32,854 nucleotides of DNA from the NCBI GenBank assembly GCA_946486465.1, contig CAMLTY010000012.1, positions 1 through 32,854 on the forward strand, given 5' to 3'. The position numbers were made by a program, and so were the translations under genes. The notes beneath the pieces were generated by a model, which was given only the letters and a program-made list of their open reading frames with translations, searched no databases and had not been told where the DNA came from. Positions within the stretch are counted from its first letter, which is position 1, and each line of letters starts with the position of its first letter. The DNA is from an uncultured Mycoplasmatota bacterium (GTDB lineage Bacteria > Bacillota_I > Bacilli_A > RF39 > UBA660). This document shows positions 1 through 32,854 of this stretch, one piece after another.

Positions 1-460
1 ATTCATCTACTAGGACTTCTCCTTCTTTAATGATAGAGTCTACTACTATTTGATTGCCACTAGTGAATTTAACGATATCATCAAGTACTACTTCATCAAG
101 AGATAGTTCTTCTATTTTTGAATCTCTTATTACCTTAATCTTATGCTCTGATATTACACTTAACTTATCTATTGTATATTTAGATCTTAACTCTTGAATT
201 GTACTAATTAAAGTATTTAGGACAATTATAATTATAAAGGTTAAGTTTTTAAAAGAGCCTACTGATATTATAGCGATTGCTAGGACAATATTAATGATAT
301 TAAACAAAGTAAAAACATTTTCTTTTACAATTTCTTTAACACTTTTAGTTTTAACATCAGTATTAAAATTAACTAAATTATTAGTAAATCTTTCTTCTAC
401 TTGTTTATTAGTCAAACCTCTTTTTATATCAGGATTATATCTTTTAATTTTCTCTTTCAT
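1..460 (-). CDS. Cation-transporting P-type ATPase, N-terminal part (cut by window edge)
   Basis: Reading the minus strand from an ATG at 460 gives about 153 residues with no stop before the window edge. The start is preceded by an AAGGTG ribosome binding site. The protein opens with a soluble cation-ATPase N-terminal segment (near residues 10-30, RGLTNKQVEERF), then two hydrophobic helices, then the start of the actuator domain (LDEVVLDDIVKFTSGNQIV). That order is typical of P2-type and ATPase-E-like P-type pumps, which move a cation across the membrane using ATP. The phosphorylation DKTG motif and the transport site lie outside the window, so the ion cannot be named. It is transcribed divergently from the membrane-protein gene at 556. 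Confidence 0.85.
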   Translation of the reverse strand, partial: MKEKIKRYNPDIKRGLTNKQVEERFTNNLVNFNTDVKTKSVKEIVKENVFTLFNIINIVLAIAIISVGSFKNLTFIIIIVLNTLISTIQELRSKYTIDKLSVISEHKIKVIRDSKIEELSLDEVVLDDIVKFTSGNQIVVDSIIKEGEVLVDE

Positions 461-524
461 AAGTACACCTTCATTTCTATTTAATAATAACATAAATTTA
501 TATATTTATAAACTGTTAAACGCG

Positions 525-533
525 TGCTATAAT
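525..533 (+). promoter_or_regulatory. Extended -10 promoter of the 556 membrane-protein gene
   Basis: TGCTATAAT is a perfect extended -10 element about 22 bases before the start codon. It is followed by the AAGAAGGAGG ribosome binding site. No good -35 is visible, as is common with extended -10 promoters. Confidence 0.6.
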
Positions 534-555
534 AAGGGCAAAGAAGGAGGAATTT

Positions 556-1407
556 ATGAGAACTTTTATTAATTATTTACTTACAATTGCTTTATTTATT
601 ACAGTTATTGTTACTATTACGGTATTTACTGTAGGTAGTCTAACAAGTCCAAGTTCTACAAGAAAAATACTTGATAATATTGATTATGAGGTTGTAGTTA
701 ATGATTTTAAGGAAACTGATTATGGGCAAGAGATTTATAATTATGCAAATAGTTATGGTGTTTCAGAGGAACAAGTTGATTCTATTTTACAAACAGATGA
801 AGCGAAAGATTATGTTAATGAAATATTACAGCAAGGAATTGATGCTTATTTAAATAATGGTAATATTGAAGTTAATGAAGAGACTAGAGAATTTATTGAT
901 AAGGCAAATGAGAAATATGAACTTAATTTAGATGATAATGAGAAAAGTGAATTAGAAAGTTATGCAAATGAAGCGATTAATAATAATTTAAGCGTTGTTA
1001 TTAATGGAACTAGTAGTAATGATAGTGATGAAGAAGTATCTAGTAGTGGACAGTTTTTAGTTGATATTATTAAGCTTTGTAGAGATGATAATTTACATAC
1101 TACTCTTTATATAATAATCGCAGTTATTGCAGTATTATTATTTGTAAGTAGTTTTAAGAAGAAGAACTTTTTAGAATATATTGGTATTGTTTCTATAACA
1201 GTAGCGATATCTACTCTATTATTTAATGGATTAATGGCTTTAGTAAGTGATAGAATGTCTAGTGTTGCAAATGCTACTATTATCTTAAAACCTGTTACTG
1301 ATACATTCTATATGATTACATTTATTGGTATTATTCTTGGTATAGTTTTACTTATTGTACAGCATTTTATTAATAAACAAGTTAATAAAGAAGTTGTTCC
1401 TTTTTAA
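556..1407 (+). CDS. Unrecognised membrane protein with large extracytoplasmic domain
   Basis: The 283-residue protein starts at an ATG eight bases or so after a strong AAGGAGG site. One N-terminal hydrophobic helix (about residues 5-28) is followed by an acidic, Asn- and Glu-rich soluble region (about 30-165) ending in a Ser/Asp-rich linker. Three more hydrophobic helices follow near 178-196, 204-226 and 246-270. The first helix could be a signal anchor, placing the acidic domain outside the cell. I recognise no family. It has its own promoter and terminator and so is probably a single-gene unit. A sensory or envelope role is possible, but nothing in the sequence proves it. Confidence 0.8.
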   Translation: MRTFINYLLTIALFITVIVTITVFTVGSLTSPSSTRKILDNIDYEVVVNDFKETDYGQEIYNYANSYGVSEEQVDSILQTDEAKDYVNEILQQGIDAYLNNGNIEVNEETREFIDKANEKYELNLDDNEKSELESYANEAINNNLSVVINGTSSNDSDEEVSSSGQFLVDIIKLCRDDNLHTTLYIIIAVIAVLLFVSSFKKKNFLEYIGIVSITVAISTLLFNGLMALVSDRMSSVANATIILKPVTDTFYMITFIGIILGIVLLIVQHFINKQVNKEVVPF

Positions 1408-1440
1408 AAAAATCTATAAGATAACATATTCAATAAAAAT

Positions 1441-1466
1441 TAGATTAGATTTTAATCTAGTTTTTT
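1441..1466 (+). terminator. Rho-independent terminator after the 556 gene
   Basis: TAGATT (1441-1446) pairs with AATCTA (1454-1459), and TTTTTT follows at 1461-1466. Confidence 0.7.
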
Positions 1467-1489
1467 GTTATACTTAAAACGGTGATGAT

Positions 1490-2219
1490 ATGAAAATAAA
1501 TATTGTAGGAAGTGGTTCTATTGGTTCTTCTTATATGAGTGCTTCTCTTATTATTGATGACCATATTTTAGTGGATGTTCCTAATGGAATTATAAAATAC
1601 TTAAAGCATTTAAATTATGATATTTTAAAAATAGATACTATAATTATTACTCATTTACATGGAGACCATTTTTTTGATTTACCTTTTTTAATGTTAGGTA
1701 AATATTTTAATCACGATAAAACTTTAATAAAAGTTATTTGCCCATATGGAACTACTAAGAAAATACAGAAATTATTTCGTTTAGGTTTTCCTTATGATTT
1801 TCGTAAAGTTATGGAAAATATTAATATTGAGTTTATTGAACACAAAGGCAGAAATAACATAATTTTAGATGATAATATTAAGATTCATTCTATAACCAAA
1901 GCATGGTACTATGAAACCATGCTTTGGTTATATTATTAATATTAATGGTAAGACTGTTGGCTTTTCTGGAGATTCTAGTTATTGTAATGCTATTGATAAA
2001 ATTGTAGAGGTTTCAGATGTTTCTATTTTAGATATGAGTTTAAAAGAAGATGGTGATAAATCTCATATGGGATTTTTGGATATAAAAGAAATATGTAAAA
2101 AGTATCCAAATAAAAAAATAATCGCTACTCATATGCGTAATAGCACTAGAGAAGTCGCTTTAGATAATCCTATTAAAAATTTAATAATACCAACAGAAAA
2201 TTTTGAGATAAAATTGTAG
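1490..2219 (+). pseudogene. Metallo-beta-lactamase-fold hydrolase (RNase Z-like), frameshifted
   Basis: Two overlapping frames (1490-1939 and 1911-2219) encode the two halves of one MBL-fold protein. The first half carries the metal motif THLHGDH (residues 54-60). The second has FSGDS, the Asp ligand, and ATHM, the final His ligand. The frames differ by one base. Removing the G at 1901 changes TKAWYYET into TKHGTMKPCFGY, which restores the His that families of this type have before a Pro-x-x-Gly-Tyr segment, and joins both halves into about 242 residues. The extra G lies inside a perfect 17-bp inverted repeat. The start follows a GGTGATGAT Shine-Dalgarno with TATACT upstream at 1469-1474. The gene is either broken or miscalled by one base. 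The substrate is unknown. Confidence 0.85.
1891..1932. repeat. Perfect 17-bp inverted repeat at the frameshift
   Basis: TATAACCAAAGCATGGT (1891-1907) is exactly complementary to ACCATGCTTTGGTTATA (1916-1932), with an 8-base loop. It lies within coding sequence, exactly where the reading frame breaks. Confidence 0.95.
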
Positions 2220-2236
2220 TATCATAGAATTTTTTG

Positions 2237-2267
2237 GCATTTTGTAACAAAAAATGCTTTATTTTTT
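2237..2267 (+). terminator. Terminator after the MBL-fold pseudogene
   Basis: GCATTTT (2237-2243) pairs with AAAATGC (2251-2257), and a T-rich tract follows (2258-2267). Flanking CATAGAA and TTCTATG segments could extend the structure. Confidence 0.6.
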
Positions 2268-2305
2268 AGAATTTCTATGCTATATTATATGAGTAATCAG
2301 TTTAT

Positions 2306-2381
2306 GGGCTGTTAGCTCAGTTGGTAGAGCAATTGACTCTTAATCAATGGGTCTAGGGTTCGAATCCCTAACAGCCCACCA
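2306..2381 (+). tRNA. tRNA-Lys (CTT)
   Basis: A 76-base cloverleaf. Acceptor GGGCTGT pairs with ACAGCCC, the D stem is GCTC/GAGC, and the anticodon stem ATTGA/TCAAT closes the loop CTCTTAA with anticodon CTT. The T stem is TAGGG/CCCTA with loop TTCGAAT. CCA is encoded. Confidence 0.97.
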
Positions 2382-2395
2382 TTATATAGAGATTT

Positions 2396-2420
2396 AACTA
2401 GGCCTTTTGACTTAGTTTTT
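2396..2420 (+). terminator. Terminator after tRNA-Lys
   Basis: AACTAGG (2396-2402) pairs with CTTAGTT (2411-2417) through one G-T wobble. A T run follows to 2420. Confidence 0.6.
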
Positions 2421-2454
2421 ATTTACTTAATAAAGTGCAGGGGGAAATAAAATT

Positions 2455-3525
2455 ATGATGACGGAGCAAACAATTAAATTAATAGAGCTAATAAATGAAG
2501 GAAAAACTTGCAATGAGATATGCCATATCCTAAATATTTCAAACAAACAGCTTTTCAACAATTTAACTATTTTACAGAATAAAGGTTTTCATTATAATAG
2601 AAAATATTATTCTAATGGTGCAATTGTATATAGACCGATTAAAAGCAATTCTGGACTTGGGGAATTTTATAGTAAAAAAGATATAAGTATAATAACTTCT
2701 CATAACGAAATTGAAATAAACACTCTAGAGATTTCTGATTTACATTGTGGTAATGAATTGGAAAGATTAGATTTATTAGATAGGGTTTATAATTATTGTA
2801 TTAAAAATAATATACATATTATATTTCTTTGTGGAGATATAATAGATGGAACTTATGCAAAAGGAAATCAAAATATTAAAGACACTTATTATCAAATTGA
2901 ACATGTAATTAAGAACTTTCCATTTGATAAAAATATATTAGTTATCTCTACAGCTGGCGACCATGATTTTAGTGGTTTATATATGAATAATCAGGATATT
3001 ATTACTATGTTAAAAAACTATAGACATGATATTATTGTTGGTAACTATGGCAACACATTCGTTCATTTAAAAAATGATACAATTCATCTTTTTCATAAAC
3101 TTAACGGAAGTATATTTATACAAAGCGATGTGGCTATCGCTTTCCATGGTCACCTTCATAAATATAGTGTTAAACAAAAAGAAGATGGTACATTACACAT
3201 AACAGTACCTTCTTTATCTAATATTAATCAACCAATGCCAACAGCAATACAATCCACTTTAAAATTTAATAAAGGTTATATAAATGAAGTATATTTAAAT
3301 CAGATATATTTTGGAGATGACGATTATATTTTAAACGAAATAAAATTTAATATATCAAAAAGAAATAATATTCCAAGTTCTAGTATACTTAATGAAGAAA
3401 AAGAAAGAGAAGAAATTTTTGATGATTATACTAAAGAGTCAACTGTAGATGATAGTAAAACATTAGTAAAAAAAACTCAAAGATTAAGTCAAATAGAAAA
3501 ATTTAATAAAAGATATGGATTATAA
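2455..3525 (+). CDS. HTH-fused calcineurin-like metallophosphoesterase
   Basis: The 356-residue protein begins with a helix-turn-helix-like region (about residues 4-60, with GKTCNEICHILNIS). A calcineurin-like phosphoesterase core follows with its motifs in order: SDLH (94-97), GDIID (127-131), GDHD (168-171) and HGHLH (231-235). The usual GNHD/E motif reads GDHD here, so the metal-contacting Asn is Asp. The charged C-terminal tail (after about 310) looks disordered. Start: AGGGGG lies 10 bases before ATG 2455; a second ATG directly follows and is less well spaced. The fold predicts metal-dependent cleavage of a phosphoester. The HTH suggests nucleic-acid binding, which is inferred. Confidence 0.8.
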   Translation: MMTEQTIKLIELINEGKTCNEICHILNISNKQLFNNLTILQNKGFHYNRKYYSNGAIVYRPIKSNSGLGEFYSKKDISIITSHNEIEINTLEISDLHCGNELERLDLLDRVYNYCIKNNIHIIFLCGDIIDGTYAKGNQNIKDTYYQIEHVIKNFPFDKNILVISTAGDHDFSGLYMNNQDIITMLKNYRHDIIVGNYGNTFVHLKNDTIHLFHKLNGSIFIQSDVAIAFHGHLHKYSVKQKEDGTLHITVPSLSNINQPMPTAIQSTLKFNKGYINEVYLNQIYFGDDDYILNEIKFNISKRNNIPSSSILNEEKEREEIFDDYTKESTVDDSKTLVKKTQRLSQIEKFNKRYGL

Positions 3526-3557
3526 AAAGATAGCTAAAAATATCATAGCTATCTTTT
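3525..3557. terminator. Bidirectional terminator
   Basis: AAAAGATAGCTA (3525-3536) pairs with TAGCTATCTTTT (3546-3557) around a 9-base loop. It serves the phosphoesterase gene on plus and the DUF4186 gene on minus, and overlaps both stop codons. Confidence 0.9.
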
Positions 3558-3908
3558 CTTATATTCATTTTCTATCCACGTCATGATTACTTTTACTATA
3601 AAATCTACTTCCATATCAGTTAATTCTCTGTTTTTTGGAATACCATACCATTTATTTAGACATCCTCTACAACAAGTTGCAGTTGCATGTTCTGCTATAA
3701 AAACAGGATGTCCTCTCATAGGTGTTTGTTTACCATCATTAGGAATAACACTTGGCTTTAATCTTTTATTTATAAAGTCATAAGCATGTTCTTTAACTTT
3801 GTCTAATCCTTTTTTATCAATATATTCTATATCTTTTTCTTTAAGATGAAAACTACTTCTAAACTTTGACTTAGATAATCTATATAATAAATAATTTATA
3901 TCTTGCAT
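3549..3908 (-). CDS. DUF4186 family protein
   Basis: The 119-residue protein carries the DUF4186 signature: MRGHPVF (64-70), then HATATCC (74-80) and RGC. The conserved His and Cys cluster suggests metal binding, but the biochemical role of the family is not known to me. The start ATG at 3908 follows AAGGTG at a good distance. It is divergent from the glycosylase gene at 3969, with about 60 bases between them for both promoters. Its stop codon lies in the shared terminator stem. Confidence 0.8.
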   Translation of the reverse strand: MQDINYLLYRLSKSKFRSSFHLKEKDIEYIDKKGLDKVKEHAYDFINKRLKPSVIPNDGKQTPMRGHPVFIAEHATATCCRGCLNKWYGIPKNRELTDMEVDFIVKVIMTWIENEYKKR

Positions 3909-3968
3909 TAAAACACCTTCTTTACAAAAACACTTTCTATAATTATACTACCACATGAGGTGGTATTT

Positions 3969-4460
3969 GTGAAAGTAGTTCATCCATTAAAACCAATTTA
4001 TAATAGTGAGTCTAAAGTTTTAATATTAGGAAGCTTTCCTTCTATTAAATCAAGAGAAAATAGTTTTTATTATGCTCATCCTAAGAATAGATTTTGGTCT
4101 ACTTTAGAAAAGGTATTTAAGGAAGATATTAGAAGTTCTAATCAAGATAGAGAAAAGTTTCTCTTAACTCATAAAATCGCTCTTTTTGATGTCGTATATA
4201 GTTGTAATATAACAGCATCAAGTGATAGTAGTATTAAAGATGTTATACCTAATGATATTAAGAAAATTGTTGATAAAAGTAAGATTGAAGCGATATTTAC
4301 AACTGGTACTAAGGCATATAGTTTATATAATAAATATCTTCTTAAAGATGTGGGAATAGAAGCGATTAAACTTCCATCTCCATCCCCTGCTAATTGTAAA
4401 AGAGGTATCGAAGAAGTTTTAGTTAATAGTTATAGCAAAATAAAAGAATACTTGGACTAA
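3969..4460 (+). CDS. DNA-deoxyinosine (hypoxanthine) glycosylase, UDG superfamily
   Basis: LGSFPS (about residues 20-25) followed by SREN, FYYAHPKNRFW and the C-terminal LPSPSPAN are hallmarks of the UDG-superfamily hypoxanthine-DNA glycosylases. These excise deaminated adenine from DNA. The protein is 163 residues, full length for the family. I place the start at GTG 3969 rather than GTG 3960, because GAGGTGG (3957-3963) is the ribosome binding site and would be consumed by the earlier start. A second UDG-family gene lies at 27027. It is divergent from the DUF4186 gene and ends in a terminator shared with the HMA gene. Confidence 0.85.
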   Translation: MKVVHPLKPIYNSESKVLILGSFPSIKSRENSFYYAHPKNRFWSTLEKVFKEDIRSSNQDREKFLLTHKIALFDVVYSCNITASSDSSIKDVIPNDIKKIVDKSKIEAIFTTGTKAYSLYNKYLLKDVGIEAIKLPSPSPANCKRGIEEVLVNSYSKIKEYLD

Positions 4461-4477
4461 TTTACCCAAGTATTTTT
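4447..4477. terminator. Bidirectional terminator
   Basis: AATACTTGG (4447-4455) pairs with CCAAGTATT (4466-4474). T-rich sequence follows on plus. It closes both the glycosylase gene and the minus-strand HMA gene. Confidence 0.85.
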
Positions 4478-4694
4478 ATTTAACAGGTTCTTCACTATTT
4501 ACAGGAAAATCTAAATTATTAAGTAAATCTTTAACTTCGTTACTTACTTTTTCGTTTTTCAACTCTACAATAACTTCATCTTTATTATGGTCTGCTAAAA
4601 CACTCTTAACTCCTTTTATCATCTTTAAAGAGTTCATTATTCTGTTCTCGCAACCAGTACACTTTATATTAGAAACATTATATTTTATTTTCAT
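4476..4694 (-). CDS. Heavy-metal-associated (HMA) domain protein, CopZ-like
   Basis: The 72-residue protein is a single ferredoxin-like HMA domain. The metal-binding loop is KCTGCENR (C12 and C15), and V-I-V-E-L-K follows in the third strand. Such free-standing domains are cytoplasmic copper or other soft-metal chaperones that hand ions to P-type ATPases. The plain CxxC would suit Cu(I), but the metal cannot be read from sequence alone. No metal ATPase or repressor is adjacent; the only P-type ATPase in view is at the window start. GAAGGGAG precedes the start. Confidence 0.85.
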   Translation of the reverse strand: MKIKYNVSNIKCTGCENRIMNSLKMIKGVKSVLADHNKDEVIVELKNEKVSNEVKDLLNNLDFPVNSEEPVK

Positions 4695-4758
4695 TGTTAA
4701 TCTTCTCCCTTCTTTATAATTACAAACAAAATTTCTATAAAAAATGTATCTTGTTCGA

Positions 4759-4787
4759 TTGTTTTATTTTAATATATATGTTACATT
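4759..4787 (+). promoter_or_regulatory. Predicted promoter of the small hydrophobic peptide unit
   Basis: TTGTTT (4759-4764), a 17-base spacer and TACATT (4782-4787). This places the transcription start near 4794, exactly where the long inverted repeat begins. Confidence 0.55.
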
Positions 4788-4793
4788 ATTAAT

Positions 4794-5028
4794 GGAATAT
4801 CTAGTTGTTTAGGTACTATCCCTTTCTAACTTATACTTTTATACTGTTGAAAGGGGAGATGGATATGAGAAAAATAGAAAAGTTTCTTTGTTTAATCATT
4901 ATCCTTCTTATTATTCTGATTTATTTCATTATAATAAAACTAGTACCTACTCCTTAGAGTGGTACTATTAACTTAAAATAATTTATGGGATAGTACCTAA
5001 CACTCCAAAGCTAGATATTCCCTTTTTT
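4794..5028 (+). ncRNA. Self-complementary transcript: 5' end pairs with 3' end, ending in a T run
   Basis: GGAATATCTAG (4794-4804) is complementary to CTAGATATTCC (5011-5021). TTAGGTACTATCCC (4809-4822) is complementary to GGGATAGTACCTAA (4987-5000). TTTTTT follows at 5023-5028. A local hairpin AGTACC-T-ACTC / GAGT-GGTACT (4942-4966) spans the peptide stop codon. CCCTTTC (4820-4826) can pair with GAAAGGG (4849-4855), covering the Shine-Dalgarno. The repeated GGTACTAT and AGTACCTA modules also allow alternative pairings, for example 4810-4817 with 4942-4949 and 4961-4968 with 4990-4997. This is an mRNA able to switch between folds; no database family is recognised. Confidence 0.7.
4865..4957 (+). 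CDS. 30-residue hydrophobic peptide, type I toxin-like
   Basis: The ORF begins MRKIEKF, continues as an almost unbroken Leu/Ile helix of about 19 residues, and ends KLVPTP. The ribosome binding site is AAGGGGAG (4851-4858), with good spacing to ATG 4865. An in-frame ATG at 4859 is too close to it. One transmembrane helix with basic residues at the N-terminus and a Lys near the C-terminus resembles bacterial type I toxins in form. No sequence family is recognised, and a small membrane regulator is an alternative. It is an independent unit, since the flanking genes on both sides are on minus. A perfect TATAAT lies on the minus strand inside the ORF (about 4930-4936) and could start an antisense RNA, though without a clear -35. 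Confidence 0.65.
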   Translation: MRKIEKFLCLIIILLIILIYFIIIKLVPTP

Positions 5029-5102
5029 ATTTATATGTAAATTTTCTTTACGTATTCATCATATCATAAATATATCTTATTTTCAACTAACTTTTATACC
5101 TT

Positions 5103-5690
5103 TTATACCTTAAGTTTCTTATTTTTTCTTTTCATTAGATAAAATTCTTTGCCCTTTTCACTATCAGTATCATGAACTATATTGTAATAAAATGTATCAC
5201 TTAGTCTTTGAAGAGAATGTTCTTTAACACTCAACTCTCTATCATTTTTATCAGCTACAAAACCGATAAACATGTTAGGAAAGTTCTTTGCACATGATAG
5301 TCTTATGATTTGTGATACTTCATTACGACTAAATTCATCCATAAATACAACACCTGTATCAAATTCAGAAATATCTGGATACATATAACCATGAGGTCTA
5401 TATGGAAGCTTTGGTCTATGGTATCTAAAATAATCATCTGCTTCTAATGTTTTAGGAACAGTTATTGTTGCATCAGCTTCAAGATAACCTAAAGCACCTT
5501 TTATATCATATTCTTCTAACTCACTATAAGTAACTTTTCTAGATAATAGAAATTGTTTATATTCTCTTAAATATTGTGACATAGAATTAGGTACAGATTG
5601 AACTAACTCTAAAATTTGATAATAGTTTTCAGGATTAAATCCATTAGCATTAATAAAGTCATAGAATAATTTTGAATCATTATTTTTCAT
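5103..5690 (-). CDS. Unrecognised conserved-looking soluble protein
   Basis: The 195-residue soluble protein has no signal peptide or membrane helix. I place the start at ATG 5690 because the AAGGGGG site lies 8 bases before it. An ATG at 5708 would put that site inside the gene. The N-terminal half is helical. The middle contains ADATITVPKTLEADDY and a Pro/Tyr-rich stretch (RYHRPKLPYRPHGY), and the C-terminus is very basic (KRKNKKLKV). I recognise no domain. It stands between the peptide unit and the transporter operon, with its own ribosome binding site. Confidence 0.7.
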   Translation of the reverse strand: MKNNDSKLFYDFINANGFNPENYYQILELVQSVPNSMSQYLREYKQFLLSRKVTYSELEEYDIKGALGYLEADATITVPKTLEADDYFRYHRPKLPYRPHGYMYPDISEFDTGVVFMDEFSRNEVSQIIRLSCAKNFPNMFIGFVADKNDRELSVKEHSLQRLSDTFYYNIVHDTDSEKGKEFYLMKRKNKKLKV

Positions 5691-5753
5691 TTTTAAATCC
5701 CCCTTCAATGAAATTGGCTATATTATGCTATAAAGTATATAATTTGTCAAAGT

Positions 5754-7319
5754 TTAAAAATCTATGCTATCAAGATATTCTCTTGCCACATCTTTAGGAT
5801 TTTCTCCTAACTCATCTACTCTATAGTTTAACTCACTCATAATATCATTATTTAACTTGCTACCAAGACTACTTAGTACTTCTTCTATTTCTTTGTACTC
5901 TTTTAAAGTATCACTTCTAACAAGTGGTATTGCATAATATGGTGGAAAAGCATTTTTATCATCCTCTAAAACTACAAGGTTAAACTTCTTTAAAAGTCCA
6001 TCTGTAGCAAAGGCATCTACAACATCACTTTCATTATTTATTAAAGCAGTATATCTTGGGCTACCATCTATGCCAATAATATCTTTAAAGTTATAAGAAT
6101 AAACACTACTTACTCTATCAAGTCCATCTTCTCTATTAATAAATTCAAGACTTGGACTGATAACCATATTACTTGAAACACGTGATAAATCACTCATTGT
6201 CTTTAGGTTATAAAGATTTGCTGTTTCTTGTTTTACCGCTAGAGTATAGGTATTATTAAAGCCCATTTGGTCTAATACTTCAATATTATATTTACTATCT
6301 AAGTCACTCTTAACAGTGTTATAAACTTTTTCTATATCAGTAATTGGCTCATATTTTAGAGTATCTCCATAGACAGTACCAGTATAGTCTATATATAAAT
6401 CTATATCTCCTCTTTTTAAAGCTTCAAAACATACTTGGGTACCACCTAAATTACATTTTTCAACAGTATCATAATCAGTTTTATCTTTAATTGCATCACT
6501 AACCATATAACAAAGGATATTTTGTTCTGTAAAATCTTTACTTCCAACAACAATAGCATTATCATTTCTATTTGATGATATGAATGTATAAGCAAATATT
6601 ATAACTACTATGATTGCAGTTACTAGCAAGATAATCTTTTGATGTAATCTTTTCTTCTTTAGTAACTTTTTATCTATATCACTACCCTTTTGAAGACTTA
6701 TAGGGGTTACTAGTTTTTCAACTATACCGATAATATAGTCAACTGCCAATGCTAAAAGGCATGCTGGTATCGCTCCTGCTAGTATTTGATAATTATTAAC
6801 AGTTCTAATACCTGAGAAGACAAGATACCCTAAACCTCCTCCACCAATAAAGGCAGCCATTGTCATTAGCCCTACCGCTGTAACGGCACTTATTCTAATA
6901 CCTGCCATAATTACTGGTAAGGCTAGAGGAATTTGGATTTTATAAAGTATTTGCCATTTAGTTAAGCCAATACCAGTTGCAGACTCTATCATATTACTGT
7001 CAATATTACTAATACCTGTATAAGTGTTCTTAATAATTGGTAGTAAGGAATATAAAACTACCATAACAATAGCAGGTGTTGTACCAATGCCAAGAAAAGG
7101 AATAGCAAAACCTAAAAGAGCCATACTAGGTATCGCTTGAATAACACTAGCAACACCTAATATTGGTTTATTTATCTTTTTAACATAACTTATTAAAATA
7201 CCAATAGGAACACCTATTACAATAGCAAGTAAGACTGATAGAAAAGTTAATTCAATATGTTCTATTAATAAAGAGATAATCTCATCAATGTTACTTGCAA
7301 TATATTCTAAAAACTCCAT
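5754..7319 (-). CDS. Glycine betaine/quaternary-amine ABC transporter, fused permease and substrate-binding protein
   Basis: Residues 1-210 form an OpuCB-like permease with several membrane helices and the EAA-type coupling loop (about 112-135). A further helix (about 228-247) leads into an OpuCC-like binding domain. That domain begins VVGSKDFTEQ (about 258-266) and contains GGTQVCFEALKRGDIDLYID. The fusion tethers the receptor to the outer membrane face instead of using a separate lipoprotein. The likely substrates are compatible solutes such as betaine or choline; the exact one is not readable. The start codon overlaps the ATPase stop codon as TAATG, so the two are translationally coupled. 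Confidence 0.92.
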   Translation of the reverse strand: MEFLEYIASNIDEIISLLIEHIELTFLSVLLAIVIGVPIGILISYVKKINKPILGVASVIQAIPSMALLGFAIPFLGIGTTPAIVMVVLYSLLPIIKNTYTGISNIDSNMIESATGIGLTKWQILYKIQIPLALPVIMAGIRISAVTAVGLMTMAAFIGGGGLGYLVFSGIRTVNNYQILAGAIPACLLALAVDYIIGIVEKLVTPISLQKGSDIDKKLLKKKRLHQKIILLVTAIIVVIIFAYTFISSNRNDNAIVVGSKDFTEQNILCYMVSDAIKDKTDYDTVEKCNLGGTQVCFEALKRGDIDLYIDYTGTVYGDTLKYEPITDIEKVYNTVKSDLDSKYNIEVLDQMGFNNTYTLAVKQETANLYNLKTMSDLSRVSSNMVISPSLEFINREDGLDRVSSVYSYNFKDIIGIDGSPRYTALINNESDVVDAFATDGLLKKFNLVVLEDDKNAFPPYYAIPLVRSDTLKEYKEIEEVLSSLGSKLNNDIMSELNYRVDELGENPKDVAREYLDSIDF

Positions 7320-8440
7320 TACTCATCACTCCCTTCTAAGAATTGACTACTTAAGGAAGTAAGAAGACTACCTCTTGTAATTAAACCTTGTAAAATACCT
7401 TTAGAATTAACTACAGGAATAGTAGTTGTTTTAGCATTATTTACAACATTTAAAACATCTAAAAGAGAATCAGTTTCTTTAACACTAATAGAGTTTTTAG
7501 ATATATAGTTACTAGCACTTTTCTTTAGATTAGAACTAGGTGATAATTCATCTATAATAATAGAACCTAAATATTTTTTCTTACTATCTACAACCATAAG
7601 GGTATCTACTTTTAGGTTTCTCATTTTAGTAAGACATCTAAACAAAGATAAGTTTTCACGACAAGTTATAGGATTTTTTAACATAATATCTTTTACTTTA
7701 ATAAGTTCAGGGGAAGTCCATATTCTCTTAGGTCCTACAAAGTTACTAACAAACTTATTTTTAGGATGTTTTAAAATATTTTCGGGAGTATCATACTGAA
7801 TAATATGACCTCCATCCATAATACAGATTTTATCAGCTATTTTGATGGCTTCATCCATATCATGAGTAACAAAGACTATTGTCTTTTTAAATTTTTCTTG
7901 AATTCTTACAAGCTCATCTTGTAAGGAGTTTCTAGTCATAGGATCTAATGCTGAAAAAGGTTCATCCATAAGTATTATAGAAGGATCTGTTAAAAAAGCT
8001 CTTGCCACACCAACACGCTGTTGCTGTCCTCCTGATAATTCGGTAGGATATCTATCTAAATAAGATAAATCAAGTCCTACCATATCCATCATTTCTTTAG
8101 TTTTTTTATTGATATCATCATCAGGCATTTTCTTTAATTTAGCGATTAACTCTATATTTTCTCTAATTGTAAGATGAGGAAAAAGCCCTGTCTGTTGTAT
8201 AACATAACCAATATTTCTTCTTAGTTCAATAACATTTTTTTTAGTTATATCTTCTCCATCTATCAAAATATGTCCTTTAGTAGGATTAATTAATCTATTA
8301 ATCATCTTTAAAGTTGTAGTTTTTCCACAACCACTCTCTCCTATTAAACAAACGATATTTCCTGTTTCTATTTTAAACGAAATATTAGAAAGAACAGTAT
8401 TATTTTTATATTTTTTAAAGACATTTTTAAACTCTATCAT
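7319..8440 (-). CDS. Glycine betaine/carnitine/choline ABC transporter ATPase with CBS domains
   Basis: The 373-residue ATPase shows Walker A GESGCGKTT (34-42), Q-loop IQQTGLFPHL, signature LSGGQQQR (135-142), Walker B IILMDEP (155-161) and the switch His in VTHD. Residues after about 250 form a CBS-domain pair (KDIMLKNP; KETDSLLDVLNVV; TIPVVNSKG). In OpuA/OpuC-type importers such a pair tunes activity to ionic strength or ligand. It energises the fused permease encoded next. AAGGGG precedes ATG 8440. The gene starts 12 bases after the MBL hydrolase, so the three genes form one operon. Confidence 0.93.
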   Translation of the reverse strand: MIEFKNVFKKYKNNTVLSNISFKIETGNIVCLIGESGCGKTTTLKMINRLINPTKGHILIDGEDITKKNVIELRRNIGYVIQQTGLFPHLTIRENIELIAKLKKMPDDDINKKTKEMMDMVGLDLSYLDRYPTELSGGQQQRVGVARAFLTDPSIILMDEPFSALDPMTRNSLQDELVRIQEKFKKTIVFVTHDMDEAIKIADKICIMDGGHIIQYDTPENILKHPKNKFVSNFVGPKRIWTSPELIKVKDIMLKNPITCRENLSLFRCLTKMRNLKVDTLMVVDSKKKYLGSIIIDELSPSSNLKKSASNYISKNSISVKETDSLLDVLNVVNNAKTTTIPVVNSKGILQGLITRGSLLTSLSSQFLEGSDE

Positions 8441-8452
8441 GATTTACCCCTT

Positions 8453-9079
8453 TTAATAAAATATTTTACTTTCTATTTCTTTATCTATATTATTAACAAA
8501 GTATTTTGCATCTAACTCATCTCCTACGGCCAGGCCATAATGAATAGGAACAGCATATTTAGGTTTTATGGTATTAGCAAGGTCTACGGCTTCTTCCCTA
8601 GTCATTGTATAAGTCCCACCTACTGGTAAGAAAATAACATCTGCTTTTATCACTTTTAACTCATCTAAGACATCTGTATCTCCTGCAATATAATATGTAA
8701 CATTATTTAAAGTTACAATATAACCAACATAACCTGCATCTTTAGGATGATATTCTTTATCTATGTTATAAGCAGGTACTGTCATAAATGATATGTTATT
8801 TAAGTTATATATATTTTCTGGTTTTACTTCTAAAGTCTTGTAATTACTATCTAACTTTTCTATGACACTGGATGGTCCAATTATAATAGTTTTTTCATTT
8901 ACCAAATTATTTATAGAATCTAAATCAAAATGGTCCCAATGTGAATGGGTTATAAAAATATAATCGGCATTATTTATTTTTTCTTTAATATTATATGGGT
9001 CAAAATAAATAGTTAAGCCATCACTAATCTTAATACTACTCTGGCAATTTATAGAAATATTATTTAAATCTTTTAACAT
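8453..9079 (-). CDS. MBL-fold metal-dependent hydrolase
   Basis: The 208-residue protein has the two-metal signature THSHWDH (44-50), His 111, AGDTD (Asp 134) and the last ligand PIHYG (His 180). It resembles the small UPF0173-like hydrolases of the metallo-beta-lactamase fold. The substrate is unknown. It is the first gene of the operon with the quaternary-amine transporter. A role in processing an imported compound is possible but is only inferred from position. GAGGAAGTG precedes the start, and a TATAAT lies on minus at about 9104-9109. Unlike the copy at 1490 it is intact. Confidence 0.87.
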   Translation of the reverse strand: MLKDLNNISINCQSSIKISDGLTIYFDPYNIKEKINNADYIFITHSHWDHFDLDSINNLVNEKTIIIGPSSVIEKLDSNYKTLEVKPENIYNLNNISFMTVPAYNIDKEYHPKDAGYVGYIVTLNNVTYYIAGDTDVLDELKVIKADVIFLPVGGTYTMTREEAVDLANTIKPKYAVPIHYGLAVGDELDAKYFVNNIDKEIESKIFY

Positions 9080-9179
9080 TTTTTCACTTCCTCTACCTTC
9101 TTAATTATATCAAGTTCTATAAATATTTGGAATAAAAGTTTTAAAAAAGTCCATATTAAAATTGAAAGGAATGATTTAT

Positions 9180-9620
9180 ATGGATGAAAGTTTAGAAATC
9201 GTTAATCATATTTATAAAGACAGTGAAATGGCTATTTCTACTTTAACTAAGTTAAGTAATACTTTAGAGAAAAAGGATAACAAGATTAAAGATACTGTTG
9301 AAGATATCATTAAAGGATATGAGAGGTACTTTAAAGATGCTAAAAAGATATTAAATAAGAATAATTGTAAGAAAGACAAAAATGGTATTGTTTCTAAAGT
9401 TATGGCTAATATTGGTATTGATAAAGAAGTTAAAGATGATAATAGTGACTCTGCCATGGCTGATATGCTTATTAAAGGTGTATCTATGGGTAGTATTGAT
9501 TTAGAGAAGAAGTTAGCGAAGTATAAAGATAAAGAAATAGATGATAAAGTCTTAGAACTTGCTAATCGTTTTAAAGATTTTCAAGATGATATTATTAAAA
9601 AATTAAAAGAATATTTGTAA
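9180..9620 (+). CDS. Unrecognised all-helical protein
   Basis: The 146-residue, Lys- and Asp-rich protein appears entirely helical, with heptad-like stretches and no membrane segment. The start is ATG 9180 because AAAGGAATG lies correctly before it. An earlier in-frame ATG at 9162 has no such site. The layout, with helices at both ends and a variable acidic middle (KEVKDDNSDS), resembles ferritin-like DUF2383-type bundles, but I see no metal ligands that would prove this. It is divergent from the MBL-transporter operon and is terminated by a hairpin shared with the next gene. Confidence 0.7.
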   Translation: MDESLEIVNHIYKDSEMAISTLTKLSNTLEKKDNKIKDTVEDIIKGYERYFKDAKKILNKNNCKKDKNGIVSKVMANIGIDKEVKDDNSDSAMADMLIKGVSMGSIDLEKKLAKYKDKEIDDKVLELANRFKDFQDDIIKKLKEYL

Positions 9621-9625
9621 AAGAA

Positions 9626-9653
9626 AACTACTGAGCATTTAAGTTCAGTAGTT
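9626..9653. terminator. Bidirectional terminator
   Basis: AACTACTGA (9626-9634) pairs with TCAGTAGTT (9645-9653). It overlaps the stop codon of the minus-strand gene at 9652. Confidence 0.75.
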
Positions 9654-10350
9654 ATTTTAAAGCCTTTTTTAGAAGATGAGGTGTTTCTTCTCCTATTTCT
9701 CCACCAATATTAGAATATTTATCAGTAAGAATAATATCGCCTTGTTCTATTAAGTCTCCCGTACTATCAAAGTAAATTGTATTACTGGCAGGATCTACAA
9801 TAGTATCACCACATTTAGCATAAGCATGGTAATGTCCTCCTACAAAGATATTAGGTACATAACTTACAATAGCATCATACTCTTCATTTTCTCTAACAAA
9901 CTCTAAAGTTCTATCAAAACACTCACCAGCTAGTTTTTTATTAAAAATGTATGATGATTTAGTATCTTTAAAATATTCACTTGCTTTTCCTAATCTAATA
10001 GTTCCAACCGTTGTTTCTAATATCATTTTATCTTTATCATTAGTTACTTTATTTATAAGTGGAACATCTTCTAATTTAATTAAAGGATTAGATGATAAAG
10101 CTTCATAAATACACTCATTTAATAAAGCTTGTTGGTTACAATTTTTTTGCTTTAATACTAGCTTTATATCATCTTTTTGATATTTAGATAATTCTACATA
10201 GTTATAAATAAAGGTATCTGCCCAACTAGATAATTCTTTATATGGTAGCTTATAATGTATGGCAAGATGCTTAAAATACATCAATACTTGCTCTACCACC
10301 CTTTTATCAGCCTTTCTCATTACTTCTTCTTTAAATTCATAATCACCCAT
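9652..10350 (-). CDS. Transglutaminase-like / papain-fold protein
   Basis: The 232-residue protein has a helical N-terminal half. The C-terminal half has a plausible Cys-His-Asp arrangement: Cys 144 (GECFDRT), His 173 or 175 (GGHYHAYAK) and Asp 186 (VDPASN). This spacing is typical of transglutaminase-like and papain-fold enzymes; the family assignment is inferred from this pattern alone. There is no signal peptide, so it should be cytoplasmic. AAGGGGATGAGG precedes ATG 10350. The gene at 24261 encodes a second small protein with the same Cys-His-Asp layout. Substrate and reaction (crosslinking or proteolysis) are unknown. Confidence 0.6.
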   Translation of the reverse strand: MGDYEFKEEVMRKADKRVVEQVLMYFKHLAIHYKLPYKELSSWADTFIYNYVELSKYQKDDIKLVLKQKNCNQQALLNECIYEALSSNPLIKLEDVPLINKVTNDKDKMILETTVGTIRLGKASEYFKDTKSSYIFNKKLAGECFDRTLEFVRENEEYDAIVSYVPNIFVGGHYHAYAKCGDTIVDPASNTIYFDSTGDLIEQGDIILTDKYSNIGGEIGEETPHLLKKALK

Positions 10351-10393
10351 AACCTCATCCCCTTTTGATGGCTACATTATATCATATTTTTAC

Positions 10394-10419
10394 AAAAAAA
10401 GAAAGTCCTAGTTGGACTT
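10394..10419 (-). terminator. Terminator of galE
   Basis: On minus, AAGTCC and GGACTT (10414-10419 and 10403-10408) pair around a 5-base loop and run into T residues (A run at 10394-10400). Confidence 0.8.
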
Positions 10420-11412
10420 ATTGTTAAGTATAAAGTTATAAGAGTCTCTACACATATCTTCTATACCATATTCTGCTTTAAATCCTAGTTCTTTATAAGC
10501 TTTAGTAGGATCTGCGTAACATGCTGCTATATCACCAGGACGTCTATCTACTATTTTATATGGTACTTCAACATTATTTACTTTTTCAAAAGTATTAACT
10601 AAATCTAGGACACTATAGCCTGTTCCTGTTCCTAAGTTATAATACTCTATTCCTTTAAAGTTGACACTCTTCTCTAATGCTTTTAAATGTCCTTTAGCAA
10701 GATCAACTACGTGGATATAGTCTCTTACCCCTGTACCATCATGAGTTTCATAATCATTTCCAAAGACACTTAAAATTGGTAATTCTTTATTAGCAACTCT
10801 AACAATATATGGCATTAAATTATTTGGTATACCATTAGGTTTTTCTCCTATTAAGCCACTCTTATGGGCTCCTATTGGATTAAAATATCTAAGTACAATT
10901 ATAGATAAATCTTTATCGGCTTTAGAAACATCAGCAAGGATTCTTTCTATCATCAATTTAGTTGTACCATAGGGGTTTGTTGTAGATAGTGGAAAATCTT
11001 CTTTAATTGGTAATTCTTTAGGGCTACCATAGACAGTAGCACTTGATGAAAAGACAAAATTATGACAATTTTCTTCTTTCATAACTTCTAATAATGTAAG
11101 AGTTGAATCTAAATTATTACGATAATACTTCAATGGCTCACTAACTGATTCACCTACTGCTTTGTATCCTGCAAAATGGATAACGGCATCTATTTTATTT
11201 TCTTTAAATACAACACTAACTTTTTCTTTATCACAGGCATCAATCTCATAAAATTTAGGTTTTTTGGAAGTTATTTCTTCTATTCTTTCCAAAACATCAA
11301 TACTAGAATTAGATAAGTTATCTATAATAACAACTTCATAGTCTTCATTTAATAGTTCTACACAGGTATGACTTCCAATAAAACCTAGACCTCCTGTCAC
11401 TAATATCTTCAT
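10408..11412 (-). CDS. galE: UDP-glucose 4-epimerase
   Basis: The 334-residue protein is full length for GalE. It has the NAD-binding GGLGFIG (7-13), the catalytic Ser region SSSATVYG (122-129) and the YxxxK pair Tyr 148/Lys 152 in NPYGTTK. The GalE-specific ARRPGD-like segment reads [13 protein letters not shown]. It interconverts UDP-glucose and UDP-galactose in the cytoplasm for galactose use and cell-surface glycans. A GAGGAGG site precedes ATG 11412. No other Leloir genes are adjacent, which favours a role in supplying UDP-galactose over catabolism. Confidence 0.96.
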
Positions 11413-11484
11413 TTTATCATCCTCCTCATATATTTATGATATCACACATATAATGATATAGAAAAGAAAATTTACAAAATTCAC

Positions 11485-11513
11485 TTGACGAAGTGAGAAA
11501 ACAGTGATAATAT
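11485..11513 (+). promoter_or_regulatory. Promoter of the tRNA-Arg/tRNA-Pro unit
   Basis: TTGACG (11485-11490), a 17-base spacer and TAATAT (11508-11513). The overlapping GATAAT at 11506 is an alternative -10. Confidence 0.7.
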
Positions 11514-11545
11514 AGTATCAGTTTTAAAGAAAGACCTATGTAGCT

Positions 11546-11622
<77 letters not shown>

Positions 11623-11628
11623 TATTAT

Positions 11629-11705
11629 CGGGAAGTGGCTCAACTTGGTAGAGCACTTGGTTTGGGACCAAGGGGTTGCAGGTTCAAATCCTGTCTTCCC
11701 GACCA
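11629..11705 (+). tRNA. tRNA-Pro (TGG)
   Basis: Acceptor CGGGAAG pairs with CTTCCCG. Anticodon stem CTTGG/CCAAG closes the loop TTTGGGA with anticodon TGG. T stem GCAGG/CCTGT has loop TTCAAAT. CCA is encoded. It lies six bases after tRNA-Arg in the same transcript. Confidence 0.97.
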
Positions 11706-11716
11706 GTTAGATTATT

Positions 11717-11739
11717 AACTCTCTATATGAGAGTTTTTT
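11717..11739 (+). terminator. Terminator of the tRNA pair
   Basis: AACTCTC (11717-11723) pairs with GAGAGTT (11729-11735). A T run follows to 11739. Confidence 0.9.
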
Positions 11740-11761
11740 GTTCATATAAATACATATAAAA

Positions 11762-11786
11762 ATAGGTGTCAATAATAAGCACCTAT
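11762..11786 (-). terminator. Terminator of the Sir2 gene
   Basis: ATAGGTG (11762-11768) pairs with CACCTAT (11780-11786). On minus it runs into a T-rich tract, and the Sir2 stop codon lies in the stem. Confidence 0.75.
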
Positions 11787-12502
11787 ATTTTTAATTGTTT
11801 AAAAACATCACCAATTCTTTTATGTACAACTAAATCTGCTATACCATCATAATTTGTTTCATCGTTATTAATAATAACTAAATATTTTCCCTTAAAATAC
11901 CTAACAAAACTACTAGCAGGATAAACTGTTAAAGAAGTCCCAGCAACTATTAATAACTCTGCTTTACTAATCTCATCAATTGCTTTTTCTACTACTTCAT
12001 CATCGAGTGCTTCTTCATATAAAACTACCTTTGGTTTAATAATTCCCTCACATTCACATTTAGGAATGCCTTTACTATTAAATACATAGGGAGCATCATA
12101 CTGTTTACCACATTTAAGACAATAGTTTTTATAAATAGTACCATGCAACTCTAAAACATTACTACTACCAGATTTTTGATGTAGGCCATCAATATTCTGA
12201 GTAATAATTGCTTTTAATTTACCAGTTTTTTCTAATTTAGTTAAATATTCATGACATACATTTGGTAAAATGTTTAAGGCATTCATTTTATCTTTATAGA
12301 ATTTATAAAACTCTTCCGTATTATTTATAAAAAAGCTGTGGCTTAAAATTTCTTCTGGAGGATACTTATACTTCATATTATAAAGTCCATCTTTACTTCT
12401 AAAATCTTTTAGGCCACTTTCTGTTGAAACACCAGCCCCACCAAAAAATACAATATCATTACATTCATCAATCATCTTTTGTAATCTACTAATATCATCC
12501 AT
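11783..12502 (-). CDS. NAD-dependent protein deacylase, Sir2 family
   Basis: The 239-residue sirtuin has GGAGVSTESG (21-30), the DFR of the flexible loop (33-35), TQNIDGLH (101-108), the catalytic His 120 in LHGT, and a zinc site Cys 128, 131, 149 and 151. It removes acyl groups from lysines using NAD. ATG 12502 is chosen because AGGAGG lies just before it. An in-frame ATG at 12547 would add 15 residues with no family similarity and bury that site. It appears to be a single-gene unit, and its target proteins are not evident from context. Confidence 0.95.
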   Translation of the reverse strand: MDDISRLQKMIDECNDIVFFGGAGVSTESGLKDFRSKDGLYNMKYKYPPEEILSHSFFINNTEEFYKFYKDKMNALNILPNVCHEYLTKLEKTGKLKAIITQNIDGLHQKSGSSNVLELHGTIYKNYCLKCGKQYDAPYVFNSKGIPKCECEGIIKPKVVLYEEALDDEVVEKAIDEISKAELLIVAGTSLTVYPASSFVRYFKGKYLVIINNDETNYDGIADLVVHKRIGDVFKQLKI

Positions 12503-12653
12503 AAAATAAAACCTCCTAAAATGTAAAGTTTCTAACAAATATTGCAATCAACTAAGAACTCTTCAATACAAAACTAGCACATCTATCATAATAAAATCAA
12601 GAAATACTGTAAATATTTATATAGTAACTCAAATAATAAAGTTTTTTACATAT

Positions 12654-12682
12654 AAAAAAGACTTTATTAGCATAAGTCTTTT
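12654..12682 (-). terminator. Terminator of the LysM-GH18 gene
   Basis: AAAAGACTT (12656-12664) pairs with AAGTCTTTT (12674-12682), with an A run at 12654-12659 (T run on minus). The remaining bases from 12503 to 12653 hold only the Sir2 upstream region, with no gene. Confidence 0.85.
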
Positions 12683-12689
12683 CCCTTTT

Positions 12690-13811
12690 TTATCCTTTCT
12701 CTACTTGAAAATTACTATTTAAAACAGCATACATCCCTGGAAAATAATTCATAACTGTCCAAATACTAATTCCTCCTAAATTATATTTAGTAACAAGGTC
12801 TAACTTTGCTTTTATACTTCTAGCATCTTCAAACCAAACTATATGTAAGGCTCCACTTTCATCTTTATAATAAAAATATGGAGCTTTCGCTACTGGGTCA
12901 AACTGTATCTCTACTCCTTTTTCTACAGCAAGAGCGATAGCATTAGTATTAGAAATTGATTTAGCAGGTCTTCCTGGTTCATAAGGTAAGGTCCAGTCAT
13001 ATCCATAGTTAGGTATACCCATTAGTATTTTCTTACTTGGTATAGCAGTGACGGCATATTGTATTACTCTTTCTACTTGATTTAAAGGGGCAACAGACAT
13101 AGGTGGTCCATAGGTATACCCCCATTCATAAGTCATTATGATTACATGATCAGCAAGTCTTCCATGATTAGCATAATCATGGGCTTCATATAAAGTTCCT
13201 GTCTGATTTTCTCTTACTTTAGGTGCTAAAGCTGTTGTTACAATAAATTCTTCTTCATGAAGCCTAGTTACTACTTTTTCTAGGAAATCATTATATAACT
13301 CTTTATCCATAGGATATACATATTCAAAGTCAATATCAACTCCTGCATAGCCTTTATTTCTTAGAGTTGTTATTAAATTAGAAATTAATCTATCTTGTAC
13401 TTCTTCATTAGATAAAATAGTATGGGCAAGATCACTATCAAATCTACCAGTAGAGCCTATATTAGTCATTACAAGCATAGGTAGTGTATTATTATCTTTC
13501 GCTGCTCTTATCGCTCTACTATCACTTATTGGTGTTAAGTTACCACTAGGTGTTACATGATAACTAAAGATACTTAAAAATGTCAAACTAGGTAGTGTTA
13601 AAGCAAGAGTTGTATCACTAATAGTTGGATAAGCATAACCATTTACTAAAATACTTGGTAATACTTCACTAGGTATTACTAAAGCTTGACCTATCATTAA
13701 ACGATTTACATTAGATAGTCCATTTAAATCAGTTATTTCTCTTACTGGAACTTTAAACTTTCTAGCAATACCGTAAAGGGTATCACCTCTTTGTACTGTA
13801 TATATAGTCAA
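12690..13811 (-). CDS. LysM and GH18 domain glycosidase, YaaH/SleL-like
   Basis: One LysM repeat (residues 2-47, YTVQRGDTLYGIA to GQALVIP) is followed by a glycoside hydrolase family 18 barrel. Its catalytic segment GVDIDFE (157-163) puts the acid Glu at 163. This layout matches the YaaH/SleL N-acetylglucosaminidases that cut spore cortex or cell-wall peptidoglycan; those usually have two LysM repeats, here only one. There is no signal peptide, as in the spore-associated proteins. The start is TTG 13811, with AAGGAG seven bases upstream and no ATG alternative. The neighbouring YitT gene fits a Bacilli background. Whether the host sporulates cannot be told from this window. Confidence 0.88.
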   Translation of the reverse strand: MTIYTVQRGDTLYGIARKFKVPVREITDLNGLSNVNRLMIGQALVIPSEVLPSILVNGYAYPTISDTTLALTLPSLTFLSIFSYHVTPSGNLTPISDSRAIRAAKDNNTLPMLVMTNIGSTGRFDSDLAHTILSNEEVQDRLISNLITTLRNKGYAGVDIDFEYVYPMDKELYNDFLEKVVTRLHEEEFIVTTALAPKVRENQTGTLYEAHDYANHGRLADHVIIMTYEWGYTYGPPMSVAPLNQVERVIQYAVTAIPSKKILMGIPNYGYDWTLPYEPGRPAKSISNTNAIALAVEKGVEIQFDPVAKAPYFYYKDESGALHIVWFEDARSIKAKLDLVTKYNLGGISIWTVMNYFPGMYAVLNSNFQVEKG

Positions 13812-13856
13812 AGTATCACTCCTTACACTTTAACTATATGTTTTTACTTATAAAGA

Positions 13857-14750
13857 TTATACTTCTTTTATTCTTGTAGTACTTTTCTTAGTTTTATATT
13901 TTTTAGTAGACTTTATGTGATTACCTATAATATCAGAAACATCTAATATAGTTATAAAAGCACTCTCATCCATTTCATTAGCAATCTTTTTAAGTTCAAA
14001 TACTTCTATTCTTGTTAAGACACAATACATTACTTCTTTTTCTCCTGATAAAAGACCACTACCATTTATTTTAGTTACAGTTCTACCAAGTCTTTTATAT
14101 ATCTCATTAGCCATATCTGTACCTTTCTCAGTTACAATTAAAGCGGCTTTCGCTTGTTCTAATCCTTCTGAGACAAGATCTATTACTTTATAAGTTATAA
14201 AGTAAGTTAAAACTGAATAAAGGGCTCTATCTATTCCGAATGTTAAAGCGGCAATACTATAAATAATAAAGTTAAAAATCATTACAATTTGCCCTACAGA
14301 AAGTGATGTTTTTTTACTTATAACAAGAGCGACTGATTCTGTTCCATCAACACATGCTCCAAGTCTAATAACTAATCCTACTCCTATTCCTAGTAAAACT
14401 CCTCCAAAGATAGTCGCTAATAATATTTCATCTGTAACTTCATGGAATGATTCAAAGAAACTAAGAGAAAGTGAAAAAGTTAGCATACTAATAATTGTTC
14501 TTAGTAAGAAACTTTTACCTAAATTACGATAACCTATATAAATAAAAGGAATGTTAATAAGGATAACTAGTAAACTCATTGGTATAGAGAACACTTTAGA
14601 AATGATTATAGAAATACCTGTAACTCCCCCATCTAAAATATTATTAGGTATTAAAAACGTATCAAGAGAATATGCTGCTAGCATTGCTCCTAAAATAATT
14701 AAAATATAAGATAAAATTGTTTTTAAACGATTATTTTTTATTTTTACCAT
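13857..14750 (-). CDS. YitT family membrane protein (DUF161 with C-terminal DUF2179)
   Basis: The 297-residue protein has about five or six hydrophobic helices in the first 200 residues, including GAMLAAYSLDTFLIPNNI and DGGVTGISII, typical of YitT proteins. A cytoplasmic DUF2179 domain follows (VTEKGTDMANEIY to FITILDVSDIIGNH). The family is common in Firmicutes and its transport function is unproven. ATG 14750 is used because GGAGG sits correctly before it; the ATG at 14765 would overlap that site. It is followed by the LysM-GH18 gene with a gap of about 45 bases, so co-transcription is possible. Confidence 0.9.
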   Translation of the reverse strand: MVKIKNNRLKTILSYILIILGAMLAAYSLDTFLIPNNILDGGVTGISIIISKVFSIPMSLLVILINIPFIYIGYRNLGKSFLLRTIISMLTFSLSLSFFESFHEVTDEILLATIFGGVLLGIGVGLVIRLGACVDGTESVALVISKKTSLSVGQIVMIFNFIIYSIAALTFGIDRALYSVLTYFITYKVIDLVSEGLEQAKAALIVTEKGTDMANEIYKRLGRTVTKINGSGLLSGEKEVMYCVLTRIEVFELKKIANEMDESAFITILDVSDIIGNHIKSTKKYKTKKSTTRIKEV

Positions 14751-14815
14751 ACATATAACCTCCATCTATATTATACAGGAAAAAGTTAATTTTTTTGTAA
14801 TTTTATGTAAATTAT

Positions 14816-14824
14816 TGGTATAAT
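14816..14824 (+). promoter_or_regulatory. Extended -10 promoter of the GNAT gene
   Basis: TGGTATAAT forms an extended -10. The transcription start would be near 14831, and the GGAGGAAG ribosome site follows. Confidence 0.6.
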
Positions 14825-14856
14825 TGCTTTAGAAAAGATAAATTTGGAGGAAGATT

Positions 14857-15273
14857 ATGGATAATTTAGTTATTAGAAAATATGTTAATGAAGATTTTAA
14901 TGAAGTTATAAAATTATTAAAAAAGCATTTTAATATCAGTGATAATATTAAATCTATAGATGATAGTCTTAATAGTTTTGGTATAGTCGCTACTACTGAT
15001 AAAAAAATAGTTGGTTATCTTAGAATTGATAAATTATATAATCCTTTTAAGAAATGTTATTACTATTTTCTTTCTTATGTTTGTGTTGATAGTATTTATC
15101 AAAATATGAGTATTGGTACTAAAATGTTAGAGTTTGTCTTTAATTATGCAAAGAATGATAGTATTAGTTATATAGAATTAACTTCTAGATCTTCTAGGGA
15201 AGCGGCAAATCACTTATATTTAAAGAATGGTTTTGTTATTAGAGATACTAATGTATTTAGAAAAGATATTTAA
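14857..15273 (+). CDS. GNAT family N-acetyltransferase
   Basis: The 138-residue protein has the GNAT core. Strand 4 is YFLSYVCVDSIYQN. The acetyl-CoA loop reads QNMSIGTKML, a weak version of Q/R-x-x-G-x-G/A. The C-terminal SREAANHLYLKNGF is the usual motif B. It would transfer an acetyl group from acetyl-CoA to an amine on an unknown small molecule or protein. GGAGGAAG precedes the ATG. It is a single gene with its own extended -10 promoter. Confidence 0.85.
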   Translation: MDNLVIRKYVNEDFNEVIKLLKKHFNISDNIKSIDDSLNSFGIVATTDKKIVGYLRIDKLYNPFKKCYYYFLSYVCVDSIYQNMSIGTKMLEFVFNYAKNDSISYIELTSRSSREAANHLYLKNGFVIRDTNVFRKDI

Positions 15274-15300
15274 AAATAGTCTTGACTATTCAAAGACTAT
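15272..15300. terminator. Terminator between convergent genes
   Basis: ATAGTCTT (15276-15283) pairs with AAGACTAT (15293-15300). The T run is on the minus strand, so it mainly serves the gene at 15308. It may also stop the GNAT transcript. Confidence 0.75.
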
Positions 15301-15307
15301 CTAGTAA

Positions 15308-15853
15308 TTATTTATTAATAAATTTTAATAAACTTTTAAAGTTAGAAATTATATATTTCTGTACATCTTCACTATATGAAACGAGGTCATACTCTCTAAA
15401 CTCATTAACTACATGTTCAATTGTCATTCCCATATTTTGTCCTTTTTCTGTAGGCCTTTTCAGTTTATGACCATTTTCTTCTATTACTTGCAATAGACCT
15501 ATTTCTATTAACCAATTACACATTTCAGTAACTTTTAGTTTTTCCATATTTTCGTTTGTTCTTAATGCATTAATCTTTTGTACTACTTTTGTAATCGCTA
15601 AATTTCCAGTATATTCATATTTGTTAAGTTCTTCTAGAGTTAAACTAAATGGAATTTTTTTAACTTTATTTTTATTAACTCCACCATTTGCAATTACTTC
15701 TTTTAAAATGTCATTAACATAGAATAGACACCTAGATATTTTTACATTATTTATCATATCATTACTTGGAGTAATTTCTCCTGTTAAAGGATTAATACCA
15801 TTAGCCATTTTTTCAATATATCCTTGAGCATGCTTTAATAATTCTAGATTCAT
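15308..15853 (-). CDS. Unrecognised conserved protein with ANGINPLTGE motif
   Basis: The 181-residue soluble protein starts at ATG 15853 after AAGGAGATGG. A distinctive N-terminal run (IEKMANGINPLTGE, then NNVKISRCLFYVNDIL) looks conserved in Firmicutes proteins, but I cannot attach a family or function. The C-terminal half (TEMCNWLIEIGLLQVI, RPTEKGQNMG) reads like a winged-helix module, which would suggest nucleic-acid binding. That is inference only. It is a single gene ending at the terminator shared with the GNAT gene. Confidence 0.75.
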   Translation of the reverse strand: MNLELLKHAQGYIEKMANGINPLTGEITPSNDMINNVKISRCLFYVNDILKEVIANGGVNKNKVKKIPFSLTLEELNKYEYTGNLAITKVVQKINALRTNENMEKLKVTEMCNWLIEIGLLQVIEENGHKLKRPTEKGQNMGMTIEHVVNEFREYDLVSYSEDVQKYIISNFKSLLKFINK

Positions 15854-15938
15854 TTAAGCCATCTCCTTTTTGTGCATATTATAATACAATTATGTCAAAA
15901 AGTCTATAATAACCTATTTTGTTTACTCATATAATAGT

Positions 15939-16481
15939 TTATTGCTCACTATGCTTTCCTACTAAATTTGCTGGATATATTTCAAACAATCCTATAGAAC
16001 TAACGGTTAATTCAATAGGAATAAAGCTTTGTTCTAGTTCTTTTTTTATTTTAATTATTTTATCGTAATCCTTATCGACATGAATAGTTATATGAAACTC
16101 AAAACTATTAGGATTATATTTTTCAACAGGTAGAATATTATATACCCTTTCTTGTAATTTTTTTAGTTCCCTATTTTCTCTAATTTTAAAATACAATACA
16201 TAACTATTTTCTCTGCCATTCATTACTTCTATACTGCTAACAGTTATTTTAAAGCTATTAAATTTTATATTTGATAACCTTTTTAATATAAAGTCATTTT
16301 CTTCTATATTCCAAGCAGATAAAGTAAAATGATAAGGTAATGTATCTATAGATATTCTATTATCTATATTTTTTATATATGGTACTTTACATAATGGTTC
16401 TGTTACATTCTTTATAACATTATCTATTTTATTTAAATCTTCTGTATTAAAAAGTGATATTAAAGTTATTCTATCGTTCAT
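15939..16481 (-). CDS. 2H phosphoesterase (2'-5' RNA ligase-like)
   Basis: The 180-residue protein has the two H-x-T/S motifs that define the 2H phosphoesterases: HFTLS at 51-55 and HITIH at 130-134. They are about 79 residues apart in a pseudo-symmetric fold. The family cleaves or ligates 2',5' or cyclic phosphodiesters in RNA or nucleotides; the substrate here is not predictable. AAAGGAATAATAAT precedes ATG 16481. It lies just outside the repeat-bounded segment that begins at 16541. Confidence 0.85.
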   Translation of the reverse strand: MNDRITLISLFNTEDLNKIDNVIKNVTEPLCKVPYIKNIDNRISIDTLPYHFTLSAWNIEENDFILKRLSNIKFNSFKITVSSIEVMNGRENSYVLYFKIRENRELKKLQERVYNILPVEKYNPNSFEFHITIHVDKDYDKIIKIKKELEQSFIPIELTVSSIGLFEIYPANLVGKHSEQ

Positions 16482-16512
16482 ATTATTATTCCTTTCAATA
16501 AATTCTTATAAT

Positions 16513-16539
16513 ATAAAACTCACACAATTAAGTGCGAGT
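16513..16539 (-). terminator. Minus-strand terminator next to the left direct repeat
   Basis: ACTCACAC (16518-16525) pairs with GTGCGAGT (16532-16539) through one wobble and runs into T residues on minus. It lies directly downstream of the 16541-16557 repeat, as a similar hairpin does downstream of tRNA-Gly. Confidence 0.65.
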
Positions 16540-16540
16540 A

Positions 16541-16557
16541 TTAATTTCATTATGGAG
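16541..16557. repeat. 17-bp direct repeat, distal copy (possible attachment site)
   Basis: TTAATTTCATTATGGAG is identical to 19588-19604, which spans the 3' end of tRNA-Gly. The two copies bound a 3.06-kb segment. Confidence 0.6.
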
Positions 16558-16595
16558 TATTTACTAAAGATGTCATGCACACTATAGGAACAAAT

Positions 16596-16751
16596 AAAAC
16601 AAACAAGTTTGTTTTTACCTTGTCGTTACCTCCAAGGATTCCTACTTCATAGATAAGGTATCCCTTATTCTCCATAGGCTTAAATTCCGATAGTCGCTAC
16701 CGTACTTGGGTATTATTTATCTTTGTTCTTTTTCATTATATCAAACATTAT
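16596..16751 (-). ncRNA. Probable TnpB omega-RNA (reRNA) region
   Basis: The 155 bases downstream of tnpB on minus are rich in stems. ATAAGG/CCTTAT (16653-16658 with 16663-16668), CCTTG/CAAGG (16618-16622 with 16633-16637) and the terminal hairpin AAAACAAAC/GTTTGTTTT (16596-16615) are visible. Segments such as GTACGGTAGCGACTA and GGAATTTAAGCCTATGGAG resemble, from memory, the conserved 3' flank of IS605-type tnpB genes in Firmicutes. This is where the guide RNA scaffold is encoded. The exact 3' border, and so the guide, cannot be fixed without aligning copies. Confidence 0.55.
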
Positions 16752-17900
16752 TTAAACTAAACTTTGTAAGTTATAGTGTAATTTTAAACCTTCTAATAAT
16801 ATGTTTAAGCTTGCATTTATATCTCTATCATTATGTACTCCACATTCCGGACAGTCATATTCTCTTATACTTAAATCTTTTATTTCATTATTCTTATAAC
16901 CACAGTGACTACATATTTGACTACTCGGATAATAAGTATTTATCTTATAATAATACTTTCCTTTTATCTTACTTTTCCATTCTATTAGAGAACATAATTT
17001 ACTTAAACTTGCATCTGATAGACTTTTGTTAAATGCTTTTACTTTTTCTTTAAACATATCTTTTACTAATAAACTCTCTGTTACAATAATATCGTGCTCA
17101 TTTACTATTTCGTTCGCTATATTATTTAAATAATGTTTTCTATAATTCTTTATCTTAGCATTTAACCTTGCTATCTTTTCTTTTGTCTTTAAATAATTCT
17201 TACTACCTTTAACTTGTCTTGATAATTTCCTTTGTAATCTTTTTAATCTTTTTTCATATTTTGTTAATACTTTCTCATTACCATATTTAATACCATCACT
17301 TGTTACTACTAAATCTTTTATTCCTAAATCTATTCCTACTATAGTGGTAGGTGTTACTTTTTCTACTAACAAATCTTCTTCTACTAATACACTAACATAA
17401 TATTTATTTGTTGTTTCTTTTGATATAGTAGCATTTACTATCTTACCTCCCATTTTATCTTTATCCCTAAATCCTCTTATTTTAACTTTTCCTAGTTTTG
17501 GTAATTTTATATTTCTAGTTAATAAATCTACTTCTATATTACTATATTCTTTTTCTTTATATGTACCTCTTACACAACTAGTTCTATAAGACTGTCTATT
17601 AAACTTACTCTTAAACCTTGGATATCCACTTCTTTTTGCAAAGAAGTTATTAAAACCATCTTCTAAATCAAATATAGAACTTCTTAAAGCACATGAATCA
17701 ACTTCTTTAAGATATTCATATTGGTTTTCTAATTCTTTTAAATCTTTACATAAATCAAATGTTTTTTGTACTCCTTTTTCTTTTTGATAATTTAAATAAT
17801 AATTATAAACAAAACGACTACATCCAAAAGTCTTATGTATTAATATTCTTTGTTCTGCTGTTGGATATAATCTAAATTTATATGCTCTATATATTTTCAT
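16752..17900 (-). CDS. tnpB: TnpB RNA-guided endonuclease, IS200/IS605 type
   Basis: The 382-residue protein begins with the typical TnpB sequence (YKFRLYPTAEQ). The RuvC-like triad is Asp 191 (GIDLGIKD), Glu 275 (VTESLLV) and Asp 360 (NDRDINAS). A zinc ribbon lies at Cys 330, 333, 350 and 353. All key residues are present, so the nuclease looks active. TnpB cuts DNA next to a short target-adjacent motif, guided by an RNA from the element's right end. No TnpA transposase is nearby, so the element would depend on one supplied from elsewhere. The start follows GGGAGG. Confidence 0.93.
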   Translation of the reverse strand: MKIYRAYKFRLYPTAEQRILIHKTFGCSRFVYNYYLNYQKEKGVQKTFDLCKDLKELENQYEYLKEVDSCALRSSIFDLEDGFNNFFAKRSGYPRFKSKFNRQSYRTSCVRGTYKEKEYSNIEVDLLTRNIKLPKLGKVKIRGFRDKDKMGGKIVNATISKETTNKYYVSVLVEEDLLVEKVTPTTIVGIDLGIKDLVVTSDGIKYGNEKVLTKYEKRLKRLQRKLSRQVKGSKNYLKTKEKIARLNAKIKNYRKHYLNNIANEIVNEHDIIVTESLLVKDMFKEKVKAFNKSLSDASLSKLCSLIEWKSKIKGKYYYKINTYYPSSQICSHCGYKNNEIKDLSIREYDCPECGVHNDRDINASLNILLEGLKLHYNLQSLV

Positions 17901-17913
17901 ATGACGAACCTCC

Positions 17914-17956
17914 CTTTAGTAACTAAAGTGTACCGTATAGAAGATATGTTTGTCAA
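17914..17956 (-). promoter_or_regulatory. tnpB promoter with palindrome
   Basis: On minus, TTGACA (17951-17956), an 18-base spacer and TACACT (17927-17932). A palindrome CTTTAG-TAA-CTAAAG (17914-17928) lies at the predicted transcription start, between the -10 and the GGGAGG site. It may be a hairpin or an operator. Confidence 0.6.
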
Positions 17957-18057
17957 TACATTTTTTCGATTTTCAAGTATAACTTTCCTATTATATAAAA
18001 AAGTTCATTTGTATTTTATGTATCAATCATAGCGTAGCACTATTTGGTACAATTTTA

Positions 18058-18100
18058 TAGGAAATTTACTAGGAAATTACTAGGAAATTACTAGGAAATG
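18058..18100 (+). repeat. Four phased TAGGAAAT repeats upstream of the AlbA regulator
   Basis: TAGGAAAT occurs at 18058, 18070, 18081 and 18092, the last three in perfect 11-bp ACTAGGAAATT units. The spacing is about one helical turn. A candidate -10 TATTAT lies at 18104-18109, so the repeats occupy the -35 region. The rest of 17957-18057 shows no gene. Confidence 0.85.
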
Positions 18101-18137
18101 TGATATTATTAATTTGACTGTAATTGGAGGTGTAAAA

Positions 18138-19478
18138 ATGATAGAAGCTATTGAAGATTCACGAACAGAATTTAAAATTAAATTAGTAGATGACTTAGAA
18201 GAAACGGTTATAGCCTTTTTGAATAAAGATGGAGGTAGCATCTATATTGGAGTTGATGATAATGGTAATGTAGTTGGATTAAAAAATAATATGGATTTAT
18301 TTCAACGAAAAATAAAAGATAAAATAATTTCTAGTATCGAACCATCTGTTTTAGGATTATTTGATTTAGAAGTATTTACAAAAGAAGGCAAAAAATACTT
18401 AAAGATAACAATAGCGAAAGGATATGAAACTCCATATCATATAAAAGGTATGGGAATGACTCCAGATAGTTGTTTTATTAGAGTTGGTAGTTCTAATGAA
18501 AAAATGGATGAACATCTAATAAATAAGATGTTTAGAGAAAGAACAAAAAATTCTTTAAAAAATATTATTTCACCAAGACAAGATTTAACTTTTACTGATT
18601 TAAAAATATATTATGCAGAAAAAGGTTTTGATGTAGGTGATAATTTTGAAAGACAATTGGGCTTTTTTACAAGAGACGGAAAATATAATTATGTTGCTTA
18701 TCTTCTAGCTGATAATAATAGAGTCTCAATTAAAGTTGCCAAATATGTTGGTGAAGATGTTGATGAAATAGAAGAATATTATGAATTTGGTGATTGTTCT
18801 TTAGTCAAAGCAACTTATAGAGTACTAGAAAAGTTTAGAACAGAGAATAAAATTTATGCTAAAATAACGTATCCAGAAAGAATTGAACAACCTATGTATG
18901 ATTATAATGCTGTTAGAGAGGTTATTATCAATGCTATTGTTCATAATGATTGGTCTAATGAATATCCACCAAAATTTGAATTTTTTAGTGATAGATTAGA
19001 AATATCCTCATTTGGTGGGATACAAAGTGAATTTACTGAAGAAGAATTTTTAGAAGGATATTCTGCACCTAAAAATCCAGAACTTATGCGAGTTTTTCAC
19101 GACTTGGAACTTGTTGAGCATTTAGGAACTGGTATAAGAAGAATATTAAAAAAATACGATAAAAGCATCTATCATTTCTTCCCACATTTTATAAGAGTAA
19201 GTATCAAATATAATCAAAATGAATTTGACTATGAGAATTCTAACAAAAGAATAGAAAAAATTTCTTATTCTGATATTGTTCTAACAAAAGTTCAAGAAGG
19301 AATTATTGGTTTAATAGAAGATAGACCTAGTATTACTCAAGAGGAAATGTCTAATTTGCTAGGTGTAACATCAAGAACAATTAGAAATCATATAAAATTT
19401 TTGGTTGAAAACAATTATATAAAAAGAGTTGGGGCTGATAAAAATGGCAAATGGATTATTATTTATAAAAATAATTGA
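18138..19478 (+). CDS. Schlafen/AlbA-domain ATP-binding transcriptional regulator
   Basis: The 446-residue protein has three parts. An N-terminal Schlafen/AlbA_2 domain contains ETVIAFLNKDGGSIYIGVDDNG and FIRVGSS. A middle HATPase_c_4 region contains VREVIINAIVHNDW and HLGTGIRR. The C-terminal winged helix contains ITQEEMSNLLGVTSRTIRNH. Such proteins are often annotated as RecG-like helicases, but they lack helicase motifs and are DNA-binding regulators. ATG 18138 follows GGAGGTG; a TTG at 18114 is not a plausible start. The repeat array in its promoter suggests it controls its own gene. It ends in TGA directly before a terminator. Confidence 0.9.
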   Translation: MIEAIEDSRTEFKIKLVDDLEETVIAFLNKDGGSIYIGVDDNGNVVGLKNNMDLFQRKIKDKIISSIEPSVLGLFDLEVFTKEGKKYLKITIAKGYETPYHIKGMGMTPDSCFIRVGSSNEKMDEHLINKMFRERTKNSLKNIISPRQDLTFTDLKIYYAEKGFDVGDNFERQLGFFTRDGKYNYVAYLLADNNRVSIKVAKYVGEDVDEIEEYYEFGDCSLVKATYRVLEKFRTENKIYAKITYPERIEQPMYDYNAVREVIINAIVHNDWSNEYPPKFEFFSDRLEISSFGGIQSEFTEEEFLEGYSAPKNPELMRVFHDLELVEHLGTGIRRILKKYDKSIYHFFPHFIRVSIKYNQNEFDYENSNKRIEKISYSDIVLTKVQEGIIGLIEDRPSITQEEMSNLLGVTSRTIRNHIKFLVENNYIKRVGADKNGKWIIIYKNN

Positions 19479-19488
19479 ATATATAATG

Positions 19489-19519
19489 AAAATCGTAGCA
19501 GTAAATTGCTATGATTTTT
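19489..19519 (+). terminator. Terminator of the AlbA regulator gene
   Basis: AAAATCGTAGCA (19489-19500) pairs with TGCTATGATTTT (19507-19518) through one wobble, followed by T residues. Confidence 0.85.
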
Positions 19520-19560
19520 GCTTATATAAAGTGCTTAATTTGTACCTAATTATTTTAAAG

Positions 19561-19589
19561 CACAATAAAACCCTTGATTTACAAGGGTT
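19561..19589 (-). terminator. Terminator of tRNA-Gly
   Basis: AACCCTTG (19569-19576) pairs with CAAGGGTT (19582-19589). The T run on minus comes from the A run at 19567-19570. Confidence 0.85.
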
Positions 19590-19604
19590 AATTTCATTAT
19601 GGAG
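19588..19604. repeat. 17-bp direct repeat at the tRNA-Gly 3' end
   Basis: TTAATTTCATTATGGAG, identical to 16541-16557. It covers the last five bases of the tRNA gene (including CCA) and twelve bases downstream. Confidence 0.6.
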
Positions 19605-19674
19605 CGGATGAGGGAAATCGAATCCCCGTCACAGCCTTGGCAAGGCCATATTCTAACCACTAAACTACATCCGC
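19600..19674 (-). tRNA. tRNA-Gly (GCC)
   Basis: On minus, acceptor GCGGATG pairs with CATCCGC. The anticodon stem TGGCC/GGCTG has two wobbles, and its loop TTGCCAA carries anticodon GCC. T stem GGGGA/TCCCT has loop TTCGATT. The discriminator is T and CCA is encoded. The weak anticodon and T stems are slightly unusual, but the gene looks functional. Confidence 0.93.
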
Positions 19675-19691
19675 AAAACAGATACATATAT

Positions 19692-19719
19692 ATTGTATCA
19701 TAAATTCTAAAAGAGGCAA
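19692..19719 (-). promoter_or_regulatory. tRNA-Gly promoter
   Basis: On minus, TTGCCT (19714-19719), a 16-base spacer and TACAAT (19692-19697). Confidence 0.65.
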
Positions 19720-19731
19720 GTGCTTTTTATG

Positions 19732-19989
19732 TTACAAATTAAAGCTTTCTTTATTTTTAATGTATTCTTTATAACTAATTAACTTTTTATAGTAATCTAA
19801 GGGATTATCTATATCTAATTCTATTAATATAGAATATGCTATAGAACTGTTAATTTTAAAGAAACAAGCATCATCTTTTAATAGTTCTTCTATTAATTTA
19901 TATTTCTTTAATTCTTCTAAATCTTCTATAGTATTTGCATCTGCTAAGACTTTTAGTTTATTTTCTACTATTTCCCTTAAATAATTCAT
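19732..19989 (-). CDS. Unrecognised 85-residue helical protein
   Basis: A small, charged, all-helical protein with no membrane segment or recognisable motif. AAAGGAGG precedes ATG 19989. The start overlaps the stop of the upstream gene by four bases (ATGA), so the two are translationally coupled and likely work together. The function is not apparent. Confidence 0.75.
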   Translation of the reverse strand: MNYLREIVENKLKVLADANTIEDLEELKKYKLIEELLKDDACFFKINSSIAYSILIELDIDNPLDYYKKLISYKEYIKNKESFNL

Positions 19990-20600
19990 AGACTTCCTCC
20001 TTTATTACTAAGTACATCTGCATCAATATTCATGGAGTCTTCTATAACTTTACGAGCTTTTCTTTTGGTTAAATACTCTAGGGAACCATCTCTATAGATA
20101 AAGTTATATCCCTCTAAAGTAGGTATACCCATTGTATAATCATGTTTATGAATTCTTTCTTCATTAGGATTATAGTTAATTACTTCGCTATTTTTGTATT
20201 CATCTTCTCTTTTACCCTTCTCTTTTATTTGAATATAAGCTAGGTGTTGTTGTTGTTCCTTAGTAAATAATACTTTTATTAAGGTATTTATATAAGAGAT
20301 AGCAGAGACACCTCCTAAATCTTCTTCTAATAGTAAATTATTAATTAAAGAGAAATTATCTGTAACTTCATCTGTTATCTCTGGTATATTACGTATTTTA
20401 AAAGTTTTACAATTAGTAAGATTTCTAATAATTGTATTAGTTCTATCTTCAAAGTTAACATAGTCTATTTCTGTTGATATATCTAGATTAAGCCCTAAAT
20501 CATAAATATTAACTTTCTTAGCACCTAATTCTTCATCACTGATTAAAGCATTAAAGCCACTTGGTCTTAGTCCTAACTTACTTCTTGTTAAATCATCCAT
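19986..20600 (-). CDS. Unrecognised 204-residue protein
   Basis: A soluble, acidic, Asn-rich protein beginning MDDLTRSKLGLRPSGFNALI. No domain is recognised. It is the first gene of a two-gene unit with the small helical protein. No Shine-Dalgarno is visible before ATG 20600 (upstream is AAAAATGATAACTATAAA), in contrast to nearly every other gene here. A TACAAT about 40 bases upstream on minus could be its -10, so translation may start weakly or by another signal. It lies directly beside the IS91-like insertion, whose left end may have replaced part of its upstream region. Confidence 0.65.
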   Translation of the reverse strand: MDDLTRSKLGLRPSGFNALISDEELGAKKVNIYDLGLNLDISTEIDYVNFEDRTNTIIRNLTNCKTFKIRNIPEITDEVTDNFSLINNLLLEEDLGGVSAISYINTLIKVLFTKEQQQHLAYIQIKEKGKREDEYKNSEVINYNPNEERIHKHDYTMGIPTLEGYNFIYRDGSLEYLTKRKARKVIEDSMNIDADVLSNKGGSL

Positions 20601-20690
20601 TTTATAGTTATCATTTTTATCTTTATTTATTGTACCAAATTTCTAACGAAAAGTCTTTATTTTCTAGCAAAAAAATATTGCAAAATAAAA

Positions 20691-20741
20691 TGTGTTGGTT
20701 TATTATAATTTCCGACCAAGGAGATTAATAAATCCAACACA
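20691..20741 (+). repeat. Hairpin in the leader of the IS91-like unit
   Basis: TGTGTTGG (20691-20698) pairs with CCAACACA (20734-20741), extended by TTTATT/AATAAA with a one-base bulge. The loop segment GACCAAGGAG (20714-20723) is complementary, through one wobble, to CTCTTTGGTC (20787-20796), which lies just before the AAGGAGGGAG ribosome site. This is either a terminal structure of the element or a structured leader. Confidence 0.6.
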
Positions 20742-20817
20742 CTTAATATTATACACAAAAATATTAATTTGAAAAGATTTTTTTTCTCTCTTTGGTCAAA
20801 AGGAGGGAGTTTTTTTT

Positions 20818-20825
20818 ATGAATAA
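20818..20825. repeat. 8-bp target site duplication, left copy
   Basis: ATGAATAA, identical to 22088-22095 on the other side of the IS1595-type element. Eight bases is the usual length for this family. Confidence 0.95.
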
Positions 20826-20834
20826 CGCTGTGTA

Positions 20835-21905
20835 CTAGTTTGTAAGGGGTGAATAGTTATAGTCGGCATATACTTTATTGAAGTCAATACCAGAAGAATT
20901 ATCATAAACATTATTTGAATTAATATTACATTTATTAACAGTAGCCTTTTTCATCATAGTTAAAGGCCTTTTTAATGTTTCAGTAGTATAACTAATAATT
21001 TTTTGAAAACTAAACCAATCTAAATAATGTTGTAAATGTTTTGTTGAGACACCTCTAAATCTAGAAATAAAAGTAGCCCATTCTGAATGTAAAGAATTAA
21101 TATTGCCTAAACTATATCCATTAATATTTTTATAAGTTCCTGATTTAACTTGTTCTAATCTAATAGAATTATCTTTAGCAAATTTTTCATAAGAAGTCTT
21201 ACAATCTGTAATTAAACAAGTTACATCATTTAATCTATTAGAAAATGCTTTCTCTACTTCTAATGAAGTTATGGGACCAGTACCAACAATTTCTAAAAAG
21301 AAATTATCATATTCATCAATAGCTGAAGCAATGCACACTAGATGGTCATTTATACCTCTTTTTGAATTTCCATTATTAGAAGAACGAGGTTTAGAAAAAC
21401 GTGGCATATTTTCTTTCTTTGTACCTTTTAAATTAATAGATTCATAGGTTTCATCACCTTCAGCAGTACCTCTTAATTTAATATTTTCTCTTATTATTGA
21501 TATGCAATCTAAAACTTTATGACGTAACAAAAATACTGTATTCTTATTAACATTCATTTTAGCTGCTGTTTTTCTAATTGATAATTTATCATCCATACAC
21601 TCAAAAAAAATCAATAATTGTTCATATGTTAATTTAACATGAGATACTAGAGTATTAGTACAAGCATTAAATTTTTTATTACAATCTTTGCATTGATAAG
21701 TTTGAACTTTATTTTTATCATGGCCATTTTTAATTATGTGTTCTGAGTTACATCTTGGACATACAATTAAAGTTTTCTCACTATCAACGAATCTAGAATT
21801 AGTGTTCTTTCTATCTTTAATGATGTTTAAAGCCTCAACTATTTTATTAATCAATTCTTCAATTTCTTCAGGTAATAAATCATAAATATTTTCTATATGT
21901 TTCAT
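20835..21905 (-). CDS. IS1595 family transposase (ISXO2-like DDE)
   Basis: The 356-residue transposase has an N-terminal zinc ribbon (CPRC, then CKDC), a helix-turn-helix (SIRKTAAKMNVNKNTVFLLR) and an ISXO2-like catalytic domain. Its motifs are GDETYE, LITDCKTSYE and INSLHSEW, followed by FRGVSTKHLQHYL. The first two Asp residues and the Asn of a DDN-type site are present, so it looks active. It cuts and joins the terminal repeats of its own element. The Shine-Dalgarno is weak (GGAAA, four bases before ATG 21905). A long leader with two interleaved stems precedes it, which would limit expression. Confidence 0.93.
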   Translation of the reverse strand: MKHIENIYDLLPEEIEELINKIVEALNIIKDRKNTNSRFVDSEKTLIVCPRCNSEHIIKNGHDKNKVQTYQCKDCNKKFNACTNTLVSHVKLTYEQLLIFFECMDDKLSIRKTAAKMNVNKNTVFLLRHKVLDCISIIRENIKLRGTAEGDETYESINLKGTKKENMPRFSKPRSSNNGNSKRGINDHLVCIASAIDEYDNFFLEIVGTGPITSLEVEKAFSNRLNDVTCLITDCKTSYEKFAKDNSIRLEQVKSGTYKNINGYSLGNINSLHSEWATFISRFRGVSTKHLQHYLDWFSFQKIISYTTETLKRPLTMMKKATVNKCNINSNNVYDNSSGIDFNKVYADYNYSPLTN

Positions 21906-21923
21906 AACATTTCCAAAAAAATA

Positions 21924-22021
21924 TCTCTAATTAGCCAGCCAAATATTATTCATTTGTCGAAGATGAATATAGAAGTGACTGGCTAATTAGAGACATTTCC
22001 TTTCCATATCCATCTTCGACA
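21924..22021 (-). promoter_or_regulatory. Two interleaved stems in the transposase leader
   Basis: Stem A: TCTCTAATTAGCCAG (21924-21938) with CTGGCTAATTAGAGA (21979-21993). Stem B: TGTCGAAGATG (21955-21965) with CATCTTCGACA (22011-22021), extended by ATAT/ATAT after one mismatch. The arms alternate (A, B, A, B), so the stems form either a pseudoknot or a switch. Both lie within the element, upstream of its transposase. Confidence 0.8.
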
Positions 22022-22068
22022 TATTCATTATACTACATAAACTTGTGTTTGAAAATACCTTTACCCCC

Positions 22069-22074
22069 TATAAT
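22069..22074 (+). promoter_or_regulatory. Outward-facing TATAAT in the right terminal repeat
   Basis: A consensus -10 pointing out of the insertion sequence. The -35 is unclear: TTGTGT at 22043-22048 is too far (20 bases). A start near 22081 would give a leader of only about 7 bases before the recombinase ATG 22088. Confidence 0.45.
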
Positions 22075-22087
22075 CTAGTACACAGCG

Positions 22088-22945
22088 ATGAATAATGAAA
22101 AAAATAAAAAGGTATGGTTGAAAAAATGTGAAGAAACTTTAAGGATGGGAGGTAGAAGTGAAGTTACTATTAAAAACTATAGATATGCTATTATTAGATT
22201 TTTGAATAGATATGATGAAAAAACTAATATTAGTAAATTAACTACCGATGATATTATTAAATACTTTAAAAAAGACTTTATAGATAAAGGTTTAAGTGCC
22301 GCTACTTATAATGTTAATCTCGCAGCAGTTAGATTCTTTTATTTAATTTGTTTTGAAAGAAGTATTAGTAAAGTATTACTTCCTAACTCTAAACTTAGGA
22401 AAAGATTTCCTAAGATAGTTACAAAAGAACTATTTCTTAAAATAATTAATAATGAAGATAACTTAGAACATAAATGTTGGTTACTTCTATCTTTTTGTTG
22501 TGGTCTTAGAATAAGTGAAGTCGCTACTATTAAAATTGAAGATATTTACTCTAAAGAACACAAACTTAGAGTCTTAGGTAAAGGTAATAAAGAAAGATTT
22601 ACTATTCTTCCTGATATTGTTATTAAATTTTTAAGACTATTCTATCAAAAGAAAAGGTATACTCATAAAAAAGGTTATTTGTTTATTGGTCAAAATGTAA
22701 ATAATCATATTTGTGAAAGAACTATTGGCAACTACTTTTCTAGTTTGAAGAAAGAATATAATCTACCACCTGAAATAACTGAACACAGTTTAAGACATTC
22801 TTTCGCTACTTATTTTCTTATGAATGGTGGAGACTTACTTGTATTAAAATCTATGATGGGACACAAAAGTTTAAATTCTACTTCTATTTATGTTCATTTA
22901 TCACAAAACTTTAATAATATTAAAGGAATAAAGCATGACAAATAA
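22088..22945 (+). CDS. Tyrosine recombinase/integrase, cut off from its ribosome binding site
   Basis: The 285-residue recombinase has a SAM-like core-binding domain (about 10-100) and a catalytic domain. The catalytic residues are Arg (CGLRISEV), His and Arg (HSLRHSFAT), His (MMGHKS) and the nucleophile Tyr in SIYVHL. All are present, and its length is typical of XerC/D-like enzymes. Its ATG is the right copy of the target duplication. The original AAGGAGGGAG site now lies 1.26 kb upstream, on the far side of the insertion sequence. Directly upstream is only the terminal repeat, with no Shine-Dalgarno. It overlaps the transposase gene by 11 bases. Confidence 0.92.
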   Translation: MNNEKNKKVWLKKCEETLRMGGRSEVTIKNYRYAIIRFLNRYDEKTNISKLTTDDIIKYFKKDFIDKGLSAATYNVNLAAVRFFYLICFERSISKVLLPNSKLRKRFPKIVTKELFLKIINNEDNLEHKCWLLLSFCCGLRISEVATIKIEDIYSKEHKLRVLGKGNKERFTILPDIVIKFLRLFYQKKRYTHKKGYLFIGQNVNNHICERTIGNYFSSLKKEYNLPPEITEHSLRHSFATYFLMNGGDLLVLKSMMGHKSLNSTSIYVHLSQNFNNIKGIKHDK

Positions 22946-24056
22946 TTATACTATTCAAGATATATTTACAATGTATGGACCTGATTATATAAAAACTCAT
23001 AAACTCTCTAATGAACAATGGAAAGTTTATAATCAGATAAGAAAGTGTAAGAAAGAAGAAGCAGGATTCCATACTATTACTTGTAAAGATTGTGGTAAAA
23101 CCATTACTGGTTTTAATAGTTGTAGAAATAGACATTGTCCTATGTGTCAATCTTATGCTAGAGAAAAGTGGATAGATAATGAGTCTTCTTATTTACTTAA
23201 TTGTCCTTACTTCCATATAGTTACTACTATTCCTAGTGAATTAAATGAACTTACTTTATATAATGAGAAGTTAATCTATAATGTTTTATTTAAAGCCACT
23301 AGTGAATCTATATTAGAACTATCTAAAGATCCTAAATGGTTAGGTGCCAAAGTTGGTATTACTTCTATCCTTCATACTTGGGGTAGTAATATTGACTTTC
23401 ATCCTCATATTCATTCTATTGTTACAGGTGGAGGTTTAAATAATAATAAATGGATAGAATCTAATGATAAATATCTCTTTAAAGTTCAAGTATTATCTTC
23501 TCTATTTAAAGGTAAGTTTTTAGGAATGTTAAAACATATTCATAATGATTTAACATTTCCTAATAGTTTAAGTTATCTAAAAGACTTTAAAAAGTTTAAC
23601 GACTTTTTAAGGCCTTTATATAACAAAACCTTTATTACTTATATTGAACCACCTAAAGGAAGTGCAGAAAATGTTATTGAATATTTGGGTAGATATGCTT
23701 TTCGTGTTGCCATTTCTAATGAGAGAATAATAGATATAAGTAATGGTATTATTACTTTTGAATATAAGGATTATAAAGATAATGGTAAGATTAAAGTAAT
23801 GAAATTAACTGCAGAAGAATTTATTAGAAGATTCTTACTTCATGTTCTACCTAAAAACTTTACTAAGATTAAACATTATGGACTACTTGCCAATAGAAAT
23901 AAGAAGACTACTATTAAGTTATGTAGAATCTTAATAGGTCAAAAGATATTTTCTGATTTTACCACTCTTAGAAAAAGAAAACTACATAAGTTTATTTGTG
24001 ATGATTGTGGTAATGAAGAGTTTATTTATAAGTTCTTCTATCCTCTTAGGGCTTAA
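22935..24056 (+). CDS. IS91 family HUH transposase
   Basis: The 373-residue protein has an N-terminal zinc-binding region (Cys 50, 53, 63, 68, 71; RNRHCPMCQ), the metal-binding HPHIH (156-160) and the catalytic tyrosine pair in YLGRY (Tyr 250 and 254). The spacing matches the two active tyrosines of IS91. A C-terminal CDDC may be a second zinc site. The enzyme nicks single-stranded DNA and drives rolling-circle transposition. AAAGGA lies just before ATG 22935, inside the recombinase gene. The gene is complete, but its upstream promoter may have been cut off by the IS1595 insertion. Confidence 0.95.
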   Translation: MTNNYTIQDIFTMYGPDYIKTHKLSNEQWKVYNQIRKCKKEEAGFHTITCKDCGKTITGFNSCRNRHCPMCQSYAREKWIDNESSYLLNCPYFHIVTTIPSELNELTLYNEKLIYNVLFKATSESILELSKDPKWLGAKVGITSILHTWGSNIDFHPHIHSIVTGGGLNNNKWIESNDKYLFKVQVLSSLFKGKFLGMLKHIHNDLTFPNSLSYLKDFKKFNDFLRPLYNKTFITYIEPPKGSAENVIEYLGRYAFRVAISNERIIDISNGIITFEYKDYKDNGKIKVMKLTAEEFIRRFLLHVLPKNFTKIKHYGLLANRNKKTTIKLCRILIGQKIFSDFTTLRKRKLHKFICDDCGNEEFIYKFFYPLRA

Positions 24057-24062
24057 CATAAC

Positions 24063-24082
24063 CTACAATTTAATATTTGTAG
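24063..24082. repeat. Hairpin after the IS91-like transposase
   Basis: CTACAA (24063-24068) pairs with TTGTAG (24077-24082). No T run follows, only TTTATGGGGG, so it may be an element end instead of a terminator. Confidence 0.5.
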
Positions 24083-24260
24083 TTTATGGGGGTAAGGGGG
24101 AATTATACTCAATTTTAGATATTTCTTACATAATTTTATATAATTAATTACTTTTATATCAATTATTATTACAAATACCCAAAAAGAGAAAAAATACTTT
24201 CCCCTTCTATATATGAAAATTTAGTACAATCAATTTATACCAAATTTTTCTTCATAAAAT

Positions 24261-24695
24261 TTAGTATAAATTGCTAAACATTATAGTAGCATCAGCATTA
24301 AAAAGGTATCCTTCTTCTTTAAGATAAACACTGTAATGGACTCCACTTATATTAACTACACAGGGAATATTATGTTTATTTAAGAAGAAAGCATAAAGTT
24401 CTGCCCAGTTTTTACATACTACTTGATTATCTGTTAAATTAATACTATTTATAGGTTTTTCATAAATTCTTTTTAAAAAGTCTAAACTTAAATCTTGTCC
24501 AAAAGCTTCAAATTTTTCTGAAAATTCTACTACTTCATTTAGATTATTATAAAGTTTTAAAGCAATAGAAAGATTATTAGAGTCTAGTGGTAAATCCTTC
24601 TCTACTCTTTTTATAAACTTTTTACCTGGTTTAACATCTGAAAAAAATGGTTTTCCAAATGTTTCTAAAGGTCTATCATATCCATAAGGTGTCAT
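24261..24695 (-). CDS. Small transglutaminase-like protein, C-terminus possibly truncated
   Basis: The 144-residue protein has a Cys 94 (VVCKNWAEL), His 120 (GVHYSVYL) and Asp 135 (FNADAT) arrangement typical of transglutaminase-like folds. There is no signal peptide. ATG 24695 is used because AAGGAGTG precedes it. A longer in-frame reading back to 24854 would run through the tRNA-Cys gene and is rejected. The protein stops at SNLY; another frame continues TKFYEEKFGIN before its own stop, so a small deletion may have cut about eleven residues. The function is unknown, as for the similar protein at 9652. Confidence 0.65.
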   Translation of the reverse strand: MTPYGYDRPLETFGKPFFSDVKPGKKFIKRVEKDLPLDSNNLSIALKLYNNLNEVVEFSEKFEAFGQDLSLDFLKRIYEKPINSINLTDNQVVCKNWAELYAFFLNKHNIPCVVNISGVHYSVYLKEEGYLFNADATIMFSNLY

Positions 24696-24798
24696 GTTAT
24701 CACTCCTTATTATCATTATACAATTTAACTTAGTATTTGACAAATAGAAAGATATATGAGAGAATATATTTGCAATTGATACATACAATGCATTAGAT

Positions 24799-24872
24799 GG
24801 GTCTATAGCCAAGTGGTAAGGCATGGGACTGCAACTCCCTGATCGTTGGTTCAAATCCGACTAGGCCCTCCA
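24799..24872 (+). tRNA. tRNA-Cys (GCA)
   Basis: Acceptor GGGTCTA pairs with TAGGCCC through one wobble. The anticodon loop CTGCAAC carries anticodon GCA between GGGA and TCCC. The T loop is TTCAAAT. CCA is encoded after discriminator T. Confidence 0.95.
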
Positions 24873-24882
24873 TTGAAATATA

Positions 24883-24913
24883 AAGGAATTCTAGTGATAG
24901 GATTTCTTTTTTT
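24883..24913 (+). terminator. Terminator of tRNA-Cys
   Basis: AAGGAATTCTA (24883-24893) pairs with TAGGATTTCTT (24898-24908) around a GTGA tetraloop. A T run follows. Confidence 0.85.
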
Positions 24914-24921
24914 ATGTAAAA

Positions 24922-24941
24922 CGTATCAATAGCGTATCAAT
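24922..24941. repeat. Two CGTATCAAT direct repeats after tRNA-Cys
   Basis: CGTATCAAT at 24922-24930 and 24933-24941, spaced 11 bases. The surrounding gap to 25056 shows no gene. Confidence 0.6.
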
Positions 24942-25056
24942 TTTCATATTTAATCATTTTATTTTGTTAATATTATCTCTCGCTGATTTATAGTATGTAT
25001 ATTTAGATTTTTTGAAGTTGTTTTATTACAAAACTCTAAATAGTGATTTCAATATA

Positions 25057-25085
25057 ATAAAAAGAAATCTAGTGATAGACTTCTT
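25057..25085 (-). terminator. Terminator of the GntR-ABC operon
   Basis: AAGAAATCTA (25062-25071) pairs with TAGACTTCTT (25076-25085) with one mismatch, again around a GTGA loop. T residues follow on minus. Confidence 0.75.
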
Positions 25086-25086
25086 A

Positions 25087-25740
25087 TTATAGCTCTTTAT
25101 TTTTGTATATTCTAACTGAGATGTAATATGAAATAGTCATTATGATAATTGTTACTATTATCAATAGTAACGTAATCATACCTATGCTTAAATTATTTAG
25201 ACTATTTAATAGATTCATTAACTCTTTGTTGTTAAATATATCTAAGCTTGTAATCATTCCTATTATTAAAGCAAGAATTACTATACAAAGGAATAACATT
25301 ATTCTTCCCTTATTAGCACCAAATTTATAATAGAATGGTATTAGTAAAGAGATTACTAAACATATACCAAAGGCAACTCCTATTATGCTTGCAAAAAGGG
25401 ATTCAAAGGTAGTATTTTCTATAAAGTTTGGAATGATGAGAGATGAAAGTATTCCTACTATTAAAACAATAAGTGATGTAGCATTAAACAATATATATTT
25501 AGATTTAACTATTTCTTTTCTACTAAGAGGTAAGCTGTTACAATAAGAGTCCCATTTATTAAATTCATCATAATTAAAGGTAGTTATAAGAATCATTATC
25601 ATATAAAATGGTACTAAGAAAAGAATGAATGTTGCATCTTCATTGATAATTGAGAAGATAATGAAGAATGCTAGTACTAATAATAAAGTTTTCATTTGAT
25701 TCTTTAGAACACATAAATCTTTAATAATTAAACCTTTCAT
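25087..25740 (-). CDS. ABC-2 type transporter permease
   Basis: The 217-residue protein has about six hydrophobic helices (near 17-33, 36-55, 83-103, 115-135, 143-165 and 183-207). A cytoplasmic segment contains NKWDSYCNSLPLSRKEIVKSKY, the usual loop of ABC-2 permeases. It forms the membrane part of an exporter with the ATPase encoded before it. Its ATG overlaps the ATPase stop as TAATG, and GAAAGGAG precedes it. Third gene of the GntR-ABC-permease operon, a YtrABC-like arrangement often induced by cell-wall antibiotics. Induction here is inferred only. Confidence 0.88.
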   Translation of the reverse strand: MKGLIIKDLCVLKNQMKTLLLVLAFFIIFSIINEDATFILFLVPFYMIMILITTFNYDEFNKWDSYCNSLPLSRKEIVKSKYILFNATSLIVLIVGILSSLIIPNFIENTTFESLFASIIGVAFGICLVISLLIPFYYKFGANKGRIMLFLCIVILALIIGMITSLDIFNNKELMNLLNSLNNLSIGMITLLLIIVTIIIMTISYYISVRIYKNKEL

Positions 25741-26588
25741 TATTTTTCTCCTTTCACTATTAATAACATAATATCTTCTAAAGTAGCTTTATCAATTACT
25801 ATGTCAGCAATATTTTTCTTAACCTTTTTTCTATCATTAACTAATACTTCATAGTTATATTTATTTTTTAGATAAGATATTATATTATCTTTAGATATTT
25901 TCTTAAAATCATTATCACTACATTTAACAATTCCATAATTATCTAAGATATCATCTTTTTCTTTATCAAAGACTAATTTACCATTATCTATAAAGATTAT
26001 ATAGTCAGCGATAGATTCAATATCACTAGTTATATGGGATGAGAATAAAATACTGTTCTCACCATTTTCAATAAAGTCTAGAAATATATCTAATATTTCT
26101 TTTCTAACAACTGGATCTAATCCACTAGTTGGTTCATCTAATATTAAGAGTTTAGGATGATGAGCAAGTGCAGTAATTATTTCTAGTTTCTTTTTCATTC
26201 CTTTAGATAAGTTTTTTATTAACATATTTTCATTTAAAGAAAAGTCTTTTAGGTATTTAAAAAACAATTTTTCATCCCAAGATTTATAGATATTTTTCAT
26301 AATAGAGTTAACATCTTTTACTTTAATAACTTCTGGAAAGAACGAATCATCTAAGACTACACCAATATCTTCTTTTACTTTACTATTTAAAGTTTTATTA
26401 AATATTAAAATATCTCCTTTATCTTTTTTTATTAAACCTAATAGTAGTTTAATTAGTGTTGTCTTCCCTGCTCCATTTTCTCCTATTAGACCAATGATAC
26501 TTCCTTTTTTTATTTCAAGAGTAATATTATCTAGTTTAAAGTTATCATAAGTTTTAGTTAAATTATTAACTTTAATTATATTATCCAT
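25740..26588 (-). CDS. ABC transporter ATP-binding protein (exporter type)
   Basis: The 282-residue protein has Walker A GENGAGKTT (36-44), a signature reading LSKGMKKKLE in place of LSGGQ, Walker B LLILDEPTSGLD and the switch His in SSH. The relaxed signature is usual for YtrB/BcrA-like exporter ATPases. The C-terminal 70 residues form the extra domain found in that group. It powers the ABC-2 permease encoded next. It overlaps the GntR gene by eight bases, so the three genes are co-translated. Confidence 0.92.
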   Translation of the reverse strand: MDNIIKVNNLTKTYDNFKLDNITLEIKKGSIIGLIGENGAGKTTLIKLLLGLIKKDKGDILIFNKTLNSKVKEDIGVVLDDSFFPEVIKVKDVNSIMKNIYKSWDEKLFFKYLKDFSLNENMLIKNLSKGMKKKLEIITALAHHPKLLILDEPTSGLDPVVRKEILDIFLDFIENGENSILFSSHITSDIESIADYIIFIDNGKLVFDKEKDDILDNYGIVKCSDNDFKKISKDNIISYLKNKYNYEVLVNDRKKVKKNIADIVIDKATLEDIMLLIVKGEK

Positions 26589-26961
26589 TATTATCCTCCT
26601 TCAAAGCATTAAGTATCTCTAAGACTTCATCATAACTAATATGATAGGTATTAGCGATAGTTAAAGCTTCTTCTAAATTTTCTTCTATTTTCTTTAATAT
26701 TTCTTCTTTTAAATAATTCTCACTTTTATTTTTAACAAAGTAACCCTTAGTAGCGACTGCTTCAATAAAACCATCTTTTTCTAATTCTTCATACGCTCTT
26801 TTAGTGGTAATATTACTGATTCTTAAGTCTTTGGCAAGAGTTCTAATAGAAGGTAAGGCCTCTCCTCCTACTAAGTTACCATTAAGTATTTCTCTTTTAA
26901 TATTATCAACTATCTGTTGGTAAATTGGTATATCACTACTATTACTGATAATTATCTGCAT
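26581..26961 (-). CDS. GntR family regulator, YtrA subfamily
   Basis: The 126-residue protein has an N-terminal winged helix (residues about 8-75; PIYQQIVDNIKREILNG, LPSIRTLAKDLRISNITTKRAYEELEKDGFI) and a short helical tail. That is the size and layout of the YtrA subfamily, which lacks a large effector domain. Such proteins repress their own ABC operon. A perfect palindrome at the predicted transcription start fits autorepression. AAGAGGTG precedes ATG 26961. Confidence 0.93.
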   Translation of the reverse strand: MQIIISNSSDIPIYQQIVDNIKREILNGNLVGGEALPSIRTLAKDLRISNITTKRAYEELEKDGFIEAVATKGYFVKNKSENYLKEEILKKIEENLEEALTIANTYHISYDEVLEILNALKEDNNG

Positions 26962-26973
26962 TTAATCACCTCT

Positions 26974-27014
26974 TTGTATATATACAATATATACAGTTAT
27001 TATATGTTTGTCAA
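26974..27014 (-). promoter_or_regulatory. Promoter and operator of the GntR-ABC operon
   Basis: On minus, TTGACA (27009-27014), a 17-base spacer and TATATT (26986-26991). The perfect palindrome TTGTATATATACAA (26974-26987) overlaps the end of the -10 and the transcription start. Confidence 0.8.
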
Positions 27015-27015
27015 T

Positions 27016-27050
27016 ATAAAAAGATACTATTTTGTTTTAACAGTATCTTT
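27016..27050 (-). terminator. Terminator of the UDG-family gene
   Basis: AAAGATACT (27020-27028) pairs with AGTATCTTT (27042-27050), with a T run on minus. It lies just upstream of the GntR operon promoter. Confidence 0.8.
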
Positions 27051-27704
27051 AACATAAATTTCTATAATATATTTTAAATCTTCTATCGCTTTATCTATAT
27101 TAAATGTTCCATTACCAACTGGATAATAGACTGGAAATACTTTATAAGTATTACTACCTATTTCTTTTTCAAAGTATTGTTTTCTACATTCTCCAACTGA
27201 TATTTTCTTATTTAAAATAATTGATGATACTTGATTACCAAAAGTAATTATTATTTTAGGTTTAACAATATCTATTTCTTGTTCTAAAAGTCCAAGATAA
27301 CTTCTTAAGACTTCATCTTTTAGGGGTCTTGCATCTATCTGCGTGCATTTACCTAAGTTTGTTATAAAGTAGTTATTTCTTTTAACCTCATCATATACTT
27401 TGTTAGCAAAGTCATAGTCCCATTCTTTAGGTTTCTTTTTATTTATCTCATCTAATAGCTTTTTATCAAAAAGATTAATGGCTGTGAATAATTTCCAAAT
27501 GTTCTTAGTACCAAGCCAAGGAGCTTTTATTCCTTTCCATGTTTTAGGACTTGCAATGTTTCTTCCTGTTGGATTCATAAAAACAAAAAGAATATCGGGA
27601 TTATTAGAGTCTCCTCCATTATAAATAGAATCAAGACTCTTATCACCATATTTCTTTTGTAATTTGTCATATTCTTTATATAACTTTTTAAACTTCTCTT
27701 CCAT
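27027..27704 (-). CDS. Uracil-DNA glycosylase family protein
   Basis: The 225-residue protein has FVFMNPTGRN (about 37-46) near the uracil-binding loop, LGKCTQ and IITFGNQVSS in the middle, and VFPVYYPVGNG near the C-terminus. Those are the three motif regions of UDG-superfamily proteins. The catalytic water-activating residue is not certain, since the first motif has MNPTG where family 4 and 5 enzymes have GEAPG. It may act on uracil or another damaged base in DNA. AAAGG precedes ATG 27704. It appears to head no operon. Confidence 0.75.
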   Translation of the reverse strand: MEEKFKKLYKEYDKLQKKYGDKSLDSIYNGGDSNNPDILFVFMNPTGRNIASPKTWKGIKAPWLGTKNIWKLFTAINLFDKKLLDEINKKKPKEWDYDFANKVYDEVKRNNYFITNLGKCTQIDARPLKDEVLRSYLGLLEQEIDIVKPKIIITFGNQVSSIILNKKISVGECRKQYFEKEIGSNTYKVFPVYYPVGNGTFNIDKAIEDLKYIIEIYVKDTVKTK

Positions 27705-27743
27705 TAGTTAGCCTTTCTATATTTTTAATATCTCCATACACTA

Positions 27744-28214
27744 TTACTCCATAAATGAACTTGGATGATATGCTGTTATTCCTAACTCTTCTGCTTTTCT
27801 TAAGGCATCTAATCTATCATCTACAAAAACTACATCTGCTTTGTTAATATTTAAATGTTTGCAATATTCTAATATTACTTCTGGTTTTAACATTGTAGAT
27901 GAGATGAAACAAATATTTTCTTTCTTTATATTAGGATAATTTTCTTTTAGCCAAGTATATTTTTGTTCTATTTCATTATTAGTTACAATTGTTCCTAAAA
28001 TAAATACCTTATTAGAATCTAGATTACTAACTATCTTTTGCATTGTTTTTAATGGCCTTGCTTTAGAGAAAAGATTAGAGAATAATAAATCTTCTAGAGT
28101 TTGACAACCTAATTCAGGACGACCTCCACTATATAATCTATCATTATATCTATATTCTGATAAAGTTCCATCTACATCAAAGAATACATATTTATCTTTT
28201 AATTTTTCTAACAT
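27744..28214 (-). CDS. HAD superfamily hydrolase
   Basis: The 156-residue protein shows HAD motif I FFDVDGTLSE (Asp 13 and 15), a Thr in the motif II position (ILGTIV), and motif IV FVDDRLDALRKAEELGI. Small HAD proteins of this type are phosphatases of small metabolites. I use ATG 28214, since MLEKLKDKYVFFDVDG is the usual family start; ATG 28232 adds six residues without a better ribosome site. It lies 23 bases after the DUF6508 gene and so is probably in one operon with it and with the gene at 28644. Confidence 0.82.
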   Translation of the reverse strand: MLEKLKDKYVFFDVDGTLSEYRYNDRLYSGGRPELGCQTLEDLLFSNLFSKARPLKTMQKIVSNLDSNKVFILGTIVTNNEIEQKYTWLKENYPNIKKENICFISSTMLKPEVILEYCKHLNINKADVVFVDDRLDALRKAEELGITAYHPSSFME

Positions 28215-28237
28215 AAACACCATCACTTTCATTTACT

Positions 28238-28624
28238 TTATTTATCTGCTATTTCTAATAATCTACTTAAACATTTTAACATTTTTCCACTTTTAATAAA
28301 TTCATACATTGTACCATCACAGAATCTTTCTTTCCTATTAATTAAAGTTAATAGAGTTATAATTTCTTCAAAAGACATAGAATTAATTTCTTTAGATTCT
28401 ATTTTTTTATAGTTTTCATAGCAGTTAGTATCTATCATCTCATTATCATATAAAAATTTATAGAAATTATTTAACTCTTTACTAAAAATAGAATGTGATA
28501 TTTCAAAGGTATTATTATTGTGTTCTACTGTTGCATTAGTACATGCTCTATTTTCATTTATAGCAACAATTAGTTTTTTTATTAAATCAATATTTATTTC
28601 TTTATTACTTTTTTCAGCTTCCAT
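28238..28624 (-). CDS. DUF6508-like protein
   Basis: The 128-residue soluble protein has a C-terminal stretch ITLLTLINRKERFCDGTMYEF followed by SGKMLKCLSRL. It resembles DUF6508, where an ERFCDG segment is conserved. The function of that family is unknown to me. AAAGGAGACTAAACA precedes ATG 28624. It sits between an unrecognised gene and a HAD phosphatase with gaps of about 20 bases. Confidence 0.7.
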   Translation of the reverse strand: MEAEKSNKEINIDLIKKLIVAINENRACTNATVEHNNNTFEISHSIFSKELNNFYKFLYDNEMIDTNCYENYKKIESKEINSMSFEEIITLLTLINRKERFCDGTMYEFIKSGKMLKCLSRLLEIADK

Positions 28625-28643
28625 TGTTTAGTCTCCTTTATAA

Positions 28644-29138
28644 TTAATTACCTTTACTATAACTTTCTTCTAATGGTAGTAACTTTTGTTTTTCTAAAGT
28701 ATTTTTATAAGTATCTAATAATTGTTGATATGTCAAATCTTCTTCCTTATTGGAAAACTCTAATAGTAATGATGAAAAGTCAACAGATAATTCCTTGTTT
28801 TCATTATAAACCTGCAAAAGCTTATCAAATTCTTCATCTCTATTTTTTCCTTCATTTTTTTTTAAATCCCATAATGCTTCATTACTTTTGTCTAAACATC
28901 CGAAAATAACATTTAACCTATTCTTATCAATAAATTCAAGTATCTCTTCATTACTAGAAAAAGTTTTACAAGAAAAATCAAATAATGCTCCATCCATTAT
29001 ATAATCAAACAACTCAAAACAAGCTTTATATTCATCATAGACTCTTGATGGAAATAATCTTTCATCTTTATAAATATAATCTTCTAAATCATAACCTGCT
29101 TCTTTTAACTCATCTACTTCTTTTAATACTTCATTCAT
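28644..29138 (-). CDS. Unrecognised helical acidic protein
   Basis: The 164-residue, all-helical, acidic, soluble protein has no recognisable motif. ATG 29138 is preferred over an in-frame TTG at 29144, because AAGTGAG lies at a proper distance from it. It is the first of three closely spaced genes (unknown, DUF6508, HAD) with gaps of 19-23 bases, presumably one operon. No function can be inferred. Confidence 0.65.
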   Translation of the reverse strand: MNEVLKEVDELKEAGYDLEDYIYKDERLFPSRVYDEYKACFELFDYIMDGALFDFSCKTFSSNEEILEFIDKNRLNVIFGCLDKSNEALWDLKKNEGKNRDEEFDKLLQVYNENKELSVDFSSLLLEFSNKEEDLTYQQLLDTYKNTLEKQKLLPLEESYSKGN

Positions 29139-29172
29139 AAACAACTCTCACTTTCTTTTATTATTCTATCAT

Positions 29173-29198
29173 AAAAAGAAGCCTATTTCCTAGACTTC
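29173..29198 (-). terminator. Terminator of the ATPase gene, duplicate of the pflA terminator
   Basis: GAAGCCTA (29178-29185) pairs with TAGACTTC (29191-29198) with one wobble, and T residues follow on minus. It is almost identical to the pflA terminator at 30686-30711. Confidence 0.9.
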
Positions 29199-29208
29199 GC
29201 ATACTTTT

Positions 29209-30561
29209 TTACAATAATATTGTCATATAAACTGGTAAATATACAATATTATCTTCTTCTTTATAATCTCCTGTATGAATTATATATGGCGTGGCTAGAT
29301 AATTTGCATATTTTTTTCTAAATTTATTTAAGGAAACTAAAGTATAATTTTTACCTGATTTAACTTCAATTGGGGAAATATTATGCTTATTAGTAATTTT
29401 TGATTTTGAAATTAAGAAATCAATTTCCATTCTATCATAACTATTTTCTCTAGAACTATTGGAATAAAAATATAGTTTGTGTCCATTAGAAACTAGCATT
29501 TGAGCGACTATATTTTCTAGTATCATTCCACCATTATATTCTAATTTATCAAATAATATCTTTTTATAAATTTCTTCTTCTACAATACTCTTTTCATCAA
29601 AAGCTTTTGAAATTAAAAGTCCAGTATCTGCCATATAGCATTTATAAAAACTATTATCTAAATTTAGAGAAAGTCCTATACTTGGTTCTGTAGTATTAAA
29701 TGCTTGATTAACAATCATAGCATCATCTAACCACATAAAAGCATCCTCATAATCTCTTGTTTTAGCATCCTTATCTAAAGATGTAATCCTAAACTTCTTT
29801 TCATGCTTTTGAAGTTGTGATGGTATTTCATCAAATATACTTCTTACTTTTAAACTATACTTGCCAGAATGTTTAATTATATCTTCGCGATATAAATCTA
29901 AAATATTTCTTTTTATCTGATCTACTTTATTAAAATCTTTAGTATTAACATACTCTAAAACTGCTTGTGGCATTCCACCAACTATCATATATTGTCTAAA
30001 ATAATCCATTGCCTTTCTATGAAAAATATTACCAAGAGGCTGTTTTTCCTTAAAACTTTTTTCTATTAATTCCATTAATCCATGATTATCTAAAGCCCAT
30101 AAAAATTCTTCAAAGTCCATGGGATACATTTTTAAATGTTGTTCTTCTGAAGGAATTAAAATATCTTTAACATTTTCATTTATTGAAACTAGAGATCCTG
30201 TTTCAATATAATCATATCTACCATCAGCGACTAAGTATTTAATTGCAGACCTTGCTCTTGGATATAGTTGTACTTCATCAAAAATAATTAAACTTTCTCT
30301 TTCATATAATTTTACATTATAGTAATTAGATAAATATAAAAATAAATTATCTAAGTCGTCTAAGTATAAATCAAATAAATTTTTAATTTCAAGTGGTGCT
30401 CTATTAAAGTCTATCATAATATAACTTTTATAATTGTTTTTAGCAAACTCTTCTACTATATAACTTTTTCCAACACGTCTTGCTCCATCTATAAGAAGAG
30501 CTGTTTTTCCATTAGAATCCTCTTTCCATTTAACTAACTTATCATAAATTTTTCTTTGCAT
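29209..30561 (-). CDS. AAA_14/DUF4143 ATPase
   Basis: The 450-residue protein has an AAA_14 ATPase domain with Walker A GARRVGKS (26-33), Walker B LIIFDEVQ (91-98) and sensor-like TGSLVS. A C-terminal DUF4143 domain ends in a PD-(D/E)XK-like core (EIDFLISKS, then PIEVKSGK). These proteins are frequent, mobile-looking and often multicopy in gut bacteria, and their role is unknown. The nuclease-like Asp, Glu and Lys are all present. GGAGG precedes ATG 30561. The promoter carries three 33-bp repeats, and the gene sits between two copies of the pflA 3' end. Confidence 0.9.
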   Translation of the reverse strand: MQRKIYDKLVKWKEDSNGKTALLIDGARRVGKSYIVEEFAKNNYKSYIMIDFNRAPLEIKNLFDLYLDDLDNLFLYLSNYYNVKLYERESLIIFDEVQLYPRARSAIKYLVADGRYDYIETGSLVSINENVKDILIPSEEQHLKMYPMDFEEFLWALDNHGLMELIEKSFKEKQPLGNIFHRKAMDYFRQYMIVGGMPQAVLEYVNTKDFNKVDQIKRNILDLYREDIIKHSGKYSLKVRSIFDEIPSQLQKHEKKFRITSLDKDAKTRDYEDAFMWLDDAMIVNQAFNTTEPSIGLSLNLDNSFYKCYMADTGLLISKAFDEKSIVEEEIYKKILFDKLEYNGGMILENIVAQMLVSNGHKLYFYSNSSRENSYDRMEIDFLISKSKITNKHNISPIEVKSGKNYTLVSLNKFRKKYANYLATPYIIHTGDYKEEDNIVYLPVYMTILL

Positions 30562-30581
30562 AAAGTTACCTCCATAATTAC

Positions 30582-30587
30582 ATTATA
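30582..30587 (-). promoter_or_regulatory. -10 element of the ATPase gene
   Basis: TATAAT on minus, directly after the innermost repeat copy (CTTGATTTCGTG-TATAAT). TTGAAA lies about 16 bases upstream as a possible -35. Confidence 0.65.
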
Positions 30588-30671
30588 CACGAAATCAAGA
30601 TTTTTTCAACCTTGTTTTTACACCAAATCAAGTTTTTTTAAACACCATTTTTACACGAAATCAAGATTTTT
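30586..30671 (-). repeat. Three 33-bp spaced direct repeats in the ATPase promoter
   Basis: Units starting at 30586, 30619 and 30652 read TACACGAAATCAAGATTTTT, TACACCAAATCAAGTTTTTT and TACACGAAATCAAGATTTTT. The conserved part is about 20 bases and the 12-13 bases between units differ. The period is exactly 33. Confidence 0.9.
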
Positions 30672-30685
30672 AGCCTATTTTAAGT

Positions 30686-30711
30686 AAAAAGAAGCCTATT
30701 TTTTAGACTTC
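30686..30711 (-). terminator. Terminator of pflA
   Basis: GAAGCCTA (30691-30698) pairs with TAGACTTC (30704-30711) with one wobble, and T residues follow on minus. The last codons of pflA form part of the stem. Confidence 0.9.
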
Positions 30712-31418
30712 TCATACTTCTTCATAAACTTTTTATATAGTTCATCACATTTATTAACATCCATCTCAGGTGTATCTTTTAATGGATTAGGAATATTAAA
30801 TTTTTGATACTTTTCAAAACCTAAGTGATGGAATGGTAGAAATTCTATTTTTTCAATATTTTTTATTTTCTTTAAATATTCTACTAGACCATCTAAATAT
30901 TCATCATTATCCATAATACCTGGAACAATTACTTGTCTAATCCAAACTGGTTTACCACTTTTATTTAACTCTTCGATAAACTTCTCTGACTCTTCTATAT
31001 CTCTTCCTGTTAAGTCTTTATAACCTTCTTTAGTAACGTGTTTAATATCTAAAATAACAAGATCTATTAACTCTAATATTTCTTTATATTTACCAATACC
31101 AACACCGGCAGTATCTAAGGCAATATGGATACCTTCTTTTTTTAGTTTCTCACAGATATCTAATAAGAAATTAATTTGTAAAAGAGGTTCTCCTCCAGAG
31201 AAAGTTACACCACCATTATTTCTTTTAAAGTATGGTTTGTTACGAAGAATTTTTTTAACTAGTTCATCTGTATCATAGTTTACTTCATTCATAGCCCATG
31301 TTTCTGGGTTATGACAGTATTTACATCTTAGAGTACAACCATCTAAAAATACTACGGTTCTAATTCCTGGTCCATCTACAAGACCAAATGTTTCAAGTGA
31401 ATCTACGCTTGCTTTCAT
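30696..31418 (-). CDS. pflA: Pyruvate formate-lyase activating enzyme (radical SAM)
   Basis: The 240-residue protein carries the radical SAM cluster motif CTLRCKYC (Cys 28, 32, 35), GGVTFSGGEPLL for SAM binding, and the family C-terminal LPFHHLGFEKY. It uses SAM and a [4Fe-4S] cluster to place the glycyl radical on PflB. Its ATG directly follows the pflB stop (TAAATG), so the two are co-translated. Its last eight codons (KKYEKSKK) and terminator recur in altered form after the DUF4143 ATPase gene. Confidence 0.96.
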   Translation of the reverse strand: MKASVDSLETFGLVDGPGIRTVVFLDGCTLRCKYCHNPETWAMNEVNYDTDELVKKILRNKPYFKRNNGGVTFSGGEPLLQINFLLDICEKLKKEGIHIALDTAGVGIGKYKEILELIDLVILDIKHVTKEGYKDLTGRDIEESEKFIEELNKSGKPVWIRQVIVPGIMDNDEYLDGLVEYLKKIKNIEKIEFLPFHHLGFEKYQKFNIPNPLKDTPEMDVNKCDELYKKFMKKYEKSKK

Positions 31419-32854
31419 TTACATCTTCTCGTGGAAAGTTCTTGAAATAACTTCTTCTTGTTGTTTTCTAGTTAGACGATTAAATCTAACAGCATAACCT
31501 GATACTCTGATAGTTAATAATGGATATTTATCTGGATTATTCATAGCATCTATTAACATTTCTCTTTGTAAAACATTAACGTTTAAGTGATGTGCTCCTT
31601 GTACGAAGTAACCATCTAAAAGACTTACTAAGTTATCAATTTGTTCATCTTTATTATGTCCTAAAGATGATGGAACAATTGAGAATGTATTAGAGATACC
31701 ATCACGACAACAGTCAGCATAGTTAAGTTTTGCAACTGAGTTAAGTGATGCAATGGCACCACTTGAATCTCTTCCATGCATTGGGTTTGCTCCTGGAGCG
31801 AAAGCAACTCCCGCTTTACGTCCATCTGGAGTTGAACCTGTCTTACTACCATAAACTACGTTTGATGTGATTGTTAATACTGATAATGTTGGTGTAGCGT
31901 TACGATAACATTTATGTTTAGATAATTCTTTATACATCTTATCAAGTATTTCTTTAGCGATATTATCTACTCTATCATCATCATTACCATATTTAGGATA
32001 GTCTCCTTCTACTTCAAAGTCTATGGCGATACCTTCTTCATTTCTAATTGGTTTTACTTTAGCATACTTAATAGCAGAAAGTGAGTCTGTTGCAACTGAT
32101 AGTCCTGCAACACCATAAGCCATAAGACGATTTACATTAGTATCATGTAAAGCCATTTGTCCTGCTTCATAAGCATATTTATCATGCATATAGTGAATAA
32201 CATTCATTGCATTAGAATAAACTTCAGCAACTTTTTCTATCATCTTGAAATATGCATCTTTTACTTTGTCATAATCAAGCACTTCATCAGTCATCTTAGG
32301 GAATCCTTCAACAACTAGGTCACCTTTAACTTCATCAACACCACCGTTAATAGCATATAGAAGTGCTTTAGCAAGATTACAACGTGCTCCAAAGAATTGC
32401 ATATCTTTACCTTCACGCATTGCAGATACACAACAAGCGATAGCATAGTCATCTCCATATACTGGACGCATTACATCATCGTTTTCATATTGGATAGCAT
32501 CTGTTTCAATACTCATCTTAGCACAGTATTTCTTGAAATTTTCTGGTAAGTCCTGTGCCCACAATACAGTCATATTTGGTTCTGGTGCAGTATCTAAGTT
32601 AGTTAGTGTATGTAGAATACGATAACTTGTCTTAGTTACCATACTCTTTCCTTCAGTAGTAACACCACCGATAGATGCAGTTACCCAAGTTGGATCACCT
32701 GAAAATAATTCATCATAATCAGGTGTTCTTAAGTGTCTAACTAGTCTTAATTTAATAACAAACTGATCAATAATCTCTTGAATTTCTTTTTCAGTAATAG
32801 TTCCATCATTTAAATCTCTTTCAAAGTAAATATCAAAGAAAGCATCTACTCTAC
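31419..32854 (-). CDS. pflB: Pyruvate formate-lyase, C-terminal part (cut by window edge)
   Basis: About 478 residues are visible. The reading frame stays open past an internal ATG at 32642 to the window edge: upstream residues such as [18 protein letters not shown] and [10 protein letters not shown] are normal PflB sequence, so 32642 is not the start. The adjacent catalytic cysteines lie in [10 protein letters not shown], and the glycyl radical site is RVSGYAV near the C-terminus. The enzyme turns pyruvate and CoA into acetyl-CoA and formate during anaerobic growth. Its activase pflA follows immediately. Fermentative, oxygen-sensitive metabolism is implied. Confidence 0.97.

Follow-up and report, generated by a model that had tools for sequence, protein, structure and literature searches.

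In the window (the whole stretch of 32,854 nucleotides analysed here), the gene of an AAA_14-DUF4143 ATPase is preceded by an array of three direct repeats; arrays spaced at 33 or 34 bp lie upstream of most of its homologs across phyla, and the bases of the repeat core covary with residues of the encoded protein. Array and gene together form a stand-alone unit at this site. From the covariation we consider it probable that the ATPase reads the array, and, with less assurance, we favour an interpretation in which the array is the operator of the ATPase itself, which would bind there and repress its own promoter. We infer physical binding, cooperativity, repression and its trigger from these patterns.

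The existence of the array is certain. Tandem Repeats Finder reports a direct-repeat array at 30586-30671 with a period of 33, 2.6 copies, 83% matches and no indels, and its score of 123 is the highest of the 32 tandem-repeat rows in the window (runner-up 75); a separate repeat search resolves three copies with start-to-start spacings of 33 and 33, in agreement with a sequence-only reading of this DNA, which had described three repeats with an exact 33-bp period. The same reading equated this period with exactly three helical turns, which is inaccurate, as 33 bp corresponds to 3.14 turns at 10.5 bp per turn (3.14-3.24 turns for 33-34 bp). It also placed the last copy over the TATAAT box, and copy 3 does overlap the -10 element of a sigma-70-like promoter, the other two copies falling farther upstream, before the -35 element. 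On the gene (minus) strand the cores read CTTGATTT[C/G]GTGTA. The features of the locus, all on the minus strand, are as follows.

29172-29209, minus strand: second arm of a 38-bp duplication, at the ATPase stop codon (flank comparison).
29209-30561, minus strand: AAA_14-DUF4143 ATPase gene, 450 aa (P0001), PADLOC PDC-S01 (ORF, Pfam and PADLOC profiles).
29210-30684, minus strand: inserted unit, made up of the array and the ATPase gene only and missing from the empty site L128 (site comparison).
29212-29628, minus strand: putative PD-(D/E)XK domain, codons 312-450 (conserved residues and domain model).
29431-29466, minus strand: loop with residues 369 and 371, codons 366-377 (covariation with core positions 9 and 7).
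30569-30573, minus strand: GGAGG ribosome-binding site (read from sequence).
30582-30609, minus strand: sigma-70-like promoter, TTGAAA-16-TATAAT, 11/12 (consensus match).
30586-30599, minus strand: core of repeat copy 3, CTTGATTTCGTGTA, between -35 and -10 and overlapping -10 (repeat search and promoter scan).
30619-30632, minus strand: core of repeat copy 2, CTTGATTTGGTGTA (repeat search).
30652-30665, minus strand: core of repeat copy 1, CTTGATTTCGTGTA, most distant from the ATPase gene (repeat search).
30685-30722, minus strand: 3' end of a pflA-like gene with its terminator, upstream arm of the 38-bp direct duplication (terminator scan and flank comparison).

The promoter is a consensus match only, because one was found against 1.5 expected in shuffles. 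The 15/16 repeat match upstream of the window ATPase (locus L012) was reached by none of 100 dinucleotide shuffles, and the core, with at most one mismatch, occurs in its own genome (86.85% complete, 1.4 Mb, 109 contigs) at these three sites only, the reversed control pattern giving one chance match; the possibility that the core is scattered over many unrelated places is thus answered in the negative. An explanation of the array at the level of RNA was rejected: the sequence shows no fold beyond shuffles (z -0.45), and the single Rfam match over 30400-30900 scores 16 bits against a gathering score of 150. Because RNA structure is lacking and two of the three copies precede the -35 element, DNA is favoured over RNA. 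Elsewhere in the window, at 18058-18099, an 11-bp tandem repeat (TAGGAAATTAC, 3.7 copies) lies directly 5' of an ORF at 18114-19478 on the plus strand.

To place the array in a wider context, a scan of genome contigs confirmed 114 relatives of the ATPase, of which the best 80 were used; L052, whose match begins at residue 73 and whose upstream DNA is missing, was dropped, leaving 79 loci. At each locus the upstream repeat was compared with 100 dinucleotide shuffles, and a locus passed if at most 2 of them matched it. This period test was passed upstream of 70 of the 79 homologs, with the best lag at 33 in 57, at 34 in 11, and at 20 and 27 in one each; among the nine that failed, the best lag was 33 or 34 in eight and 22 in L118. 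As a control, the downstream DNA of the homologs passed in 6 of 76 cases. A fresh set from other genomes (93 loci, 86 once 7 identical to the first set had been dropped) gave 71 passes among the 84 loci with enough upstream DNA, with the lag at 33 in 44 and at 34 in 20. Repeats are therefore present upstream of nearly all homologs tested, whereas their absence before orthologous ATPases would have spoken against a link with the gene. The record labels of the best 80 of the 114 relatives span Bacilli, Clostridia, Lachnospiraceae, Bacteroidales, Desulfovibrio, Treponema, Spirochaetales, Oxalobacter and a Methanomethylophilaceae archaeon, and single labels may be wrong because nearly all of these are metagenome-assembled genomes.

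Two or more copies were detected in 78 arrays, the window included; L062 was excluded by hand, and L118, which has one copy, was also left out. Of the 78, 19 have two copies, 45 three, 13 four and one five. Their 152 spacings, for which a range of 32-35 was allowed, are 33 (128), 34 (22) and 32 (2). Copy number thus varies, as the sequence-only reading had suggested checking, from one copy before the gene start in G031 (L140) to the maximum of five in L099, although the single copy in G031 may be an assembly error because its gene spans two contigs. The core sequence differs by lineage, and 74-75 of the 78 arrays have G-T-G as their majority bases at register positions 14-16, with a register matrix that itself favours G-T-G. 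Across the 78 arrays, between 0 and 120 bp separate the last copy from the start codon, so this copy does not always fall on the same promoter element. A more distant group (L114-L117, L120, L125, L126 and a 'KHRND' group), at about 50-54% identity, has another core, such as GATTGCGCTTTTTT, with the same 33/34-bp period.

To relate the arrays to the proteins, we left out the 11 of the 78 registered arrays that scored 12 or less, and in the remaining 67 (window included) the distances between cores correlate with those between proteins (Spearman 0.63). A scan for changes on the same branches placed residue 371 top in aggregate, with no single pair decisive among 2820. For T at core position 7 and Arg371, 9 changes are concordant (12 and 12 in total, phi 0.79); Arg371 stands ahead of 596 other residue states for T7, and the next column is 369. 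Counting arrays with both Arg and T, Arg without T, another residue with T, and neither, the discovery set gives 43/2/4/18. The association was predicted before the fresh set was analysed, and the 27 fresh loci that passed the register threshold give 10/0/6/11 (Fisher p 0.001, relatedness ignored). A third set of 42 loci, reduced to 37 by dropping 2 identical to earlier ones and 3 duplicates, left 26 after registration and gives 6/3/1/16 (Fisher p 0.002, relatedness ignored and many loci being close relatives). Both later sets come from among the matches listed, with strict E-value limits on all searches but one. Exceptions to the association are L302 and L300. On the combined tree the signal is weaker, with 6 concordant changes of 20 and 18 (p 0.03), and over the 120 arrays the association remains (59/5/11/45). 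The state at core position 7 is split 50:50 in 3 of the 67 first-set arrays, 2 of the 27 fresh ones and 5 of the 26 in the third set, and its call is arbitrary there because a tie rule assigns it.

Tyr369 and G at core position 9 form a second pair, for which the counts, in the same order, are 10/3/0/54 in the first set, 5/0/0/22 among the fresh loci and 1/0/0/25 in the third set (Fisher p 0.04, relatedness ignored). This pair is blind in the third set only, because it was spotted by eye after the fresh rows had been viewed, and that blind set holds a single Tyr. Over the 120 arrays on one tree the counts are 16/3/0/101, and the pair ranks first of 25,848, with 7 concordant changes of 9 and 9 (p 5e-7, binomial on branch lengths). 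In the structure model, residues 369 and 371 lie in the loop preceding the strand with E379 and D381. Correlations in sliding windows reach 0.38 at 16-35 and 0.34 at 71-90, both in the AAA+ region, and 0.32 around 356-375; since the AAA+ region, too, shows raised partial correlations, reading may not rest with the loop alone, and some pairs outside the loop score as well (core 8A with 91L and 282R). The winged-helix segment was rejected as the reader of specificity, its window correlations being negative at 271-320, despite which residue 282 scores weakly with core position 8. The earlier reading had allowed either the ATPase or an unlinked factor as the binder; the covariation of core and protein, with the best pair in the PD-(D/E)XK loop, favours the ATPase.

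The protein itself scores 85.1 bits for PF13173 (cut-off 27) and 77 bits for PF13635 (cut-off 28.1) and matches seven PDC-S01 models of PADLOC (PDLC04786, E 1.4e-116, residues 1-448), and we take it to be a member of COG1373; NCBIfam profiles gave no match, and a sequence search against solved structures returned nothing useful. By these profiles it is a suspected anti-virus protein, a defence candidate of a very common, uncharacterised family. The full model (pLDDT 87, pTM 0.88) comprises an AAA+ core, a helical segment, a probable winged-helix segment around 233-310, as read from the secondary structure of the model, and a C-terminal alpha/beta domain. In the operator interpretation, this AAA+ ATPase with its PD-(D/E)XK domain would read each core, at least partly through the loop 366-377, and, with usually 2-5 copies at 33-34 bp, several subunits may sit next to one another. 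Lying over the promoter or start region, the copy nearest the gene would hold it down until the protein is drawn away, for instance to phage or other foreign DNA; the resulting derepression would make this a self-contained, self-regulated, horizontally moving one-gene unit. The cooperative regulator site over the promoter that the sequence-only reading proposed fits these data in its position, and binding and cooperativity are its conjectural part. For the operator speak the nearest copy, set in a promoter-like site, and the neighbourhood, in which no family (ORFs of 70 aa or more) is common to more than 7 of the 79 loci. Against it, autorepression leaves the conservation of the PD-(D/E)XK catalytic residues unneeded, arrays stand without the gene in three genomes, and an AraC-type regulator lies near some loci.

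The first two of these difficulties count in favour of another reading, which we regard as unlikely: that the array is a nuclease target whose repeats the PD-(D/E)XK domain would cut once triggered, for self-targeting, gene conversion or insertion, with the overlap with the promoter being secondary. In the E-x-D...E-x-K motif, K401 is invariant and E379, D381 and E399 are kept in 90% or more of 53 sequences, with few deviating rows (e.g. L076, L070), and the covarying loop comes directly before the catalytic strand. Modelled alone, the domain 312-450 (pLDDT 80, best Foldseek E 0.015) aligns most closely with nucleases: McrBC (Z 8.5, 3.1 A over 104), Can2 (8.4, 3.0 A over 98), VRR_NUC (8.0, 3.0 A over 89) and FokI (6.9, 3.2 A over 100). 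With Z of about 6-8.5, we assign it with moderate confidence to the PD-(D/E)XK nuclease-superfamily fold, as a putative nuclease. In addition, one array has contracted to one copy, others are left without a gene, and the window unit was inserted with a 38-bp duplication. The empty site L128 matches both window flanks, the insert sitting between 38-bp copies of the 3' end of pflA, a name given to this neighbour because it has Radical_SAM and Fer4_12 domains and adjoins a PFL-like gene; at empty sites in the genus the pflA terminator is followed directly by other genes. The gene-less arrays stand beside pflA, with two copies in G006 (L133) and G032 (L144) and one in G022 (L145), and a close ATPase ortholog was not found in these three genomes. 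However, arrays are kept upstream of the gene, no methylase is present among the eight window neighbours scanned, and flanking duplications above the null (maximum 14) occur, besides the window, in only 5 of 72 loci, L047, L049 and L050 at pflA and L059 and L066 elsewhere.

On the same count, transposon-type mobility was rejected as a general feature. Carriage as phage or plasmid cargo was provisionally rejected because such homologs are few in absolute number: 59 of 72,556 plasmid records and 12 of 50,697 phage records, the latter unannotated faecal contigs throughout, contain one, and IMG/VR yields 21 loci. In a viral fold library, P0001 matches generic ATPases and clamp loaders for the most part. 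Within the genus the pflA end is variable, with differing genes after its terminator from genome to genome (L128-L145), and in the window this terminator is duplicated after the ATPase gene. The terminator-like site of the neighbouring gene, at 30713-30689, lies beyond the array copies.

The presence of an AraC-type regulator gene within 2.5 kb of 6 of the 79 loci bears on a further reading, to which we give slightly less credence than to a nuclease target: that the reader of the repeats is an unlinked host DNA-binding protein, the ATPase being only the product under its control. An operator array over a promoter can in general be read by an unlinked factor, and the earlier remark that no regulator gene is adjacent holds in the window. 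Also among the leading neighbours are the pflA/pflB genes in near relatives, an ABC transporter at 6 loci and further AAA_14/DUF4143 genes, whose two clusters cover 6 and 3 of the 79 loci; these were identified from one to three members scanned per cluster. Against such a factor, the core is found nowhere else in its own genome and its bases covary with ATPase residues; moreover, because the 33/34-bp layout spans Bacilli, Clostridia, Bacteroidales, Desulfovibrio, Treponema and an archaeon, the host factor would have to exist in all of them.

Somewhat less probable again is that the array serves as an assembly or sequestration platform, holding a STAND-like ATPase inactive or priming its oligomer, in the manner of iterons or DnaA/Orc boxes, with control of transcription as a side effect. 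Several copies at constant spacing would suit such a role, and the best alignments of the AAA+ part are to two AAA+ ATPases of archaea, 2qen at Z 16.2 (4.9 A over 266) and 2fna at Z 15.3 (4.6 A over 268), with CED-4 and plant NLRs following at Z 13-14.6 (4.6-5.5 A) and Orc/Cdc6 also similar. A likeness in fold, however, shows no function, and an operator is the simpler match for the overlap with the promoter and for a copy number that varies from 1 to 5. That these are functionless repeats, arisen by chance or ordinary to an A+T-rich promoter, is exceedingly improbable given the shuffle tests, with downstream DNA as the control, and the conservation across phyla, even if the region is A+T-rich and two-copy families can arise by chance.

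If the array is the operator of the ATPase, it has relatives among known systems. The genes of toxin-antitoxin systems and of restriction-control (C) proteins have autoregulated operators, and here too the protein would bind repeats in its own promoter; the putative binder, in contrast, is an ATPase-nuclease-like protein with no partner gene, and its reader would include the PD-(D/E)XK domain. Iterons of plasmid Rep initiators (spaced by about 21-22 bp) and DnaA/Orc boxes likewise consist of several direct repeats at near-helical spacing for one binding protein, whereas the present array precedes a gene, lies in the window on a promoter-like site, has a period of 33/34 and belongs to no replicon known here. 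Avs3, a STAND ATPase-nuclease, is the top Foldseek match of the P0001 model (8dgc, E 7e-6, TM 0.33) and shares the logic of an AAA+ part plus a nuclease, but P0001, 450 aa long, has the PD-(D/E)XK domain as its C terminus, up to residue 450, and the large C-terminal sensor region is missing.

PDC-S01, the PADLOC phage-defence candidate, has the same architecture, an ATPase fused to PD-(D/E)XK (PMC12988326). The passages available to us place it among the most common systems (PMC12988326, PMC13356809) and rank it fourth by frequency among the defences of all prokaryotes (PMC12988326), with validation of most PDC candidates pending (PMC12988326); repeats or regulation are not mentioned in their descriptions of it. 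COG1373, whose AAA_14-DUF4143 ATPases share both Pfam domains with P0001, is listed as 'Predicted ATPase, AAA+ superfamily' among horizontally shared gut genes in a passage of PMC10782964, and the COG1373 passages searched do not mention repeats. According to an excerpt of PMC4406477, TT_P0211 (AAA 14, DUF4143) is 6.6-fold up in Thermus thermophilus HB27 with a plasmid relative to HB27, and the strain without Argonaute has no significant change above 4-fold. Upstream arrays of DUF4143, COG1373 or PDC-S01 genes are not described in the literature passages searched, which lie outside most subscription papers and all preprints. PDC-S01 has no mechanism in these passages, and the covarying, conserved array gives it a likely DNA ligand; because there is now a likely ligand, named residues and an assayable promoter, the function of this very large family is directly testable.

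The own genome has 13 DUF4143 genes, the window gene included, and the expectation that the same core might recur upstream of the others was not borne out, as the repeat-bearing paralogs have repeats that differ in sequence from the window array (single upstream regions read). The shuffle test is passed by L004 and L006 (period 23), L009 (lag 46, 2 x 23 by eye) and L005 (33), the 23-bp-period repeats of the first three being of unrelated sequence; L007 (lag 32) narrowly fails (4 of 100), and no direct repeat beyond shuffles is found upstream of L008, L010, L011, L013, L014, L015 and L016. Different repeats at the repeat-bearing paralogs are what insulation would need. We offer, as a tentative and rather unlikely extension, that the PD-(D/E)XK domain of each lineage reads a private, fixed-spacing array through a short loop code, the array being the sensor or suicide target of a one-gene immune switch of which a genome could run a dozen insulated copies. 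It is a speculation that the constant 33-34 bp (3.14-3.24 turns) and the 23 bp of the paralogs (2.19 turns) reflect a fixed small twist per subunit.

In a scan without shuffle control, inverted repeats of 14-16 nt lie upstream of L010, L013 and L015 (100, 100 and 94% complementary), and L014, L016 and L008 have inverted repeats too; subfamilies of DUF4143 that include L010, L013, L015, L040 and L044 show upstream inverted repeats of 14-18 nt, e.g. AACTCCAAAAAAAT / ATTTTTTTGGAGTT, again without that control. A second AAA_14/DUF4143 gene occurs within about 4 kb in L063, L097, L104, L059 and their cluster mates, and G432, the genome of L095, has 24 matches to the ATPase family in one 3.9-Mb genome.
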